A stretch of DNA of 64,000 nt from Pyrobaculum neutrophilum V24Sta (GTDB lineage Archaea; Thermoproteota; Thermoprotei; Thermoproteales; Thermoproteaceae): positions 496,001 through 560,000 of the forward strand of contig NC_010525.1 of NCBI RefSeq assembly GCF_000019805.1, read 5' to 3'. Of the stretch, positions 1 to 64,000 are shown in pieces (positions within the stretch are counted from its first letter, which is position 1; each line of letters opens with the position of its first letter). Position numbers and translations under genes: made by a program. The notes under the pieces are model-generated. The model ran no database searches. It saw only the letters and a program-made list of their open reading frames with translations, and was not told where the DNA came from.

Positions 1-2
1 GC

Positions 3-899
3 GCCAAGGTAATCCTCCCCATCGTCGGACTCGGGCTAAGCCAGGAGCAGCTGGACCTACTGAAGTCCGCCATTTTGATAGTCGCGGGGGGACTCGGCGT
101 AAACGTCTTGGGCAACGCCGTAGTTCTATACCTCAGGGATAACCTCAGGGAGAAGGCGTTCGCCGTCGGCAACGTCATAAAGATCGTCGGCATAATAGCC
201 GTAGTGCTATACGCGGTATCGATCTCAAAACTAGGCGCCGAGCTGGCTCTACTGGGCGGCACAGTCACGGGCCTGGTGCTGGGTCTCGCCCTACAGCCCA
301 TCCTTGGAAACGTCTTCGCAGGGATTTTGATACTCACCACGAGGTTTGTGGAGGTGGGGGACACGGTGAGGATAGTGACCTCCCAGCTACCATACAAGGT
401 GTCGGATCTGCCGCCCTACAAATACTTCTCGCCAGACTACGTGGTGCCGGGCTTCAAGGGCAAGGTCGCGGAGATAGGGCTTCTCTACTCGACGCTGCTC
501 CTCGACATGGGCCACGAGCTGAAGGTGCCCAACATGGTTCTCCTCAGCTCAGCCGTCGTCGATTACACCCCGCGGTGGACGGAGAAGCAGGTGGTGTACA
601 TCAGGGTGGAGCTCCCCATCTCCGTGATAGACCTCGACAGGTTAGAGGAGGAGATTAGGTCTGTGCTCAAGGGCTTCAACGTCGTGGCGGTGGACTACAC
701 AGAACAGAGCGACAAGGACCACGTCATAGTGAGAGTTAAGCTCGAGGTTCCACACGGCGAGAACTGGAGGAGGGCTAAGAGCGAGGCCCTCAAGCTCCTC
801 CTCCGCTATAGAAACGAGAGGATCGAGGCGAATCTGCCGCGGTACCTCTGCCTCACCAGGGGCATCCTCTGCGATAGATACGCCCAGGGCAGGCCCTAG
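3..899 (+). CDS. MscS-family mechanosensitive channel, 5' end outside the window
   Basis: The frame is open from base 3 with no stop, so the gene begins before the window; 298 residues are visible. Two hydrophobic segments are followed by a glycine/alanine-rich helix (GGTVTGLVLGLALQPILGN) and then FVEVGDTVRI, the pore helix and start of the beta domain in small-conductance mechanosensitive channels. A soluble C-terminal region of about 180 residues would form the cytoplasmic vestibule. Members release solutes on hypo-osmotic shock. An internal TTG at 75 is not the likely start because the coding frame and hydrophobic pattern continue upstream. The end overlaps the end of the convergent phoU gene by 4 bp. 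Confidence 0.85.
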   Translation, partial: AKVILPIVGLGLSQEQLDLLKSAILIVAGGLGVNVLGNAVVLYLRDNLREKAFAVGNVIKIVGIIAVVLYAVSISKLGAELALLGGTVTGLVLGLALQPILGNVFAGILILTTRFVEVGDTVRIVTSQLPYKVSDLPPYKYFSPDYVVPGFKGKVAEIGLLYSTLLLDMGHELKVPNMVLLSSAVVDYTPRWTEKQVVYIRVELPISVIDLDRLEEEIRSVLKGFNVVAVDYTEQSDKDHVIVRVKLEVPHGENWRRAKSEALKLLLRYRNERIEANLPRYLCLTRGILCDRYAQGRP

Positions 900-1504
900 C
901 TCCTCCTCGTCTGCCCCGTCAACAGGTAGTAGGCGTGGTTGGCGATGTAGACCGCGTGGTCGGAGGCCCTCTCCAGAAGCCTCAGTATGACCATCTCCAC
1001 TACTCTACACCTCTCGGAACCCCTCAGCACCTCCATCAAGGCCTCCTCGTAGCTCTTGTCCACCACCTCGTCGTCTAGCCTCTCCACCTCCCCAAGCCTG
1101 GAGATGTCCCTAGAGAGGAACATCTCAACGGAGGCGGCCACCATCTCCATCACCACGCCGCCGACCTTCCTCAGCCTCTCCGAGGCGCAGCCGCCCCCCA
1201 GCTTCTCAAACACGACAGCTATGTCGTAGGCGTAGCGCGCAACCCTGTAGAGGTCGTAGGAGACGAAAAGCGCCCCCTTTAGGAAACGCAGATCCGTCGC
1301 CACGGGGCTGTAGCGGGCCACCGCCTCCATCACCAGGTCGGAGACCTCGTGGTGGATCTCGTGGAGCTTCGAGGCGATCTCCCTCACAGAGCTCGAAGGT
1401 GCGTCCCCCCTCAGCGCCATCGACAGAGCCTCCATCGCCAGCTTTGCCCCCTCCCTCAGCCTCTCGGAGATCTCCGCCTCGGCGAGGTCCAAAAGCCTAC
1501 GCAC
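896..1504 (-). CDS. phoU: PhoU-like phosphate transport regulator
   Basis: This 202-residue all-helical protein has two PhoU-like halves, with acidic/hydroxyl metal-binding-type segments (near LHEIHHEVSDLV and ASDHAVYIANHAYYL). PhoU proteins restrain the Pst transporter and phosphate signalling. It is the last minus-strand gene of the transporter block, 42 bp after livF. In many genomes phoU directly follows pstB; here the five liv genes lie between them, so it may be transcribed with the liv operon or from its own promoter. Family assignment rests on fold pattern and neighbourhood. Confidence 0.75.
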   Translation of the reverse strand: MRRLLDLAEAEISERLREGAKLAMEALSMALRGDAPSSSVREIASKLHEIHHEVSDLVMEAVARYSPVATDLRFLKGALFVSYDLYRVARYAYDIAVVFEKLGGGCASERLRKVGGVVMEMVAASVEMFLSRDISRLGEVERLDDEVVDKSYEEALMEVLRGSERCRVVEMVILRLLERASDHAVYIANHAYYLLTGQTRRS

Positions 1505-1546
1505 GCCCCCGCCGCGGGGGGGCTATAAATACTTTACCGGGGGCCG

Positions 1547-2251
1547 CTAGACGCCTAGGTATATCCGCCGGACGCCGTCGTCTCTGCCGAGCTCCTCAGG
1601 CGTGCCGCTCGCCGCGACTCTCCCGCCTTCTATCACGTAGACGTAGTCGCTGATCTCAAACGCCGCCGCCACGTTCTGCTCCACAAGCACCACAGACATC
1701 TCATCCCTCAGGCGGGCTATGGTCTGGAACAGTTCGCCGGCCACCTTCGGCGCAAGCCCCGCGCTCGGCTCGTCTATCATGAGGACCCTTGGCCTAGACA
1801 TCAAGGCGCGGCCTATGGCGAGCATCTGTTGCTCCCCTCCGCTCATCGTACCCGCCTTCTGGCGCCTGCGCTCCCTCAGCCTGGGGAACAGAGAGTAGAC
1901 CAGCTCCAGGCTGTCGTGCATACTCGCCCTCGCCCTCCTGGAGTAGGCCCCCATTAGAAGGTTCTCCTCCACCGTCATATCGGTAAACAGCCGCCGCCCT
2001 TCGGGCACAAGGGCTAGGCCAAGCTCGACCTTCTCATGAGGAGGCGCCTTGGTCACGTCCCTCCCCTCCAGCGCCACCACGCCGCCCCACGGCTTCACCA
2101 CCCCCATCACAGTCAGCAGAGTTGTGGTTTTGCCAGCCCCGTTGGGGCCGACGATGGAAACCACAGACCTCCTCGGCACCTCCACGCTGACTCCAAACAG
2201 CACCTGGAGCTTGCCGTACCCCGAGACCAACTGGGATACGGTCAACGCCAT
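1547..2251 (-). CDS. livF: Branched-chain amino-acid type ABC transporter ATPase LivF
   Basis: This 234-residue ABC ATPase has Walker A GPNGAGKTT (about residues 35-43), signature MSGGEQQMLAIGRAL and Walker B RVLMIDEPS, with a His switch replaced by VEQN, which is normal for LivF. It powers import together with LivG on the cytoplasmic face of LivHM. Its ATG overlaps the last codons of livG (CCATGG context), showing translational coupling in a livKHMGF operon. The substrate cannot be read from the ATPase; branched-chain amino acids are the usual choice, and amides or urea are alternatives. Confidence 0.92.
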   Translation of the reverse strand: MALTVSQLVSGYGKLQVLFGVSVEVPRRSVVSIVGPNGAGKTTTLLTVMGVVKPWGGVVALEGRDVTKAPPHEKVELGLALVPEGRRLFTDMTVEENLLMGAYSRRARASMHDSLELVYSLFPRLRERRRQKAGTMSGGEQQMLAIGRALMSRPRVLMIDEPSAGLAPKVAGELFQTIARLRDEMSVVLVEQNVAAAFEISDYVYVIEGGRVAASGTPEELGRDDGVRRIYLGV

Positions 2252-2970
2252 GGCTTCCCCAGATAGACCTCTACAACCACCGGATCGCTAAGCGCCTTCT
2301 CAGGGGGGCCGTCCGCAATCACCCTCCCCTGGTGCATCACCACTACCCTGTGGGCGAGCTTGGCCACAGCCCTCAGGCGGTGCTCCACCAGCGATATAGC
2401 CGCAACCCCCCTCTCTTCAGCCAGCTTTTTAACCAGGTGCGCAATGGCGTCTATCTCGCCGGGGTTAAGCCCCGCCATAACTTCGTCGAGGAGGAGGAGC
2501 TTGGGGTTGGCGGCGAGCGCCCTGGCGAGCTCCAAAAGCCTAAGCTCGTTGAAGGTAAGTCTCCCAGCCAGCGACTCCCTCTTCTCGTAGAGACCCACAT
2601 ATCTGAGAACCTCCTCAGCAACCTCCACGGCCTTCGATCTATCGTGGCCCCCGGCGAATATGGCCCCCACAACTACGTTCTCAAGCACCGTGAGCTCTGG
2701 AAACGGCCTAGGCACCTGAAACGCCCTCGCTATGCCCAGCCTAGCCCTCATGTAGGGCGGCATGTTCGTTATATCTCTACCCTCGAAATAGATCTTCCCC
2801 CCGTCGGGCTTGTACACCCCGTTGATGAGGTTTAGGAGGGTGGTCTTCCCAGACCCGTTAGGCCCGACGACGGCCAGAAACTCCCCCCTCTCCAGGGCGA
2901 GGGTGACGCCGTCTACGGCTCGGAGCCCCCCGAACCGCTTCACCACGTTCTCGATCTTCAGCAGGGTCAT
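2242..2970 (-). CDS. livG: Branched-chain amino-acid type ABC transporter ATPase LivG
   Basis: This 242-residue ABC ATPase has Walker A GPNGSGKTT, Walker B LLLLDEVMAGL and the switch region SLVEH. The ABC signature is unusual: the LSGGQ-like loop reads LTFNELRLLELARAL, a divergence tolerated in the LivG family. The start chosen is the ATG at 2970, which forms an ATGA overlap with the livM stop; an in-frame GTG at 2979 would add three residues. It would pair with LivF to energise LivHM. Confidence 0.92.
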   Translation of the reverse strand: MTLLKIENVVKRFGGLRAVDGVTLALERGEFLAVVGPNGSGKTTLLNLINGVYKPDGGKIYFEGRDITNMPPYMRARLGIARAFQVPRPFPELTVLENVVVGAIFAGGHDRSKAVEVAEEVLRYVGLYEKRESLAGRLTFNELRLLELARALAANPKLLLLDEVMAGLNPGEIDAIAHLVKKLAEERGVAAISLVEHRLRAVAKLAHRVVVMHQGRVIADGPPEKALSDPVVVEVYLGKPWR

Positions 2971-3932
2971 GGCAACCACTCCCTAAGCCTAGGCGGCATG
3001 TACATCCTCAGCGTGCCCACGATCCCGCGCGGCATCGCAACCACGACTATAAACACGAGAAGCGCCGTCGCCAGCGCTTGGTAGCCGGGGAGAAACGCGC
3101 CAACGACGCTCCTAAGGTAGAAGTAGATCAAGCCGCCCACTATAGGCCCCGTGACTGTGCCGGCCCCTCCTAGGAACATCACCGCTAGGCCGTCTAGGAT
3201 GTACTCCACATAGAACACGTTTTCGGGGAACACCTGCATATTGCCAAGCGGGTAGTAGGCAGCCCCCAGCAGACCCGACAGCGACGCGCTCGTTGTAAAC
3301 GCAAGTAGCTTGTACCTAGTCGGGTTTATCCCCATGGCCTTAGCGGCGTCCTCATCCTGTCTAACAGCCGCAAGGGCGTACCCGGACTTCCCAGCCTGGA
3401 TGAGGTAGGTGGCTACCACGGCCAGGAAGCCCGTGGCCACAATGAGGAGGGGCGACCCCACGTTAGCCAGCGTCAGAGCTAGGTCGCGGCCGAAGGCGCT
3501 GAACATCTTCGTGCCCAGGATCAAGCCGGCGCCGCCGCCCCAGATGTTAGCCCCAATTATCAAGTGCTTAACCCCCTCGTTGACGCCTATAGTCGCTATG
3601 GCGAAGTAGGCCCCCCTCAGCCTCAGCGCGATGGCCCCCACCGCGGCCGCCAGCAGAGCCGCCATCGCCACCCCCAAGGCGAGGCCCACCGGCAACGCCG
3701 AAAGGCCCAGCTCCGGCCAGTAGTAGATCGTGACGCCTAGGCCGTAGGCCCCCATGGCTAGAAAAGCCACGTAGCCGAAGTCCACATACCCAGTCAGCCC
3801 AACGAAGACGTTCACCGCCTGGCCCAGAGCCATGAAAAACGCCACAGAGGCGATGGTCTTGGCGTATTCCGGGTTTAGAAACGCCGCCGCGGCCAACAAG
3901 GCGTATATCCCGAGGGGTAGGTAGGGCTTCAT
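2967..3932 (-). CDS. livM: Branched-chain amino-acid type ABC transporter permease LivM
   Basis: This 321-residue protein has about nine hydrophobic segments. It contains the LivM-type motifs GYVDFGYVAFLAMGAYG near residue 48 and the EAA-like loop AAVRQDEDAAKAMGINPTRYK near residue 185 that contacts the ATPases. It forms the membrane channel with LivH. The start ATG overlaps the livH stop as ATGA, and the stop overlaps livG the same way, so the genes are tightly coupled. Confidence 0.92.
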   Translation of the reverse strand: MKPYLPLGIYALLAAAAFLNPEYAKTIASVAFFMALGQAVNVFVGLTGYVDFGYVAFLAMGAYGLGVTIYYWPELGLSALPVGLALGVAMAALLAAAVGAIALRLRGAYFAIATIGVNEGVKHLIIGANIWGGGAGLILGTKMFSAFGRDLALTLANVGSPLLIVATGFLAVVATYLIQAGKSGYALAAVRQDEDAAKAMGINPTRYKLLAFTTSASLSGLLGAAYYPLGNMQVFPENVFYVEYILDGLAVMFLGGAGTVTGPIVGGLIYFYLRSVVGAFLPGYQALATALLVFIVVVAMPRGIVGTLRMYMPPRLREWLP

Positions 3933-4804
3933 AGCCTAAAGAGGCCGGTGGGCCTGAAGAGGAGGAGCAGGAGCAACGCCACAAACGCCGAGAACAAGGC
4001 CATCTGCGAAGGCTCGGCGAAGCCGGCGAGGGAGAAGAGGTAGTAACCCACAGACTCGATGACGCCGAATACCAACCCGGCCACATAGGCCCCCATGACC
4101 GAGCCCAAGCCCCCCATCACAGCTACCACGAAGCCTATAAGCGTGTAGGGCCCGCCCATATAGGGGTTTATGCCCACCGGGATGAAGAGGGTCAGCAGAA
4201 CCCCGCCCATTGTCGTGATCCCTATCCCCAAGGCCGCTGTGATGGCGTACACGCTTTCAACCCTAACGCCGACAAGCTGCGCCCCCAAGGGATCCTGCAC
4301 CACCGCCCTAACGGCTCTGCCGAAGAAGGTTCTCTGCAACCAGAGATCCAGAGCCACAGCGGTGGCCAACGCCACGAAGGCGCCCATCAGCTTGCCGATC
4401 TCCACCTCCAGCCCCCACAGCGAGATTGAGCCTAGGCGCCAGGTGTACCCCACGAAGTCGGGCCCCCAGAGCAACCTCGCCACCTCCGCGAGGGCTGCCC
4501 CAAGGGCGAACAGCGCAACCAGCGTATGGAGCTCCCCAGCTTTCTTAAGCGGCTTGATCGCAACTAGGTAGACCAGGTACCCCAGCCCCATCCCCACAGC
4601 CGCGGCCACCGCCGCGGTGGCGAGGGGAGGCCACCCCCAGAGCGTAAAGGCGAAAAACGCCATGTAGGCCCCTATCATGATGAAGGAGCCGTGTGCCACG
4701 TTCGCCACCCGCAACACGCCGAAGATTAGGCTGAGGCCCAACGTCGTTAAGCCGTAGATAGACCCAATTATGAGGCCGGTGATGAAAAAGGGGGCGATAT
4801 CCAT
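3929..4804 (-). CDS. livH: Branched-chain amino-acid type ABC transporter permease LivH
   Basis: This 291-residue polytopic permease has the LivH N-terminal pattern (GLIIGSIYGLTTLGLSLIFG, then ANVAHGSFIMIGAYMAF) and the ATPase-contact loop AVVQDPLGAQLVGV near residue 170. It is the second channel subunit of the importer. Its ATG overlaps the livK stop (TAATG), consistent with one operon running livK-H-M-G-F. Confidence 0.92.
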   Translation of the reverse strand: MDIAPFFITGLIIGSIYGLTTLGLSLIFGVLRVANVAHGSFIMIGAYMAFFAFTLWGWPPLATAAVAAAVGMGLGYLVYLVAIKPLKKAGELHTLVALFALGAALAEVARLLWGPDFVGYTWRLGSISLWGLEVEIGKLMGAFVALATAVALDLWLQRTFFGRAVRAVVQDPLGAQLVGVRVESVYAITAALGIGITTMGGVLLTLFIPVGINPYMGGPYTLIGFVVAVMGGLGSVMGAYVAGLVFGVIESVGYYLFSLAGFAEPSQMALFSAFVALLLLLLFRPTGLFRL

Positions 4805-6165
4805 TACCTACAGAGCTGTCCAGCGGCTTTCTGATCCCACGTCAGAGAGGGGTAGACCAGCTTCCCCTCGGCTACGTCGGCAGGCCAGACGACCAACCTC
4901 TGGCCGCCCTGCCACTGGACGACGACCATCGTGTGGGCCACGTTCAAGTTCGTAGCCGGGTCGAGCTTAAACTCGCCGAAGAAGGTCATAAACCTGGAGC
5001 CCCTCAACGCGTTGAGCACCTTGTCCGAATCCGCCGAGGCGGCCTTCTGCACCCCATATAGTATGGCCAGTACCCCCTCGGCGGCCCAAGCGGCGTGGTA
5101 GCCCGGCTCCACCTCTCTGCCGCCCATCTCCTTAGCCACCTTCTTGAAATACGTTATGAACTCCTCCTTCGTGGGTCCAAACCAGTCCTCGCCTCTCTGC
5201 TTGGCGAGCTGCGGGCTGTAGGTGACGCCGGGCTCCCAGTGCGAGGGGCCGACGACGCACTCGGCCTTTGTCCCCAGCGCCTTGTAGAAGTCCGGCACCA
5301 GAGGCGCCACAGACAAAGCGATGAGCTTGGCGTCGACCTTCTGCTCGGCCAGTTGCCTAACCACGAGCTGGCCGTCGGCGAAGTGAGAGGCCACTATTAT
5401 GACGTCTGGCGCCGCCTGCTTAACCTTCAGAATTTGTGGCGTTAGATCCTTGGGAGAGGCGGGGTAGGCCTCGTACAGCACCACCTGGAGACCCAGCTTC
5501 TCCGCATAGGCCTTTGCCCCCTCTGCCACCTGTCTGTTAAACTCGCTGTCTCTGTATAAGATGGCCACCCTCTTCGCCGTGGGGTCACGCTTCACCACCA
5601 TGTCTAACACGGGGACCATGTATTGACTCGCCGGCGCGGCCACGCCAACGACGTACTTAAAGCCCTGCTGGAAGATGCGGTCTGAGGAGGCGCCGACCAC
5701 AGCCATCAACACGCCGTATTTCTCGGCGATAGACGAGACGCCTAGGGCTAGGTCGGAGCCGTAGGGGCTGAGCAGGAAGTTGACCTTATCCTGCGTCACC
5801 AGCGACTCGGTTATGCTCTGGGCCAGCTCCAGCTTAGATTCGCTGTCTCTATACACCAGACGCACCTTCACCTTCTTGCCGCCGCAGTCGACTCCGCCTC
5901 TGTCGTTGACCCAGTTCACCACAGCCAGCGCGCCCCAGAGGGAGTATTGCCCCTCGGCTGCGTATCTCCCCGACAGCGGCATCGCTGTGCCGATGGTTAT
6001 TTCGTCTGGGCATGCGGCGGCGGTTGTCTGCGGCGCCGTGGTAGTTGAGGTGTATTGCGGGGGAGCGACGGCCGGCGGGGGGCTCTTCGGCGCGAAAAGA
6101 GCTATTCCCACCAAGAGGGCCGCCGCCACCAACCCGACTACCGCCAAAGCGGTTTTCGAGGCCAT
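4804..6165 (-). CDS. livK: Amino-acid ABC transporter substrate-binding protein (LivK type)
   Basis: This 453-residue type I periplasmic-binding-fold protein opens with a hydrophobic segment (residues 5-26) and a Pro/Thr-rich linker, the usual arrangement for an archaeal membrane-anchored binding protein. The mature part begins near ITIGTAMPLSGRYAAEGQY, a Leu/Ile/Val-receptor family signature. It would capture the substrate outside the cell and deliver it to LivHM. The ATG at 6165 lies about 25 bp downstream of a TATA-like stretch on the minus strand (about 6183-6193), which fits a leaderless start and marks the operon promoter. Confidence 0.9.
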   Translation of the reverse strand: MASKTALAVVGLVAAALLVGIALFAPKSPPPAVAPPQYTSTTTAPQTTAAACPDEITIGTAMPLSGRYAAEGQYSLWGALAVVNWVNDRGGVDCGGKKVKVRLVYRDSESKLELAQSITESLVTQDKVNFLLSPYGSDLALGVSSIAEKYGVLMAVVGASSDRIFQQGFKYVVGVAAPASQYMVPVLDMVVKRDPTAKRVAILYRDSEFNRQVAEGAKAYAEKLGLQVVLYEAYPASPKDLTPQILKVKQAAPDVIIVASHFADGQLVVRQLAEQKVDAKLIALSVAPLVPDFYKALGTKAECVVGPSHWEPGVTYSPQLAKQRGEDWFGPTKEEFITYFKKVAKEMGGREVEPGYHAAWAAEGVLAILYGVQKAASADSDKVLNALRGSRFMTFFGEFKLDPATNLNVAHTMVVVQWQGGQRLVVWPADVAEGKLVYPSLTWDQKAAGQLCR

Positions 6166-6234
6166 GGCCGCGCAAGCGGCATCTTATAAATATAATTTGT
6201 CTATTATCGTTAATCTATGAAAATTATAATTATG

Positions 6235-6987
6235 TTAATACAACCGGCCGGTTACGTACCTCTCGGTTAGCTCGTGCTTCGGGTTCGTGAAGATGTCTCT
6301 GGTGGCGCCCCACTCCACGATCTGCCCCCTGTACAAAAAGGCCACGTAGTCGCTGATTCTCGCCGCCTGTTGCGGGAAGTGGGTCACCATGACGATGGCC
6401 ATGTCCTTCTTCAGCTCTAGAAAGAGCGCCTCTATCTTCGCAGTGTTCTCCGGGTCCAGATTCGCGGTGGGCTCGTCGGCGAGGAGTACCTCGGGCTGGA
6501 ACGCAAGCGCCCGCGCCATGCAGAGCCTCTGCTGCTGGCCGCCCGAGAGCTTGCCCGCGGGGGCGCCCAGCCTGTCCTTCACCTCGTCCCACAGCTGGGC
6601 TTTCTCCAGAGCCCACCTAACCCTCTCCTGGAGCTCCCTCCTGCTCTTCGCCAGCCGGTTGAGCTTAAGGCCCAGGGCCACGTTTTCAAAGATGGAGAGG
6701 TTGGGGATGGGGTTGGGGATCTGGAAGACCATCTGGACCCTCCTCCTGAGCTCCACCACGTCCATCTTGAATATGTCCCTCCCGTCTAGATACGCCTCCC
6801 CCGCCACTCTAGCCTCGGGGTACAGCTCGATCAGCCGGTTGAACACCCTCAGAAGAGTCGACTTGCCGCTCCCCGACGGGCCCATAAGCGCTGTGATGCT
6901 CCTGTCCGGGATAGAGAGGTCGACCCCCGCGATGACCTGCGTCTGGCCGAAGGACACCCTCAGCCCCCTCGCCTCTATCTTCGACAT
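6235..6987 (-). CDS. pstB: Phosphate ABC transporter ATPase PstB
   Basis: This 250-residue ABC ATPase has Walker [11 protein letters not shown]-loop [14 protein letters not shown], signature [15 protein letters not shown] and Walker [13 protein letters not shown]. The [14 protein letters not shown] segment after the Q-loop is typical of PstB. It drives high-affinity phosphate import. It lies 4 bp after pstA and is the last gene of the pstSCAB operon. The following livK has its own promoter. Confidence 0.93.
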
Positions 6988-6991
6988 AGCG

Positions 6992-7879
6992 TCACCTCCA
7001 GACCCTAGCCAATATAAATATAACTAGTACTATTGTGAGCAACACCGCGGCCGCCCCATATGCGGACAGTATCTGCACCTCGTAGGGGCTCTGGGCGGCG
7101 TACCAGATCCAGAGCGACACCGCGCCGGTGGGGCCTGTGAAGGGGCCGTAGTAGGTGTTTCCAAAGGCCGTGAAGAGGAGCGGCGCCGTCTCCCCCGCCG
7201 CCTTCGCCGTGCCGATGAGAGCCGCCGTAAGCACAGCCCTAGACACCACCTTCCTCAGCACGATAAACACGGCGTTGAACTCCCGGCCCCCCACGCCGTA
7301 GGCGGCCTCCCGCAGAGGCCTCTCCACGGAGGCGTAGGCGCTCGCCGTGGCGAGGGCCACATAGGGGATCATGACTATGGCCAAGGCGGCCGCCCCCGCG
7401 TAGGCGTTGAACCCCTCCAGCGGCCCCAAAAACCAACCCCCGGGCAATTTACTAAGGTATCTATTTAAGTCGTCCACCGCCAGGCTCATGACGGCGTAGA
7501 CGAAGAGGCCCACCGCCACGGTGGGGAACTCCACGAGGATGTTCACGCCGGCTCTCGTCACCTGGGCGAGGCGCTCCCTCCCCATCTCGCCTATGTACAC
7601 GCCTAGGGGAAACCCAACGGCGAAGCCGGCGAGGGCCCCAAGAGCCGTCATATACAGCGTCCCCACGAGCATTGGCCCAACCCCGCCCTCCTTGTCGAAG
7701 GGGGTAGGCGGGGGGCACAGGAGGAAGGTCCAGAGGCCCCCCAGCTTGGCGATGGCGGCGGCGCCCTTGACGTAGACGTCTACGATAAGCCAGAAGAGGG
7801 GAGCCACCGCCAGCGCTGCTAGGGCCACGAAGAGGGCCATCCCCAGCTTGTCCAGAGCCCTCCTCAGCCTCATTGCCAC
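6992..7879 (-). CDS. pstA: Phosphate ABC transporter permease PstA
   Basis: This 295-residue permease has six predicted membrane helices. It contains the binding-protein-dependent transport signature around [22 protein letters not shown] (about residues 193-214), and a [10 protein letters not shown] segment typical of PstA. With PstC it forms the phosphate channel. Its start overlaps the end of pstC by 10 bp. Confidence 0.92.
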
Positions 7880-8802
7880 CTCCTGATGAGGTACAGGGCG
7901 GCGGCGTTTATCGCTATGCCCAACACCGCCAGCGCAAGCGCCCCGGCGAAGAGCGCCGCCGTCATGTACTTATAGGCGGCGGCGTTGGGGAACTGGAGGG
8001 CGATCAGCGAGGAGATGGTGATCCCCCCGTCGAACAGGCCGGCGGGGAGAGAGCCGAGCTTGCCCCCAACCACCATGGCCACCGCCACGGTCTCCCCCAT
8101 GGCCCGCCCAAGCGCCAGGAAGATGCCCCCCACCACGTAGTTCCTTATGTGCCTAAGCTTGACGAGTACGGTCTCCAGCCTGGTGGCCCCCAGGGAGTAG
8201 ACGGCCTCCTCGACGGGCCTAGGCACAGCGGCGTAGCCCTCCCTAATCACGGCCGCGGCGTAGGGCGTCACCATGACGGCCAGGAGAACCCCAGCCGTGA
8301 GGAGGGAATACTGCGACGGCATAGCGCCGGGCCCAAAGACCGCGTTTACAGCCGACTGGAGGAGAGGCCCCAGGGCGAAGATCCCCCAGAGGCCGTAGAG
8401 GACGGTGGGCATAGTCGCCGTGAGGTCCACAAGAGAGGCGAAGAGGGGCCTAAGCCTAGGCGGCAGAACCTCGTTAATCGTCACGGCCACCCCCACCGCC
8501 ATGGGGAAGGCAAGCGAGATGGCCACGGCCGACGTGACGAGGGTCCCCACCAGGGCGGGCAACACGCCGTACTCCTCCCGCGCCGGGTCCCAAACGGCCG
8601 AGGTGAACACGGCGAGGCCCTCCCGCTCCAAGATGGGATATGCGTAGGCGAGAAACATGGCGATGAGGAGGGCCACAGCCACCAGCGCGAAGACTCCGAA
8701 GGCCCTAAGCCCCCACCTCATCTTGAGGAAGAGGAGGGCGAAGGCGGCCGCCAGATAGGGGAACACCAACACAGCCAAGACGAAGCCCAGCATAGGCCAC
8801 AC
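7870..8802 (-). CDS. pstC: Phosphate ABC transporter permease PstC
   Basis: This 310-residue permease has about six hydrophobic helices and the PstC-type loop EEAVYSLGATRLETVLV (near residue 195), followed by ALGRAMGETVAVAMVVGG, the conserved PstC/PstA core. It is the partner of PstA. It sits 27 bp downstream of pstS in the same operon. Confidence 0.92.
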   Translation of the reverse strand: MWPMLGFVLAVLVFPYLAAAFALLFLKMRWGLRAFGVFALVAVALLIAMFLAYAYPILEREGLAVFTSAVWDPAREEYGVLPALVGTLVTSAVAISLAFPMAVGVAVTINEVLPPRLRPLFASLVDLTATMPTVLYGLWGIFALGPLLQSAVNAVFGPGAMPSQYSLLTAGVLLAVMVTPYAAAVIREGYAAVPRPVEEAVYSLGATRLETVLVKLRHIRNYVVGGIFLALGRAMGETVAVAMVVGGKLGSLPAGLFDGGITISSLIALQFPNAAAYKYMTAALFAGALALAVLGIAINAAALYLIRRWQ

Positions 8803-8829
8803 TACTCACACTATTAATGCCTTTCTCCC

Positions 8830-10035
8830 CTACGGCCTCACCCCTTCCACAGCCCTAAGCCCCACCTCGGCCACCTCCCTGGGGAGGGGGATGTACCCCT
8901 CCACCAGGCTCCCCTGCCCCTCCGTGAGAACCCACCTGAAGAAGGCCTTGAGGAGGCGCGTCTTCACACCAGCGCCGCTGTACCCCTCGGCGGAGTAGTC
9001 CCTCCACACCACGGCGTAGGTGAAAGTCACCAGGGGGTAGCCCCGCGGCGGGTTGGAAAACTCCACAGAAACGGGGTTCCAGTCGTCGCCGGGGCCAGGC
9101 GGGGCGCCGTGTTTCGCCAAATACCTCTCAAGGCCGGCCGACACGGCCTCCGAAACGGACTCGGCAGTGGGGAAGTAGAACCTGCCGTCGTTGTCGTTCC
9201 GCACATACGCCACGCCCCCCACCTCGTCGAACCTCCCCCGGTTCTTCACCCAGTAGGCGTACTCCACATAGCCGATGGAGTAGGCGTTCTGCAGTACCGC
9301 CTGCGCAACCCCCTCGTTCCCCTTCGCCCCCACCCCCCTCCCCACCGCGTCCACAGGCCACCTCACCACCAGCCCCCACCCCACCGTGCTGTTCCACGGC
9401 GGGTAGGCCTTGGAGAGGAAGAGGGTAAACGCCGCAGTTGTCCCAGACCCGTCGCTCCTGTGCACCACCACGATATCTCTACACGGCAGCCTATCCGCAA
9501 GCCCCGGGTTGAGCTCCCTAATCCTAACGTCACACCACTGCCTAACAACCCCCATGTAGATCAACGCCAGAACCTCAGCCGTCAGGTTCAGATACCTCCC
9601 CGTCACCCCATACGCCACCTCCGGGACGTTGTAGGCAACCACGATAGAGCCCACAGCCACGGGAAACTGGAAAACCCGACCCCCCACGGCGGCGTACCTA
9701 TCCCGCGGCAGAGGCACGTCAGAGGCGGCGAAGTCAAGCCTCCTCTCCAGAAGCTGCGCAACCCCAGCCCCAGACCCCACAGACTGGTAGTTAACCACCG
9801 CCGCCCCCCCGCTCAGCCTATAGAACTCCCTAGACCAGGCAAACATCTGCGGAGCCACAAAAGACGAGCCACCCCCCACCAAAGTCCCCCTAACCCCCAG
9901 CGCAACCCCCCCGCCGCCAGACGCCGCCAGACACTTCGGCGGAAAAAACACAGCCCCCACCGCCAGCAACGCCGCCACCGCCCCCACCACCGCCGCCAAA
10001 ACCACCCTCACGCCGCCCCCAAAACACAGATACAA
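8830..10035 (-). CDS. pstS: Phosphate-binding protein PstS
   Basis: This 401-residue secreted binding protein has an N-terminal hydrophobic segment (about residues 9-30). The phosphate-loop motifs are present: GGGSSFVAPQMFAWSREF near the mature N-terminus, and VVHRSDGSGTTAAFTLFLSK near residue 190, where SGT contacts phosphate. The TTG at 10035 lies about 23 bp from a TATA element at 10055-10061, favouring it as a leaderless start. GTG codons at 10011 and 10005 would also leave a full signal peptide and cannot be excluded. Confidence 0.9.
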   Translation of the reverse strand: MYLCFGGGVRVVLAAVVGAVAALLAVGAVFFPPKCLAASGGGGVALGVRGTLVGGGSSFVAPQMFAWSREFYRLSGGAAVVNYQSVGSGAGVAQLLERRLDFAASDVPLPRDRYAAVGGRVFQFPVAVGSIVVAYNVPEVAYGVTGRYLNLTAEVLALIYMGVVRQWCDVRIRELNPGLADRLPCRDIVVVHRSDGSGTTAAFTLFLSKAYPPWNSTVGWGLVVRWPVDAVGRGVGAKGNEGVAQAVLQNAYSIGYVEYAYWVKNRGRFDEVGGVAYVRNDNDGRFYFPTAESVSEAVSAGLERYLAKHGAPPGPGDDWNPVSVEFSNPPRGYPLVTFTYAVVWRDYSAEGYSGAGVKTRLLKAFFRWVLTEGQGSLVEGYIPLPREVAEVGLRAVEGVRP

Positions 10036-10049
10036 AAACCTTCAAGAGA

Positions 10050-10066
10050 AAAACATATAAACAGAG
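10050..10066. promoter_or_regulatory. Bidirectional TATA element between pstS and tRNA-Tyr
   Basis: An A/T-rich core (ATATAAA at 10055-10061) sits about 22-28 bp from the tRNA-Tyr 5' end on the plus strand and about 20-26 bp from the pstS TTG start on the minus strand. Archaeal TATA boxes work about 25 bp from initiation, so one element could serve both directions. The spacing is seen; dual use is inferred. Confidence 0.5.
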
Positions 10067-10082
10067 AAAAACAAGAAACCGA

Positions 10083-10199
10083 CGGCCCGTAGCTCAGCGG
10101 TCGAGAGCGCCCGGCTGTAGACAGCCCCTGGGGGGACACCCACACAAAACCCCCCAGGCCTATAACGGGCGGTCCCGGGTTCGAATCCCGGCGGGCCGA
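10083..10199 (+). tRNA. tRNA-Tyr(GTA) with a 43-nt intron
   Basis: The acceptor stem pairs CGGCCCG (10083-10089) with CGGGCCG (10192-10198) with A as discriminator. The C1-G72 pair is the archaeal tRNA-Tyr identity pair. The D stem is GCTC/GAGC, the anticodon loop CTGTAGA has GTA at 10117-10119, and the T arm is CCGGG-TTCGAAT-CCCGG. The anticodon stem closes fully only if 10123-10165 is removed, placing the intron between positions 39 and 40. Within the intron a 9-bp helix (127-135 with 150-158) supports a bulge-helix-bulge splice site. Splicing at the usual 37/38 site would leave a G-A mismatch. No CCA is encoded. Confidence 0.93.
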
Positions 10200-10223
10200 T
10201 AGTCCTTTACCCCCCGAGCCAAC

Positions 10224-10497
10224 GTGTCAAAAACAGCGCTCATCACAGGCGCCTCCTAGGTAGAGCACTCGCCGAGGAGCTCGCCGTGAGGAGGTACAGC
10301 CTCATAGGTTCAGGAGGGCAGACGCCATGGAGATCCTCGCCCGCGGCGAGATATGGGGTAGAGGCCGTGTATTACGTAAGAGACACCTCCCAGAGGAGAT
10401 AGACGCCCTGGCGCGCGACGTAAGACAGGGGCTCTACACCCTAGTGAGTGGGGGCAGGTGTCTACGGCCCCCTCCACGAGTTAGACGATAGTTTACC
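10224..10497 (+). pseudogene. Remnant of a short-chain dehydrogenase/reductase gene
   Basis: A GTG start at 10224 reads SKTALITGAS, the beginning of an SDR Rossmann fold, and hits a stop straight after the glycine-motif start. Pieces in other frames continue the family: GRALAEELAV, VEAVYYVRDTSQ, EEIDALARDVRQGLYTLV and GAGVYGPLHELDD, the last matching the NNAG-x-Y segment. About half of a normal 230-residue SDR is recognisable, broken by several frameshifts and stops. It is not translated as a functional enzyme. It begins 25 bp after the tRNA-Tyr gene. Confidence 0.65.
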
Positions 10498-10563
10498 CAG
10501 TCTACGACCAGACATATTTCCACAAAAGGCTAAAGACTGGGTAAGAGCCGGGGGAAGTGGGAA

Positions 10564-11503
10564 TTATCTTCTTTTCGCAAGCGCAACCGCCCCAACTATC
10601 CCTAGGACAACTCCGACTCCCAACACGACGTAACTGATGGGGTCGACGTACGGCACGTAGACCGTCTGCGCGACAGTCGCCGTGGTCGTGACGTATTGTG
10701 TCGCCGTCTTAGTGACTGTGGACGTCTCCGTCTTGGTCACTGTCAACGTCTCTGTCCTAAGTTACCGTGATAGGCCTCGTAACGGTCGTTGTGACAGTCA
10801 CGGTCTCCGTGACGGTGGCCACGGTGGGCATAGTCGTGGTGGCTGTAGCCAGCGCCCCCTCTATTGAAAGCTTTGTGTCTTGGCACGACGTCAAATTGGC
10901 AATCTCATACCCATCTATATACACTTTGTAGACGCCGCAAGTGAGCACTACTTGTGTCGCATTGTCAAATTTGAAGATTCGGCTAGTCGCGACCGACGTA
11001 GTATTTAAGACAACTAATTTGACGGGGCGGTCGAAGGCGACAGTGAAGCGCTTGAGCCAGTGCCATTATGGGTGCTCATCCGGCGGGACGTGGAGCGTCC
11101 TCTTCACGAGGTCAGGCCTAACGAGCAGAAAAGCCTTCTGTACAGAGGCATACGCCGTATAATAGATGCCGCCGACCTCAAAGGCGCGGTCGCACCAGAG
11201 GTAGCCAAATATACGCCCATATCTATCTCTCGGCTCTAGGTCATCTACGTCTAAGTAATCTGTGCCGCCGCAAAAGCCGCTGAGGAAATATCTGGCCTCT
11301 GGGCCGCGCGGCTCGTCCCACTCCCAAGCGTCGTAGCCCACAAGCCTAACTCTGCCCACGGACGTTTCCACAGTATCGCCGTCGGTGACTCTAAATACGA
11401 CAACTTTTTGCACGTCTACGTCCGGCACCTCGACAACGACGACGGTTGCGCTGATCGCCAGAGCCGCAAGCGCCAACAACGCCAACGTGGCTCTCCCTAC
11501 CAT
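10564..11503 (-). pseudogene. Membrane-anchored thermonuclease-like protein, interrupted by a stop and a frameshift
   Basis: The first 145 residues have a signal-like hydrophobic N-terminus and a staphylococcal-nuclease-like core (FRVTDGDTVETSVGRVRLVGYDAWEWDEP, with YGRIFGYLWC later). An in-frame TAA (11066-11068) then stops translation. The same frame continues after the TAA as WHWLKRFTVAFDRPVKLVVL... into a Thr/Val-rich linker. It meets a second stop at 10757-10759, where one extra T shifts the frame. The new frame carries the linker on to a C-terminal membrane helix and AKRR tail (10564-10746). Restored, this would be one secreted, C-terminally anchored nuclease of about 310 residues. The first 145 residues might still be made as a short nuclease. 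Confidence 0.7.
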
Positions 11504-11527
11504 GGAAAAATAGGAGTGAAAAAGCGT

Positions 11528-12226
11528 CTATTTTTCGCGAGATTTTATCTCCCAAAGGATTGTATTTAGTCTCTCTTGGCTGTATGGGCCAGAGCTGTTG
11601 ATGTAGGCCTCAACTCTCATTTCTGAGAGCTCGCCTGAGGCGGATTTCACCACAGTCTTTTCGTACAACTCGAAATCTGCTAGACACATCAACGAATTCT
11701 CGTATATCGGCCCCTTCTCGCCGTATAGAAGTTCAGCATAGCGCCCCTCTATCTCCACCTCTCTTTCATAAAGCTTGCCTTTTCTACCCGCATATTCACA
11801 ATCGCCCAACTCCTTCACTGTGGCTTTAAAGCCCGGCACTTCTTTCTTCAAGATCTGTCTAGTAATTGGATGTACCGGGAGCTCGTCTACCCTTGTCTTC
11901 TCCACTTGACACTCATCGTTCATACAACTTATCTTGTAGTAGATGCCGTCTTTTACGACCTCGGCCCCGGTGAGTCTAAATTTAAGGAATAGGTACTCTA
12001 CCTCAAACCTGTAAACCGCATACCCCTCGTCGCCTTTAACGCCGACGATCATCCATCCACTCAACGGGATCTTGTCTTTGCCATATACTGCATAGCCGGA
12101 GACCGTGTAGTTAGCTTCATAGGATAAAGAGCCGCCGCGGACGCCGCCGGTGTTGAAAAACAGAATGAACACTACGGCGACCACCGCGCCGACCGCCAGA
12201 GCCGACAGTGCTACAACCTTCCTCAT
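11528..12226 (-). CDS. Hypothetical membrane-anchored extracellular protein
   Basis: This 232-residue protein of unknown function starts MRKVVALSALAVGAVVAVVF, one N-terminal membrane helix or uncleaved signal. A predicted extracellular beta-rich domain follows, containing four cysteines (SCMNDEC, GDCEY, MCLADF) that could form disulphides. The ATG at 12226 is preferred over a GTG at 12262 because it places the hydrophobic segment at the terminus. It lies 24 bp upstream of the nuclease pseudogene on the same strand. No known domain was recognised. Confidence 0.6.
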   Translation of the reverse strand: MRKVVALSALAVGAVVAVVFILFFNTGGVRGGSLSYEANYTVSGYAVYGKDKIPLSGWMIVGVKGDEGYAVYRFEVEYLFLKFRLTGAEVVKDGIYYKISCMNDECQVEKTRVDELPVHPITRQILKKEVPGFKATVKELGDCEYAGRKGKLYEREVEIEGRYAELLYGEKGPIYENSLMCLADFELYEKTVVKSASGELSEMRVEAYINSSGPYSQERLNTILWEIKSREK

Positions 12227-12419
12227 GTAGAAATCGTTGTTCAAGATAAAAAACGTTACCACGGCTTCTCCGGGAGCAAGCCTGTACCTCCCCGCCCTGT
12301 CTAAGAGTCTACTCTAGGGGGACGCCCCTGTAAGGCTCTGTGAGAGTTGAGACCAACACCTCCGCGTCTGGAGACCCCTAGTCTAGACACTCAGCCAACT
12401 AGGCGATCAGCAAGCGTCC

Positions 12420-12833
12420 TCAGCCGCGCCATCTCCCCAACAGAATCTCGTGGATCTGGAGCTTCCTCGCGTCGATTTCCCAGTCCTGGCAGACGTTGAA
12501 AAACCTAAACACCAGATCCCAATCCTCCACGTAGAGGGGGACCCCCCGGAGCGCCTCAAGCACGATGGGACAGGGCGCCTCCTCCCAAATCTCCACAAGG
12601 TCGAGGAAGTCCTCATTGACGTCGAGCCAAACCGCTAGATCCCCCAGCAGCTCCGAATACCTCTCCAAGTCAAGCCTCGGGATGGCTATGTCCAGATCCC
12701 CCGCCGGCCCCCCAGACGCCGCCGACCCAAACAAAAAGGCAAACTTGACGTAGCGCCCCCACGGAAACGCCTTAAGCCTATCCAGCGACACCCTATAGCA
12801 CCTCCCCACCAAGATCTCCACAAAAACCGACAC
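12420..12833 (-). CDS. Minimal nucleotidyltransferase (MNT) domain protein
   Basis: The 137-residue product has the pol-beta-type nucleotidyltransferase motif FLFGSAASGGPAGDLDIAI (GSx10DxD), with the two aspartates for metal binding. Such MNT proteins usually pair with a HEPN partner as a toxin-antitoxin module in which MNT AMPylates or otherwise neutralises the HEPN RNase. No HEPN gene is seen beside it. The GTG at 12833 is chosen because TTTATAA lies just upstream; the open frame runs further to 12920 without a better start. Confidence 0.65.
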   Translation of the reverse strand: MSVFVEILVGRCYRVSLDRLKAFPWGRYVKFAFLFGSAASGGPAGDLDIAIPRLDLERYSELLGDLAVWLDVNEDFLDLVEIWEEAPCPIVLEALRGVPLYVEDWDLVFRFFNVCQDWEIDARKLQIHEILLGRWRG

Positions 12834-12943
12834 TTCCCACCTTATAAACCAACCCGCCGTTAAAACACGGCGGAAAACAGCGATGATCCAACTCTGCCAC
12901 GTAAACGAACTCAGAGACAATAGAAATCTAGCTTATAAGCCGT

Positions 12944-13104
12944 CTAGAGATCAGTCCCCCTTCTATGGGCTTTCCATATCGTGTTGGCCGCCTCTTTCGC
13001 GGCCAAATCTATCGTGACAGATTGCCGTATGTACGCGGCTAGTTTTTCCCAGTTCGGCTCTATTAGAAAAACGCCGCGAGGACGGAGGCGTCAATCGCGA
13101 TCAC
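12944..13104 (-). pseudogene. vapC PIN-domain toxin remnant, frameshifted and truncated
   Basis: It starts as IAIDASVLAAFF, the PIN-domain N-terminus with its first catalytic Asp, then meets TAA TAG. Restoring one base in the T5 run gives FLIEPNWEKLAAYIRQ...TIDLAAKEAANTIWKAHRRG, which matches VapC up to the second conserved acidic region. The C-terminal half is missing. It overlaps the vapB remnant by 14 bp, as in intact vapBC operons. Confidence 0.65.
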
Positions 13105-13313
13105 GATCCTCCTTGATGGAGGTCTGGGAAAACCCAGCTGGGACTTCTACGTCGAGGCTCTCCAGCTCCTCGACAACTTTCCCCATATTCTCCTCGGCTT
13201 CAAGCTCTCTAATCTTCTCCTCTACAAATTTTCTCAACTCCTCTCCCCAATTCACCTTGTCTTTAATACTTCTCCATCTTCTCTTTCAACTCGCGCCCAA
13301 CTTTGAAACTCAC
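13091..13313 (-). pseudogene. vapB antitoxin with a one-base frameshift
   Basis: The GTG at 13313 opens SFKVGRELKEKMEKY and stops at TAA. Deleting one T from TATTAAAG restores KYKDKVNWGEELRKFVEEKIRELE, a typical VapB helix region. The C-terminal tail (EELESLDVEVPAG...) would bind VapC. A TATA-like GGTTATAG lies about 25 bp upstream of the GTG. Both genes of the pair carry indels in A/T runs, so the module is dead unless these are sequence errors. Confidence 0.65.
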
Positions 13314-13884
13314 GGCTTAAGAGGCATACCTATCTATAACCCTTTTGGTCTACCCTCACCGCGCTTCCAACCCCAGACTTTGGTCTGCGCCCTCGAGCCG
13401 CCGTCTGCGCTTGGCCGCTACAACGCATCCGCGTCGCTGTAACGCCTGCGCGCTCATGCGGACGAGGTCGTCTAACCGGCGGCTTTGTGGTGGAGGTGCC
13501 GCCATAGCCCGCGAAGTCGGCCAAGACGTGCGGCAGGCCACGTCTGTCCTACAGCCGTCTGGCGGAAAGATCGGCGTTTGCCTGTGTTTTTCCCCAGGCG
13601 GGAATATGCGAAGCCGTGGAGGAAAGCCGCGTAGAGATCCACAGGGGCAAAACTGTGAGCCACATACGCGCCAACGGCGCCGCATCTACTACCGCTTTAT
13701 ACCGCCTCTGACGAACCACACTCACCTGGCATTGGACTAAGCCCTGACGATGCCAACATGGAAGAGGCTAGACACACCGCCGAGAGGCAAGCGCCATACG
13801 CTAAATCACCTGGTCTATACTATTCCGCGGTGATGCCCCCAGCCGCCCTGGAAACTATTTAAAACACCGACACGGGTAGCTGAC
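13314..13884. other. 570-bp stretch without a supported gene
   Basis: Several short frames are open on both strands, but none has a recognisable domain or credible promoter-start pairing until the TATA-like CTATTTAAAA just before 13885. A stretch at about 13540-13705 reads like coding remnant on the plus strand (ICEAVEESRVEIHRGKTVSH) and may be the tail of a lost gene. Nothing else is supported. Confidence 0.4.
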
Positions 13885-14175
13885 ATGGAGTTTTTGACAT
13901 ACGACGAGAGGAACATCCTCACCATGTTGGTGACTGAGAGCTGGGCCAGCTCCATTGCGAAGAGGCTCGGCGAGCCCCAGCAACCGGCCTGGTACACGCC
14001 TAGCAGGCTGAAGGAGGCGGGAGCCGCCGGCGAGCCCATGCACTACGTCAGGCCAGACCACGCCGGGCTTCACTACGCCTCTTTCCAAAGCCCCACAGAG
14101 CCGGGCGACGGCGCGTTCGAGACACTAGAGGGGACACACATCTTCGCCATGCCGTTTAGAACTGAGGAGGAATGA
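13885..14175 (+). CDS. Hypothetical protein, 96 residues
   Basis: This short soluble protein of unknown function has no membrane segment. The ATG at 13885 lies about 25 bp after CTATTTAAAA, the typical crenarchaeal leaderless arrangement. The TGA overlaps the next gene's ATG (ATGA), so the two are probably co-transcribed. The acidic C-terminus ends RTEEE. No family was recognised. Confidence 0.5.
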   Translation: MEFLTYDERNILTMLVTESWASSIAKRLGEPQQPAWYTPSRLKEAGAAGEPMHYVRPDHAGLHYASFQSPTEPGDGAFETLEGTHIFAMPFRTEEE

Positions 14176-14582
14176 GCCCGCTTTCTTTATTTGTTTTATT
14201 TCTTTCCCTTGGTTATTCTTCTCCCTTTATTGCTTCGGGCAATCTGATGTTTGCGTGGCGGATCTGCGGTGGACGAGGCGACTTGGTCAGGGGGCACCTC
14301 CTCTTCGGCGTTCTCACCCTAGTGGTAAACTATGAATTCGCTCTTATACTTATGTCTATTGGCATCTTCCTAGGGTATTCCATCGGGTATTCCATCCCCT
14401 ACATCATGGTATATCTCGTTCCGTTGTCTCTCGCGCTTCTGGAGTCGGCAATTTCTATCGCCAGCTGGATATACGCCAGCAAATGTATGGAGAAAGCCAG
14501 GCGATACGCCTATATAGCTTTAACCATCGCCAACATACCTGCAGTCTTAATTTACTACATAGCACTCTCCAACTCTATATGA
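14172..14582 (+). CDS. Hypothetical four-helix membrane protein
   Basis: The 136-residue product is strongly hydrophobic with four predicted transmembrane helices and a small charged loop (CGGRGDLVRGH) after the first. It overlaps the upstream 96-residue gene by 4 bp, so the pair may form a soluble/membrane unit. The coding sequence is less G/C-rich than the housekeeping genes. Function unknown. Confidence 0.55.
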   Translation: MSPLSLFVLFLSLGYSSPFIASGNLMFAWRICGGRGDLVRGHLLFGVLTLVVNYEFALILMSIGIFLGYSIGYSIPYIMVYLVPLSLALLESAISIASWIYASKCMEKARRYAYIALTIANIPAVLIYYIALSNSI

Positions 14583-14619
14583 ACTACTCGCCGTTTTCTG
14601 AAAGAGGCACTGTTAGGTG

Positions 14620-14936
14620 CTACCGCGCGAGGCACAGCTGTATAACAGTTGCCGTGCCTATAGCGTTGAAACTCGCCAGCGCCGTGTTCTGGACGTCTAC
14701 GTAGAGGCTGATTAGCAACCAGCTGAAAGAGCTGAACACCAACATCACCTCTACATATGAACTAACCTCAAAAGTTGCCAGTGTTGATAGCCAAGGGCCT
14801 TCCGGCGGCGCCGTAGTTACGGTTTTAACACACGGCAGGTTCACGCCGATGTTTCTACTCTCCCGCGTTAGCGCTCCACGAGACAGTTGAAATACTCTCT
14901 GTTAACGTCGCATTTCAACACACGCCGGGGATCCCC
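14620..14936 (-). pseudogene. Fragment of a putative membrane-anchored protein
   Basis: A 74-residue frame (14620-14844) contains a hydrophobic stretch (VEVMLVFSSFSWLLISLYVDV). Upstream, the frame RRVLKCDVNREYFNCLVER continues it if one base is adjusted at the TAA near 14875. Two Cys and the hydrophobic segment suggest a decayed surface protein. Evidence is weak: no family match, and no promoter seen. Confidence 0.3.
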
Positions 14937-14939
14937 GCG

Positions 14940-14963
14940 GTGTTAGCTGGCACAAGCTAACAC
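14940..14963. repeat. Perfect 9-bp inverted repeat (hairpin)
   Basis: GTGTTAGCT (14940-14948) and AGCTAACAC (14955-14963) pair perfectly around a 6-nt loop. The hairpin sits at the edge of the A/C-rich tract, downstream of the 15190-15555 gene. It could be an RNA 3' structure or a relic of a mobile element end. Confidence 0.6.
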
Positions 14964-14965
14964 GC

Positions 14966-15187
14966 TCTACAAACACAAAAACACCCCCAGACAAATAAAA
15001 AACCACAAAAAACACACCCCACAACAACACAACACACAACCCACAAAAACCCAAAAACCAATAATACACAAAAAACACAAAACAACGACAAGGAAAAACA
15101 TACACAATACAGACAAAACAAACCAAAAAACACAGCAAAAACACTGACACAAAAACAAGAAACTCCAATTACACACCAAGAAAAACT
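14966..15187. other. Strand-asymmetric A/C-only tract
   Basis: About 220 bp are almost devoid of G and T on the plus strand (and of A and C on the minus strand). An open minus-strand frame through it encodes only Phe/Val/Cys/Leu/Gly low-complexity sequence, so it is not a credible gene. It lies directly 3' of the 15190-15555 minus-strand gene, whose transcript would end in a G/U-rich trailer. Role unknown. Confidence 0.6.
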
Positions 15188-15189
15188 CC

Positions 15190-15555
15190 TTAGCCGTCGT
15201 CTAGTATCTTTTTGGCGGCGCTTGGCCAGTACATTGCCAGCGCAGAGGCGGCGTATTCTATGGCCATGGCCGCCTCCCAGGCGCGTATCTTCCAGCGGGG
15301 GGAGTCGCGGCACCGGCTCGCCACGTAGTAGGCCTTTTTGAGGGCGTCGACGAGGGCAGCCACGAGCTGCCTAACGGGGAGGGGCCTTGGGACGAGCCGC
15401 CTAACCCTCACAGCCACCCCCAGCAGGTCGTCCACAGAGCCCAGGTAGACAGTGTCACGAGGGCGCCAACTACGCTTCAGATACAGCCGACGGCCCAAAA
15501 GCCACAGATAGCCAACGAGAGGGCCAACTCTCACACGGCCGAAATAGAGATACAT
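15190..15555 (-). CDS. Leader-adjacent hypothetical protein, left copy
   Basis: The 121-residue product is nearly identical (about five substitutions) to the one at 31014-31379. Both read outward from a CRISPR leader. The N-terminal half is basic and beta-like (MYLYFGRVRVGPLVGYLW...). The C-terminal half is helical (ALVDALKKAYYVASR...WEAAMAIEYAASALAMYW), which could be a small HEPN-like or wHTH-accessory helix bundle, but no family can be assigned. Its preservation beside leaders suggests a link to CRISPR biology or passive carriage on the duplicated segment. Confidence 0.65.
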   Translation of the reverse strand: MYLYFGRVRVGPLVGYLWLLGRRLYLKRSWRPRDTVYLGSVDDLLGVAVRVRRLVPRPLPVRQLVAALVDALKKAYYVASRCRDSPRWKIRAWEAAMAIEYAASALAMYWPSAAKKILDDG

Positions 15556-15829
15556 GCCGATTACAACACCACCCCATTAAAACATTCCAATATATGTCAG
15601 TAAAGGATGCAATCGACATTTGGAAAACGCACTTAGGATAACAGGCGAAGAACGGCGCTGGGTTCTTCCTTCGGCTAGGCGTAGTTATGATCGTAAAGGC
15701 GAAGAATGGCGCACGCCGTCTCTCAGACAGGAGAATGTGTGAATGTAAAGGGCGGTGGGAAAGCGACCCCCGAGCCAACAAAAAACCACGAAAAAACTTA
15801 AAAACCCAAAAGATCCGAAAATACAAGCC
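15556..15829 (+). promoter_or_regulatory. CRISPR leader of array 1
   Basis: This non-coding stretch is shared with the leaders at 30739-31013 and 34620-34827. Shared marks are two copies of GGCGAAGAAYGGCG (15644 and 15698, 54 bp apart), GACAGGAGAATGTGTGAATG, and an A-rich promoter-like end (ACTTAAAAACCCAAAAGAT) right before the first repeat. It should hold the pre-crRNA promoter and the signals for spacer insertion. It also separates the array from the divergent 121-residue gene. Confidence 0.85.
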
Positions 15830-17709
15830 CCAGAAATCAAAAGATAGTAGAAACATCATATGATCTAACCATAAGACCGAGAGCCTGCCCAGCAGGCTCC
15901 AGAAATCAAAAGATAGTAGAAACAGCGACACAGTCACAGCTGTGGTGCCGCCGTTGCTCACGGAGACCTCCAGAAATCAAAAGATAGTAGAAACCTGTAG
16001 CTTCTCCCACTCTGCTGCGAGTATATGTCTTACAGTAGCCAGAAATCAAAAGATAGTAGAAACAATTGCCCGTCCACCTCCTGCACCCTGTCAAGCCACG
16101 CGGTGACCAGAAATCAAAAGATAGTAGAAACTGCTGTCCTAGTGGTTGAAGTACAGCGAGGAACAGCTGCGCCACTATCCAGAAATCAAAAGATAGTAGA
16201 AACAACGTCGATGCCGACCTTAGCGGCCGCCGTCGCTAGACTTGCCACCAGAAATCAAAAGATAGTAGAAACGTATTTGAACGCCCAGGACGCCTTATAC
16301 GCTACAATCAACGGCCAGAAATCAAAAGATAGTAGAAACATTGCCTCCTGCAAGATCACGGCCTCGGCCTCCTCGTCTTCGGCTCCAGAAATCAAAAGAT
16401 AGTAGAAACGAGAGTATGTTGCGCTTGGCGTACTCAAGCGCATACTCGGCGACCAGAAATCAAAAGATAGTAGAAACTCAGACAGAAGCTCAAGGAGCTC
16501 CCCGCCGACGACGTATTTCCAGAAATCAAAAGATAGTAGAAACATCTGCCTCAATGAATTCTCTTTCAGTGAGCTCTACGTCGTACATGCCCAGAAATCA
16601 AAAGATAGTAGAAACGCATGGCGCCTCTCCCGCGCAGACTTATAAGTCTGCGCTGTGGGCCAGAAATCAAAAGATAGTAGAAACCAATCGATTTTGGACA
16701 GCACATTGACAGGTGGCACATTAAGACGGCTTCCAGAAATCAAAAGATAGTAGAAACCAAATACAAAAGCTCAAAGTTGACGAGCAAACAGAGGTAATCA
16801 ACCAGAAATCAAAAGATAGTAGAAACTTCGTCGACGGTCCGCGCGTCTTCACGCTCTTGGAGCCCGAGCCAGAAATCAAAAGATAGTAGAAACTATAGCA
16901 TGTTAAAGGGCGCCGTTCCAGAGGAGGTGTACAAAGCCAGAAATCAAAAGATAGTAGAAACCCCTAATGACCTTTTTGGCCTTTTCGGTTACGTTCAAAG
17001 AGTAACCCAGAAATCAAAAGATAGTAGAAACTGGCTAGGAAGTCGCATACGCCGTATGCGGCGCTCACTGTGTAGTCCAGAAATCAAAAGATAGTAGAAA
17101 CTACACCTTCCTCTTCAACGTCGCCCTCGGCCTCATCCCCCTCGCCAGAAATCAAAAGATAGTAGAAACAGCCATAAGCCTGCCAAATGGCGGATAAGAA
17201 GCACTGATCCTATTTCCAGAAATCAAAAGATAGTAGAAACGTGCGGTACTTTATATCCGCGGGCGCACAGCTCCCGTGCCCAGAAATCAAAAGATAGTAG
17301 AAACTAAAACAGGGGGAGCTACGCCCCCTGCGCTGTTTTAAAACCCAGAAATCAAAAGATAGTAGAAACCTGCTTCGACAGGAGCTCCTCGGCGATTTCG
17401 GGCGACACGGGCACCCCAGAAATCAAAAGATAGTAGAAACATTATGCTCTCCTTCACCTCGTTTACAACCGACTTGACTATGGCCAGAAATCAAAAGATA
17501 GTAGAAACCTTATGACTTCTCTGTCCGCAACATCGAAGATTCGAGCCTTTCCAGAAATCAAAAGATAGTAGAAACGTACTGAGGCGCCGTGGGCGGCGCC
17601 TTGACGGCGATGTGGCCCGCCAGAAATCAAAAGTATAGTAAAAACCTATATCGTAATATTCGAATTGGGCTTTCGTCTCTTTTTCCAGAAATCAAAAGAT
17701 ACATGAAAT
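15830..17709 (+). CRISPR. CRISPR array 1: 28 repeats, 27 spacers
   Basis: The 25-bp repeat begins CCAGAAATC and ends GATAGTAGAAAC, and recurs every 64-73 bp with spacers of about 39-48 bp. The first 26 copies match. The last two (17620 and 17685) are mutated, which marks the leader-distal end, so transcription runs left to right from the leader. Several spacers contain striking inverted repeats (listed in the findings). The array ends 135 bp before the 3' end of cmr3. Confidence 0.98.
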
Positions 17710-17843
17710 TGAGGCCTATAGAAGTCGCGATCTACTGCAATGATTATATCGGGGGGCTGTAGATTGGTTGTGGATATTGCGTTGAGGTTATGTTGTTAGC
17801 TTGTCCATTAGTTGTATTATAAGTGGAAAGCCTTTTTGATGTT

Positions 17844-18716
17844 TCAGGGTTTGTTTTTCTGGTCTTTGCAGAGGACGCTTCCGTAGCCTCTCTCTTTGTG
17901 TAACCCGACGTTGGTCGCCGCGGTTTTTAGCTTGAGGGCGGTTCCCGGCGGTAGCGCTTGGTATACGGCGCGTCTCCTGCCCTCGGCCATGTTGTAGCCC
18001 AGCCCGACGTACGTCGACTTGACCTTGGGGCCCTTTTCGCCGCAGACTCCGTACACTTCCTCGACCTCCTCCAGGCCCTTGGCCCCTCCAACCTCCGCCG
18101 TGGGGCCCTCTGAGTAAAACAGCAGGGGGGACAGGAGGACGCCCTCGCTACACTGCTTGGGCCCGCCGGGGTCTTGGTCCACCTCGACTAGGGCCGCTCT
18201 GCCCTCTCCGCCGAGTCTAGCCACCGTCTTTATGGGCTTTGCCCTCTCGCAGTCGATGTAGTAGAGGAACGCCACTTCGCCGGGGCTTGCGCCGTTGATG
18301 TAGGTGAACAGCGCGTGGTAGAGGTTCTCCACGGCCTTCTCGGGGCCTAGCCTCACGCCGGGCTTCTCGTAGGCCCTCACGCCGCCCTCGGCCCTCGGGC
18401 TCTGCCCCTCTCCCTTGGCGCAACTTAGGTACTCGCCCAGCTGCTCCACCCTGTAGAGCCTGCCCTCTGCGTAGAAGTACCGCCTCCCGCCGATCTCGAC
18501 GAGGGGCCCCCACACCGCCCTGCAACCGAGGATCTGGAGGGCGTCTGTCCCCCCGCCTGCGGCGCCGGCCTCTCTGTATATGTAGGCGAGGGCCCCCAGC
18601 GCCGTGCTGGGCGTGGGGAGGTGGGCCACTAGGTCCCCCCCTATGTCCTCTACGCCAGCCACCTGCTTCGCCCCGAGGTGGAGGGGGCCCAGGGGCTTGA
18701 ACCTAGCCGCCATCAT
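17844..18716 (-). CDS. cmr3: Type III-B RAMP protein Cmr3
   Basis: This 290-residue Cas5-group RAMP starts with RFKPLGPLHLGAKQVAGVED and ends with the glycine-rich loop TAATNVGLHKERGYGSVLC, which matches Cmr3. It binds the crRNA 5' tag at the base of the Cmr complex next to Cmr2. The ATG at 18716 gives an ATGA overlap with the cmr2 stop; the longer open frame to 18788 lies within cmr2 and is not the start. It is transcribed with cmr2, toward the end of CRISPR array 1. Confidence 0.88.
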   Translation of the reverse strand: MMAARFKPLGPLHLGAKQVAGVEDIGGDLVAHLPTPSTALGALAYIYREAGAAGGGTDALQILGCRAVWGPLVEIGGRRYFYAEGRLYRVEQLGEYLSCAKGEGQSPRAEGGVRAYEKPGVRLGPEKAVENLYHALFTYINGASPGEVAFLYYIDCERAKPIKTVARLGGEGRAALVEVDQDPGGPKQCSEGVLLSPLLFYSEGPTAEVGGAKGLEEVEEVYGVCGEKGPKVKSTYVGLGYNMAEGRRRAVYQALPPGTALKLKTAATNVGLHKERGYGSVLCKDQKNKP

Positions 18717-21409
18717 AGCACCCCCTTCAACACGGCGAGTGCGCCGAAGAACTCCCTTATATACCTCGGGGACGCCCCGCGGAGCCATGAGGCTATCTGC
18801 GCGGCGGCTCCGCCGTCTTTGGCGTTCCTCCTGAGGACGTGCTCGGCCACTCTGTAGGTGGCGTCTGCGTCGAGGTCCCCGTTAAGCCTCCTCTCGGCGT
18901 CGTGGGGGGCGTTTTTGCTGATGGCGTCTTTGAGCATGTAGAGCCACGCGAGCTTCAGTCTGTCCACTGTGGAGACGTCTCTAAGGGGGAGGACGGCGGC
19001 GTGCTGGGTCCTCGAGGAGGCCACGGCTACGGAGTCCTTCCTGTGCCTCTCCCACGCGGCGTCTTTTGCGCGTTCTAGGTCCTCGTGGGATTTCCTCAGC
19101 TCGATGGACATTATGTCCATCACATGTACGAACCTCACGGCGTAGCTCCTCCCGTAGGCCGCCAGCTGTGGTATGTGGTAGCCGCCGACGCTGTGGAAGC
19201 CGCCCCCCCAGAAGTTCTGCCTGGTCTGCGCCACCACGTCCAGCGCCTTTTCCACAGGCGCGAGGGCCACCACGTCGTCGCCTCCTGCGTATATCAACAT
19301 TCCGGAGGCCCCCTCCACGGCCGCCCAGTCTCTAAGCGACGTCACAACCAGCGATCTGTTTATGGCGACGCGGTAGAGGGGAGTTATGGGCACTGTCTGC
19401 TCCGCATCCTCCCCCACGTGGCGCTTAAGGTAGCTCTTCACGGCCTTGAAGTACTCCTCCACGCCGGCCAGCCCCCCGCCGAGCGCCCTCTCGTATTCTT
19501 CATACCACCTAGCCGGCAGCCTCCCGTCGAGGAGCTCGCCCATGCTGTCGCCGTCTCCCCTGACGACTGCGTAGAAGAGCCTGGGCCCCAGCGCGGCGCT
19601 GTGCGGCCACCCCGCGAGTCCGGCCCCCGCCGCCAACCCGCCGAGGTCCACCTCCGCCTTTTCAAGGGCCTTGATACACTCCTCCCACTCCCTCTTCATG
19701 TCCTCGGCGGTTCCCCACACCATCTCCAGGTCGCGCCCCCCGCCCTTCGTTAGATAGTCCGCGACCTTGAGACACGCCCCACTCCTCCCGTCTTTAATCT
19801 TCTGGGCCTCCCTCTCCAACGCCTCTCCCACCTTGGCCACCACAGCCACGGCCACGTCCTCCGTGCTTTCAAACCTCTGGAGCTTCTCCTCAGGCAACGG
19901 CTCCTCGCCTGGTTGCTTGGAGGGCTTCGCCCTGAGGTATATCAGCCTTTTGGCGAGGCACCTGGGCCCCAGGAACTCCCCGGGGCGTATGACCCTCCTT
20001 AGATGCCTCTCGAAGTCTTCGCAGTTGGCCCCCAGCGCGTTTATAAAGGCCTCTAGATCGTCTGGGTTGTAGTCCTCCTTCCCCGTGGGGGTTCTCACCT
20101 TCCTAAGCCCAACGACCGCCGGCTCGGAGCCGCAGACTGTACAGACGCGCCACGTCTTCTCGTTGAAAAACACGTGTGTAGAGGCGGCGGGCCCCGGCGT
20201 CTTGAAGGCCGGCTTCACCTCGTCGAAGGCGGCGGGGTGGAAGTAGGGCCCGGCCGTGGGCACCCTCCTCCGCTGCCTCTCTAGAGACATCTGAAAGCCT
20301 ACGGCTGCGTGCGAGTTCCGTAGTAGCTCGTCGAAAAAGGCGATTTTTAGAACGGGGCAGTGGTCGGCGCCGGCGCAGTACTTATCCCTAAGCTCCCGGT
20401 AGTACTCCCCTATGTCAATGACTGTGACCCTAAGCGGGAGCCTCACCTCTGCGTAGTCCCCAAGCCTATACAGGGCGTCAAAGCAGCCGCCGCTCGGAAT
20501 TACGTCTATGTGGCCCCTCAGCAGGTCGCAGACGTGCCCCCTCGCGAGGCCGGTGAGGCAGTCCAGCGCCTTTTTAAACCCCTCCACGACCTCCCTCACC
20601 ACCTCCTCCTCGCTACTCCACCTGCGGGGGAGCACTAGCTGGATCTTCTCGCCGATGAGGGGCTGCATTATCCACGCCGGCTCTGGGGGCGTGAAGCCGA
20701 CCTCGCGCATGACGTCTCTGAGATGCTTGTCGAGCTTCTGGGAGCTCCCGCGGATGAAGTAGAAGTAGTACGGGTTGAGCCTCGCGGTTGGCCTCAGCAG
20801 TACGTCGGGGCCGTACTTCTCGACGAAAGGCCAGGCGGTCAGCCAGACGGCAATGGAGAGGGCCCAGCTGCCGGCCCAGAAGTCGCCGGCCTTCCTCCCG
20901 GCCCCCACGAAGTCCTGGACCCCCGGCACGTCGGCGTTTACGAAGTACCCCGAGGGCTCTCCGCCGTCGGAAAACCAGTTGGCGAGCGTGGCCATGGCGT
21001 AGGCCTCGTCGAAGGCGTCGTAGAAGGGCGCCAGGGGGTTGGCCACCCTTGCCGACAGCCCCCTCTTGATCCAAAGCGCCTCGTAGGCGGCGTAGAAGAC
21101 GTGGTATTTACCGCCGGCGCCCTCGACAACCTCGGCGAGATCCCTCCAGTACGCCCTGACCTCCTCCGCCGGCGGCTTCCTCAGCTCCCTCTTCAGCGTG
21201 GGGGAGAAGACGTTGTGTATGTAGCCGTATGGAGCGCCGCCTCTCGGCATGCCGCCCCACACGTACTCCCTAATCCTCTCGACGAGGTCCCCGCCGGCGT
21301 CGGCCCCCAGGGCCCTGCGCACCCTCTCGACGAGCTCTCTTACCTGGCCGTCCTCCTCCCAGTGCGGGGGGCTCGACAGCAGGAGAGCCGCCTTTTTTGA
21401 AAAGTCCAT
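18713..21409 (-). CDS. cmr2: Type III-B Cas10/Cmr2 with GGDD cyclase, HD motif absent
   Basis: The 898-residue product carries a palm domain with AGGDDV at residues 708-713, the active site for cyclic oligoadenylate synthesis. It has a Cys cluster (CTVCGSEP near 420, GANCEDF and GPRCLAK later) that fits the Cmr2 zinc site. The N-terminus reads AALLLSSPPHWEED where active Cmr2 proteins have HDPP, so the HD DNase looks lost. The start is the ATG at 21409, about 22-25 bp from a TATA-like stretch; a TTG at 21418 is less likely. It should be the large subunit of the Cmr complex. Confidence 0.92.
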   Translation of the reverse strand: MDFSKKAALLLSSPPHWEEDGQVRELVERVRRALGADAGGDLVERIREYVWGGMPRGGAPYGYIHNVFSPTLKRELRKPPAEEVRAYWRDLAEVVEGAGGKYHVFYAAYEALWIKRGLSARVANPLAPFYDAFDEAYAMATLANWFSDGGEPSGYFVNADVPGVQDFVGAGRKAGDFWAGSWALSIAVWLTAWPFVEKYGPDVLLRPTARLNPYYFYFIRGSSQKLDKHLRDVMREVGFTPPEPAWIMQPLIGEKIQLVLPRRWSSEEEVVREVVEGFKKALDCLTGLARGHVCDLLRGHIDVIPSGGCFDALYRLGDYAEVRLPLRVTVIDIGEYYRELRDKYCAGADHCPVLKIAFFDELLRNSHAAVGFQMSLERQRRRVPTAGPYFHPAAFDEVKPAFKTPGPAASTHVFFNEKTWRVCTVCGSEPAVVGLRKVRTPTGKEDYNPDDLEAFINALGANCEDFERHLRRVIRPGEFLGPRCLAKRLIYLRAKPSKQPGEEPLPEEKLQRFESTEDVAVAVVAKVGEALEREAQKIKDGRSGACLKVADYLTKGGGRDLEMVWGTAEDMKREWEECIKALEKAEVDLGGLAAGAGLAGWPHSAALGPRLFYAVVRGDGDSMGELLDGRLPARWYEEYERALGGGLAGVEEYFKAVKSYLKRHVGEDAEQTVPITPLYRVAINRSLVVTSLRDWAAVEGASGMLIYAGGDDVVALAPVEKALDVVAQTRQNFWGGGFHSVGGYHIPQLAAYGRSYAVRFVHVMDIMSIELRKSHEDLERAKDAAWERHRKDSVAVASSRTQHAAVLPLRDVSTVDRLKLAWLYMLKDAISKNAPHDAERRLNGDLDADATYRVAEHVLRRNAKDGGAAAQIASWLRGASPRYIREFFGALAVLKGVL

Positions 21410-21418
21410 AAGAGACAA

Positions 21419-21449
21419 AAAACTAATTAATATAACTTTATTTCTAGTT
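21419..21449. promoter_or_regulatory. Divergent promoter between cmr2-cmr3 and cmr4-5-1-6
   Basis: The whole gap between the two cmr operons is only about 40 bp and is A/T-rich (AATTAATATAACTTTA). TATA-like cores fit about 20-25 bp from both the cmr2 ATG (21409, minus) and the cmr4 ATG (21450, plus). The two halves of the Cmr complex are therefore probably expressed together from overlapping promoters. Confidence 0.6.
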
Positions 21450-22361
21450 ATGGAAGGGGGTAGAGCCGCAGTGGGCGGGGTCTTGCTTCTACAGGCGGTA
21501 ACCCCTCTACACGCGGGGGTGGGCAGGTCCGAGGCCGCTCACGTCGATCTGCTGGTGCAGAGGGACGAGTTCGGCCTGCCGGCGATATGGGCGTCGTCTC
21601 TCAAAGGCGCGTTGAAGAGCCACGCCAAGATGAAGAAGGACCCCCTTGTCCACTGCGTCTTTGGCAGAGACGCGGTTGGGCAGGCTCCCGAGGGGATCTC
21701 CGGCGTAACTCTATTCGACGCGAGGCTCCTCCTCATCCCCGCGAGGAGCCTAAGGGGCGTGTGGATCTACGTAACAACGCCGCATATGCTCCGCGCCTTT
21801 ATCGTCTACCTGGAGTCTCTTGTCCCCCTCGGCGTAGAGGGCGCGAAGACGCTCCTCGACGTGGCTAAGAAGGCGCTTGACATATCTAGAGACGCGCCTG
21901 TCGTCTCTTCGCAGAGCTACCTCTGGGACGGCTCCCTCGTCATAAACGAGCTGGCTATAAAACAGGCGAAGGTAAACGGCGACTTGGCCAAGTTCACAGA
22001 GCAGCTGGCGAAACACCTCTCGCTCCCCAAGACGGACCTCGCCGTTGTGGGCGACGACATAGCCAAGACGCTCGTCGACCGCTCCATGTTGATACAGTAC
22101 AGAGTGAGGCTCACCGAGCGGAAGACTGTGGCAGAGGGCGCCCTCTGGAGCGAGGAGTATCTGCCCCAGTTCTCAGTCCTCCACTCCGCAGTCGTGTGCA
22201 GAGCGGCAAAGTGCAGAGAGGGAAACGAAGAAAGGCAGCTCAAGGCGGAGGAGGTGTGTGTAAAGTTCAGAGAGCTTGCGGCGGGCGGCGGGAGGGGCTA
22301 CGTCTGGGTCGGCGGCAAGGAGACAATCGGCAGGGGGCTGGTGGAGGTGGCGCTGGTATGA
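21450..22361 (+). CDS. cmr4: Type III-B backbone RNase Cmr4
   Basis: This 303-residue Cas7-group RAMP has the N-terminal pattern LLLQAVTPLHAGVGRSEAAHVDLLVQRDEFGLPAIWASSLKGALKS and the C-terminal GGKETIGRGLV. An Asp in the VDLLVQRDEF loop is at the position expected for target-RNA cleavage by Cmr4. It would polymerise along the crRNA and cut target RNA every 6 nt. The ATG at 21450 directly follows the promoter gap. The stop overlaps the cmr5 start (ATGA). Confidence 0.92.
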   Translation: MEGGRAAVGGVLLLQAVTPLHAGVGRSEAAHVDLLVQRDEFGLPAIWASSLKGALKSHAKMKKDPLVHCVFGRDAVGQAPEGISGVTLFDARLLLIPARSLRGVWIYVTTPHMLRAFIVYLESLVPLGVEGAKTLLDVAKKALDISRDAPVVSSQSYLWDGSLVINELAIKQAKVNGDLAKFTEQLAKHLSLPKTDLAVVGDDIAKTLVDRSMLIQYRVRLTERKTVAEGALWSEEYLPQFSVLHSAVVCRAAKCREGNEERQLKAEEVCVKFRELAAGGGRGYVWVGGKETIGRGLVEVALV

Positions 22362-22783
22362 GCGAGGAGGTAAAGCTGGCGGTGGAGTGCACCAAGGCCG
22401 TGGAGGGCTATAGAGACGACGACGCCAAGAGGCGGTACGCCCAGAGGACTAGGCACTTTCTCTCAGACATAACGACGCTTGGGGTGGCACACGTTGTGGC
22501 CATCGCGTCGGCGAGGGCCGGCAAAGACGCCGTCGAGACCGGGCTGAGGGCTCAGACGTGTAGAGAGGCCGTCGAGAGGATATCGCAGATGAAGCTCACA
22601 GTCGAGGAGGCCTCCTACGGCCTCTACGGCGCTGTGTTGCTCTACGGCCTCAAGGCCCTGGGCGTCGTCAAAGCCGCCTCCCTCGCAGACGCGCTTCTGG
22701 AGCTGGACAGCCCCATGGCGTCCTCCGCGGCGTATCAATACGCCCTGTGGCTTAAGACTCTGGCGGAGGCCTACTTCAAATAA
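22358..22783 (+). CDS. cmr5: Type III-B small subunit Cmr5
   Basis: The 141-residue helical product has the Cmr5 pattern: an early RRYAQRTRHFLSDITTLGVAHVVA segment and a conserved Tyr/Gly region (VEEASYGLYGAVLLYGLKALG). It lines the Cmr complex opposite the Cmr4 backbone and holds the RNA duplex. Start and stop overlap cmr4 (ATGA) and cmr1 (TAATG) respectively, which fixes the reading frames. Confidence 0.88.
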   Translation: MSEEVKLAVECTKAVEGYRDDDAKRRYAQRTRHFLSDITTLGVAHVVAIASARAGKDAVETGLRAQTCREAVERISQMKLTVEEASYGLYGAVLLYGLKALGVVKAASLADALLELDSPMASSAAYQYALWLKTLAEAYFK

Positions 22784-23952
22784 TGGAGGCCGCCTTCAGA
22801 GTCAGAGTCTCGACGCCGCTGTCCGTCGGCTGGTACGACCCAACGCTCGTCGACCCGGAGAACCCCCTCAGGCCCGCCTCGCTCAAGGGGGTCTGGCGCT
22901 GGTGGGCGAGGGCCTTCGTAGGAGGGGTCCTCTACGAGAGGGGGTGTCTAAGGGGGGAGCCCGGCCGCGTGGAGGTGCTCCGGCCGAGCAGGAGGGAGGC
23001 CGAGGCGGTGTCGAGGGCGGTCGGCATTACGCTGGGCCTCGGCTACGCCGGGAGCAGAGAGGCGGCCTCGTCGAAGTTTAGAATTACCACACGCGTCGTG
23101 AGGGGGCCCCGGGTGGAGAGGGCCAGAGGCGGCCCCATCTACCTCGGCGGGAGGCCCGTGGAGCTCCAGAGGTTCAAGCTCCTCACGCTGGGGAAGCCCC
23201 CCAAGACCGTCGAGTACGTCTCAGACGGCGAGTTCGAGATCAAGATATCTGCCGAGGGCATCCCGCGGGAGGTCTTCACAGCCGCCGTGGGCATATTAGC
23301 CGTGGCCCTCACGCTGGGGGGCGTGGGGAAGGGGTCGCGGAAGGGCCTCGGCTCTCTTGACGTGGTCTACGCCAGCGAGCCCCGGCACGTCAAACTCGCC
23401 GAGCTGGTCAGAGACGTGAAGAGGGCAGTGGAGAGGCTGGTCAGAGACGACTGCGGGGGGAAGCCCAGGGGCCTCCCCCCGATGCCCGTCGTGGCGGACG
23501 CGGCGGTGGAGGGCGTGAAGGTGGCGCAGATATATGCGGTGCAGAAGGCCCAGTTCCCAGACCTCCACAACTTCTTCCTAAGGCCCCAGAGGACGCGGGT
23601 CCTCCACGGCGACTACCGGGCGGAGGACGACCTCAGGAAGACCCTGTCTGCCTGGGCACTGGGCCTCCCCCGTTCGCAGAGGGGCACCGGCTACGAAAGC
23701 GACGTGGAGAGGAGGGCCTCCACCATAATGCTCTCGTACCACGGCAGTGGGCACATCTACGGCGACGGGGCTTTCCTCACGGCGCTCATCTCGGGCGACT
23801 GGCCCAGGAGGATAACCTGGAGCTCCGAATACGCAGAGGAGGAGGTTGAGGTAGACGAGAAGAAGATCATAGAAGCGCACGCCGCAGCCCTAGCCGAGTT
23901 CCAGGAGTACGTCAAAAAGATAGGCGGCGAAGTCGCGAAGGTATGGCCGTGA
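22783..23952 (+). CDS. cmr1: Type III-B RAMP protein Cmr1
   Basis: The 389-residue product begins FRVRVSTPLSVGWYDP and continues RPASLKGVWRWWARAFVGG, the characteristic Cmr1 N-terminal RAMP signature. A glycine-rich loop (GVGKGSRKGLGSLDV) closes the first RAMP fold near residue 190. Cmr1 caps the crRNA 3' end of the complex with Cmr6. It overlaps cmr5 and cmr6. Confidence 0.92.
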   Translation: MEAAFRVRVSTPLSVGWYDPTLVDPENPLRPASLKGVWRWWARAFVGGVLYERGCLRGEPGRVEVLRPSRREAEAVSRAVGITLGLGYAGSREAASSKFRITTRVVRGPRVERARGGPIYLGGRPVELQRFKLLTLGKPPKTVEYVSDGEFEIKISAEGIPREVFTAAVGILAVALTLGGVGKGSRKGLGSLDVVYASEPRHVKLAELVRDVKRAVERLVRDDCGGKPRGLPPMPVVADAAVEGVKVAQIYAVQKAQFPDLHNFFLRPQRTRVLHGDYRAEDDLRKTLSAWALGLPRSQRGTGYESDVERRASTIMLSYHGSGHIYGDGAFLTALISGDWPRRITWSSEYAEEEVEVDEKKIIEAHAAALAEFQEYVKKIGGEVAKVWP

Positions 23953-24737
23953 AGAGGCCGAAGAAGAGGGAGGAAAGGGAGGTAGACTACGGCAAGTACT
24001 TCTCAAGCTGCGCAGGCGACTACAACGTGGTGTCCTGCGTCAACCTGGCGTTTCTAGAGGCTTCTAGAGACCTGGCGAGGCAGAACATCAGGCTCAGGAT
24101 CCCCGAGTTCTCGCGGTGGGCCGTCTTAACGCTCCACCAGAGGCCGCCGCAGATGTGGGACCAGGTCAAGCGCTACCTCGAGCTGGTCTACGCGGCGGCC
24201 AGAGGGGCGTTTCAAAACGTCTTCAAGTTCGAGTTCTCCCTAGAGACCCCGCTCACTATACACACCAGATGGCCCTACCTCCCCCTGGAGATAGGCATAG
24301 CGTGGCACCCCATCCTCAACGTGCCCTACATCCCGGCGAGCTCCCTCAAGGGAGCCCTCAGGGCGGCCGCGCCCGAGCCCGTCTGCGACTTCACCAAGGC
24401 GGAGCTCTTCGGCACCGCCCAGGAGGAGGGGCTGTTGGTGGTCTTCGACGCGTACCCCACCGGCGGCAAGGCGGTGAGGCCAGACGTGGTGACGCCCCAC
24501 TACAGAGAGGTGGAGGGCGAGATAGCGGAGACTCAGGCGAGCCCCGTCCCCCTCGTCTTCCCCACCGTCCCCCCGGGCACAAAGTTCCAGTTCATGGTGG
24601 GAATTCTGCCGAGAGACGAAAAGAGGGAGGTTGACTATAAGAAGTGCGAGATGGAGTTGTTCGACGCAGTGAAGAAGACGCTGGTGAGGGGACTGGGCGC
24701 GAAGACCGCAGTAGGGTACGGCGTCTTCAAAATTTAA
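23943..24737 (+). CDS. cmr6: Type III-B RAMP protein Cmr6
   Basis: This 264-residue RAMP has the Cmr6 core PLTIHTRWPYLPLEIGIAWHPILNVPYIPASSLKGALR and a C-terminal glycine loop RGLGAKTAVGYGVFKI. It is a Cas7-like subunit at the crRNA 3' end. It overlaps the end of cmr1 by 10 bp and ends the plus-strand cmr operon. All six Cmr subunits are now accounted for, so the interference complex is complete. Confidence 0.92.
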   Translation: MAVKRPKKREEREVDYGKYFSSCAGDYNVVSCVNLAFLEASRDLARQNIRLRIPEFSRWAVLTLHQRPPQMWDQVKRYLELVYAAARGAFQNVFKFEFSLETPLTIHTRWPYLPLEIGIAWHPILNVPYIPASSLKGALRAAAPEPVCDFTKAELFGTAQEEGLLVVFDAYPTGGKAVRPDVVTPHYREVEGEIAETQASPVPLVFPTVPPGTKFQFMVGILPRDEKREVDYKKCEMELFDAVKKTLVRGLGAKTAVGYGVFKI

Positions 24738-24757
24738 AAATCGTTTCTTGACAATTT

Positions 24758-24997
24758 ATGGATATGTTCTTGATAGATTTGCGTAAGGTCATCGCCAAAA
24801 ACTTCCGAAAGATCGAGGGGGCTGAGGCCTCCTTGCGGCACGGCAAACTCCCCTTGATAGGCCCCCATCGGCGGCGGCAAAAACAACTTCATTTGCGCGC
24901 CCCCTATATCAGTTGCCTTATGGAGGGAAATCGGACGGTGGAAATCTACGAAGAAGTAGACCGCGACTACTGTGGGGTGTGCTCATGGTGCTCCTAG
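24758..24997 (+). pseudogene. Deletion fusion: ATPase N-terminus joined to the tail of a Cys-rich protein gene
   Basis: The frame begins FLIDLRKVIAKNFRKIEG...LPLIGP, an SMC/RecF-like ATPase start. One base later, in the next frame, IGGGKNNFICAPP completes a degenerate Walker A (GP-IGGGKN). The last part, EEVDRDYCGVCSWCS, resembles the C-terminus of the Cys-rich gene at 26351 (VDCGDVPCDLCRC). Like that gene it ends a few bases inside the start of a 180-residue gene. The piece therefore looks like a duplicated ATPase plus Cys-rich pair with the middle deleted. Confidence 0.6.
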
Positions 24998-25533
24998 TCG
25001 TCCTTCCCTGCGGCCGCCTCGCTGAGCTTGAGAGGCTACTCAACTGCGGCTCAGTGAGGGAGGTGGGAGACGTCGCCAGATGCGAGGGGCCCTACAGCAT
25101 CTATCTGAACTACGTGGAGAGGTGCGACAGAGGCCTCCCAATAGCGGGGACCCCCGCCGGAAGCGCCGGAGAGGGCGAGCTGTGCTACGTCGGCATAGTC
25201 CTCACGAAGTACTGGGCAAGCGACTGGGAGTACATGTCGGACAAGGCGGAGAGCGAGGTGGCGCAACACGCGGAGGAGCTCCTGCCCAAGGTCGCCCAGC
25301 TGGCGTATATGGCAGTCGCCACGAGGGCCCCCAGCGTGCGCCGGGAGACAGACGACGTGGTCTACAGACACATGCTCTGGGTCTGGGTGAGGAGGGGCTG
25401 GGAGGCGTGCGGAAAGGCGTGGAAGATAGCCGCCTTCGCGGCGCTGGACTCCCCCTGGGACCAGGCTTTGGCGTATGAAGACTCCATGCTCCGCGGCGAG
25501 GAGAAATACGGCGGCGTATTTATAAAGCTGTAG
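24985..25533 (+). CDS. Unrecognised Cmr-associated protein, copy A
   Basis: The 182-residue product is a paralogue of 26752-27291. Conserved blocks are VVLPC-x2-LAEL at the start, LCYVGI, WASDWEY, MAVATRAPSVR, VYRHMLWVWVRRGWEACGKA and the ending GEEKYGG-x-FIKL. The fold looks alpha-helical and cytoplasmic. No nuclease or nucleotide-binding motif was identified. The ATG at 24985 aligns with the start of the paralogue. It lies between cmr6 and csx1 in the same direction, so it is probably part of the type III accessory set. Function unknown. Confidence 0.75.
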   Translation: MVLLVVLPCGRLAELERLLNCGSVREVGDVARCEGPYSIYLNYVERCDRGLPIAGTPAGSAGEGELCYVGIVLTKYWASDWEYMSDKAESEVAQHAEELLPKVAQLAYMAVATRAPSVRRETDDVVYRHMLWVWVRRGWEACGKAWKIAAFAALDSPWDQALAYEDSMLRGEEKYGGVFIKL

Positions 25534-25545
25534 CCAGTTTTCCCA

Positions 25546-26364
25546 GTGATTTCGCGCCTTTACATAAGCGGCGTGAGGCAGATAGAGGAGACCTCCCTAG
25601 AGCTTAGGGAGAAGGTGCTCCTCGTGGGGCCAAACGGCGGGGGGAAGTCCAGCGTAATATACTCGGCCCTCGCCCTCCTCTACTCCATATCCTCCACCCG
25701 CTCTCCTGCTTGGGCGGTGGAGAACAGCTTCGGGGAGTTGCGAAACCTCGTGCGGGGCGATAGGGCTGTGGTGGAGGGTGTCGTGGGCGGCGAGACGCAC
25801 AAGCTGGTGGTCGACAGGGAGGGGAGGGCTGAGGTTGACGGCGCGCCGGCCCCAGCCGCTCTGCGCCGGATCGAGGTGGGGTACTTCAACACGCACGTGT
25901 CCGTGGGGAGGTGGGGGGCCCAGGCGTTTACAGAGGGCGTCGAGGTGAGGGCCGCCGAGGTCGCCGCCTGGGTCGAGGAGCAGCTGAGGCGCCTGGGCAT
26001 AGCGTCGAGGTTCCACTTCGATTCCTACTACAGCGGCGCCTGGATCCACACAGCCCGCGCCGCCTATGGGGTCAAGAGGGCCCTCGGCATCCTCCTGGCC
26101 TCCTACGGCGCAGAGGCTGTGTTTGGAGAGGTGTACGAGGCCGGGCTACACTACGACCTAGGGGCGAAGATCATCGGGAGGGTGCTGGCCCAGCTAGACG
26201 CCTTCGTGATGCTGGAGACGCACGTCCCGCTGTACGTCAAAGAGGCGCTGGACAGAGGGTGGCAGGTCCTCTACATGAGGGACGGCAGAGCCTTCGAGAT
26301 AGCCGACGTGGCGGACCTAAAGGCCATAGACGAAGAGGCGGCGTGGGCATATGCCTACGTTTAA
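25546..26364 (+). CDS. AAA-type (SMC/RecF-like) ATPase in the Cmr accessory module
   Basis: The 272-residue product has Walker A GPNGGGKSS (residues 28-36). A late segment LDAFVMLETHVPLYV sits where Walker B and the D-loop His of AAA_21/SMC-like ATPases occur, but the usual DE pair reads LETH. It lacks the long coiled coils of true SMC proteins. The start is GTG at 25546, 12 bp after copy A. Its end overlaps the Cys-rich gene by 14 bp, giving translational coupling. The role is unknown; stand-alone ATPases of this type recur near type III systems. Confidence 0.75.
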   Translation: MISRLYISGVRQIEETSLELREKVLLVGPNGGGKSSVIYSALALLYSISSTRSPAWAVENSFGELRNLVRGDRAVVEGVVGGETHKLVVDREGRAEVDGAPAPAALRRIEVGYFNTHVSVGRWGAQAFTEGVEVRAAEVAAWVEEQLRRLGIASRFHFDSYYSGAWIHTARAAYGVKRALGILLASYGAEAVFGEVYEAGLHYDLGAKIIGRVLAQLDAFVMLETHVPLYVKEALDRGWQVLYMRDGRAFEIADVADLKAIDEEAAWAYAYV

Positions 26365-26758
26365 GCTAGACCCAGTCCAGGGACGTTGCACGTCACAGCT
26401 CAACTTCCCGTGCGACGGCTACTGCATATGTGCCCCCGACCCCAACAACGCCAAATGCGGCGGCAACCTCCTGTGCGCCACCCCGGGCCAGCTCGACTGG
26501 TGTATAGCCCAGGCGGACAGGCCCAAGGTGAAGATAGCGGTTGAGTGCATGTGCGACCTGACGAGCTTCAGAGCCACCCACAAGATCGCGGAGAAGGTCA
26601 TCAGACAGATAGGTAGCTACGCCTCAATCTGCACTCCAGTGGAGAAGTGGGCCGCATTCCCGCCGGACTGGCCGGAGGAGCTTGAGGAAACGCTGAGGCA
26701 GAGCGGGATCAAGATCGTGGACTGCGGCGACGTCCCCTGCGACCTCTGTAGATGCTAG
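26351..26758 (+). CDS. Cys-rich protein of the Cmr accessory module
   Basis: The 135-residue product has 14 cysteines, including CDGYCICAPD, CGGNLLC, ECMCD and a CGDVPCDLCRC end. This spacing suggests zinc or iron-sulphur binding or multiple disulphides; there is no signal peptide, so metal binding is more likely. It overlaps the upstream ATPase (14 bp) and the downstream 180-residue gene (ATGCTAG). No known family was recognised. Confidence 0.7.
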   Translation: MPTFKLDPVQGRCTSQLNFPCDGYCICAPDPNNAKCGGNLLCATPGQLDWCIAQADRPKVKIAVECMCDLTSFRATHKIAEKVIRQIGSYASICTPVEKWAAFPPDWPEELEETLRQSGIKIVDCGDVPCDLCRC

Positions 26759-27291
26759 TCGTCCTCCCCTGCGAGAAACTCGCCGAGCTGGCCGCGAGGC
26801 TCGGTTGCCCAGAGGCGCCGAAGCACGTCGACGACACGACAAAATGCGGCAGATACGCCCTCTACCTAAACTACGTAGAGGAGAAATGCGCCGGCTGGAG
26901 CTCCAAGGCGGCGGGAGAGGCTGGGGAAGGCCGAATGTGCTACGTGGGGATAACCCTATCCGACCTGTGGATAGAGGACTGGGGCTACCGCTCGTACGAA
27001 GCCGCCCCCTACGCGGCCGAAGAGGCCGAGAAACTACTGGAAAAAGTAGCAGACATAGCCAACATGGCAGTCGCCACGAGGGCCCCCAGCGTGAGAGCAG
27101 ACACGGGAGACCTAGTCTATAGGCACATGCTCTGGGTCTGGGTGAGGAGGGGCTGGGAGACGTGTGGAAAGGCGAGAGAGATAGCGGCATACGTAGCCCT
27201 AAAGACTCCACAAGACACCTACTGGCTCTACAGCGACAGCATGCTCCACGGCGAGGAGAAATACGGCGGAACGCTTATAAAACTTAGATAG
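26752..27291 (+). CDS. Unrecognised Cmr-associated protein, copy B
   Basis: The 179-residue paralogue of 24985-25533 shares LVVLPC-x2-LAEL, MCYVGI, DLWIEDWGYRS, MAVATRAPSVR, VYRHMLWVWVRRGWETCGKA and GEEKYGGTLIKL. Its ATG lies inside the final codons of the Cys-rich gene. The near-identity of the C-terminal halves against divergent N-termini suggests recent conversion or strong constraint on the RAPSVR...VRRGWE region. Function unknown. Confidence 0.75.
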   Translation: MLVVLPCEKLAELAARLGCPEAPKHVDDTTKCGRYALYLNYVEEKCAGWSSKAAGEAGEGRMCYVGITLSDLWIEDWGYRSYEAAPYAAEEAEKLLEKVADIANMAVATRAPSVRADTGDLVYRHMLWVWVRRGWETCGKAREIAAYVALKTPQDTYWLYSDSMLHGEEKYGGTLIKLR

Positions 27292-27300
27292 TTGCACAGT

Positions 27301-29082
27301 ATGGGTTCGTCTGAAGTTAAGATATTCGCCATCGCGACCCTGGGCCTAATGAGGAGGTACGATGAGGTCGTATACAAGGTGTACGTCCCGGCAGGCGGCC
27401 GGCAGAGTAGAAAGCCGTACTACATCCGCACCTACTTTAGCCCCCTCGCCCTAATTCTGGCGCATGCAATAGAGCACAAAGCAAGCTCGGCCACATTAAC
27501 AGTGGCGGCCCCCATAACTCTGTACACCGAGTGGGAGAGCCAGATAGAGAAGAGCCAGATAGACTTGGAAGCCGTCGCGAACAGTATACTGAAAAAAGAA
27601 ATCTTAAGAGAAGAAACCTCAAAAAAGGAAGACACGCAGAAACAATACCTCATAGACGAGGAGGTGAGTAGTGAGTTACAAGAAGCGAAAGAGATCTACA
27701 GGATCACAAAACTGGAGTTCCCAGACTCCGCAGGCGGTGGGCGCAGCTCCGACAAACTCCCCTATATATTCACAAGAAAAGCCACCATTCAATACATAGC
27801 AGAGAAAAGCGGTGAGGGCTCAAACAAGCTCTCACTAGACTTCTACATGGCGCTACTCCCACTTACGGGAAGCTTCCAGCACGACGAGGAGAAAGTCTGG
27901 AAGGGGAAAGTCTGGATATTCAGAGAGAAGTCGGAGGGCGACATAGAGATGTTCGGGAGGTCTTTGGCGTCTTCCTTTACCTACGCCATAAGGGAGTCCC
28001 TCAGACGGGTGGAGGGAAAGGGCGGCGCCATAATCCTCGTGGACACAACCCACGGCCTCAACATAGCGGCCGCCCACCTAATGGCCAGCGTAGTGCAGAA
28101 CTACGGCCTCATAAACTACGAGCTCGAGAGGCGCGGCATAGAGCTCCTCGACATATACTTCTACAACAGCGACCCGTACGACCCAAAAAGAAGAGACAAA
28201 CTGCAGCTGCTAAGCCACTACTACCAGAAGGTGGTAGGCGCGTCGATCGCGGAAATAGCTCACAGAGCCCCAGAGGTGTGCCAAAGCGAGAAGGGCGGAG
28301 GAAGTCCCGGGGGCAGAGAGCCAAGCCAAGAGTTCTGCAACCTGCTCAAAAGGGTTATAACCATGCTCAGGTCAAACCTACTGCTCTGGTCCCTCTACGA
28401 CATTGAGACACTTAACTACACACCCGACGAGATCAGAATCAGCGAGATCAGAATCGGGTTGAAATATAAGGATAAGGATAAGAAAAAGAGTGAGATCAGC
28501 GAGATAAATTACGACATAGAGGGGGCCGTCGACAGCGGCGTGGTGTGGCTGTGGGAAATCCTAAAAGAGGCGGCCCAGAGGGCCATAACAGAGCTAAAGG
28601 ACAAAGACGTGATGAGCCACATCGAGAGGACAAGAAGAAAGAAGGCGGTGTGCTTCAACGTAGAGAGGCTGGCCAAGGCCGTGAAGGAGTCGACAGACTG
28701 GCACTGGAACCTCCTGCGCGAGATAATGGGCCCCACAGCGGAGCTGATACTACAACACGAGCTAGAAGAGTGGGAGAGCTCAAAAAACCTCAAGTACCTC
28801 TACCCCAAAGGGCTGGGAGACTGCATAAAATGCGACATCCTCCCCAGAGAGTCCGTCGGAGGCATCACATACCGCATCGCCAAGCCGCAACTTGAGCAGG
28901 AGAAGGCGAGGAACATAGTGGCGCACGCCGGCATAACAAAGGTGGTTGAAGACATGTACTTTCTCTTCACAGAACAACAAAACGACTGCAGACTGACGGT
29001 GCTATGCATAGCGGAGAAATTCCCAGACAACATCCTGCAAGCCATCATAAAGAGGGGGCAATCCTCCTACGACACCTCTTGA
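27301..29082 (+). CDS. csx1: Csx1-family CARF-HEPN ribonuclease
   Basis: The 593-residue product has an N-terminal CARF-like domain with the ligand loop ILVDTTHGLNIAAAHL (D248 to H251 region), and a C-terminal HEPN domain with ARNIVAH (R537 to H542), the Rx4H catalytic motif. Such proteins are RNases switched on by cyclic oligoadenylate made by Cas10. The protein is longer than the common 400-450 residue Csx1, with charged inserts at about 75-130 and 330-400. The ATG at 27301 is preferred over the TTG at 27292. Codon use in the insert regions is A-richer than in the cmr genes. Confidence 0.82.
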   Translation: MGSSEVKIFAIATLGLMRRYDEVVYKVYVPAGGRQSRKPYYIRTYFSPLALILAHAIEHKASSATLTVAAPITLYTEWESQIEKSQIDLEAVANSILKKEILREETSKKEDTQKQYLIDEEVSSELQEAKEIYRITKLEFPDSAGGGRSSDKLPYIFTRKATIQYIAEKSGEGSNKLSLDFYMALLPLTGSFQHDEEKVWKGKVWIFREKSEGDIEMFGRSLASSFTYAIRESLRRVEGKGGAIILVDTTHGLNIAAAHLMASVVQNYGLINYELERRGIELLDIYFYNSDPYDPKRRDKLQLLSHYYQKVVGASIAEIAHRAPEVCQSEKGGGSPGGREPSQEFCNLLKRVITMLRSNLLLWSLYDIETLNYTPDEIRISEIRIGLKYKDKDKKKSEISEINYDIEGAVDSGVVWLWEILKEAAQRAITELKDKDVMSHIERTRRKKAVCFNVERLAKAVKESTDWHWNLLREIMGPTAELILQHELEEWESSKNLKYLYPKGLGDCIKCDILPRESVGGITYRIAKPQLEQEKARNIVAHAGITKVVEDMYFLFTEQQNDCRLTVLCIAEKFPDNILQAIIKRGQSSYDTS

Positions 29083-29428
29083 CAGCCAACCCAACTAACC
29101 GCTTCCCACAGCCCTTCCAGAGCTAATCGTCAGCGAAACCCCCTCCCTAGGAAGGCGACGCCCGCTAAAGACACGCCGGGCGGCAACCGCCGCCAACCGC
29201 ATAAGCAAGCAGAAGAGAACCCCGCTATAGAGGCCGCAATACACAGAGACGGCAAAGTTGACAATTACAACGCGGTCTGGCGCCGGCAAGCTCTGCAGAA
29301 ACGCCACTCTGGAGCCAAGGCGGGAGATCTACGCCAATATAGACGGCGCTAGCACCTGCTAACCAAGAGCCTAAAAAACCAAGGCTCTACAAAACGAGCC
29401 TTCACCACATCCACACCTCCAAACTCTT
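29083..29428. other. 345-bp gap after csx1 without a supported gene
   Basis: No frame has a convincing domain. A 35-codon frame from about 29251 contains TRSGAGKLCRNATL, which resembles a broken P-loop, but it has no support beyond that. The sequence looks like decayed coding DNA. Confidence 0.35.
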
Positions 29429-29508
29429 CACAACACACTTGTTAGTAAAAGATGTAATATACTCCAGACAAGGGACTAGATAACTAAACGCGAAGAACGG
29501 CGTACGCC
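29429..29508 (+). repeat. Orphan CRISPR leader fragment
   Basis: The segment GTTAGTAAAAGATGTAATATACT, then AGACAAGGG and AAACGCGAAGAACGGCGTACGCC, matches the distal part of the array 2 leader. The GCGAAGAACGGCG motif has the left context of leader motif 1 and the right context of motif 2. This implies that the 54 bp between the two direct repeats were deleted. No repeat array follows. Confidence 0.7.
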
Positions 29509-30344
29509 GGAACTATCGCTCGCCTTCCCCCGCGTCCACACCTCCTTCGGAGAGGGAAACAAGAGGGTGCACGAGTTCAAGACGGGGCTTGCGTACCTGC
29601 TCCTCACGAGGGCAGTGGTGGAGGGCGAGGTGCCTGAGGAGTGCGGCAGGGCGGATCCTCTGGCGTTGCTCCCAGTACACGCCGGGGCGACCAGGTTCGC
29701 CTACGCGTGGGCTAGGATAGCCGCGTCTACCCATAAATACCTGCGAGACAGGGGGGCTGGCGTGCTGGCGTTTACCACCGCCCTCATTGCGGAGTACGTC
29801 GAGTGGTTGGACGAACTCATGCCGGAGCTGAGAGAGGCCGTGAAGCACCTCGACGCGGAGCTCAGCTCGGCCATCTGGCTTCAAGAGGGGGGTGCCGGAA
29901 ACACGTGCAGGTGGTTCTTTGGGGGCGTACGACGAGGCATGCAAGAGCCTAAGCCGCTACCCCGACGTCGACAGCTGTGAAGACCTCAAGAGGAAGGGGT
30001 TTAAGCTAGACGGTTGCCTGGTGCTGGTGGCCACCGAGACGTTCTCCCCGTATCTGTTCGGCGCGATCCCAGCCGACGAGTACCTGGTGGCGTACACCCC
30101 CAACTTCTACAGACAGGTGAAGTTCGCCCTAGACATATACAGGGCCTTCGGCGACGGCAAGGCAGTAAGACGCGCCTTAGTCAGCAGAGACAACCCATAC
30201 ATAAGCTACCTATCGCTCAGGAAGGCCCTAGAAGAGAGGGGAGGCCAAGGCCACTGCTACTACATACCAAAGCTCTCCGGGACAGGCGCCACATACCTAG
30301 CACTGAAAAAGCTAGAACGCGAAGGCCTACTCAAAAAACCCTAA
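29509..30344 (+). pseudogene. 5'-truncated, frameshifted gene beside the orphan leader
   Basis: The frame is open from the leader junction (LSLAFPRVHTSFGEGNKRVHEF...) with no credible start, so the 5' end was probably lost at the leader fusion. It runs to about 29930. Removing one G from a G5 run links WFFG to AYDEACKSLSRYPDVDSCEDL in the second frame. That frame continues to 30344 and ends in a wHTH-like helix (ATYLALKKLEREGLL). No family was recognised. A GTG at 29567 or an ATG at 29892 could start shorter products. Confidence 0.5.
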
Positions 30345-30374
30345 AACCCCCAAGCCGAGTTAGATATCGATCAT

Positions 30375-30738
30375 GTTTTTACTATCTCTTGATTTCTGGG
30401 TGGAGAGATCATCAGGCAAGCCATATATGAGTTAATAGAGTTTCTACTATCTTTTGATTTCTGGAAAGCGTCCAGCGCAATAAGGAATCTTCTGCTAGAC
30501 ATAATATTGTTTCTACTATCTTTTGATTTCTGGGAGCGGGATCCTCATGTTAACGCCGAGTCGGGACGGCGAATAGTTTCTACTATCTTTTGATTTCTGG
30601 GCCGCGAGTGCGGCACCGGGCCCACGCTAAGAACTTCGCAAGCGTGTTTCTACTATCTTTTGATTTCTGGATAAGAAGTGCAACAAATGCGCTTTGAAGA
30701 GAGACTTTATTCCGTTTCTACTATCTTTTGATTTCTGG
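30375..30738 (-). CRISPR. CRISPR array 2: 6 repeats, 5 spacers
   Basis: The same 25-bp repeat as array 1 appears in reverse orientation (GTTTCTAC...TTTCTGG on the plus strand), at 30375, 30440, 30509, 30576, 30646 and 30714. The copy at 30375 is mutated, marking the leader-distal end. The leader lies to the right, so transcription runs right to left, toward the truncated gene. Confidence 0.97.
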
Positions 30739-31013
30739 GGCTTGTGTTTTTAGATCTTTTGGGTTTTTAAGTTTTTTCGTGGTTTTTTGTTGGTTCGGCG
30801 GTCGCTTTCCAGCCCCTCTTTACATTCACACATTCTCCTGTCTGGGTGTAGGCGTACGCCATTCTTCGCCTTTACCATCATACACGCGCCCTAGAGAAGG
30901 CGGCCACCCAGCGCCATTCTTCGCGTTTGGCCTTCTAAACCCTTGTCTAAAGTATATTACATCCTTTACTGACATATAGAGTAATGTTTTAATGCTTGTG
31001 GGATATCGTAGGC
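30739..31013 (-). promoter_or_regulatory. CRISPR leader of array 2
   Basis: It is the reverse complement of the shared leader: the repeat-proximal A-rich block, the GACAGGAGAATGTGTG segment and two GCGAAGAATGGCG motifs (30856-30870 and 30911-30925). It is the closest relative of the array 3 leader in the repeat-proximal half, and matches the array 1 leader plus gene on its outer side. Confidence 0.85.
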
Positions 31014-31379
31014 ATGTATCTCTACTTTGGCCGTGTGAGAGTTGGCCCTCTCGTTGGCTATCTCTGGCTTTTGGGCCGTCGGCTGTATCTGAGGGTGGGG
31101 TGGCGTCCTCGTGATACCGTCTACCTCGGCTCTGTGGACGACCTGCTGGGGGTGGCTGTGAGGGTTAGGCGGCTCGTCCCAAGGCCCCTCCCCGTTAGGC
31201 ACCTCGTGGCTGCCCTCGTCGACGCCCTCAAAAAGGCCTACTACGTCGCCAGCCGCTACCGCGACTCCCCCCGCTGGAAGATACGCGCCTGGGAGGCGGC
31301 AATGGCCATAGAATACGCCGCCTCTGCGCTGGCGATGTACTGGCCAAGCGCCGCCAAGAAGATACTAGACGACGGCTAG
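31014..31379 (+). CDS. Leader-adjacent hypothetical protein, right copy
   Basis: The 121-residue product matches the left copy (15190-15555) except for about five residues (for example KRS to RVG near residue 27, Q to H, C to Y). The start is taken as the ATG at 31014 to match that copy; an upstream in-frame start at 30996 is inside the leader. It diverges from array 2. No family was recognised. Confidence 0.65.
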   Translation: MYLYFGRVRVGPLVGYLWLLGRRLYLRVGWRPRDTVYLGSVDDLLGVAVRVRRLVPRPLPVRHLVAALVDALKKAYYVASRYRDSPRWKIRAWEAAMAIEYAASALAMYWPSAAKKILDDG

Positions 31380-31948
31380 GGGGTTGTGTTGGCCGCGTTG
31401 AGCTCGGCTTTTTCGACTGCCGGTTCGATGAGTCGCGCGTCGGCTCTGTTTATTTTGGCCCCCGACGCGGCGTATATGCTGTGCCTACCATGAGCTTGTC
31501 CCGTCTTGGGGCTGTCACCTGGCGGCGGCCTGCTCTACGTCTCTACGGCCCTTTGACGTCGCCGTATGATCGTGCTTGAAGCCGGCGAGCCTCATCTCGG
31601 CCTCGTGTCAGTCGGCTGGAGCGCCGCCGTGTCTGCTGAGGCTTGGCGTCACTAAGTCGGCTCTTCGCCGACTGCGTTTCTCAGCCTCTGTTTGATTCCG
31701 GGGCCGGCTTTCGCCTCACTGCGGTGGGTTATCCACCGCGCCTCCTCAGCCGTATCGCCGGGACCTCAGTGCGGTCTGCTAATGGGGGGGGGGGCCAGGC
31801 CGGCTTGGGGGCCAACCTTTCCTCAGCTCCACGGCGCCTCCGGCTGCCGGCTTGGTGAAGTGCGGCCTGCCTGGCGTAAGGCGGCTAAGCCTGTGTGCGT
31901 CGAACGGCGGGGGTGCGCCGTGTACTGCGTTTTGTTGGGGGTGTGTTC
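31380..31948. other. 570-bp stretch without a supported gene; G11 run
   Basis: Several overlapping short plus-strand frames exist, but they show no domains and have G/C-rich shadow-like composition. A run of 11 G (31784-31794) is present, which is prone to slippage and G-quadruplex formation. The stretch separates the array 2 unit from the adaptation operon's 3' end. Confidence 0.4.
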
Positions 31949-32491
31949 CTAGGGAAGGCGGTTTGTGGCGCCGCTGCAGATTGGCCGGTATTGGCAGTAG
32001 GCGCACTTCGGGGTTTTTCTGGGGGGCGGGGGCGGCCCCTCTACTACCTCTGCCGCCTTTATGAGCAGGGCCTCTGCTACCTTGAGCTCCGCTGGGGTTA
32101 TCTGTAGCCTGGCCAGCCTCTCGCCGTAGGCTATGACGCCGAGGCTTACCGAGTGCCCCTGGGCTTTCACTAGGTAGGCCTCTGCATATAGTTGCCACTT
32201 GTGTTCTCTCCGGGGGACTCCCGTCTTTATCTCCACGGGCACCGCCGAGTGCCTCCGCGCCACCATGTCCACAACGCCGTGTGTCCACCCGGCGTCTATA
32301 TAGACCGGCTTGGGCTCTGCCCCCAGGGCGGCCGCGAGCTTCTTCCTCAGCGCCTGCTCCTCCTGTCTGCCCTTGGCCATGGAGGGAGTCGTGGGGACGC
32401 CGTGTCTTTTGGAGAGCCAGAGGTAGCGCGGGCACCACTCCAGCTCCAGCACGTCCCAGGGGGTGGGCCTATATGACGTAGGCTTGGGCAT
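31949..32491 (-). CDS. cas4: CRISPR adaptation exonuclease Cas4
   Basis: The 180-residue RecB-like nuclease has VVDMVARR, the core VPVEIKTG and KWQLYAEAYLV (Asp, Glu-x-Lys and Gln active-site residues). One N-terminal Cys (LEWCPRYLW) with three C-terminal ones (KCAYCQYRPIC) forms the iron-sulphur site. Cas4 trims prespacers and helps choose PAM and orientation. It overlaps cas2 by 23 bp as the last gene of csa1-cas1-cas2-cas4. Confidence 0.93.
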   Translation of the reverse strand: MPKPTSYRPTPWDVLELEWCPRYLWLSKRHGVPTTPSMAKGRQEEQALRKKLAAALGAEPKPVYIDAGWTHGVVDMVARRHSAVPVEIKTGVPRREHKWQLYAEAYLVKAQGHSVSLGVIAYGERLARLQITPAELKVAEALLIKAAEVVEGPPPPPRKTPKCAYCQYRPICSGATNRLP

Positions 32492-32756
32492 ATCTAGGCG
32501 GCTTGAGGGGGGCGTAGGGGGGCTTGCCTAGCTCGAGCGCGGCCTCCAGCTGCTCTCTCGACACGGGTATCAAGGCTATGTGCCCCCTTTTTACATATCT
32601 AGAGAGGATGTGGAGCAGGTCCTTGGCCCTCCCCCTCTCCAGCCTCCCCACGTAGAAGCTCCTCTGCACTCTGACAAACCCCCACTCCTGTAGCACCGCG
32701 GCGGCTTTGGCCCTCTCTCCGTCGTCTTCGATGTCGTAGACGGCCAGCCAGATCAT
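32469..32756 (-). CDS. cas2: CRISPR adaptation protein Cas2
   Basis: The 95-residue ferredoxin-like protein starts IWLAVYDIEDDGERAKAAAVL (the conserved Asp in VYDI), with FVRVQRSFYVGRL in the second strand. It forms the Cas1-Cas2 integrase core that inserts spacers at the leader end. Overlaps with cas1 (4 bp) and cas4 show operon coupling. Confidence 0.94.
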   Translation of the reverse strand: MIWLAVYDIEDDGERAKAAAVLQEWGFVRVQRSFYVGRLERGRAKDLLHILSRYVKRGHIALIPVSREQLEAALELGKPPYAPLKPPRYAQAYVI

Positions 32757-33664
32757 AGCTTATGCGGCGTGTATACCCCCCTGCCCTCTAGGTGGGCCAC
32801 CGCCAGCCCCACCTGCCTCGCTATGGTGGGCTCGAGCCTCATCTCGAGCCACTTCTCCACCAGCGCCGCCCTGGCCTCCCGCTTCAAGACCCCGCCCTCT
32901 AGCCAGTCTGCGGAGGGCTTGGCCTTGAGCACCATGAGGTCTATGTGGGGTCTGAACTCCTCCATTAGGTCCAGCACTAGGGAGGGCCTCCCCGACTTAT
33001 CCACGTGAAGGTAGCCGGCGTAGGGGTCGAGGCCGTGGATAACTGCCTGTCTCCACACGGCGTAGCGGAGTATCCCATAGCCGTAGTTAAGCGCGAGGTT
33101 GAAGGGGTCGGAGGCGTTTGGATCTCTCGTGGGGGTCCCAAAGGCCTTTGAGAGGGCGGCCCAGTACTCAGCCGCGGCGCGCCCCTCGTGGCCGAGGACG
33201 CACTGTGGGTCTCCGCACCGGGGGACCGCGGCCGCCGCCTCTGCCACCCTAGACGCAGCCCCCGCGAGCTCTTGGTACAGCTCCCTCCTCCACAAGCCGG
33301 CTCTCCTAAGCGCCGCCGCTTGGTTCACGATCTTTCCATACACCACCAGCTTGGCCAGCTCGAGCCCCCTGCCGTTTAGGTAGGCCTCGTACTGAGCCCG
33401 CCGGTGTGCAACCGTGCCGTTTGCCTCAGGCGGAAACAGCCTAGCCGCGGGGTTGCCTCTGCCGTCGAAAAACACCACATCTACGAAGCTCCTCGCCAGG
33501 GCCCTCACTAGCCTAGACGAGATGGAGACGCCCCCAGTGAGGATCCACAGCCTGTCCACTTGGTGTATGGGGATCCTCTCGGCGGCCCCGCCCCTCCTCC
33601 TCACCACCAGGGCCCACCTGCTGTAGCCCAGCGACACCCCGTGCTCCTTAACTACCACCTCCAT
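32753..33664 (-). CDS. cas1: CRISPR integrase Cas1
   Basis: The 303-residue product has the Cas1 active-site elements: the EYWAAL glutamate near the middle, GYLHVDKSGRPSLVLDLMEEFRP with the catalytic His and acidic residues, and an N-terminal beta domain. It catalyses spacer integration with Cas2. The ATG at 33664 (MEVVVKEHGVSLG) is chosen within the longer open frame and overlaps csa1 by 17 bp. It should act on all three arrays since they share the leader. Confidence 0.95.
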   Translation of the reverse strand: MEVVVKEHGVSLGYSRWALVVRRRGGAAERIPIHQVDRLWILTGGVSISSRLVRALARSFVDVVFFDGRGNPAARLFPPEANGTVAHRRAQYEAYLNGRGLELAKLVVYGKIVNQAAALRRAGLWRRELYQELAGAASRVAEAAAAVPRCGDPQCVLGHEGRAAAEYWAALSKAFGTPTRDPNASDPFNLALNYGYGILRYAVWRQAVIHGLDPYAGYLHVDKSGRPSLVLDLMEEFRPHIDLMVLKAKPSADWLEGGVLKREARAALVEKWLEMRLEPTIARQVGLAVAHLEGRGVYTPHKL

Positions 33665-34517
33665 GGCAGTACCTGTAGAAGACACATCTGTCGTCGCACC
33701 TAGGGGAGAGACCCGGGTCGGCCCCCGAGTGTAGAAACTCCATAAGTCTGTCTCTCTCCTCGAGGAACTGCCGCCGCAGCCCCTCGCCGATAGCCACAGG
33801 CCTAGCCCTCACCTTCACCCCTCCGTTGAAGGAGATGTATATCAACAGCCCCGCGTCGACGGGGACCTCCTCGTCTGCCTCAACGGCAAGCGCGTAGCCG
33901 GCGAGGGCCAAGGCGTGTCTATCGTCCTCAGGCCCCACCTTCACCTCGACGACGACGTTGTGGAAAAGGGCGTCTGCCCTAACCAGGGTGAGCCCCAGCG
34001 GCCTTCCGTCGATCACGTATTCAGCCAGCAGAGGCACCGCCCGCGCCGCGAGCATGTAGGGGTCGAAGCTCCCCCGCGCCGCCACCTCGTCTACCCTAGC
34101 CGCCACCTGCACCGCCAGAAACCTCGCCAACTCGACCCCCCGCTGATCTGCCTCGTGGCCAACCGCCGCAGCGGCCTCAGCCGCCACCTCCTCAGGCTTA
34201 AACGCGGAGATGAGATCCCACCCCCTCAGCCCCTCCTCCACCAGCCTCCTCAGCCTAACGAGACTACGTCTAAACACCTCGTGTATATACCCGCCGAACT
34301 TCAGCGAGCCGTTGGCCTCCACCCTCACCTTGGCGACCCTCCGCAGGTACAGGTCACGCCTAGATTCACAAACTCCGCCGACGATTTCAGAAACCGAAAG
34401 CCTCACCCCAAGCGGCGGAGGCGCCACAGGAGGCTCCCCCCATCTCCAACCCCTCAACTCCTCCCCAACCTCAACCCTAAGCCCCCTCACAAGTCTAAAC
34501 TCCCTAAACATACCCAC
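33648..34517 (-). CDS. csa1: Cas4-related adaptation protein Csa1
   Basis: The 289-residue product has the Csa1 layout: VCESRRDLYLRR, then a RecB-like core (VRADALFHNVVVEVKVG), then CDDRCVFYRYCHG, so four Cys for an iron-sulphur cluster. Csa1 is typical of crenarchaeal type I-A adaptation modules. It is the first gene of the operon and diverges from the array 3 leader, so the leader region probably carries its promoter too (start ATG at 34517 with TATCTTTTAATG just upstream). Confidence 0.9.
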   Translation of the reverse strand: MGMFREFRLVRGLRVEVGEELRGWRWGEPPVAPPPLGVRLSVSEIVGGVCESRRDLYLRRVAKVRVEANGSLKFGGYIHEVFRRSLVRLRRLVEEGLRGWDLISAFKPEEVAAEAAAAVGHEADQRGVELARFLAVQVAARVDEVAARGSFDPYMLAARAVPLLAEYVIDGRPLGLTLVRADALFHNVVVEVKVGPEDDRHALALAGYALAVEADEEVPVDAGLLIYISFNGGVKVRARPVAIGEGLRRQFLEERDRLMEFLHSGADPGLSPRCDDRCVFYRYCHGGGS

Positions 34518-34559
34518 CCCAACATGTATCTTTTAATGCATTCACATATATGTATGTAA

Positions 34560-34827
34560 AGAGGACGAAAACAGAAATATATGAACATAAAACAGAAACT
34601 CAAAATTAGTAAAACGCCGACAGAAGAGACAGAAACGCACACGCGAAGAATGGCGCTGGGTTGCGCCTTCTCTAAGGCGTGTGTATGATGGTAAAGGCGA
34701 AGAATGGCGTACGCCTACACCCAGACAGGAGAATGTGTGAATGTAAAGAGGGGCTGGAAAGCGACCGCCGAACCAACAAAAAACCACGAAAAAACTTAAA
34801 AACCCAAAAGATCTGAAAATACAAGCC
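34560..34827 (+). promoter_or_regulatory. CRISPR leader of array 3
   Basis: It shares with the other leaders the two GCGAAGAATGGCG motifs (34642-34656 and 34696-34710, 54 bp apart), GACAGGAGAATGTGTGAATG, and the A-rich end just before repeat 1. Its outer side has no 121-residue gene and instead faces csa1, so the outer flank differs from leaders 1 and 2. Confidence 0.85.
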
Positions 34828-35454
34828 CCAGAAATCAAAAGATAGTAGAAACCGGTTTTCTCACTACACGTCGGCCTTCGCCACTGTCGAGAGCCAGAAA
34901 TCAAAAGATAGTAGAAACACAGCCCAGGCCGCCCTCACGCCGCTGTGCTTCCGCGCCAGGCCAGAAATCAAAAGATAGTAGAAACATGCCAGTGGGGAGG
35001 AGCTCCAGCACCAGGCCGTTGCGCACAGACGCCCAGAAATCAAAAGATAGTAGAAACACAGTATCGGGAATCCCAGCGCCATCGATTGTCTTCACAATCC
35101 CAGAAATCAAAAGATAGTAGAAACTGGCTATCGCGTCCATAACCGCACGCCAGTCCTCGTCGCACCAGAAATCAAAAGATAGTAGAAACAATACGTCCTC
35201 GGCCTTGCCGGTGTGCATAAGCCGCTCGGCACCAGAAATCAAAAGATAGTAGAAACCGGTGGAGGTTACGCGCCACGCCGTCGTGGTAGTGATGCAGTAG
35301 AGCCAGAAATCAAAAGATAGTAGAAACAGAATATTTCTTCTCGACGTAGGCTCTCAGCACGGCGGTCCAGAAATCAAAAGATAGTAGAAACAGTCTTGCA
35401 CCGCCCAAGAATTCTCCGGTCTCAGCGGACCAGAAATCAAAAGATAGTGAAGAC
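34828..35454 (+). CRISPR. CRISPR array 3: 10 repeats, 9 spacers
   Basis: The same 25-bp repeat starts at 34828, 34894, 34961, 35033, 35100, 35165, 35232, 35303, 35367 and 35430. The last copy is mutated at its 3' end (AGTGAAGAC), which marks the leader-distal end. Spacers are about 38-47 bp. The array ends about 70 bp before the 3' end of the CARF-winged-helix remnant. Confidence 0.98.
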
Positions 35455-35523
35455 TTTCCATTCTCTTTGTGTTTATGTTTATATTTCTGCTTTTTATTTT
35501 GCCTGTGGATATATATTTGGTGG

Positions 35524-36060
35524 TTATGTGCGGCGTTGGATGTATTTTAGGAGTGTTTTTCCTGCTTCTGTGAGTTTGTCGTTGTTTAGGAGTCCGTGTT
35601 TTGTGAATTCTTTTAGGATTTTTTTGTCGTATCGTCCGAGGTCTTCTAGGGGGCCTTCGGCCAGCTCTTCTAGGATTCTTCTTCTGGCGTTTGCGTTGGA
35701 GCGTGTGAGTTCGTTGACGTAGAGTATTGGCATTAGGTCTATCTGGACTATCCTCTCGGCGTGTTCTGCCATGGTGTAGACCGCCTCTATTTTGGTGTTC
35801 CACAGTCTGACTGCCAGCAACGCGGCGGTGTAGAGGCAGAGGGAGAGGGCCCTCACCCCTCCGCCTATGTCGAGACAGTACTCGCTGCCTCTTTCGCTGA
35901 ACAGCTCGGCGGCGTCGCCGACGCACTTCCAGAAGTCCTCGGGGTTTAGGGAGGCCTCCTCCAGCGCCGCCCTCCTCGCGTAGAGCCGCACCTCCTCCAC
36001 GGCGTTTTTTGTCCTGTAGTATCCTGTCCAATGACCAGGACGATTTGTTTGTGATGCTGG
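35524..36060 (-). pseudogene. N-terminally truncated CARF-winged-helix protein (Csa3-like)
   Basis: The C-terminal part of a CARF domain is clear: CLDIGGGVRALSLCLYTAALLAV matches the second ligand loop of Csa3. A winged helix follows (NANARRRILEELAEGPLEDLGRYDKKILKEFTKHGLL). Csa3 regulates adaptation and CRISPR genes in crenarchaea. The open frame reaches back to a TAG at 36061-36063 with no good start, so about the first 50 residues with the first CARF strands are missing. A GTG at 36000 could start a 158-residue product. Either a remnant or an unusual short regulator. Confidence 0.6.
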
Positions 36061-36237
36061 CTAACGCGTTTGCGATGCTTGCTAGGGAGCGTGTGGGAGG
36101 ATGTGTCCGCCGGTGGTGGGGTTTGTCGGGAATCTTCTTTCTTCGCAACGCTCTGGGCGGGCCTGGCCGGCGGCCGTGCCGCCTCACGGCGCCTCCTGCG
36201 CTTGTGAAAATTTATTGTATTGTAAGTTATTATAACT

Positions 36238-37558
36238 GTGGATCAATTTTTTGATCGGGAGAGGGAGCTGGAGTGGCTTGAGGGGCTGTACCGTAGGCCG
36301 GGGGCTCAGCTGGTTGTTGTATATGGGAGGCGGAGGATTGGGAAGACTGAGCTTTTGAGGCGGTTTGCGGCTGGGAAGAGGGCGGTGTATTTCTACTGCG
36401 AGAGGATGTCTGTGCGGGAGCCTGGCTGAGGGATGCCTTGGCGGCGGGGCTGGGGGCGCCTTATCTGCGGGGGGCGGCTTTTGAGGGGGGCGCTTTTTAG
36501 GGCTGTGGAGCCGCTTCTGAGGGGGGAGCGGACGGTGCTGATCTTCGACGAGTTTCCCTACCTGGTTGACGTGGATCCGTCCGTGTTGAGCAGGTTTCAG
36601 CGTCTGTGGGACGAGGTTCTTTCTAGGACCGAGGTCTTTCTAGTGCTCTGCGGCTCCAGCGTGTCTGTGATGGAGGGGGAGGTGCTGGGGTACAGGTCGC
36701 CTCTGTATGGGAGGAGGACGGCCAGCTGGAAGCTGGGGGAGCTTCCCCTCTCCGCTGTGAAGTTCTTCTACCCGCGGCCGTTTGAGGAGAGGCTCTACGG
36801 CGTGGCGGGGGGCGTGCCGATGTATCTCAGGAGGTTCGACGCCTCTCTGCCTTTCTGGGAGAACGTCAGGAGGGAGTTCTTCACCAAGGGGGGCTTCCTC
36901 TACGAGGAGGCGGAGTTTCTCCTGCGGCAGGTGCTTAGCCGCGGAACTACTCCCTGGTCTTGAGGGCTATCGCGGACGGGAGGAGGAGGCTGGGGGAGAT
37001 AGCCAACGAGGCGGGGCTCGACAAGGGGGCTGCCTCCCGGTATCTGGCCGCCCTGGAGCTCCTGGATCTTGTGGGGCACGAGGTTCCTGTGTTGGAGCCG
37101 CCCAAGGCGGGGAGGAGGCTCTACTTTATCCGGGATAACTACCTTGCCTTCTGGTTTGCCCACGTCCAGCCGCGTAGGGGGAGCAGGGGGCGGGCGAGGC
37201 GGCGCTTGAGGAGGCCAGGGGGCGGTTCCACCTCTACATGTCGCGGGTGTATGAGGAGGTGGCGCGGCGGGTGGTGCAGGCGCTTCACCCGGGCCGGCGG
37301 GTGGGGCGGCAGTGGGGGAGGGTGGGCAGGAGGACGTACGAGATCGATATATTGGCCGTGGGGGAGGGGGGCGCCTTCTACGGCGAGGTGAAGTGGTCTG
37401 ACGGCGTGGACTGCCCCGGCGTCAAGAGGGAGCTGAGGGAGAGGGAGCTGGAGGGGGTCAGGGCAGAGGGGTTCTACGTCTTCGCGTTCGCGAGGAAGGA
37501 GGCCGGCTGCTTTGACCTGGGGGATGTGGAGCGCCTCGTGGAGATGTACAGCATCTAG
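36238..37558 (+). pseudogene. Shattered archaeal ATPase (ATPase_2 plus DUF234)
   Basis: One gene is spread over several frames. The GTG start at 36238 gives FFDRERELEWLEGLYRRPG and Walker A YGRRRIGKTEL. A second piece (36433-36963) has Walker B TVLIFDEFPYLV. A third (36960 on) has a winged helix (LGEIANEAGLDKGAASRYLAALELL). The fourth (37238-37558) is the DUF234 nuclease-like tail (YEIDILAVGEGGAFYGEVKW). At least four indels, mostly in G runs, break the roughly 440-residue frame, and a TATA box still precedes it. These ATPases are often mobile in archaea. Confidence 0.85.
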
Positions 37559-37995
37559 GCCAGCTCCGGCGTTAGATACCATCTTATCCTCCAGGGCGGC
37601 CCGGCGAGGCAGAGGGCGGCTGAGTGGCGGAACTCTACGACGTCGGCCCCTAGGAGGGAGGCGGCGAGGCGGGCTAGGTGGGGGAGGTGGCCCACTATCA
37701 TTGCGTCTTCGGCTATGGCGTTTATACGCTGCGCCCAGGGGGCCGGGTCGTCGTTGGGGTTTAGGCCCTGTGCCTCCTCCAGCCTGGCGGGCTTGAGGGC
37801 CTCTGCGAAGATCTCGGCCGTCTGCTTCGCCCTCTTCTTCCCGCTGTGGTATATCGCGGCGATTTTCACGCCGGCTTTCGCCAGCGCCGCGGCCACTCTC
37901 CTCGTCTCGTCGGCCCCCTCGGGCGTCAAGCTCCTCTCGGGGTCGACGCTCTCGGGGTAGGCCTTGCCGTGTTGGACTAGGCAGAGGAGGGGCAT
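37555..37995 (-). CDS. Histidine phosphatase (SixA type)
   Basis: The 146-residue phosphoglycerate-mutase-like fold has QHGKAYPE in place of the RHG motif (Gln for the first Arg), DPERSLTPEGADETRRVAA, a YHSGKKRAKQTAE segment and the second His in IVGHLPHL. SixA-type enzymes remove phosphate from phosphohistidine; the true substrate here is unknown. The Arg to Gln change in the first motif is common in SixA. The start is ATG 37995, with GTG 38007 as an alternative. It converges on the ATPase pseudogene with a 4-bp overlap. Confidence 0.8.
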   Translation of the reverse strand: MPLLCLVQHGKAYPESVDPERSLTPEGADETRRVAAALAKAGVKIAAIYHSGKKRAKQTAEIFAEALKPARLEEAQGLNPNDDPAPWAQRINAIAEDAMIVGHLPHLARLAASLLGADVVEFRHSAALCLAGPPWRIRWYLTPELA

Positions 37996-38133
37996 ATCGT
38001 CCCCCACTCCCCCTTTTTAATCCCTTTTCGCCGTTTCGCCTGGGGGGCGGATGGTAGACGCAACGGCCATGTACTGCAAGGGCCGTGGGCTGAGGCCCCG
38101 CGTCTGTGTAGGCCCGGCGGCGTTTCTCGCGGG

Positions 38134-38722
38134 CTAGGCGGGGCGTGTCTCAGCTATGTGCGCCTCTATGAGGCATATGTGGTCTAGGGGGGTTGATGTG
38201 CAGGCTTTTATCCTTGGGGCGAGGCCGTGTTGGGCTAGTATTTTGGCGGCCTGCTTCACGTCGGTGAGGGTTGAGGCTGTGATGTAGAGCGTACCCCCCG
38301 GCTTGAGTACGTGGGTTGCCTGGGCTGTGATTTCTCTTATGGCCTCTAGGCGGCGGCCGGCGCACCAGCTTCTGTCTTTTTCGTCTCTTGGGGAGGTAGG
38401 GCGGATTCGCCGTAACTACGTCGTAGGGGGCCGCGGCTAGTAGGGCTTTTCTTGTTGGGCAGATTGCGACTTTGTGAGCCGCTCTGTTTATCTCTGCGTT
38501 GACTCTTGCCGTGGCGAGGGCTGGGGGGCTTATGTCGTAGGCGCACACCGTCTCTACCTGGGGGCTTTTGGCTATGGCTATGGCGCCTGAGCCTGTGCCT
38601 AAGTCGGATGCTCTGCCTCTGGCGTCTATGTGGCTTATGGCGAGGGCTGTTGATACGGCGTTGAAGACGCCGCGTGGGATGTAGAGCGCCATGTCTCTAA
38701 ACCTATACACTGCGGCTGGCAA
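38134..38722 (-). pseudogene. HemK/PrmC-like methyltransferase with one frameshift
   Basis: The first frame covers the SAM-binding fold: SDLGTGSGAIAIA, AYDISPPALATARVN and the catalytic NPPYLP. Just after NPPYLP one extra base (in CCCCAA) shifts the frame. Removing it restores RDEKDRSWCAGRRLEAI...ITAQATHVLKPGGTLYITA down to a TAG at 38134. The repaired protein is about 195 residues, a normal length, so a single recent mutation or a sequence error explains it. The likely substrate is protein glutamine or a nucleic-acid amine. Confidence 0.75.
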
Positions 38723-38790
38723 TGCGGCGTGTAAAATGCGGAGCTGGCCGCCTCTGCGCGTAGCATATATATCAGCCGCCTCTTGTATTT

Positions 38791-39048
38791 GTGGCTTGTG
38801 GCGAGGCGGAGGTGGTCAACACGCTGAGGGTTAGGCTCGGCTGCTCCGGGGGGCGCCCCATCGACCTGGGGTTTGCGAGGGTGGTGCCCGACTTGGTGTG
38901 TGGGGGTGTGCCGGTGGAGGTGGAGTGCCTCTCTACCTTCTACTGTGGGGTGGGGCAGGCCCTGGCGTATCTCTACGGGGTGGGGAGGGCGGCTCTTGTC
39001 CTCGTCGCAGACGGCCCGCGGCCTGGCCTTGGGGATTTCCTGAGGTGA
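38791..39048 (+). CDS. Hypothetical small protein, possible nuclease-like fold
   Basis: The 85-residue product has RVVPDLVCGGVPVEVECLSTFYCGVGQALAYLYG, whose Asp...Glu-x-Glu...Gln layout resembles the PD-(D/E)XK core. No catalytic Lys is evident, so this is a suggestion only. The GTG at 38791 lies about 22-25 bp after ATATATAT (38765-38773), a good leaderless start. It diverges from the methyltransferase remnant. Confidence 0.5.
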   Translation: MACGEAEVVNTLRVRLGCSGGRPIDLGFARVVPDLVCGGVPVEVECLSTFYCGVGQALAYLYGVGRAALVLVADGPRPGLGDFLR

Positions 39049-39091
39049 CTTTCGCAACTCTTGGACGTGTATCTCTACGTGGGGGGCGAGC

Positions 39092-39854
39092 TTATTCCAC
39101 TTGGTAGGCGGCGTTGGCCTTTATGAAGTCCATTAGACTTTCGATGTACGCCGTGAACTGGGCCTTTATCGCCTTGTCGTTGCTTCTCAGGGGGTGTCCG
39201 CTCTTTTGGTACTCCTCGGCGCCTAGGTCGTTTCTGAGCTTGAAGCCGTAGAAGGGCGTTGGGGTTTTTCCGTAGTAGTGGTCTGCTTTGTCGTTGCGTA
39301 TTACCGTGATGCCGGGGTACCTCTCGGTGAGGGTTTTGTGGAGGGTTTTCCACTCCCGTTCTATGTCGGCTACGTCGGTTGTCCTTATCTGGTTTAGGAG
39401 CACGGCGGCGTACTTCTCCGGCTCTGGGATGGAGAAGTGGCGTTTGAGCATGGCGAATATCCTGTCTAGGAGGAGGACCGTCTTCTCCCTCTCGGGCTGT
39501 CCAGGCCTCGTGAGGGCTATGTAGAAGGGGGCGAACATCACGACCATGGGGAAGTGTGAGTAGAGCCAGTTGGGGGAGTCCACGATTATATAGTCGAAGT
39601 CCTCCTTTACGGGGGCGACCAGCTCCTCTAGTAGCCACTCCCACCTGGGCGTTCTGAATATCTCCATGGCTAGGTCGTCTAGGTTGCCTCCCGGCAGCAC
39701 GTAGAAGACGGCGTCTAGCCCCCTCTCTGCTTACCACCTCTATCACCTCGACGGCGTTGGCGATGTATGCGACATCTTCACACCTCCCCCGCCACATGCG
39801 CGAAAAAGCCAGGAACATTCTTTCAACTATTTCGATACATCTGCCTGACGGCAC
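39092..39854 (-). pseudogene. ParA/MinD-type ATPase lacking its P-loop
   Basis: The main frame (39092-39700) carries the later part of a ParA fold: DFDYIIVDSPNW (Walker B), VVMFAPFYIALTRPG, AVLLNQIRTTD and a C-terminal helix. An upstream frame (MFLAFSRMWRGRCEDVAYIANAVEVIEVVSRE) joins it after a one-base shift near 39720. The deviant Walker A that should open the protein is absent. The frame ends inside the palindrome at 39838-39867, which marks the breakpoint. Confidence 0.7.
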
Positions 39855-39867
39855 CGTCAGGCAGATG
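39838..39867. repeat. Perfect 14-bp inverted repeat with 2-nt loop
   Basis: CATCTGCCTGACGG (39838-39851) pairs perfectly with CCGTCAGGCAGATG (39854-39867). It sits at the breakpoint of the truncated ParA gene, about 245 bp upstream of the TnpB-like gene. It could be the subterminal hairpin of an IS200/IS605-type element or a recombination relic. Confidence 0.8.
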
Positions 39868-40111
39868 AGCCGAGGAAGTGGAAATTGTGAAGAGACCGTG
39901 TTAGAGGTGCGGGTGGGTTGGATGGTTTACAGCGGTTATCGCCGCGGTTGGCATCTCGAAGGCGTGGGGCTGCGTATAACGCCGGCGAGACAAGACGGCC
40001 CCGCGGCGGAGACCGCCGGCGCTGGCTACGTATGCGGCTGTAAAACTTTTGGCCTGCCCCCGTCTATCCTCCATAACTAGTGGAGAATTCAACCCCACCA
40101 CGTATACGCAC

Positions 40112-41353
40112 ATGTACGCATACAGAACGCTGAGGGTGGAGATCCCCTGGCGTCTCGTCGAGGAGCGGCCGGACGTCCTTGATCTCGTCACGAGGATGCG
40201 CCTTGCGGCGGAGGAGTACGTCAGAAGGCTGTTGAAGGAGGTTACGGGGCAGGAGGAGTCCGGACTCACGGCGGAGGAGCTCGACAGACTCCTCACGCCA
40301 GACAGGCGGGAGCTGGCTGTCAAGATAATTGAGGAGGTGTTCCCCAAATACGACCTCAAGAAGTATTTTGTAAACCAGGGAAAGGTGTTCTGGCGCGATG
40401 TCGTGTTCCACAGGGCGGTTCCGCTTGACGCCCAGCTTAGGATCGAGAACGAGAGAGATGTTGGCAGAGCGGTCTTCGTCGACCTCAGAAGCGAGGTCCT
40501 CAAAGTGCGGAGACTAAATGAGACCTTCGTCGTTAGACTGAGACGCAACGACATCGCTTGGATCAGAGAAAGATTAGAAGAGGGCGCCAAATTGAAACTG
40601 GCGTTCCTCGGCGTAGAGAGGCGGAGGGGCAGGGAGCCGACTTACGGAAAGCTCTACATAGCGCTCGTCTTTGCCCGCGAGACGGCGCCTGTGGAGCCTA
40701 AAGCTGTTGTCGCTGTCGATGTGAACCGTCTCGACCACGGCATAATGGTGGGTCTCCTTGTAGACGGCAAGATCGTAAGGCGGATGAGACTACTAGACGA
40801 GGGTGCGGTAAGGGAGCTGAGGAGACTCCACGAGGAGATAAGCCGCCTTGACGAGCGAGCCGCTAGGGAGGCGGACCCCGCCAGAAAGAGACGTCTCGAA
40901 GACAGAGCCCGCCACCTCGCATCGAAACGGTTTAGGAAGATGAGAGATGTAGTGATACGAATCGCCGGCGAGATAATTAAGTTGGCGAGAGAGCACCAAG
41001 CCGTGATCGTGTTGGACACGATGGAGGACGAGAGTTATCGGGAGCTGAAGGAGGGCGACGGGAGCGGAGTGAGGAAACACTTTCTAGACGGTTTGGGACA
41101 ACTGAGGAGACGCCTACAGACGCTCGCCGAGTGGTACGGATTGCCTTACCTTGAGGAACGGCTGTATTCGACCATCTGCCCCCGTTGTGGCGCGAAGATG
41201 GAGGGGCTGAGCAACAGGCGGATGCATTGCCCCTCATGCGGCTTCTCAGACCACAGAGACAACGTGCCACTGATATGGGCTAAAAAGCGCTACTGGGAGC
41301 TACTCCAGAAACAACCCGCTTTTTCGGCGACCATCTTACTTTTAACCTCGTAA
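40112..41353 (+). CDS. TnpB-like RNA-guided nuclease (IS200/IS605 OrfB family)
   Basis: The 413-residue product has a split RuvC fold: AVVAVDVNRLDHGIMVG (first Asp), VIVLDTMEDESY (second acidic block) and SDHRDNVPLIWAKK (third Asp). A zinc ribbon CPRCGAKMEG...MHCPSCG lies between the last two. TnpB proteins cut DNA guided by an RNA made from the element's right end. The start is ATG 40112 (MYAYRTLRVEI). No TnpA transposase is near, so the element is not self-mobile or is domesticated. The second block (LDTMED) differs from the usual VEDL, but acidic residues are kept. Confidence 0.85.
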   Translation: MYAYRTLRVEIPWRLVEERPDVLDLVTRMRLAAEEYVRRLLKEVTGQEESGLTAEELDRLLTPDRRELAVKIIEEVFPKYDLKKYFVNQGKVFWRDVVFHRAVPLDAQLRIENERDVGRAVFVDLRSEVLKVRRLNETFVVRLRRNDIAWIRERLEEGAKLKLAFLGVERRRGREPTYGKLYIALVFARETAPVEPKAVVAVDVNRLDHGIMVGLLVDGKIVRRMRLLDEGAVRELRRLHEEISRLDERAAREADPARKRRLEDRARHLASKRFRKMRDVVIRIAGEIIKLAREHQAVIVLDTMEDESYRELKEGDGSGVRKHFLDGLGQLRRRLQTLAEWYGLPYLEERLYSTICPRCGAKMEGLSNRRMHCPSCGFSDHRDNVPLIWAKKRYWELLQKQPAFSATILLLTS

Positions 41354-41520
41354 TTTTCTTCTCCCATGAACCCACCGGCCTTGGGGCACCGGCCGACTGC
41401 AGAAGCCGGCGAGCCCGAACGCACGGGCGCGGCCGGGCCCCCGCGCCCGCGGCCGCCCTCTGGGCGTCTCCGCGGGCGAGCCCCGAGCCCCCGGGGAAGG
41501 CCGGCGTTGTGAAAGGGGCA
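41354..41520 (+). ncRNA. Candidate right-end guide (omega) RNA region of the TnpB element
   Basis: The 165 bp after tnpB are extremely G/C-rich and contain several potential hairpins (GGCACCGGCC, GCCGGCGAGCCCG, CGGCCGGGCCCCCGCGCCCGCGGCCG). TnpB guide RNAs arise from exactly this position, overlapping the gene end and reaching into the flank. The position and structure are suggestive only; no boundary could be fixed. Confidence 0.4.
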
Positions 41521-41586
41521 CATGCATATTGCTATTTTCGGCTATATTTTTAACTTACTCTCTCACCCACCCGGCCTTGGTTCTTT

Positions 41587-41949
41587 TTAGGCGGCGGCGT
41601 AGGCCGCCGCGGCGGCGCGGGCTCTCTCGAGGGCGGCGGGGTCTCCGCAGAGTAGCTTGGCGTCGGCGAGGGCGTCCAGCAGTATGGTGGATCTCTCCAG
41701 CGCCTCCTCCAGCCTGTCGAGGGGGGCCCAGACGATCTGCCCCACGGGGGTGTTCTCCACTCTGTACTCCCCCTCGGCGGCCACGGCCAGCATGTCCCAG
41801 TCGCTTAGGGGGGTGTGGTCTCCCCTTGCTCTGGAGCCGAAGAGGGCCACGGCGGTTGCCCTTCTGCAGAGCTGTTCGAGTATCTGCCTGAAGCGGGCTT
41901 CCCTCTCGGCCTCGACCTCTCTAACCAGTGAGATTATGTCTCTCGGCAT
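41587..41949 (-). CDS. MNT nucleotidyltransferase, antitoxin of a HEPN/MNT pair
   Basis: The 120-residue product has ALFGSRARGDHTPLSDWDML, the GSx10DxD nucleotidyltransferase motif with both metal Asp. It would modify and silence the HEPN RNase encoded just upstream. The ATG at 41949 overlaps the HEPN gene by 29 bp. Its C-terminus is Ala-rich. The toxin partner is broken (next entry) while this gene is intact. Confidence 0.8.
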   Translation of the reverse strand: MPRDIISLVREVEAEREARFRQILEQLCRRATAVALFGSRARGDHTPLSDWDMLAVAAEGEYRVENTPVGQIVWAPLDRLEEALERSTILLDALADAKLLCGDPAALERARAAAAAYAAA

Positions 41950-42262
41950 ATCTCCAGATCGTCTCCACGCACTCCACTGCCCCCTCCGCCTCCCAGTCGT
42001 TGACCCTGGCGTCTGGGTACCGCGCCTGGACGTAGTGCTCCTCTGCGCACCGGGGGCGCCCGCGGCCTTCTCCAGTAGCGATAGGAGCTCCGAGGTGGAG
42101 TGCGTGATCGGCTTGAAGCCGGTCAGCCTTATCAAGATCCCCTTTAGGAGGAGCTCGGCTGATTGTTGCGAGTAGAAGGCGGCTGAGTCGTACCTCCTCT
42201 AGGTCTTGTCTTGCGTATTGTCTGAACCTCTCGGCGCGCTGTATCCACGGCCTCCAGGCCAC
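41921..42262 (-). pseudogene. HEPN-domain toxin partner, frameshifted twice
   Basis: It starts MAWRPWIQRAERFRQYARQDL, then shifts after LEEVR. The restored frame reads YDSAAFYSQQSAELLLKGIL...THSTSELLSLLEKAAG, a classic HEPN helix set. A second shift leads to RCAEEHYVQARYPDARVNDW...ECVETIWRYAERH. The RYPDAR segment is near the RNase motif seen in this family. With two indels it cannot give a full toxin. Confidence 0.75.
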
Positions 42263-42292
42263 TGTCTGTGTTGGGTGTGGATTTAAAGGTGG

Positions 42293-42387
42293 CGGGCCCG
42301 ATGGGATTCGAACCCACGACCTACGGCTTAGAAGGCTCGGCGGACCGGCGGTCCTCCGCCGCTCTATCCAGGCTGAGCTACGGGCCC
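42293..42387 (-). tRNA. tRNA-Arg(TCT) with a 20-nt intron
   Basis: Read on the minus strand, the acceptor stem GGGCCCG pairs with CGGGCCC (G discriminator), the D stem is GCTC/GAGC and the T loop is TTCGAAT. The anticodon loop CTTCTAA has TCT. The anticodon stem closes only if 42336-42355 is removed, which puts a 20-nt intron between positions 30 and 31, inside the anticodon stem. The intron can fold on itself (GGACCGCCGGTCC). A placement one base away is also possible. Confidence 0.92.
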
Positions 42388-42498
42388 TGTCTTTTGTGAT
42401 TTCTCCGCTTTATAAGCTTTAAGGGGGGTTGCGCCGCCGCCGGTGCACCCCGCTGTGTCCACCGTATATCTTTAAATACTGGCTTTTTCCCCAGGCCT

Positions 42499-42600
42499 AT
42501 GGCTGAGAAGGAGAACGAGAAGAGGGAGGAGAACAAGGGGATGAAGGTGATTAAGACCTACGAAACGACGAGGGTAGTGGTCAAGATGGGTATTTTGTGA
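42499..42600 (+). CDS. Possible 33-residue small protein
   Basis: The ATG at 42499 lies about 25 bp after TTTAAATA (42471-42478), a strong leaderless promoter arrangement. The peptide has a highly charged N-terminal half (KENEKREENKG) and a beta-like C-terminal half (MKVIKTYETTRVVVKMGIL). No family is known to me. The promoter position is the main support. Confidence 0.45.
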   Translation: MAEKENEKREENKGMKVIKTYETTRVVVKMGIL

Positions 42601-42806
42601 TCCCGTCTGGGCGGTAACTCGACAGTTCTTTTAACCACGCCCAGGTTCTTTCTCCTCGCCTGCGCCTTTGCCGGCGCCTCGGGCGTGGGGTCGCGGGGCC
42701 GGAGGGCGCGTGGCCCTCCTCCAGGCCTGGTCGGGGCGCCTCGCCGCTGTAGACACGCGCAGCCGCCTGTGCCGAAACGCAGATTTTTTCAGCGGCTTGG
42801 GCCCTC
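42601..42806. other. G/C-rich convergent gap with a T6 run
   Basis: The region lies between the 3' ends of the 33-residue gene and the 42807 gene. It is about 70% G/C and ends in GATTTTTTC at about 42783-42790, which could act as a T-run terminator on the plus strand. I looked for RNase P and SRP RNA signatures in both directions and found none. Confidence 0.35.
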
Positions 42807-43139
42807 TCAGGTGGTCTCGACGGTGTAGTCTATTTCCTCTCCCGCTATTATCACCTTTATGTGTCTCTTCCTGGTTTTGACTTCGCTTCTGGGCTTGAGG
42901 ACGGCTGTGTAGCTTCCGTCGGGGTTCTGTCTGTACGACTCGACTGTCCAGTCCTCTCCGGCGCATTCGCTGTACATGGCGGCGAAGTCTTCGAAGTAGT
43001 CGACGGTTCCGCAGGTGTAGCACATGTTGCCGTGGAACCTGGCCGTTATGGCTCTCGGCTCGGCCTGTAGGATATCTACGAGGGCCTCGGCGCCGAAGAC
43101 CGTCCTGAACTTCTCTATGGTTTGTCTTAGGCAGTCCAT
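42807..43139 (-). CDS. Hypothetical protein, 110 residues
   Basis: This soluble alpha/beta protein of unknown function has three Cys in the middle (MCYTCGTVDYF and YSECAG). The opening MDCLRQTIEKFRTVFGAEALVDIL is helical. It follows the winged-helix gene at 43144 by 4 bp, so the regulator and this protein are probably co-expressed. Confidence 0.6.
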   Translation of the reverse strand: MDCLRQTIEKFRTVFGAEALVDILQAEPRAITARFHGNMCYTCGTVDYFEDFAAMYSECAGEDWTVESYRQNPDGSYTAVLKPRSEVKTRKRHIKVIIAGEEIDYTVETT

Positions 43140-43143
43140 GGCC

Positions 43144-43434
43144 TCACTGTGTGACGTGTGGCAGTAGGCACTCGACTAGTTTTCTGCCTTTGTCGGTGAT
43201 TCTGACGTATGTCTTTATGTCGAGGCGCCTCCTCTCCACGAGGCCTAGCTTCTCCAGCCTTATGGCCGCCGTGTAGAAGGTGGGGCCTAGGTAGCCGTAG
43301 TCGAGGGTGTCTATGAAGTCTGCCCACTTTACCCTCTGGTTTACGAAGTAGAGGACGAAGAGGGTGCGGAAGCCGTCGTACCTCACCGCGTGTAGGAACT
43401 TGTCCAGTTTTTCGATGACGGCGCGTTCGTCCAT
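43144..43434 (-). CDS. Winged-helix transcriptional regulator
   Basis: The 96-residue product fits a single wHTH domain: RTLFVLYFVNQRVKWADFIDTL, then the recognition region PTFYTAAIRLEKLGLVERRRLDIKTYVRITDKGRKLVECL with a basic wing. MarR/PadR-like small archaeal regulators look like this. Its target is probably its own operon with the 110-residue gene. Confidence 0.7.
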   Translation of the reverse strand: MDERAVIEKLDKFLHAVRYDGFRTLFVLYFVNQRVKWADFIDTLDYGYLGPTFYTAAIRLEKLGLVERRRLDIKTYVRITDKGRKLVECLLPHVTQ

Positions 43435-43461
43435 GTCCGTGTCTACGCCTCCCTTTTATAG

Positions 43462-43998
43462 TTACCACCTGTGGGGCTCCGCCTCGCCGGCGGCCGCGAT
43501 CCTTAGCCTCTCGGCGCCGCCTATTGCCTTTATTATCTCTGCGACGGATCTGGGGACGAGCTCCTCCCACTGGGGGTCGCCCCTCATTAGGAGCTCCCTG
43601 ACTCTTGTGGAGCTGTACCTCTCCCGCTGGTACATGGGCTGCTGCCTCACCTCGTACCCCGCCTCTCTGAAGAGGAGCGCGACGTATGGGTTTCCGGTGT
43701 ACACCACCTGGAAGGGGGGCGCGTACGATTTCACCCTCCCCAGCCACTCCAGGTTGTTTTCGACGTTTGGTATGGGGATTGTGCAGACGCGGGATAGGTC
43801 CACGCCGGCTTCCCTGAGGGCTTCCCTGAGCATCCATATCCTCTCGCCGGCTGTGAAGGGGTCCTTCGCTATGTAGTTGAACTGGGCTGAGCCGACGGCC
43901 ACCACCAGCTCGTCTACCTCCTTCAGCACCTCCCGTATGGCGTATACGTGGCCCCAGTGGGGGGGCTGGAATCTGCCGGGGAAGAGGGCCCGCTTCAC
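43462..43998 (-). CDS. nadM: Nicotinamide-nucleotide adenylyltransferase
   Basis: The 178-residue product has the nucleotidyltransferase signature GRFQPPHWGHVYAI (HxGH variant) and YSSTRVRELLMRG (ISSTxxR-like), typical of archaeal NadM. It makes NAD from NMN and ATP. It overlaps the end of pheS by 4 bp. Confidence 0.93.
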   Translation of the reverse strand: MKRALFPGRFQPPHWGHVYAIREVLKEVDELVVAVGSAQFNYIAKDPFTAGERIWMLREALREAGVDLSRVCTIPIPNVENNLEWLGRVKSYAPPFQVVYTGNPYVALLFREAGYEVRQQPMYQRERYSSTRVRELLMRGDPQWEELVPRSVAEIIKAIGGAERLRIAAAGEAEPHRW

Positions 43999-45479
43999 AG
44001 GGTGTACCTCCCTCCGGCGGCCGCGGCGGATCTCCTGTATCTAGCCCAGCGGCTGTAGTACTCCCGTAGCCTCTCGGGGTCCTTGGTGAAGAGCTCCCTG
44101 ATGTCGTCTATGCCGAGGATTATCATGGCTATCCTGTCTAGCCCCCAGCCCCAGGCCAGCACCCTGCTCTTCCTCACGCCGAGGGGCTCGGTGACCTCGG
44201 GCCTAAATATGCCGGCCCCGCCGAACTCCACCCAGCCCAGCTTGGGGTGCTCCGCGTATACCTCCACAGAGGGGGAGGTGAAGGGGAAGTAGGCCGGCCT
44301 GAACTTGACCTTGGCCATGCCCAGGGCCTTGGCTATCTGCTCCAGCTGCCCCAGGAGGTGTTTGAAGGTGAGGCCCGGCCCCACCACTATGCCGTCTAGC
44401 TGGTGGAACTCCATGCTGTGTTTGGGGTCCAGCTTCTCCGGGCGGAAGACCCTGCCTATTGTAAAGACCTTGTACTCCCCGTCGCCTCTCTCCGCCAGCG
44501 CCCTTATGGTGGTGGCGGTGGTCTGGGTCCTGAGGACGGGGTTCAGCGCCTTGTTGGGGTCCCATCTGTAGCGCCACCTCTCCTCGTGGATCTTCCCAAC
44601 GGCGTCCATGAGCTCGGGGGGCGGCCGCTCCAGGGGGCCCTCCCACCTCACGTAGAAGGTGTCGTGGACCTCCCTGGCGGGGTGGTCCTGCGCTTGAAAC
44701 AGCGCGTCGAAGTTCCAGAACTCCACCTCCAGTACGGGCCCCCTCGCCTCCTCGAACCCCAGCCCCACCATCACCTCCCTGACGTAGTCCAGGAACTCGT
44801 TGAAGAAGTGTGGGACGGGGCCGGGGTGCTCTGGGGGCTCTATGGAGAGGTCGAAGGGCTTTAGGGTGTAGCTCCTCCACCTGCCGCTGGCTATGTCCTC
44901 CGCCGTGAGGGCCGTCTTGACCTCCGCGGGCTTGACCGCCTCGGGGGGGACCGCGGCTTTTACATACACCGCCGTCTTCTCCACCTTCTTCACCAGCTTC
45001 CTCCGGGCGAACTCCTGGAGCACCTCGGGCGGCGCCTTGTCTATGGAGGCGAGGAGGCGTTGCCTCTCCTCCACCGCGGCCAGCAACCTCCTGTAGGTCT
45101 CCTCGTCTAGCTCCAGGCGGCGGCCCCTCGGCCTTACCCCCAGCTTGGCTAGGTTGGCCAGGGCGAGGTCGGCCTCGGGCTGGGCGAGGTCGGCTACGCA
45201 CAAGCCGCCTTCGCAGCGGGCGGCCTTGAGGAGCTTGTACTCGGGGAGGCCCTCCTCGGCGCGGCGCCTGCCCTCCTCGGTGAGCTCGTAGCTCTCGGCG
45301 GTCCGCCTCTCCACCTGGAGCAGGCCCCTGGCCCTGGCCTCCTCCACGTATCTCATGAGGCTCTCCGGCGCTACGCCCATCTCCCTCGCCACCTCCTCCA
45401 GCGGCCTCCAGGCCGGGGCTCTCCTGAGGATTTCGTATATCTGTTGCGGGACTAGGGCCACGGGGGTCTGCAAAAGCAC
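43995..45479 (-). CDS. pheS: Phenylalanyl-tRNA synthetase alpha subunit
   Basis: The 494-residue product has an N-terminal winged-helix region (about 1-80) used in tRNA binding, and a class II catalytic core. Motif 2 reads RVFRPEKLDPKHSMEFHQLDG and motif 3 reads RVLAWGWGLDRIAMIILGIDD. It charges tRNA-Phe together with PheT, which is not in the window. It overlaps nadM. Confidence 0.95.
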   Translation of the reverse strand: MLLQTPVALVPQQIYEILRRAPAWRPLEEVAREMGVAPESLMRYVEEARARGLLQVERRTAESYELTEEGRRRAEEGLPEYKLLKAARCEGGLCVADLAQPEADLALANLAKLGVRPRGRRLELDEETYRRLLAAVEERQRLLASIDKAPPEVLQEFARRKLVKKVEKTAVYVKAAVPPEAVKPAEVKTALTAEDIASGRWRSYTLKPFDLSIEPPEHPGPVPHFFNEFLDYVREVMVGLGFEEARGPVLEVEFWNFDALFQAQDHPAREVHDTFYVRWEGPLERPPPELMDAVGKIHEERWRYRWDPNKALNPVLRTQTTATTIRALAERGDGEYKVFTIGRVFRPEKLDPKHSMEFHQLDGIVVGPGLTFKHLLGQLEQIAKALGMAKVKFRPAYFPFTSPSVEVYAEHPKLGWVEFGGAGIFRPEVTEPLGVRKSRVLAWGWGLDRIAMIILGIDDIRELFTKDPERLREYYSRWARYRRSAAAAGGRYTL

Positions 45480-45513
45480 GTTATTAACTGTTTCCCGGGG
45501 GGCGGGCCGGGGT

Positions 45514-45744
45514 CTAGCGGCCTCTTATGAAGGCCGCCGGGATGTCCTCCTCCTTCTCCTCCTCCCTTGGCGGCTTTGCCTTGAAGACCTCTCTGTATAG
45601 GAGGTCGCGGAGGGCGGCTCTGATGGCCTCGCTACGGTTGGGGAAGATCCCCCTTCTGACGAGGTCGTCGAGCTCCTCGAGCATCTTCTTGGGCACGTGC
45701 ACCGAGATGAGGGACATCTTGTCCTGGCTCTTGCTCCGCGGCAT
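45514..45744 (-). CDS. Ribbon-helix-helix regulator
   Basis: The 76-residue RHH protein has the beta strand SLISVHVPKKMLEELDDLV and RRGIFPNRSEAIRAALRDLL for the two helices. It would bind DNA as a dimer. A charged Glu-rich tail (REEEKEEDIPAAF) follows. A similar protein is at 56508-56723. It lies 34 bp upstream of pheS. Confidence 0.85.
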   Translation of the reverse strand: MPRSKSQDKMSLISVHVPKKMLEELDDLVRRGIFPNRSEAIRAALRDLLYREVFKAKPPREEEKEEDIPAAFIRGR

Positions 45745-45796
45745 GGCCTATTTTATCTCCTGCCTTAATAAAGGTCTTCGCCAGGTATTACGGCTG

Positions 45797-46114
45797 TTAT
45801 ACCTCCGCCGTGGCCTTGGCGGAGGAGAGGGCCTTTATCAACAGGTCGAGGACGTGGTATCTGGGGAGGGTGGAGAGCCTCTTGGCGAGCTTCCTGAGCT
45901 TCTCCGCCTCCTCTGGCGTGATCTCCTTTGGCCTCCCCTCGCCGTCGTAGGCCTGCCAGCCTCCCTTCTCGTATATATAGCCCACGTCGTCCATATATAC
46001 CTCGGCGTAGAGCCCCCTCCTCTTGGCCTCTGCGAAGACCACCACGTTCTTCAGCTCCAGCTCCATGTAGCTGTTTCTGAGGACGAGCCTTAGGAACGGG
46101 GCTCTAAGCCTCAC
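45797..46114 (-). CDS. Hypothetical protein, 105 residues
   Basis: This is an unknown basic protein with a beta-rich N-terminal half (MELELKNVVVFAEAKRRGLYAEVYMDDVGYIYEK) and a helical C-terminal half (TPEEAEKLRKLAKRLSTLPRYHVLDLLIKAL). It lies between the DUF1512 gene and the RHH regulator on the same strand. An ATG at about codon 17 (MELELKN) is an alternative start. Confidence 0.6.
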   Translation of the reverse strand: MRLRAPFLRLVLRNSYMELELKNVVVFAEAKRRGLYAEVYMDDVGYIYEKGGWQAYDGEGRPKEITPEEAEKLRKLAKRLSTLPRYHVLDLLIKALSSAKATAEV

Positions 46115-46149
46115 GGCCTACCCCACTGCCCTGGTTAAAAATGTATCCA

Positions 46150-47274
46150 TTACGACGCGGCGGGGGGCTGGCCCACCCCCACGGTGTTTCCAACGCCTAT
46201 CAGCAGGACCGCCTCGCCAGGCTGGACTTGGCTGGTGATGAACTCCAGCACCCGCTTGGTGGTGTACTGCACCGCGTTGTATATCTCGGCGGTCATGGCG
46301 GTAAGCGCCTCCGACTGCCGCATCTTTATCAAGAAGGCGTACAGGGGTACGCCGTATTTCGTCGCGTAGGACTCTATGTTGAACTTCTCCACCCCCACCC
46401 CGCCCATTGCAACGCCTATGCCCTCAGCCACCTCGCCCGTCTTCTCCCCCTCAAGCCTCAAGGCGGCGTCTACAGTGACGATGTATTTAGGCTTTGCCTT
46501 CAGCTCGCCGAAGACGTACTCCACAGCCTCGTCTAGCCTCCCCACGGTGCTGCCGGGCCCCTCGGCCTTTATCACGTAGAGCTTCCTCCCCTCGTATTCG
46601 CACTCAGCCACCACCGTGTCTTTCACCGCCTTGTGGTAGACGAGGGAGCCGCAGCGGCTGAGGACGTTGTACGCCACCTGGGGGCCGGCGCTGTCGCCGA
46701 TGGGGGAGCCTCTTATGAAGGAGGAGACCGCCTCGTTTACCGTCTCCGTCAGCTCCTTAAGCAGGGGGAGCAACATGGTGAGCTGGATGACTAGGTAGAA
46801 GGCCTTGTACTTCCTGGCGGTCTTGTAGTAGTGGTCCACCACCTTGTAGATGAGGTTCATGTACCGCAGCGCCTCCACCGCCGTGGCCATGTTCTTCACG
46901 GCAACGCCGTCTTCCACCAGCCTCCCGATCTCCCGCTCGTAGGTCTCCACGTAGGTGTTCAGTATGTGTTTATACTTGGGCACTATGCCGCTTGGGTCTA
47001 GAGAGGTGGGCTCGATGACTGCGAAGTCCACCATCCTCTTGAGCGTCGCCTCGAGCTCCTGCCTCTGCACCTCCCTCCTCTTGGCCTTCTCCAGCGCCGC
47101 CAGGACGTTGGCGGAGGCCGTGTTCAGGAGCTGGCCTAGGTAGGAGAGGAAGCCGCTGACCTGGCTCAGGTACCTCCACATCTGGAGGTCCTGCAACATG
47201 AATATCAGGGCGAACCATATGAGCATGGAGATTAGGTACCACATCGAGTCGTAGCCGCCCGTCTGCGTGTACAT
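46150..47274 (-). CDS. DUF1512-family membrane protein
   Basis: The 374-residue product has an N-terminal membrane helix (MWYLISMLIWFALIFMLQDLQMW), a long helical middle and a C-terminal alpha/beta domain (YIVTVDAALRLEGEKTG...GVAMGGVGVEKFNIE...QPGEAVLLIGVGNTVG). This matches the archaeal DUF1512 layout as I know it. Function unknown; the C-terminal glycine patterns suggest ligand binding. Confidence 0.7.
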   Translation of the reverse strand: MYTQTGGYDSMWYLISMLIWFALIFMLQDLQMWRYLSQVSGFLSYLGQLLNTASANVLAALEKAKRREVQRQELEATLKRMVDFAVIEPTSLDPSGIVPKYKHILNTYVETYEREIGRLVEDGVAVKNMATAVEALRYMNLIYKVVDHYYKTARKYKAFYLVIQLTMLLPLLKELTETVNEAVSSFIRGSPIGDSAGPQVAYNVLSRCGSLVYHKAVKDTVVAECEYEGRKLYVIKAEGPGSTVGRLDEAVEYVFGELKAKPKYIVTVDAALRLEGEKTGEVAEGIGVAMGGVGVEKFNIESYATKYGVPLYAFLIKMRQSEALTAMTAEIYNAVQYTTKRVLEFITSQVQPGEAVLLIGVGNTVGVGQPPAAS

Positions 47275-47392
47275 TACACCGACGTCTGTTTTGACTTAAA
47301 AAGGTTTTGACAGACTCAGCGATCGAGGACCAGCTCACACGTCGCAGAGAATCCCCTCATCACGTGCCTCCCCCCGCCCCAGGGTTAAAAAC

Positions 47393-48889
47393 CTACACCT
47401 CCACCAGGTCCCCCCGCGGCCTCGGCCCCTCCTCCCCCCTCTTCCTCGCGATGAAGGCCGCTGCGGCTCCCACCGTCGCCGCCGCGGCGGCGATCTTTAG
47501 AAAGCTGTGGGGGGTCAAGGTGGGTATCTTGACCTCGGTCTGTAGCTGGACTAGGTAGGCCACGCCGTTTACCTCCACCGCCGCTCTGCTGTCTAGTGGT
47601 ATCACCCTGGCCACGCCGTCGCGGCCGGCGAACTTCAGCCCGCCCACCGCCACCGTGAAGGCCGGGATGGGGGTGCCCAAGGCGTCCACCACCCTTATGG
47701 TGCGGAAGAGGGATGAGGCGTTTACGGCTATCACGGGAGCCGCCCTCCTAACGAACTCGGCCACCTGGGTCCCGTTGTAGAAGAGCTTGACCGTCACGTT
47801 CTGCCCCATCTTTGCCACCTCCGGCTGGACCACCGCTGTGAAGCCCGGCGCGTCCAACACCGCCTTGGGCTTCACCAGGTCTGTGTAGGCCTCCACCACG
47901 CCGCCTGACGCCTCGGCGGGGTACCTATACACGGACTCCCCCGCCTTTACATATACAGCGTAGGAGGCGCCGGAGACCACACACATCGAGACGGGGGTTC
48001 CGTCGTCTGTGGCCACCATATACACAGGCAGATCCTGGCCGTCTGCGGTTTTGGCCTGCGCCCCGCGGAGCCTCCACGTGGTGATGTTCTTGGGGAGGTA
48101 GTAGAAGGAGAGGGCGTACTCCTCGCCGGTCTCCAGCTTTACGTATACGCGGAGGGGCCTCTCGGTGGGGTTGACCACGGTGGCTGTGCCTCTGCACTCC
48201 CCCACCACGGGTACCGCTATCTGCTCAACAACGATCCGCGGCTTGCCCACCACGGCCCTCTGGCCGGGGGCGAAGTACAGCTGGAAGTCGGGGGTCCACC
48301 CTCTAACGCCGTCGACCTTCACCCCCTCTGTGGGGACCTCCACGTAGTAGTCCGGCTTGTCGTCGCTGAGGCTGATGTACGTCACGTTGGCTATGCCGTA
48401 GGCGTAGATCTGGGCGCCGCCGTATACCACGTACTCCTCGGCGTATACGCCGAAGGCCGAGGCCGAGTACACCCTGTATACGTACCTCCCCTCCACCTGG
48501 GGCGGGGTGAAGGACTTGATCCTAACTATGGCCGTCCCGTTTACCACGTAGGGCACGCCCTGGAGTAGATAGGCCGAGTCCTCGCCTTTGACCGAGACGG
48601 GTATGAGGGGGCCGAGGCTCCTCCACCGGTCTACCCTCACCGTTATGTAGTCGCCGCACAGGCGCCCCCTTAGGTATTTGGGGGTGGGGTAGGGGTCGAG
48701 GGCGGGCGGGACGAGGGAGCCGCTGCTTGATACGCCGTATACCGACGCTATCCCCCAGGGCGCGAGGGGGTCCACATACGCCGTGAAGTTGGCGCAGCCG
48801 CCAAGCGGCGCCGTGTAGATAAACGGCATGGCGGTTATGGGCACTGCGGCGGCCGTGGCGTTGATCAGCAGATACAGGAAGCCGAGCAT
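47393..48889 (-). CDS. Large surface protein with C-terminal membrane anchor
   Basis: The 498-residue product has a signal peptide (MLGFLYLLINATAAAVPITA) and a beta-rich exported region with several N-glycosylation-type NxT/S sites (NGTA, NVTY, NGTQ). A C-terminal hydrophobic helix (FLKIAAAAATVGAAAAFIA) and basic tail follow. The start is the ATG at 48889 rather than 48928 because it gives a clean signal. No enzymatic domain was recognised. Confidence 0.7.
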   Translation of the reverse strand: MLGFLYLLINATAAAVPITAMPFIYTAPLGGCANFTAYVDPLAPWGIASVYGVSSSGSLVPPALDPYPTPKYLRGRLCGDYITVRVDRWRSLGPLIPVSVKGEDSAYLLQGVPYVVNGTAIVRIKSFTPPQVEGRYVYRVYSASAFGVYAEEYVVYGGAQIYAYGIANVTYISLSDDKPDYYVEVPTEGVKVDGVRGWTPDFQLYFAPGQRAVVGKPRIVVEQIAVPVVGECRGTATVVNPTERPLRVYVKLETGEEYALSFYYLPKNITTWRLRGAQAKTADGQDLPVYMVATDDGTPVSMCVVSGASYAVYVKAGESVYRYPAEASGGVVEAYTDLVKPKAVLDAPGFTAVVQPEVAKMGQNVTVKLFYNGTQVAEFVRRAAPVIAVNASSLFRTIRVVDALGTPIPAFTVAVGGLKFAGRDGVARVIPLDSRAAVEVNGVAYLVQLQTEVKIPTLTPHSFLKIAAAAATVGAAAAFIARKRGEEGPRPRGDLVEV

Positions 48890-48970
48890 GGATGTAGGCG
48901 GCCCCGCGGATATATAGCTAGTGGGCAAAACCCGGATTTCTGGTGCACAACTCTTAAATACCGCCGTCTT

Positions 48971-49276
48971 GTGGACGCCGTGAAGTGGACACTCTATGCG
49001 ATCCTCTACCTCATAGGCGTTTTGACCCTCGGCCTGCTCCTCATGGGGGCGGAGAAGATGGCCGCGGCCGCGCTCGACCTCGTCTTTCTGGTGATCGCGG
49101 TGGTCCTCTTCCGGCTGGCGCTTAAGGACGTGTCCGCCGCCTTGGACATAGCCTCGGAGGACAGGGAGAGGGCTGAGTATAGGATGATGCAGGTGATCCT
49201 CATCGCGACGTTTCTAATCGCGGCGGGCGTCCTGGGGTACGGCTTCTTGAAGGCCCTATTTCCCTTTATCCCCTAG
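48971..49276 (+). CDS. Small membrane protein, three helices
   Basis: The 101-residue product has hydrophobic segments at about residues 6-25, 31-50 and 74-96. A TATA-like CTTAAATA at 48953-48960 would favour the GTG at 48980 (MKWTLYAILY) by distance; the GTG at 48971 is also possible. It converges on the coiled-coil gene with a 21-bp overlap. Function unknown. Confidence 0.65.
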   Translation: MDAVKWTLYAILYLIGVLTLGLLLMGAEKMAAAALDLVFLVIAVVLFRLALKDVSAALDIASEDRERAEYRMMQVILIATFLIAAGVLGYGFLKALFPFIP

Positions 49277-50482
49277 GCGGCTTCTGCACTCCTCCAGCTG
49301 GGCCTTGAGCTGGGCCAACATGGCCTCCCTCAGCAGGAGGCTTCTGTAGAAGGCCAGCGTCTCCCGCTCCTGCTCCAGGAGGCGGCGTTGCCACTCGTTG
49401 AGCTTCTGCTCCTCCTCGATCAACCTCTTGGCGAATCTCCCCAGGTTGTCCAGCAGCTCCGTCTCCTTGGCCCTCACCGCCTCCTCAAGACGCTTGAGCT
49501 CCTCCTCCTTCTTCGCCACGGCGTTTTCAAAGGTCTTGTACTTCGCCGCCATCTCCTCCAGCTCCTGCCTCTTCCTCTCCAGCGCCGCTTGGACCTCGGC
49601 GAGCTCCCTCTCCCTCTGGGCAAGCTCGGCGAGTCTCTTCTCCACCTCGGAGGCTTGGGCCACCAGCGCCTTAGCCCTCTCCTCCTGCTCCGCCAGCTGC
49701 CTCTGCCTCACGGCGAGCTCCTGCTCGGCCTTCTTGAGCTCGAACTCCTTGCGCAACAGCTCCTCCCTCAGCCTCCTCAGCTCCTCCTCCTTCTGGGCAA
49801 GCTCCTGGCTTCTCGTTGCCAGCAGGGCCAGGGCTTTGCGGGTTTCCTCCAGGGCGTTCTTCGTCGGGTCGGCCAGCTCGGACATCTTCCTCGCGTTTTC
49901 CAGCGCCAGGGCGAGCTCCCCCTCCCTCTTCCTCAGCGCCTCCTCCCTCGTCTTCAGCTCCGCCTCTTTGTAGGCGAGTTGCCTTATCTTGGCCTCGTAC
50001 TCCTGCATCTTCGCGCCGAAGTCCTTCATCATCTCCAGCATGGCTGACGCCACGGTTCTGATCTGCTCGCTCTGGCTCTTGATGGCGTTTAGCTGCTCGG
50101 CGAGGCTTTCAACTCTGCCCGCTACGCCGTCCAGCTTTTCGGCCACCGAAATGAACTGGTTCGTCGCGTCTACCACCGCCTTTGCAGACGCCGAGAGCCT
50201 CTCCGCCACGGCCGTCAGCTCGGAGGCTCTGTCCGCCGAGGCGTTGAGCTGGGTTATGGCCTTGTTGAGCTGGGCGGCGCCCTCGACCAGGTCCTTGGAG
50301 ATCCTGCTCAACAGGGAGGCGAGGCCCTCCACCGACTTCTTGAGGTCGAGCGAGTTGGCCTTGACCTCGGCCACCACCTCGTTTCTCACCTCCTCGATGC
50401 GGGTGGAGAGGGTGGTGATGTCTGTGGAGAGCTTCGCCAGCACCTCGTCCACCTTCTTTCCCGCGTCTTCACGCCTAAACAC
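49256..50482 (-). CDS. Long coiled-coil protein
   Basis: The 408-residue product is almost entirely heptad-repeat helix, rich in Glu, Lys, Arg, Ala and Leu, with one weak break near residue 200 (ADPTKNALEE). The N-terminal third is chemoreceptor/apolipoprotein-like; the C-terminal two thirds are SMC-hinge-free coiled coil. There is no ATPase or membrane segment. It sits 30 bp after another coiled-coil gene, suggesting a structural pair. Function unknown. Confidence 0.75.
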   Translation of the reverse strand: MFRREDAGKKVDEVLAKLSTDITTLSTRIEEVRNEVVAEVKANSLDLKKSVEGLASLLSRISKDLVEGAAQLNKAITQLNASADRASELTAVAERLSASAKAVVDATNQFISVAEKLDGVAGRVESLAEQLNAIKSQSEQIRTVASAMLEMMKDFGAKMQEYEAKIRQLAYKEAELKTREEALRKREGELALALENARKMSELADPTKNALEETRKALALLATRSQELAQKEEELRRLREELLRKEFELKKAEQELAVRQRQLAEQEERAKALVAQASEVEKRLAELAQRERELAEVQAALERKRQELEEMAAKYKTFENAVAKKEEELKRLEEAVRAKETELLDNLGRFAKRLIEEEQKLNEWQRRLLEQERETLAFYRSLLLREAMLAQLKAQLEECRSRLGDKGK

Positions 50483-50512
50483 AGTGTTAGATATGCCAAG
50501 ATATATATCTGT

Positions 50513-50848
50513 TTACTTTAAGATTTTGTTGAGGGCCTCCTGGAGGGCGAGCATCTTCTCGAGCACCGCCGTGCACGCCTCGTCTCTCCTCAGCCGGTCC
50601 TCGGCTACGGCGGCTCTTATGAGGCTGGCGTTTTCCACAACGGCGGCCGCCGCGGCGTTGAGCTTCTCCGCCGCCTCCCGGAGGGCGTTTAACGCCACGT
50701 CTGCGTCTGTGGAGCGCGCCTGGGGCTCCGCGAGTTTTTTAGACAGCTCCGCCACCTCCCTCCTCAGGTTCGCCACGTCTTGCCTAAGCTGCCTCAGCTC
50801 GGCCAGGATCTCAACGGCGTACTCCGGTATGCCGAAGTCCTCGGCCAT
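50513..50848 (-). CDS. Short coiled-coil protein
   Basis: The 111-residue helical protein (ILAELRQLRQDVANLRREVAELSKKL, then an Ala-rich helix) lies immediately upstream of the 408-residue coiled-coil gene. The ATG at 50848 diverges from the acetyltransferase at 50897, with the 48-bp gap holding TTTATAAG. It may oligomerise with its neighbour. Confidence 0.65.
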   Translation of the reverse strand: MAEDFGIPEYAVEILAELRQLRQDVANLRREVAELSKKLAEPQARSTDADVALNALREAAEKLNAAAAAVVENASLIRAAVAEDRLRRDEACTAVLEKMLALQEALNKILK

Positions 50849-50896
50849 GCGGCTACCTCCCCCTGGAAATTTATAAGTAACGCCTCTCCCAGCCAC

Positions 50897-51577
50897 ATGG
50901 GCCTCATCTCGACCAAGGCCAAGGTCTACGCGAGGTACATATCGCCAGACGCCTACATCTACGGCCCAACCGTAGTCGGCAGAGACAGCTTCATAGACGC
51001 GGCGGTGATAGGGTACCCCACGCGGCAGAAGATACTCCAGGGTTTCTCCTCGCCGGATGAGGTGAGCGACGGGGCTAGGCTGGGGGAGTCCGTGGTGGTG
51101 CGTAGCGGCGTGGTGATATACGAAGACGTGGAGGTGGGCGACGGCGCTGAGTTCGGACACAACGTGCTGGTGAGGGAGTTCACGAAGATCGGGCGCGGAG
51201 TCAGGGTGGGCACCCAAGCCGTCATTGAGAGGGAGGTGAAGATAGGGGATAGGGCTTGGATCCAGTCCATGGTGTATATACCAAACGGGACCGTGATCGA
51301 GGAAGACGTCTTCATAGGCCCAAACGCCGTGATCACCAACGACAAGTACCCGCCCAGCAGAAGACTAGCCCCCGTGGTGATAAGAAGGGGGGCGGTCATA
51401 GGGGCAAACTCGACCATTGTGGCGGGAATCGAGGTGGGGGAGGGGGCGGTGGTGGCGGCAGGCGCGGTGGTGACCAAGGACGTACCCCCGGGAGTCGTAG
51501 TGGCGGGGGTCCCAGCCAGAGTGGTCGGAAAAGCCGAGGAATACCTAAGGAAGAGGGCGGTCTACGAGGGCGGTTGA
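50897..51577 (+). CDS. Left-handed beta-helix acyltransferase
   Basis: The 226-residue product is built of hexapeptide repeats (for example GVVIYEDVEVGDGAEFGHNV and GANSTIVAGIEVGEGAVVAAGAVV), with the acetyltransferase end VPPGVVVAGVPARVVG. Similar enzymes acetylate nucleotide sugars or amino sugars; the His in EFGHNV could be catalytic. The ATG at 50897 matches the first full strand. The sugar substrate is unknown. Confidence 0.85.
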   Translation: MGLISTKAKVYARYISPDAYIYGPTVVGRDSFIDAAVIGYPTRQKILQGFSSPDEVSDGARLGESVVVRSGVVIYEDVEVGDGAEFGHNVLVREFTKIGRGVRVGTQAVIEREVKIGDRAWIQSMVYIPNGTVIEEDVFIGPNAVITNDKYPPSRRLAPVVIRRGAVIGANSTIVAGIEVGEGAVVAAGAVVTKDVPPGVVVAGVPARVVGKAEEYLRKRAVYEGG

Positions 51578-51655
51578 AAAACCGCCGCGATCTTCACACC
51601 ACCTCGGGGTTGTCCCGCCACGCCCCACCCCCGCGAGTCGGCAAAAACAAAGGGG

Positions 51656-51826
51656 TTACAGCTGGGCGACCTCCCTCAGAAACTGGGCTAGGTGGGGCGC
51701 CTTGGCCTCCAGCTTCTTCACGGCTGTTTCCACGTCGTCGTGGGGGTCTACGCCGTATCTCGCGAGCGTATACGCGTGGACCCCAACACGTGGACCACCG
51801 CCACCACGAACGCCGCACACATCCAC
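51656..51826 (-). CDS. Small RYGV-DDV family protein, degraded or short
   Basis: The tail YTLARYGVDPHDDVETAVKKLEAKAPHLAQFLREVAQL closely resembles the 54-residue protein at 55015-55179. The best start in frame is a GTG at 51826, but no promoter is visible at the right distance and the N-terminus is glycine-rich and unconvincing. It may be a decayed member. The open frame continues to 51988. Confidence 0.4.
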   Translation of the reverse strand: MDVCGVRGGGGPRVGVHAYTLARYGVDPHDDVETAVKKLEAKAPHLAQFLREVAQL

Positions 51827-52110
51827 TTTAAAAAACCCTCCGTAGCGGCGTCTGAAGCAGACACAGCGCCGGAGAGCCGCTTGCTCGTCAGCGCGCCGGA
51901 CGGCGCGTTGGAGGCGGGCCTCCTCAGGGCTGAATCTACCGGGCCAGACGCGCGTCCGGGGGTAGAGGGCGGAGGGCGTCGTCGGCATGGCGAGCGGGGC
52001 GCCAGCTAGGGGCTATGCCACCCCCTTGGCCGCCGACGTCGGGGGCACTTGCGGAGGGCAGGACGCGGTCCGACGCCACGAACTTGCGCCCTGTATGCCG
52101 GCGGGTGTCT

Positions 52111-53061
52111 TCAGCGTAGGTCCTCGGATATTGCCACGAGGAGCTCCACGGCGTGTTTGAGGTCGTCTTTGTGAACCATTTCTACGGGCGAGTGGGAGTA
52201 CTTGCTGAGTATCCCGATGGCGACCGCTGGTATGCCTGAGACGAAAAACGCGGCTGCGTCTGTCCCCCCTCCGCCTCCGCTTATCTGGATCGGTATACCC
52301 CGCCTCTTGGCTATCTCGAGTATCCTCTTCGCCAGCTTGTTGTTGTAGGCGCCGTAGTTGTCGAAGATCCTCAGCACGGGCCCCTGTCCGGGCTTGGCGG
52401 AGCCTGTGAAGTTGGGGTGGCAACAGGAGGTCGTGTCTACCACGACGGCGTACTTCCCTTCCAGCCTCTTCGAGAGGGCGCGCGCGCCGAGGAGGCCCAG
52501 CTCTTCTTGGACGCTCCATACGTATGTCGCCTGGGCTCCCCTCCGGTAGGCCTCCAGCAAGGCCCAGCACCCCACTCTGTCGTCTAACGCCGTTGCCGAT
52601 ATATACCTGCCCACCTCGGCGTACCGCCTGGAGAAGGCGGCGGGGGTCATGGGGCCGATCCCCATGGACTCCACCTCCGCCCTCCCGGCGGCTCCCACGT
52701 CTATATACAGGTCCTGCCAGGAGATCTGGCTCTGTTGTTGCTGGAAGTGGGGGGGCGCGATGCCTATAACCCCCTCCACCTTGAAGCCATCTCCGTATAG
52801 GACCACCGAGGAGCCGGGTAGGATCCTGTCGTCAACGCCTCCCACCTTCCTAAACCTCATCCTCCCGTCTTCCTCTATGGACGTCACGAGGAGCCCCACC
52901 TCGTCCATGTGCGCCACGAAGGCAACCCTGGACTTGTCCACGGCTAGGAGGTTTCCGAAGTCGTCCGCCTCGGCGTTGGGGACGGCGGAGAGTATCCTAC
53001 GGCGCACCTCCTCCTCAAAGCCGGAGACCCCCAGGGCGTTGGTCAGCTCCTCTAGGCTCAT
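52111..53061 (-). CDS. M42-family metallo-aminopeptidase
   Basis: The 316-residue product has the M42 metal-binding residues: AHMDEVG (His), TALDDRVGC (bridging Asp), SVQEELGLLGA (catalytic Glu pair), VVVDTTS (Asp) and KYSHSPVEMV (His). M42 enzymes form large tetrahedral aminopeptidase complexes that finish cytoplasmic peptide degradation. The length fits the family. Confidence 0.92.
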   Translation of the reverse strand: MSLEELTNALGVSGFEEEVRRRILSAVPNAEADDFGNLLAVDKSRVAFVAHMDEVGLLVTSIEEDGRMRFRKVGGVDDRILPGSSVVLYGDGFKVEGVIGIAPPHFQQQQSQISWQDLYIDVGAAGRAEVESMGIGPMTPAAFSRRYAEVGRYISATALDDRVGCWALLEAYRRGAQATYVWSVQEELGLLGARALSKRLEGKYAVVVDTTSCCHPNFTGSAKPGQGPVLRIFDNYGAYNNKLAKRILEIAKRRGIPIQISGGGGGTDAAAFFVSGIPAVAIGILSKYSHSPVEMVHKDDLKHAVELLVAISEDLR

Positions 53062-53123
53062 GCCTATTCTAAAAAGGCCTAATATAATACGTTTTCGTTA
53101 TATACTCCGGGGTATACAGCTAT

Positions 53124-53792
53124 GTGCCGTACCACATCTGGGCTAGGCCTGGGGAGGTGGCGCCCGTCGTGGTGGGCGTGGGGGACCCGGCTAGGGCTAG
53201 GCTGTTTGCCTCCCTGTTGGAGGAGGCGAAGCTCGTGAACGAGAACCGCTACCCCGTCTACACCGGTAGGGCCGGGGGGAGGGCCGTTTCCGTTGTGGCG
53301 CACGGCATTGGAGGCCCATCGGCGGCTATCGCCCTGGAGGAGCTCAGGACGCTGGGCATGGAGGTCTTCGTGAGGATCGGGACTGCGGGGTCTTTCGGCG
53401 ATTTAAAGGTGGGGGATGTCCTAGTCGCGGCAGCCGCCGCGGCTCCACAGGGGGGGCTCCTAAACTCCTACTTCCCGGGGTTCTCCCCGCCGCTCTCGGC
53501 GGACCCCAGGCTGACGGTGAGGTTGGCCGAGGCGCTTGGCGCGCCGGTGGGGTACGTGGTGTCGAGCGACGCCTTCTACGCGGAGGATCCGCAGTTTGTT
53601 GAGTTCTGGCGGAGGCGGGGGGCCCTCGCCGTGGAGATGGAGTGCGCAACTGCTATGGCGCTTGGGTGGCTCCGCGGCTTTAGGACGGGTTGCGTCTTGG
53701 TGGTGTCAAACGTGGTGGGGCGGCACGAGGTGGTCGACCTCCGGGAGAGGTTCGTGGAGGTCTTCCGCCGCGTCGTCGAGGCTGTGGCTTAG
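53124..53792 (+). CDS. Nucleoside phosphorylase (PNP/UDP family)
   Basis: The 222-residue product has VVVGVGDPARARLFASLL (phosphate loop), HGIGGPSAAIALEEL, FVRIGTAGSFGDLKVGDVLVA and the base/ribose site ALAVEMECATAMALGW. This fits hexameric purine or uridine phosphorylases. It starts with GTG at 53124 behind an A/T-rich gap shared with the divergent M42 gene. The base specificity cannot be read from this. Confidence 0.9.
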   Translation: MPYHIWARPGEVAPVVVGVGDPARARLFASLLEEAKLVNENRYPVYTGRAGGRAVSVVAHGIGGPSAAIALEELRTLGMEVFVRIGTAGSFGDLKVGDVLVAAAAAAPQGGLLNSYFPGFSPPLSADPRLTVRLAEALGAPVGYVVSSDAFYAEDPQFVEFWRRRGALAVEMECATAMALGWLRGFRTGCVLVVSNVVGRHEVVDLRERFVEVFRRVVEAVA

Positions 53793-53795
53793 TCA

Positions 53796-54020
53796 TCACC
53801 CGTCAGCAGCGACGGCCGCCTTCACCACCTCGGAGACGTACTCCACGTAGTCTCTTAAACATTGGCCGCATAGGGCCAGCTCTACCGCCTGGCCGATTCT
53901 GATGTACCCCGCGTTGGTGGGGGTAAGCCGGGCTCCGCATAGGTGGCACCGCGGTCTGTAGACGGCGAGGATTACTTTCAGCTCGGTTTCGGGAATTTCG
54001 CTGTATGTCCAGGCCCCCAT
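53796..54020 (-). CDS. Small zinc-ribbon protein
   Basis: The 74-residue product has CHLCGARLTPTNAGYIRIGQAVELALCGQCLRDY, a two-CxxC treble-clef/zinc-ribbon. ATG 54020 (MGAWTYSEIPE) is preferred; the frame stays open to 54095, but the extra part is Lys/Arg-rich and overlaps the divergent promoter. It could be a transcription-linked factor. It converges on the phosphorylase gene. Confidence 0.65.
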   Translation of the reverse strand: MGAWTYSEIPETELKVILAVYRPRCHLCGARLTPTNAGYIRIGQAVELALCGQCLRDYVEYVSEVVKAAVAADG

Positions 54021-54127
54021 TTTGAAAAAGCGTTTTTTCCTTGTTTTCAAAACTTTCAGTGAACCCTCTCTCAGACCTCTCACGTATATACACAAGACTT
54101 TTTAAGATACTGTAGGAGGCGGAGGCC

Positions 54128-54958
54128 GTGTTCGACGTCGTTAAGTACATGTTGCCTCTGGCCGTGGGCTACGCGGTGGGGAAAGCCGCGCGTGTCCGGC
54201 CACCCAGCTGGCTCTTCACGGCGCTTGTGGCCGTTCTCGTCTTCGCCGTATCTGCCAACGCCTCAGGAGCCGTGTTGAGCAACCCCGGCCTCTATCTCGC
54301 TGTTTCTCTCGTCTACTCCCTCGCCCTCGTCTTAACCTCGGCCGTGCTCGGCTCGGTCTTTGACAGGCGGAGGGAAGGAAGGGGGGCTGGGAAGCCTCTG
54401 GTGTCTCTATACGCCGCCGCCTCGCTCGCGGCGGGCTTCGCCGTAGGCGCCTTCGCCAAGGCGGATTACGCATCCGCCGTGGAGCCCCTCCTCATCGTGT
54501 TGCTGTTCGCAGCTGGCGTAGATATGGCAAACGCCGGCGTTAGGCTGGAGAGGGCCGCCTTGCTGGCGCCCGCCGTGGCGCTTGCCGCCTCGGCGCTGGT
54601 CGGCGTTTTTTTCAAGGCGGCTCTGGGGATCACGCCCGCGGTGGCCTTCGGCCTGGGTTGGTACACCTTCACGGGGCCCTACCTGGCGAGGGCGGGTGAC
54701 GCCGCAGGCGGCGCCTACGGCCTTCTGGTTAACTTCTTTAGGGAGCAGCTCACCTACCTCCTGGGGCCCCACCTGGCGAGGAGGTTCGGCAGAGTGGGCG
54801 TTTTGGCGGCTGGAGGCGCCACCACTATGGACAACACGCTCCCCCTCTACACAGCTCTATACGGCTCCTCCTTCTCACTATATGCGTTTACAAACGGAGT
54901 TATTCTAACCTTTATAGTTCCCCTCCTAGTTCCGGCGGTTCATCAAACGTTTGGTTGA
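54128..54958 (+). CDS. LysO-like amino-acid exporter (DUF340 family)
   Basis: The 276-residue product has about eight hydrophobic helices, with the paired-acidic motif region AAGVDMANAGVRL, GLGWYTFTGPYLARAGD and GGATTMDNTLPL, which are LysO/YbjE signatures. LysO exports lysine or its toxic analogues. The GTG at 54128 lies 25 bp after CTTTTTAAG. The substrate is inferred from family. Confidence 0.82.
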   Translation: MFDVVKYMLPLAVGYAVGKAARVRPPSWLFTALVAVLVFAVSANASGAVLSNPGLYLAVSLVYSLALVLTSAVLGSVFDRRREGRGAGKPLVSLYAAASLAAGFAVGAFAKADYASAVEPLLIVLLFAAGVDMANAGVRLERAALLAPAVALAASALVGVFFKAALGITPAVAFGLGWYTFTGPYLARAGDAAGGAYGLLVNFFREQLTYLLGPHLARRFGRVGVLAAGGATTMDNTLPLYTALYGSSFSLYAFTNGVILTFIVPLLVPAVHQTFG

Positions 54959-55014
54959 GGTACTTAGAGGGGGCTACACCGCTATTCAGTTAAATATCCG
55001 TTATAGTTGTTATA

Positions 55015-55179
55015 ATGCCCAGCGTGAGGGACGTCCTGGGCGTCTCCGCCGTTTCCCTTATGAGATACGGCGTGAGGCCCGAGGACGACGTCTACACGGC
55101 CATCAGCCTCCTGGAGAGGCGGGCCCCCCATCTCGCAAAGTTGCTGAAGGCGGTGGCGGGCGTCGGCGGCGCGTCTTAG
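55015..55179 (+). CDS. 54-residue RYGV-DDV family small protein
   Basis: The ATG at 55015 lies about 22-25 bp after TTAAATAT (54990-54997), supporting a leaderless gene. The protein reads VRDVLGVSAVSLMRYGVRPEDDVYTAISLLERRAPHLAKLLKAV, helical and related to the tail of the 51656 gene. It overlaps the convergent ubiX end by 4 bp. Function unknown. Confidence 0.65.
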   Translation: MPSVRDVLGVSAVSLMRYGVRPEDDVYTAISLLERRAPHLAKLLKAVAGVGGAS

Positions 55180-55742
55180 GCCCTCGCTTGCCCTCCCCAC
55201 CTCGGGGTGAAGCTGTGTTTTATCCCGAGGGCGTCTAGGACGCGGCCGGCGAAGGTCGTGACCAGCTCGTCTATGTCTCTAGGCCTCGTGTAGAAGCCCG
55301 GCGCCGCCGGCATCACTATCGCCCCCGCGAGGGTCGCCAGCTCCATGTTTCTGATGTGTACAAGAGATAGGGGGCTCTCTCTGACGACCAAGACCACCCG
55401 CCTCCTCTCCTTCAGCCCCACCTCGGCGGCTCTGGTGATCAAGTTTGTGGTGAAGCCGTTGGCTATGGCGGCCAGGGTCTTGGTGGAGCACGGGACTACA
55501 GCCACCGCGTCTATGCCGAAGCTACCTGAAGCGGGCGGGGCCGCCATATCGCCCTCGTCCCAGAAGTGGTGTGCCAGCGATTTGACATACGCCGGGTCGT
55601 AGTCCGTCTCCAGCCTTAGGACCCTCTCCGCGGTCTTGGTGATGGAGAGGTGTATCTCGACGCCGGCTCTCCTCAGCAGCTCGAGCACCTTCACTCCATA
55701 TATCACGCCGGAGGCGCCAGTGATCCCGACGAAGACCTTCAT
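55176..55742 (-). CDS. ubiX: UbiX-type flavin prenyltransferase
   Basis: The 188-residue flavoprotein has VGITGASGVIYGVKVLELL (FMN and dimethylallyl-phosphate site), the conserved VVPCSTKTLAAIANGFTTNLITRAAEV and VRESPLSLVHIRNM, then MPAAPGFYTRP. It makes prenylated FMN used by UbiD-type decarboxylases. The ATG at 55742 overlaps the upstream stop (TGATGA). Confidence 0.93.
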   Translation of the reverse strand: MKVFVGITGASGVIYGVKVLELLRRAGVEIHLSITKTAERVLRLETDYDPAYVKSLAHHFWDEGDMAAPPASGSFGIDAVAVVPCSTKTLAAIANGFTTNLITRAAEVGLKERRRVVLVVRESPLSLVHIRNMELATLAGAIVMPAAPGFYTRPRDIDELVTTFAGRVLDALGIKHSFTPRWGGQARA

Positions 55743-56461
55743 CACACGTAGATATACACCTCGTTGTCGAGGACTACACCGTCGTCCTCCTGCCTTCCGC
55801 CGTGGAGCAGGTAGAGCTCCTTCTTCTCCACCTTCACCGCCTTCTTCTCCACGGGGGGCAACGCGGCCGCCGTGTTCAACATCTGCGCCACGTGTCTTAG
55901 ATAGAGCTCGAAGTCCTGCGGCGCCGGCGGGATCTTGAACACGAGGGCGTGGCTGTATTTAAGCGTCGCCGCCCCCTCCGGCGTGTGCGGGGACGGAACT
56001 ATCTTTCTCACCGCCAACATCTGGGCGGCGGCGTCCGTAGTGGCGGCTACCTCGAACTCCCTACCCCCCAGAAACACGGCCACAACCCTGGGCCTAGCCC
56101 TGTGGTAGAAGGCCGTGATCTCCCTAGCCTCCCAACTCCTAAGCCACAGGAAGTCGAAGTACAGCTCTGCACCGCCGTAGGGGACGCCTCTGAAAGCCCT
56201 CTCGTTTACCACGGGCGCCGCCGCGGTGGGAGGAAGCTCCACCTCGCCCCTCCTCCACCGGTAGAGGAGGAGGGTCAGAAGGTTGACGGCTGGCGCGTCC
56301 TCCTGGCGGAAGCCGGACAAAGCCAACACGGGCACATCCCCCTTCCCAAAGACGAGGGGGCCGCCACCTAGGTACTGCGCCAGGAGGCTCTTGACGTATT
56401 TTACACATGTCGAGTTTGACGCCAGAGCTTGGTTGGGGTGGAGATAGTACATAGGCCTCAC
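55742..56461 (-). CDS. Hypothetical protein co-transcribed with ubiX
   Basis: The 239-residue product has no recognisable domain. There is a FDFLWLRSWEAREITAFYHRARPRVVAVFLGGREFEV core of alpha/beta type and a Lys-rich stretch (PPVEKKAVKVEKKELYLLHGG) near the C-terminus. It overlaps ubiX by one base and probably shares its transcript. It is not a UbiD-like decarboxylase. Function unknown. Confidence 0.6.
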   Translation of the reverse strand: MRPMYYLHPNQALASNSTCVKYVKSLLAQYLGGGPLVFGKGDVPVLALSGFRQEDAPAVNLLTLLLYRWRRGEVELPPTAAAPVVNERAFRGVPYGGAELYFDFLWLRSWEAREITAFYHRARPRVVAVFLGGREFEVAATTDAAAQMLAVRKIVPSPHTPEGAATLKYSHALVFKIPPAPQDFELYLRHVAQMLNTAAALPPVEKKAVKVEKKELYLLHGGRQEDDGVVLDNEVYIYV

Positions 56462-56507
56462 GATCTACGCCACTTTAATAGTTATATTCCCCTGCCTGTG
56501 TTGAACC

Positions 56508-56723
56508 ATGGGAAGGCGGAGGAGCAAGGTGCCCCTGGAGAGGATAGCCATACGGTTCCCCTCCGAGCTCCTCATGAGGATGGACAAGCTTGTGGAGAGA
56601 GGCGTCTTTAAAAACAGGTCTCACCTCGTAAAGGCGGCCATAGAGGAGCTCCTCCGCGACCCCAAGTACCAGGAGGCGTTGAGGGATAAAGACGAGGACT
56701 TCCCGGCAATGAGGGGGAGGTAA
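56508..56723 (+). CDS. Ribbon-helix-helix regulator
   Basis: The 71-residue RHH protein has ERIAIRFPSELLMRMDKLV as strand and first helix and FKNRSHLVKAAIEELLRD as second helix, with a basic N-terminus (GRRRSK). It is related to 45514-45744, with the same ERGVFKNRS/RRGIFPNRS turn. The ATG at 56508 lies about 25-30 bp after TTTAATAG. Likely a small DNA-binding dimer. Confidence 0.85.
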   Translation: MGRRRSKVPLERIAIRFPSELLMRMDKLVERGVFKNRSHLVKAAIEELLRDPKYQEALRDKDEDFPAMRGR

Positions 56724-56751
56724 GCTTTAAAGCCGGCTTCCGGGTTAAAGC

Positions 56752-56805
56752 GCTGATGACGGCAGGTGTGTGGCGAAGCGGTGAGCGCTGGTGACAAGGC
56801 TGATT
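56752..56805 (+). ncRNA. Candidate C/D box sRNA
   Basis: A C box-like TGATGA (56754-56759) and a D box CTGA (56800-56803) are 50 bp end to end, the usual length for Pyrobaculum C/D guide RNAs. An internal GTGAGCG (56781-56787) could be C', but the D' box before it (GCGAA) is off-consensus. It lies between the RHH gene and the SIS gene's 3' end. Moderate-to-low support. Confidence 0.35.
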
Positions 56806-57412
56806 AAGGCACCTCGATGTTTGCGTGTCTCTTGGCGAGGTCGCTCTCGTTTTTGCCAAGTCTCTTCATCAGCTCCGCAATTACGGCGTCTAGAACCACC
56901 ATAGAGGTGTCCTCAAACAACGTGCCTAGGGGGGATAGCGGCTCATGTATACCCAGGATCTGCCGCGCGAAGTAGTCGTCCATAGACGCCAGCTTTGTCC
57001 TACCTGGGACGTAGAGGACGAGATCCGCCGTCTTCGCCAGAGGCGAGTCGTAGTAGGACGTCACGGCGGCTACCTTAGCCCTCATCTTCTTCGCGGCTTC
57101 CGCGGCGGCCACCACCACCTGGGTGGTACCGCTCCCGGAGATCGCGACTAGGAGATCGCCCTCCTCCACCGAGGGGGTTATGGTCTCGCCCAACACGTAG
57201 GAGCGGGCGCCGAGGTGCCTCAGCCTCATGGCGAAGGCCCTCCCCACCAAGCCGCTTCTGCCGACGCCGACGACTAGAATTTTCTTGTTCTGGCGGTATA
57301 TATCTTCTATAGTTTTAACGAAGGCCTCTACTTCCTCAATTTTTAACTTATCTAGCGCATGTATTATAAAATTTGCAATTTCTAGGTATGCCTGTTTGAA
57401 GTATGTCACCAC
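56804..57412 (-). CDS. SIS-domain sugar-phosphate isomerase (6-phospho-3-hexuloisomerase type)
   Basis: The 202-residue product has a single SIS domain: [42 protein letters not shown] and a late [16 protein letters not shown] helix. The closest fit is 6-phospho-3-hexuloisomerase of the ribulose-monophosphate route used for pentose supply in archaea. The GTG at 57412 is chosen because TTTTTAAAT (57432-57441) is about 25 bp upstream. A longer open frame to 57469 would overlap speH. Confidence 0.8.
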
Positions 57413-57440
57413 GCCTTTCGAAAAACTTCTATTTAAAAAT

Positions 57441-57815
57441 TTATTCCCTATACATCGATCTATCCCCAAAGAACGCCTCGACCTTCCTAGGCTTTAGCTT
57501 CGACACTATGTAGTCAAAAGCGGCTTTGGGGTCCGTATGATCGCCGCAGGTATAGACGTCCACCGTCGCAAAGCCGTGCTCCGGCCAAGTGTGGATAGAT
57601 ATGTGGCTCTCCGCCACGACGGCGAACACAGTCAAGCCGCCCTCGGGGCCGAACCTGTACGACCCGATCGAGAGGAGGATGGCGTTTGCCACCTTCGCCG
57701 CCTCCTTCACAATGGTGATGAGCGCCGCCTCGTCCTTCAGGATCTGTTGCTCGCAACCGTAGAGGTTGCCGTAGATGTGCCTACCCACTATCTGAGCCCC
57801 CACGCCCCCCGCCAT
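57441..57815 (-). CDS. speH: S-adenosylmethionine decarboxylase proenzyme
   Basis: The 124-residue product has the processing site [16 protein letters not shown]: cleavage before the Ser makes the pyruvoyl cofactor. YTCGDHTDP with the catalytic Cys follows. It makes decarboxylated SAM for polyamine synthesis, important in thermophiles. It lies just upstream of the SIS gene and may have its own promoter. Confidence 0.93.
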
Positions 57816-57960
57816 GTCATCAGCCCAATTTCGCAGTTTAAAAACTTAACCCCCAAAAACCCTTATACTACTCCGATGTACCTGCATATACCCCACTGGT
57901 AGTGTATAGATAAAGAGTTTGAAAAATTTAAAGGGCTAAAAGGGGATGCCTTTGAAGAAG

Positions 57961-58059
57961 TTACCACTCCTCTTCCTCCTCCCACTCCTCCTCGAACTCT
58001 TCCCACAGCTCCTCCTCCTCTTCCCACTCCTCCTCTTCGCGGTAGTACCAAATCGGCAT
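57961..58059 (-). CDS. 32-residue acidic Trp/Glu-repeat protein
   Basis: The ATG at 58059 lies 20-28 bp from a TATA core (58078-58089), so it is probably expressed leaderlessly. Of 32 residues 19 are Glu and 5 Trp, in a repeating EEEW pattern after an N-terminal PIWYYR. The repeat (Trp every 6-7 residues) may make a helix with Trp on one side. No family known to me. Confidence 0.6.
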   Translation of the reverse strand: MPIWYYREEEEWEEEEELWEEFEEEWEEEEEW

Positions 58060-58075
58060 AGAGCCCCCGAAATGC

Positions 58076-58092
58076 GCAATTTATAAATGTTG
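58076..58092. promoter_or_regulatory. Bidirectional TATA element
   Basis: The near-palindromic core AATTTATAAATG at 58078-58089 is about 25 bp from the GTG at 58108 (plus) and about 25 bp from the ATG at 58059 (minus). A symmetrical TATA could drive both genes. The spacing is seen; dual use is inferred. Confidence 0.55.
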
Positions 58093-58107
58093 ATAAAGGC
58101 GGCAGAG

Positions 58108-58671
58108 GTGAGAGAGGCCTACGTGCAGGGCCTTGTGCAGAGGCGCGTGAAGTACCGGATCGACCTAGATAGGGAGATGCCCATCGAGGCGTGGGTTGCC
58201 CGGTACGGGAGCGAGGTGGCGAAAACGCTGGAGGAGAGGTGGGGGGCCACCTTCTGCCCCTCCGGCGTTCTGCCCACACTCGGCCTCCTCCTTGTCCACT
58301 GGCGCGGGGGGCACCTCCTTGCCGACGTCTCCCTGTGCGCCCCCGTTTCCCACCCCAGCCCTCCGCCCGCCGCGTTGCGCGCCCCAGTGAGGAGAATCGA
58401 CATATGTGTAGAGCCGGTTGCTCCGCTTGTCCCGCCGGCTGGATATGTAACACTCCATACTCCCGGCGTGAAGATGTTGGGGCGGATCACCCTTAGGAGG
58501 AACTACGCGGTGGTGAAACACAGGGGGTTGCTCTTCGTGACGGCGGCTAGCTACAGCCCCGAGGAGAGAGGCGGGGTCGCGTTGAGGCTGGCTTGGTACC
58601 TCTGCCACAGCTACGACGTGGGGAAGGCCTTTAGAAAAATAAGGGCGGTGCTCAGGTCTAGGGCGTGGTGA
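58108..58671 (+). CDS. Hypothetical protein, 187 residues
   Basis: This is an unknown alpha/beta protein: QRRVKYRIDLDREMPIEAWVARYGSEVAKTLEERWG at the start, a Pro/Ala-rich stretch near 80, and a second domain with KMLGRITLRRNYAVVKHRGLLFVTAASYSPEERGGVALRLAWYLCHSYD. The GTG at 58108 is set by TATA distance; an ATG at 58087 overlaps the TATA itself. The end overlaps the next gene (GTGGTGA). No family was recognised. Confidence 0.6.
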   Translation: MREAYVQGLVQRRVKYRIDLDREMPIEAWVARYGSEVAKTLEERWGATFCPSGVLPTLGLLLVHWRGGHLLADVSLCAPVSHPSPPPAALRAPVRRIDICVEPVAPLVPPAGYVTLHTPGVKMLGRITLRRNYAVVKHRGLLFVTAASYSPEERGGVALRLAWYLCHSYDVGKAFRKIRAVLRSRAW

Positions 58672-58877
58672 GGTACGCCGCGGTGGTCTGTCCAAGGTGC
58701 GCTAGGGCAAGCGCGGCGCGGGCAGACGCCAGGAGGCACCAGTGCCCCTACTGCGGCACTGTGTTTCAGATAGATCAGGCGGCGGTTATAGCGGTGGGCT
58801 CCGCCAGAGAGGTGAGGGAGGCCGTGGTGAGGTACAACTCTAACTTTTTAAAGCCGGGTTGGGAGCCGCGGCGATGA
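58665..58877 (+). CDS. Small zinc-ribbon protein (DUF1922-like)
   Basis: The 70-residue product has CPRCARASAARADARRHQCPYCGTVFQID, a CPxC...CPxCG zinc ribbon, and a helical end. It lies between the 187-residue gene and aconitase with tight overlaps, so it may be co-transcribed. The start is GTG 58665. Possible RNA-linked or transcription role. Confidence 0.7.
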   Translation: MVRYAAVVCPRCARASAARADARRHQCPYCGTVFQIDQAAVIAVGSAREVREAVVRYNSNFLKPGWEPRR

Positions 58878-61510
58878 GGCTAGACGCCATAGAGGTGGGG
58901 GGTAAGGCCTTCCGCTTCTACAGCCTGAGGTCCCTCCGAGGCGAGGGGTACGACGTTGATAGGTTGCCCTACTCCATAAGGGTCCTCGTGGAAAACGTCA
59001 TGCGGAACCTCGACGGGAGGAGCATAACTGAGGAGCATCTGGAGCGCCTCCTTAGGTGGAGCCCCAAGGCGCCCAGCGGGGAGGTGGCCATAAAGATCTC
59101 CCGCGTTGTTATGCAGGACTACACCGGGGTGCCCGCCGTCGTCGACCTCGCCACCATGCGAGATATAGCTGTGAAGATGGGTATGGACCCCAGCGTTGTC
59201 AATCCGCGGGTGCCCGTAGACCTAATCATAGACCACTCAGTCCAGGTGGACTTCTGGGGCTCCCGCGAGGCGCTTAGGAAAAACCTCGAGCTTGAGATCC
59301 AGAGAAACAGGGAGCGGTACCGCTTCCTCAAGTGGGCGCAGCAGGCCTTCAAAAACCTGAGGGTCTTCCCCCCCGGCACCGGCATAATACACCAGGTTAA
59401 CCTGGAGCACTTGGCGAAGGTGGTGGTGGCGGATGGGGATCTGGCCTACTTCGAGACGCTGGTCGGCATGGACAGCCACACCACGATGATAAACGGGCTT
59501 GGGGTAGTGGGCTGGGGCGTCGGCGGGGTGGAGGCCGAGGCGGCCATGCTGGGGGAGCCCATAACGATCAAGGTGCCGAGGGTAGTCGGCGTGTACCTAT
59601 ACGGCGAGCCTAGGCCCGGCGTAACATCGACCGACATCGTTTTGGCCATCACAGAGACCCTCCGCAAGGTCGACGTGGTTGACGCCTTTGTGGAGTTCTA
59701 CGGCGAGGGGGTGCGGAGGCTGTCGGTGCCGGACCGCGCCACCGTCGCCAACATGGCGCCGGAGTACGGCTCAACCATGGGCTTGTTCCCCGTCGACGAG
59801 AACACGCTCTCATACCTCAGAGCCACGGGGCGACCTGAGGAACACGTGGCGCTGGTTAGGCGGTACTACGAGTCCCAGGGGGTCTTCGGAGGCGTGGAGG
59901 GGGCCGAGTACAGCCAGGTGGTTGAGTTTGACCTATCCGCCGTGGATCGCAACGTGGCCGGCCCTACGCTTCCCTGGCAGAGGCGTCCGCTTTCAGAGGT
60001 GCCGGCGAGCTTCGCCCTATTTCTACAGGAGAGGAAGAAGAGGACTAGGAAGGCCGTCGAGATAGAGATAGATGGGAGGCGTGTACAGTTTGGAGACGGG
60101 GACGTGGTCATCGCGGCGATCACCAGCTGCACAAACACCAGCAACCCCTACCTCCTCGCCGCGGCTGGGCTCGTGGCGAAGAGGGCTGTGGAGCTCGGCA
60201 TAAGACCTCCGCCGTATGTCAAAACCAGCTTCGCCCCAGGGTCTAGAGCCGCCGCGGAGATGCTGGAGAGAAGCGGCCTCCAGAGGTACCTAGACGAGCT
60301 GGGCTTCCACGTCGTAGCCTACGGCTGCACTACGTGTATCGGGAACTCCGGCCCTCTGCCGCCTCCTGTGGCAAAGGCGATAAGGGAGCACGACATAGTC
60401 GCCGCCGCCGTTCTATCGGGCAACAGAAACTTCGAAGGTAGGGTCCACCCCGACGTCAAGGCGGCGTACCTAGCCTCGCCTCCCCTAGTGGTGGCCTACG
60501 CCCTAGCTGGCACAGTGCTCCGCGATCTAGAGCGGGAGCCGCTGGCGTATACGCCCGAGGGGAGGCCCGTATACCTACGGGACCTCTGGCCTAGGCCGGA
60601 GGAGGTGAACCGCGTTGTAGAGGAGGGGATGGACCCCAGCGCATACGTAGAGAAGTACAGCAAGATAGGCGAGCTCGTGCCGGAGTGGAGCGCCCTGGAG
60701 GCCCCCTCCGGCTTGCTCTACCGGTGGCGCGCCGACGACACCTACATCCAGCCCTCCCCCCTGTTTGAGGGCGAGGCGGGCGTCTCCGACATCCTCGGCG
60801 CTAGAGCCCTGTTGATATTGGGGGACAACATAACCACCGACCATATATCGCCGGCCGGCGGCATATCGGCGGATAACCCAGCCGGCCAGTACCTGCTCTC
60901 CCTAGGCGTTAAACCCGCCGAGTTTAACACCTTTGGTGCTCGTAGGGGCAACTGGCAGGTCATGGTCCGCGGCGCCTTTTCCAGCAAAGGCTACCGCAAC
61001 AAAATCGGTAACCTGGAGGGCGGTCTCACCGTGAAGCAACCTGAGGGCAGAGTGATGAGCGTGTTCGAGGCGGCGGAGGCCTACAGGAAGGAGGGCACCC
61101 CCGTGATCGTGATCGCCGGCAAGAACTACGGCGCAGGGTCCAGCAGAGACTGGGCGGCCAAAGGCCCCAAGCTCCTCGGCGTTAAGGCCGTCGTCGCTGA
61201 GAGCTTCGAGAGGATACACAGGTCGAACCTCGCCATGGTCGGCATACTCCCGATACAGCTACCGCCGGGCGTCACAGTGGACAGCCTCCGCCTAGACGGC
61301 ACCGAAACCTTCGACATTTTAGGCATCTCCGACGGCCTAGCGCCTGGAAAGGAAGTCACGCTCAGAATACGCAGAAGGGACGGGAGTGCCGAGGAGGTGA
61401 GGGCGAAACTGGCGATATACACATGGGCCGAGGCGGAGTACATAAAACACGGCGGGATACTCCCCTACGTGCTGAAGAGGATCCTCGGCGCAGAGCTTAA
61501 AAACCGATAG
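58874..61510 (+). CDS. acnA: Aconitate hydratase
   Basis: The 878-residue product has the AcnA domain plan: VLVENVMRNLDG near the N-terminus, the Fe-S cysteines in AITSCTNTSNP and YGCTTCIGNSGP, active-site GMDSHTTMINGLGVVGWGVGGVEAEAAMLG, and the C-terminal swivel with GAGSSRDWAAKGPKLLGV. It interconverts citrate and isocitrate, and Thermoproteales use it in their carbon-fixation and citric-acid cycles. ATG 58874 (MRLDAIEVGGK) is the start. Confidence 0.96.
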   Translation: MRLDAIEVGGKAFRFYSLRSLRGEGYDVDRLPYSIRVLVENVMRNLDGRSITEEHLERLLRWSPKAPSGEVAIKISRVVMQDYTGVPAVVDLATMRDIAVKMGMDPSVVNPRVPVDLIIDHSVQVDFWGSREALRKNLELEIQRNRERYRFLKWAQQAFKNLRVFPPGTGIIHQVNLEHLAKVVVADGDLAYFETLVGMDSHTTMINGLGVVGWGVGGVEAEAAMLGEPITIKVPRVVGVYLYGEPRPGVTSTDIVLAITETLRKVDVVDAFVEFYGEGVRRLSVPDRATVANMAPEYGSTMGLFPVDENTLSYLRATGRPEEHVALVRRYYESQGVFGGVEGAEYSQVVEFDLSAVDRNVAGPTLPWQRRPLSEVPASFALFLQERKKRTRKAVEIEIDGRRVQFGDGDVVIAAITSCTNTSNPYLLAAAGLVAKRAVELGIRPPPYVKTSFAPGSRAAAEMLERSGLQRYLDELGFHVVAYGCTTCIGNSGPLPPPVAKAIREHDIVAAAVLSGNRNFEGRVHPDVKAAYLASPPLVVAYALAGTVLRDLEREPLAYTPEGRPVYLRDLWPRPEEVNRVVEEGMDPSAYVEKYSKIGELVPEWSALEAPSGLLYRWRADDTYIQPSPLFEGEAGVSDILGARALLILGDNITTDHISPAGGISADNPAGQYLLSLGVKPAEFNTFGARRGNWQVMVRGAFSSKGYRNKIGNLEGGLTVKQPEGRVMSVFEAAEAYRKEGTPVIVIAGKNYGAGSSRDWAAKGPKLLGVKAVVAESFERIHRSNLAMVGILPIQLPPGVTVDSLRLDGTETFDILGISDGLAPGKEVTLRIRRRDGSAEEVRAKLAIYTWAEAEYIKHGGILPYVLKRILGAELKNR

Positions 61511-61522
61511 GCGCCAAAGGCC

Positions 61523-61849
61523 ATGGATAAAACCTTAGCCGCCCTCCTAGCCCCCCTCGTCCTTGGCTACATCGGAATAAACTTCGTGGGGTTGCCCCCC
61601 GCCCTTGTAGCTGAAAACCTGACGCTCGCCGCCATATACGCCGCCTTCGCCGCGTTGATGATCCGTAGGCCAGACCGGCTGACCTACACGGCGCTGGCGC
61701 TGGTGGCGGCTTTCAACGCCGGCAGAGTCTCACGCACGGTCTGGTCGCCCGTGGAGGGCTTCGGTAGGCTAGCCGAGGAGCACATCCCCCTCCTCCTCTA
61801 CCTACTGTTGGTGGCCGCCTTTGCGTTTGCGAGATCTGTAAAGAGATGA
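61523..61849 (+). CDS. Small membrane protein upstream of tpiA
   Basis: The 108-residue product has four hydrophobic segments (for example [18 protein letters not shown] and [24 protein letters not shown]) and a basic C-terminus. The stop overlaps the tpiA start (ATGA), and it follows aconitase by 12 bp, so the three form one operon. No family was recognised. Confidence 0.65.
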
Positions 61850-62520
61850 GGCTCCCCATCTTGATCATAAACTTCAAGGCCTACGCCGAGGCCGCCGGCA
61901 GGCGGGCTCTGGAGATAGCAAAGGCCGCGGAGAGAGCCGCCAGAGAGCTGGGGGTAAACATAGCGGTTGCCCCCAACCACCTGGAGCTAGCGCTGGTGGC
62001 CCAGTCCGTCGACATCCCGGTATATGCCCAAGGCGCCGATGTCGAGACGCCGGGGGCGCACACGGCGCATGTGGCCGTGGACAACGTTAAAGAGGCTGGG
62101 GCGGCGGGCCTCATCTTGAACCACAGCGAGGCCCCCCTCGCCCTCAGCCAGCTGTCTAGGCTAGCGGCTAGGGCAAAAGCCGTGGGTCTAGACCTGGTGA
62201 TATGTGCCCCGGACCCCGACACGTCCCTCGCCGCGGCCGCCCTAAAGCCGCACGCCGTCGCCGTAGAGCCCCCCGAGCTCATAGGCACGGGGAGGGCGGT
62301 CTCTAGGTACAAGCCCGAGGCCGTGGTGCAGACCGTGGAAAAGGTGTCGAGGCACTTCCCAGATGTGGCTGTTATAACGGGCGCCGGCATAGAGTCCGGC
62401 GAGGACGTTGCCGCGGCCCTCAAGCTAGGCACCAGAGGCGTACTGCTCGCCAGCGCCGCCGTCAAGGCCAAGGACCACTACCAGAAGATCCTCGAGCTGG
62501 CGAAGCCTCTGGCCGATTAA
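61846..62520 (+). CDS. tpiA: Triosephosphate isomerase
   Basis: The 224-residue archaeal-type TIM has [10 protein letters not shown] (catalytic Lys in NFK), [10 protein letters not shown] (catalytic His, archaeal NHSE variant) and [12 protein letters not shown] (catalytic Glu), then [10 protein letters not shown]. It links gluconeogenesis and glycolysis. Length and motifs are normal. Confidence 0.96.
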
Positions 62521-62593
62521 ATCGCGGCGGAGCCGCCTGCGGTGTCCGCCGCTCATATGCCCCCGATACGGGGGATTTACAATACACCCAGAT

Positions 62594-63244
62594 TTAAGAC
62601 TTTTCACACCCCGAGACCCCGTAGAAACGCCCCACGAACTCCTCAAGCGCCCTCTTGAGCTCCCCCAGCAGTGGGAGGAGCTCGGGCGCCGCCTGGGCAA
62701 GGAGGAAGGCCCCCGCCAGCGTCCTAATCCCGGCGGAGGCAACCCTGACGCCCCCCCACTCCACAACCACACTTCCGACGGCCATGACCCTGGCCTTGTT
62801 TTCGGCGTGCACAACCGCGTCTGGAAAAGGAAATGCGACGTAGCTAAGCGTGAGGGAGTGGCCGGAGTACGGCATATACACCCGCCTTAGGAACCTCCTG
62901 ACGGAGAAGGGGCCTACCCCGTCTATAGCCCTGCCCCATCTGGCCCCAGCGACGTCTACGAACTCCACGTGGCTCCTAAGCCAGCTAAACAGATCCCTCC
63001 CGCCCCTCGCGTATTCAACCCCCAGCGCTCTGCCTACCTCGGAGCCGAGCCAGTCATACAGCTCAAGATAAGGCTTGAGCAGGTCTGAGACCTCTTCCGG
63101 GGCCACAGCCCTCTCGTCGTACCCCTCCCTCGTCTTGCCCACAGCCACCACCCGTCCTTCCCTAGCGATGAAGGTGACCTCCTGGAAGTCTCTCCACGGC
63201 CCGCAGAGGGGGACTATAAGCTCCACTGGCTTACAGAGAAACAT
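62594..63244 (-). CDS. Hypothetical protein, 216 residues
   Basis: The unknown protein starts FLCKPVELIVPLCGPWRDFQEVTFIAREGRVVAVG and has a helical C-terminal half with an Ala/Leu-rich stretch (TLAGAFLLAQAAPELLPLLGELKRALEEFV). The ATG at 63244 diverges from rps6e, with a 28-bp A/T-rich gap between them that must hold both promoters. No domain was recognised. Confidence 0.6.
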   Translation of the reverse strand: MFLCKPVELIVPLCGPWRDFQEVTFIAREGRVVAVGKTREGYDERAVAPEEVSDLLKPYLELYDWLGSEVGRALGVEYARGGRDLFSWLRSHVEFVDVAGARWGRAIDGVGPFSVRRFLRRVYMPYSGHSLTLSYVAFPFPDAVVHAENKARVMAVGSVVVEWGGVRVASAGIRTLAGAFLLAQAAPELLPLLGELKRALEEFVGRFYGVSGCEKS

Positions 63245-63272
63245 TTTTAAAACCGTTTCTCCACAGCGCCTC

Positions 63273-63719
63273 ATGCCTACTTTTAAGCTGGTGCTCTCTG
63301 ACCCCATGTCCGGCAAGGCGAGGCAGTTCGAGGTAAAGGACCCGCTCGCGCAACGCTTCATCGGCTTAAAAATAGGCGATGAGCTTGACGGCCAGGTGCT
63401 GAAGGAGCTCATAGAGCTCCCAAAAGGCGCGAAGGTCAAGATAACCGGGGGTAGCGGCATCGAGGGGGCCCCCATGCACCCCGGCATCCCGGGCCCAGTG
63501 AAGAGGTACGTCCTAGCCGACTCCAGACCCGGCTACCACCCGCCTAAGAGGGGCATGAAAAAGAAGAAGCTCATGAGGGGAAACACGATATCTGACACGA
63601 TAGTTCAGATAAACGCGGTGGTGGTTTACCCGGAGGGCTACGCCGGCCCTCCCGCCATCCCGCTTGGGGCAAAGGAGCTACAGAAGGAAAAGAAAACCGA
63701 GGAGGCCCCAGCCCAGTAG
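63273..63719 (+). CDS. rps6e: 30S ribosomal protein S6e
   Basis: The 148-residue product reads LVLSDPMSGKARQFEVKDPLAQRFIGLKIGDELDGQV and ITGGSGIEGAPMHPGIPGP, with KKKKLMRGNTISDTIVQIN later: the S6e signature. The ATG at 63273 lies about 25 bp after TTTTTAAAA (63245-63252), which supports this start over the longer open frame. It ends with a charged tail. Confidence 0.95.
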   Translation: MPTFKLVLSDPMSGKARQFEVKDPLAQRFIGLKIGDELDGQVLKELIELPKGAKVKITGGSGIEGAPMHPGIPGPVKRYVLADSRPGYHPPKRGMKKKKLMRGNTISDTIVQINAVVVYPEGYAGPPAIPLGAKELQKEKKTEEAPAQ

Positions 63720-63721
63720 CA

Positions 63722-63964
63722 CTACTTTACTATAGACTTCGCTATTATTAACGTGGTTGTGCTCTTTATCTTAGACATCTTCCTAATCTTTTCGGTAATC
63801 AACTTCCTCAGGTTCTCGGCGGTGTCCGTAGAAATCCTCACCACCAGGTCGTAGGGCCCGTAGACTATCATCGCCTCCTTAACCTCTGGGATTTTAACCA
63901 ACGCCTCCATCACCTCGTCCTCCGCCCCAATTTCGGTGTTGACGAACACAAACGCCTCAACCAT
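63722..63964 (-). CDS. Stand-alone Lrp/AsnC ligand-binding (RAM) domain protein
   Basis: The 80-residue product matches the ligand-sensing half of Lrp/AsnC regulators (AFVFVNTEIGAEDEVMEALVKIPEVKEAMIVYGPYDLVVRI), but lacks the N-terminal DNA-binding helix-turn-helix. Such short proteins are common in archaea and may modulate full-length Lrp proteins. The start ATG 63964 lies just before the end of the window, with TTTATAAATAT upstream. Confidence 0.88.
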   Translation of the reverse strand: MVEAFVFVNTEIGAEDEVMEALVKIPEVKEAMIVYGPYDLVVRISTDTAENLRKLITEKIRKMSKIKSTTTLIIAKSIVK

Positions 63965-64000
63965 GTGAAAAAATAGCCCCTCCTTTATAAATATTGCCGA

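Follow-up and report, generated by a model that had tools for sequence, protein, structure and literature searches.

A three-gene module between cmr6 and csx1 of Pyrobaculum neutrophilum is probably an accessory unit of type III-B immunity

The type III-B locus and its setting

The genome of Pyrobaculum neutrophilum, an archaeon of hot springs, is a single contig of 1,769,823 bases. The stretch analysed here, referred to as the window, is 64,000 nucleotides long and covers positions 496001-560000. It holds a type III-B locus, of the RNA-targeting Cmr kind, in which cmr3 and cmr2/cas10 are read from the minus strand; on the plus strand follow cmr4-cmr5-cmr1-cmr6, then the genes under study and finally csx1 (Table 1). 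In the survey of Pyrobaculum CRISPR systems (PMC3396285), Crispr1 is placed at 511830-513709 and the locus runs from Tneu_0562 (cmr3) to Tneu_0572 (csx1); Tneu_0567 (cmr6) and Tneu_0572 are listed there, and the genes between them are left out. No mention of Tneu_0568-0571 was found in the parts of the literature covered; these families may already appear in the inventory of type III accessory proteins that Shah and colleagues published in 2019 (cited in PMC11229360).

The N-terminal region of the window Cmr2/Cas10 reads ALLLSSPPHW, compared with ALLHDPPHK in its relatives. Judging from the retained GGDD and the lost HD motif, this Cas10 should be a cyclase lacking the HD nuclease. The idea that the genes under study substitute for the missing nuclease was dropped as a general role, because the HD motif is kept in most of the Cas10 proteins at the other loci carrying these genes.

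The whole Cmr locus is flanked by repeats in inverted orientation, about 0.6 kb in length (15184-15854 and 30714-31385; arms of 437 and 169 nt, 91%). Each side carries one copy of an ORF of 121-127 aa close to a CRISPR array, and a 55% homologue of this ORF adjoins the module in another locus (L032, 12253-12681).

Table 1. Features of the module and its neighbours in the window, and loci carrying the three genes
Feature	Position	Strand	Evidence or remark
cmr2/cas10, same locus	18713..21418	-	TIGR02577 3.8e-51; GGDD kept, N-terminal HD motif gone
cmr6, upstream neighbour of module	23943..24737	+	TIGR01898 9.3e-29
Decayed first copy: ATPase N-terminus slipping out of frame at Walker A and, after an internal deletion, Cys-rich C-terminal CGVCSWCS	24758..24997	+	Local alignment with shuffles
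RFas2, intact first copy of third gene, 182 aa	24985..25533	+	PADLOC PDLC01070 E=1.8e-57; dN/dS about 0.36 against second copy
TATA-like box TTTATAAA, about -26 of ATPase start, within last codons of RFas2	25519..25526	+
ABC/OLD-type ATPase, 272 aa, GTG start	25546..26364	+	Walker A GPNGGGKSS, signature-like AAYGVKR, Walker B EVYEAGLH, ETH motif
Cys-rich PD-(D/E)XK-like protein, 135 aa, 14 Cys, ATG start	26351..26758	+	Motif LDWCIAQADRPKVKIAVECM, Met for Lys
RFas, second copy of third gene, 179 aa, belonging to the intact ATPase	26752..27291	+	PADLOC PDLC01070 E=6.1e-61
TATA-like boxes in third-gene ends	25519-25526 and about 27273-27282
csx1, CARF protein, directly 3' of module	27301..29082	+	Pfam Csx1_CARF 3e-7; PADLOC Csx1 6.9e-12
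Loci carrying the trio			G000 (window), G029 (L031, L034), G028 (L032, L086), G040 (L033), G033 (L036), G031 (L037), G032 (L038), G013 (L089), G006 (L094), G018 (L100), G017 (L101), G262 (L198)

Gene layout and the decayed first copy

The ORF positions and overlaps that an earlier note on this DNA had given for the module were confirmed by an ORF check: the ATPase gene overlaps the gene of the Cys-rich protein by 14 nt, and the latter overlaps the 179-aa third gene by 7 nt. Upstream of this intact trio, the same note had described the piece starting at 24758 as an ATPase N-terminus fused to a Cys-rich C-terminus. Both parts do align. The local alignment score was 59 with the N-terminal part of the L031 ATPase and 53 with the C-terminal part of the L031 Cys-rich protein (DYCGVCSWCS compared with EVCGVCKWCS), and neither score was reached by any of 500 shuffles. 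The piece is not a clean fusion, however. At Walker A the ORF drops out of the ATPase frame: the GGGKNNFI expected after GP is found in the adjoining frame, which reads IGGGKNNFI. The piece is therefore a frameshifted, internally deleted pseudogene and not a working fusion.

It had also been proposed that the three genes were copied together. The two window copies of the third gene are 59% identical and group together in the tree (87/92), so that a tandem duplication within the lineage is still the simplest account. A Cmr6 tree was left out of account, its L033 row being out of frame. The remnant is closer to the L031 and L033 genes than to its intact neighbours. This closeness is probably due to fast evolution of the intact window ATPase, since its branch is among the longest in the tree.

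The ATPase

Four motifs recur over the 14 ATPase members compared: Walker A (GPNxGGKS), a signature-like LSYGQRR, Walker B (ExxExxLHxD) and ETH(S). The best profile match in the PDB was AriA of PARIS (1.5e-12), a match to be read at class level only, as other OLD-type ATPases gave similar scores. PtuA, Rad50 and retron ATPases ranked lower in the same search. In PADLOC, the mad3 and NsnB models matched all 14 members and the AriA and AbiLi models 13 of 14; no match was obtained with the Cas-type models of that collection. The ATPase of L198 exceeded the Pfam cut-offs of AAA_21 and AAA_15, and RecF/SMC N-terminal matches were also found. On its motifs and its PDB, PADLOC and Pfam matches, the trio ATPase is classed as an OLD/AriA-type ABC ATPase.

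The Cys-rich protein

The Cys-rich protein gave no match in Pfam, NCBIfam or PADLOC. Most of its homologues have D-x(n)-[E/D]-x-K in the middle of the protein, as in PD-(D/E)XK nucleases, and the order of elements is in line with the layout of that fold: a D precedes a strand that closes with E/D-x-K, and a helix and another strand follow. The motif is PDCLLVLVGPRGPAEKILVECK in L031, PDCYYAIKQRDKLKMYILECK in L033, ADWFILYKTRRRVISLIIECK in L089, PDICLCLIRNGNPVLPIMIECK in L100, PDVCILINGSIRINVDCK in L101, YDFICKSKNKIVAIEVK in L086, PDLVFKIKRMCYLVELK in L198 and PDCYLVEILGTKRIAMVIECR in L032. The plain [E/D]-x-K form occurs in L031, L033, L034, L086, L089, L100, L101 and L198. In the window protein (LDWCIAQADRPKVKIAVECM) the Lys is changed to Met, and in L036, L037 and L038 to Thr. 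The wider pattern D-x(n)-[ED]-x-[KRTM], which was chosen post hoc, was present in 11 of the 15 Cys-rich proteins, where 1.4 were expected from shuffles. In the motif scan the L032 row was set aside, and the strict-pattern matches of L037 and L101 lay off the aligned motif and were not counted as Lys-bearing.

Profiles linked the clade CY1 with CY2 and CY3 and weakly with CY5. The profile link of the L198 protein to the other clades failed, and its assignment is via motif and position. The sole nuclease match of the Cys-rich profile in the PDB was Hje, a weak one on the motif (E=1.2), and hhalign comparison with Holliday-junction resolvases, including Hjc, gave a best E of 0.04, which is not significant. 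For the Cys-rich and third proteins, structures were modelled from the window sequences, with single- or two-sequence input (pLDDT about 55). The single-sequence model of the Cys-rich protein had low confidence (pLDDT 55.6), and fold comparison with it gave no match. Ras/Rab-like and PII-like fold matches of the low-confidence models (E of 0.1 to 4) were treated as noise.

Based on the motif, our hypothesis is that the Cys-rich protein is a PD-(D/E)XK-like nuclease. In the window copy the predicted activity may be weakened or lost, as the expected catalytic Lys is missing. The family also has Cys clusters at the N-terminus, and often at the C-terminus too, which probably bind zinc or an Fe-S cluster. 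The many conserved Cys residues, the replacement of the Lys in the window protein as well as in L036, L037 and L038, and the lack of a significant nuclease fold match would all suit a non-catalytic zinc or Fe-S adaptor, with the whole module being structural or regulatory for Cmr, like an extra subunit. This seems rather improbable to us, since the D and E/D positions are conserved in nearly all of the Cys-rich proteins, and the Lys recurs across most of the independent clades, even in L198, which is the most distant.

The third protein

The third protein belongs to the cas_RFas families PDLC01070 and PDLC01095 of PADLOC, which are annotated as cluster 17 associated or of unknown function. Among 13 homologues, six matched PDLC01070 and four PDLC01095, and a profile comparison connects the one group with the other (E=4e-5). 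Those of the more distant clades are joined by position alone, the L198 protein having a marginal profile link (E=0.001). No significant match was obtained in Pfam or in fold searches with low-confidence models. The suggestion that the trio might be an undescribed system holds accordingly in part: its third protein was already in PADLOC, whereas the ATPase and the Cys-rich protein fit no Cas model there.

Comparison of the two window third genes gave a dN of 0.39 and a dS of 1.08 (dN/dS about 0.36), and from this ratio the orphaned RFas2 looks to be maintained under constraint. A protective role of the third protein would fit an orphaned copy beside a broken pair, but so would simple recent decay.

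Expression of the module

The remnant, the intact ATPase gene and csx1 are each preceded by a TATA-like box at -25 or -26 (for csx1, -26 of its ATG). None was seen in the window before the inner genes of the trio, cmr5, cmr1 or cmr6. Over 16 ATPase starts, the A+T content of positions -33 to -21 was 82%, compared with 48% before the Cys-rich and third genes (p of about 1e-6); this contrast may largely be that of non-coding and coding DNA, although the box in the window lies within the coding sequence of RFas2. The presence of a box at the ATPase gene and its lack at the inner genes make the trio look like a leaderless transcript of its own, with a predicted promoter. It should be mentioned that in both third genes the conserved codons for the C-terminus (FIKL and LIKL) double as the TATA-like box of the next gene.

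The broken first copy, the long ATPase branch and the change of Lys to Met might be taken to mean that the module of this genome is largely decaying baggage, of which the third gene alone is kept. We consider this very improbable: the frames of the second copy are intact, the ATPase motifs are conserved, a promoter-like box is present and the dN/dS of the third genes is about 0.36.

Distribution and linkage to Cas10

Homologues were searched for at three levels. Each of the three proteins served as query against 45 genomes of the order, profiles built from the third and the Cys-rich protein were run over 81 genomes of the class, and for the phylum the profile of the ATPase was applied to 398 genomes (E<=1e-25). 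The three genes travel together: they were found in the same order and orientation at 14 Cmr loci in 12 genomes (Table 1), one of which (G262, locus L198) is from another class than the rest. The position relative to the Cmr genes takes at least four arrangements. It is after cmr6 in most loci; the trio is 3' of csx1 on the other strand in L032, beyond cmr3 in L033, and between cmr3 and cmr4 in L198. Thus, the trio is conserved as a unit while its position shifts. The identity of the ATPases between loci is mostly 25-40%.

In the Thermoproteaceae, all Cmr loci with readable flanks have the trio (G037, whose contig ends before that point, was left out). It is absent from L093 and L099, which are Cmr loci of another family of the order, and from L092. 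The mapping of co-occurrence beside Cas10, taken beyond the Thermoproteales to the genomes of the phylum searched, upheld the membership in type III loci that the earlier note had put forward: at the threshold used, the ATPase family was present in 12 of the 398 genomes, and all of its 15 places were within Cas10-containing loci. Scattered homologues without Cas10 were not found at the profile level. One of the places is not a Cmr locus; it lies beside a different, HD-bearing Cas10 operon (G027, L035:8939-17334), which suggests that the module can attach to more than Cmr. There, the ATPase is accompanied by a truncated Cys-rich piece. No relatives of the trio were detected in IMG/VR or in phage and plasmid collections. 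A degenerate-pattern scan of GTDB contigs with the third protein returned nothing, and the contigs matched by a pattern from the ATPase alignment contained only unrelated ATPases of the RecF/SMC type.

The genomic setting also bears on whether the trio processes nucleic acids for spacer acquisition or for a repair linked to Cmr, with a RecF/Rad50-like ATPase and a Cas4- or resolvase-like nuclease. The RecF/SMC N-terminal matches and the nuclease pattern of the Cys-rich protein are in line with such a unit, and the CRISPR-linked nurA-csm6-herA cluster of Pyrobaculum offers a precedent (PMC3396285). We regard this as unlikely, given that in the loci read the trio follows cmr and cas10 genes and not cas1/cas2, and that the closest relative of the ATPase among solved structures is a defence protein.

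Broken copies of the module were observed in the window, L032, L035, L037, L100 and L101; from this frequent breakage, its activity could be costly or toxic. The Cys-rich gene has an internal TAG in L032 (9716-10129) and a frameshift in L100 (17493-18000), and the ATPase gene is split in L101 (3482-4394). In L037 (G031, 10184-11600), a second copy of the module has an intact ATPase gene, but its third gene is truncated at the start of a CRISPR array.

Proposed role

The trio is co-inherited and linked to Cas10, and it has its own probable promoter; it is probably an accessory unit of archaeal type III-B immunity that has remained unstudied. The role that we favour, tentatively, is that of an accessory effector, with the AriA-like ATPase in control of a small nuclease and the third protein serving as a regulator or adaptor. 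PARIS keeps its AriB nuclease sequestered by a hexamer of AriA until a trigger sets it free (PMC11455837). By analogy, the trio ATPase would be a sensing and holding scaffold. The Cys-rich protein would be the nuclease, and once released or stimulated it would damage viral or host nucleic acid. The third protein would couple this pair to the Cmr complex or keep it safe. On an encounter of Cmr with viral RNA, the trio would come into action together with Csx1. The nuclease activity, the sequestration, the trigger and the role of the third protein are what we infer in this scheme.

Most characterised ancillary effectors of type III systems are activated by cyclic oligoadenylates (cOA) via CARF or SAVED domains. 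Neither these nor another cOA-sensing domain was found in the three proteins with Pfam, NCBIfam and PADLOC. Because of this, and because Csx1 is present anyway, coupling to Cmr might take place by contact or by virus-induced release. The latter would make the trio a guard: an AriA-like ATPase-nuclease pair that fires when a virus inhibits Cmr through an anti-CRISPR, and not on Cmr activity. The closeness of the ATPase to AriA, its matches to further defence ATPases of the OLD type and the TATA-like box of the trio agree with this, and PARIS has been described to follow such a logic, firing on Ocr (PMC11455837). A guard nevertheless seems less probable, as the strict Cas10 linkage is equally expected of an effector activated by Cmr, a TOPRIM/DUF4435 partner is lacking, and no anti-CRISPR trigger is known.

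The accessory effector might also be put in a more specific form, which we consider unlikely: a branch of type III effectors without CARF, in which the AriA-like ATPase holds the Cys-rich nuclease and RFas triggers it through Cmr. If true, this branch would join toxin sequestration in the style of PARIS to RNA-guided detection. A conserved trio of this kind at Cmr loci, with an ABC ATPase and a nuclease-like partner, would suggest that type III immunity can be armed in a second way. The trio would also place the cas_RFas families in a context in which they can be tested, and would connect OLD/PARIS-type defence ATPases with CRISPR in archaea.

Comparison with known systems

Like the CARF effectors Csx1/Csm6, Can1 and Card1, the trio is an accessory adjoining cas10; unlike them it is without CARF, and Csx1 is present in addition. 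With Hjc/Hje and Cas4, which are PD-(D/E)XK nucleases, most of the Cys-rich proteins appear to have in common the PD...ExK pattern and the order of strand and helix, with the weak Hje match falling on the motif. They differ in their many Cys residues, the variable Lys and the lack of significant profile similarity. The third protein is a member of the PADLOC cas_RFas set (6.1e-61), but those families have no assigned function, and the ATPase and the Cys-rich protein stand outside the Cas-type models.

An ABC ATPase with a separate small partner is also seen in the PtuA-PtuB pair of Septu and retrons and in other OLD-type pairs. The trio is distinguished from Septu by its tie to Cmr, and Pfam and PADLOC searches revealed no HNH partner of the PtuB type in it. 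In PARIS, too, a small stand-alone ATPase of the ABC/OLD type lies beside a small partner, and AriA is the best solved-structure match of the trio ATPase. The two small proteins of the trio gave no AriB-type TOPRIM/DUF4435 match in Pfam or PADLOC; the ATPase is instead partnered by the Cys-rich protein, with its PD-(D/E)XK-like pattern, and by a third protein that is unrelated, and the trio ATPase is found only in Cas10-linked loci. Compared with these systems, the module is a defence unit of the ABC ATPase and nuclease-like kind, here bound to Cmr and having partners of its own.
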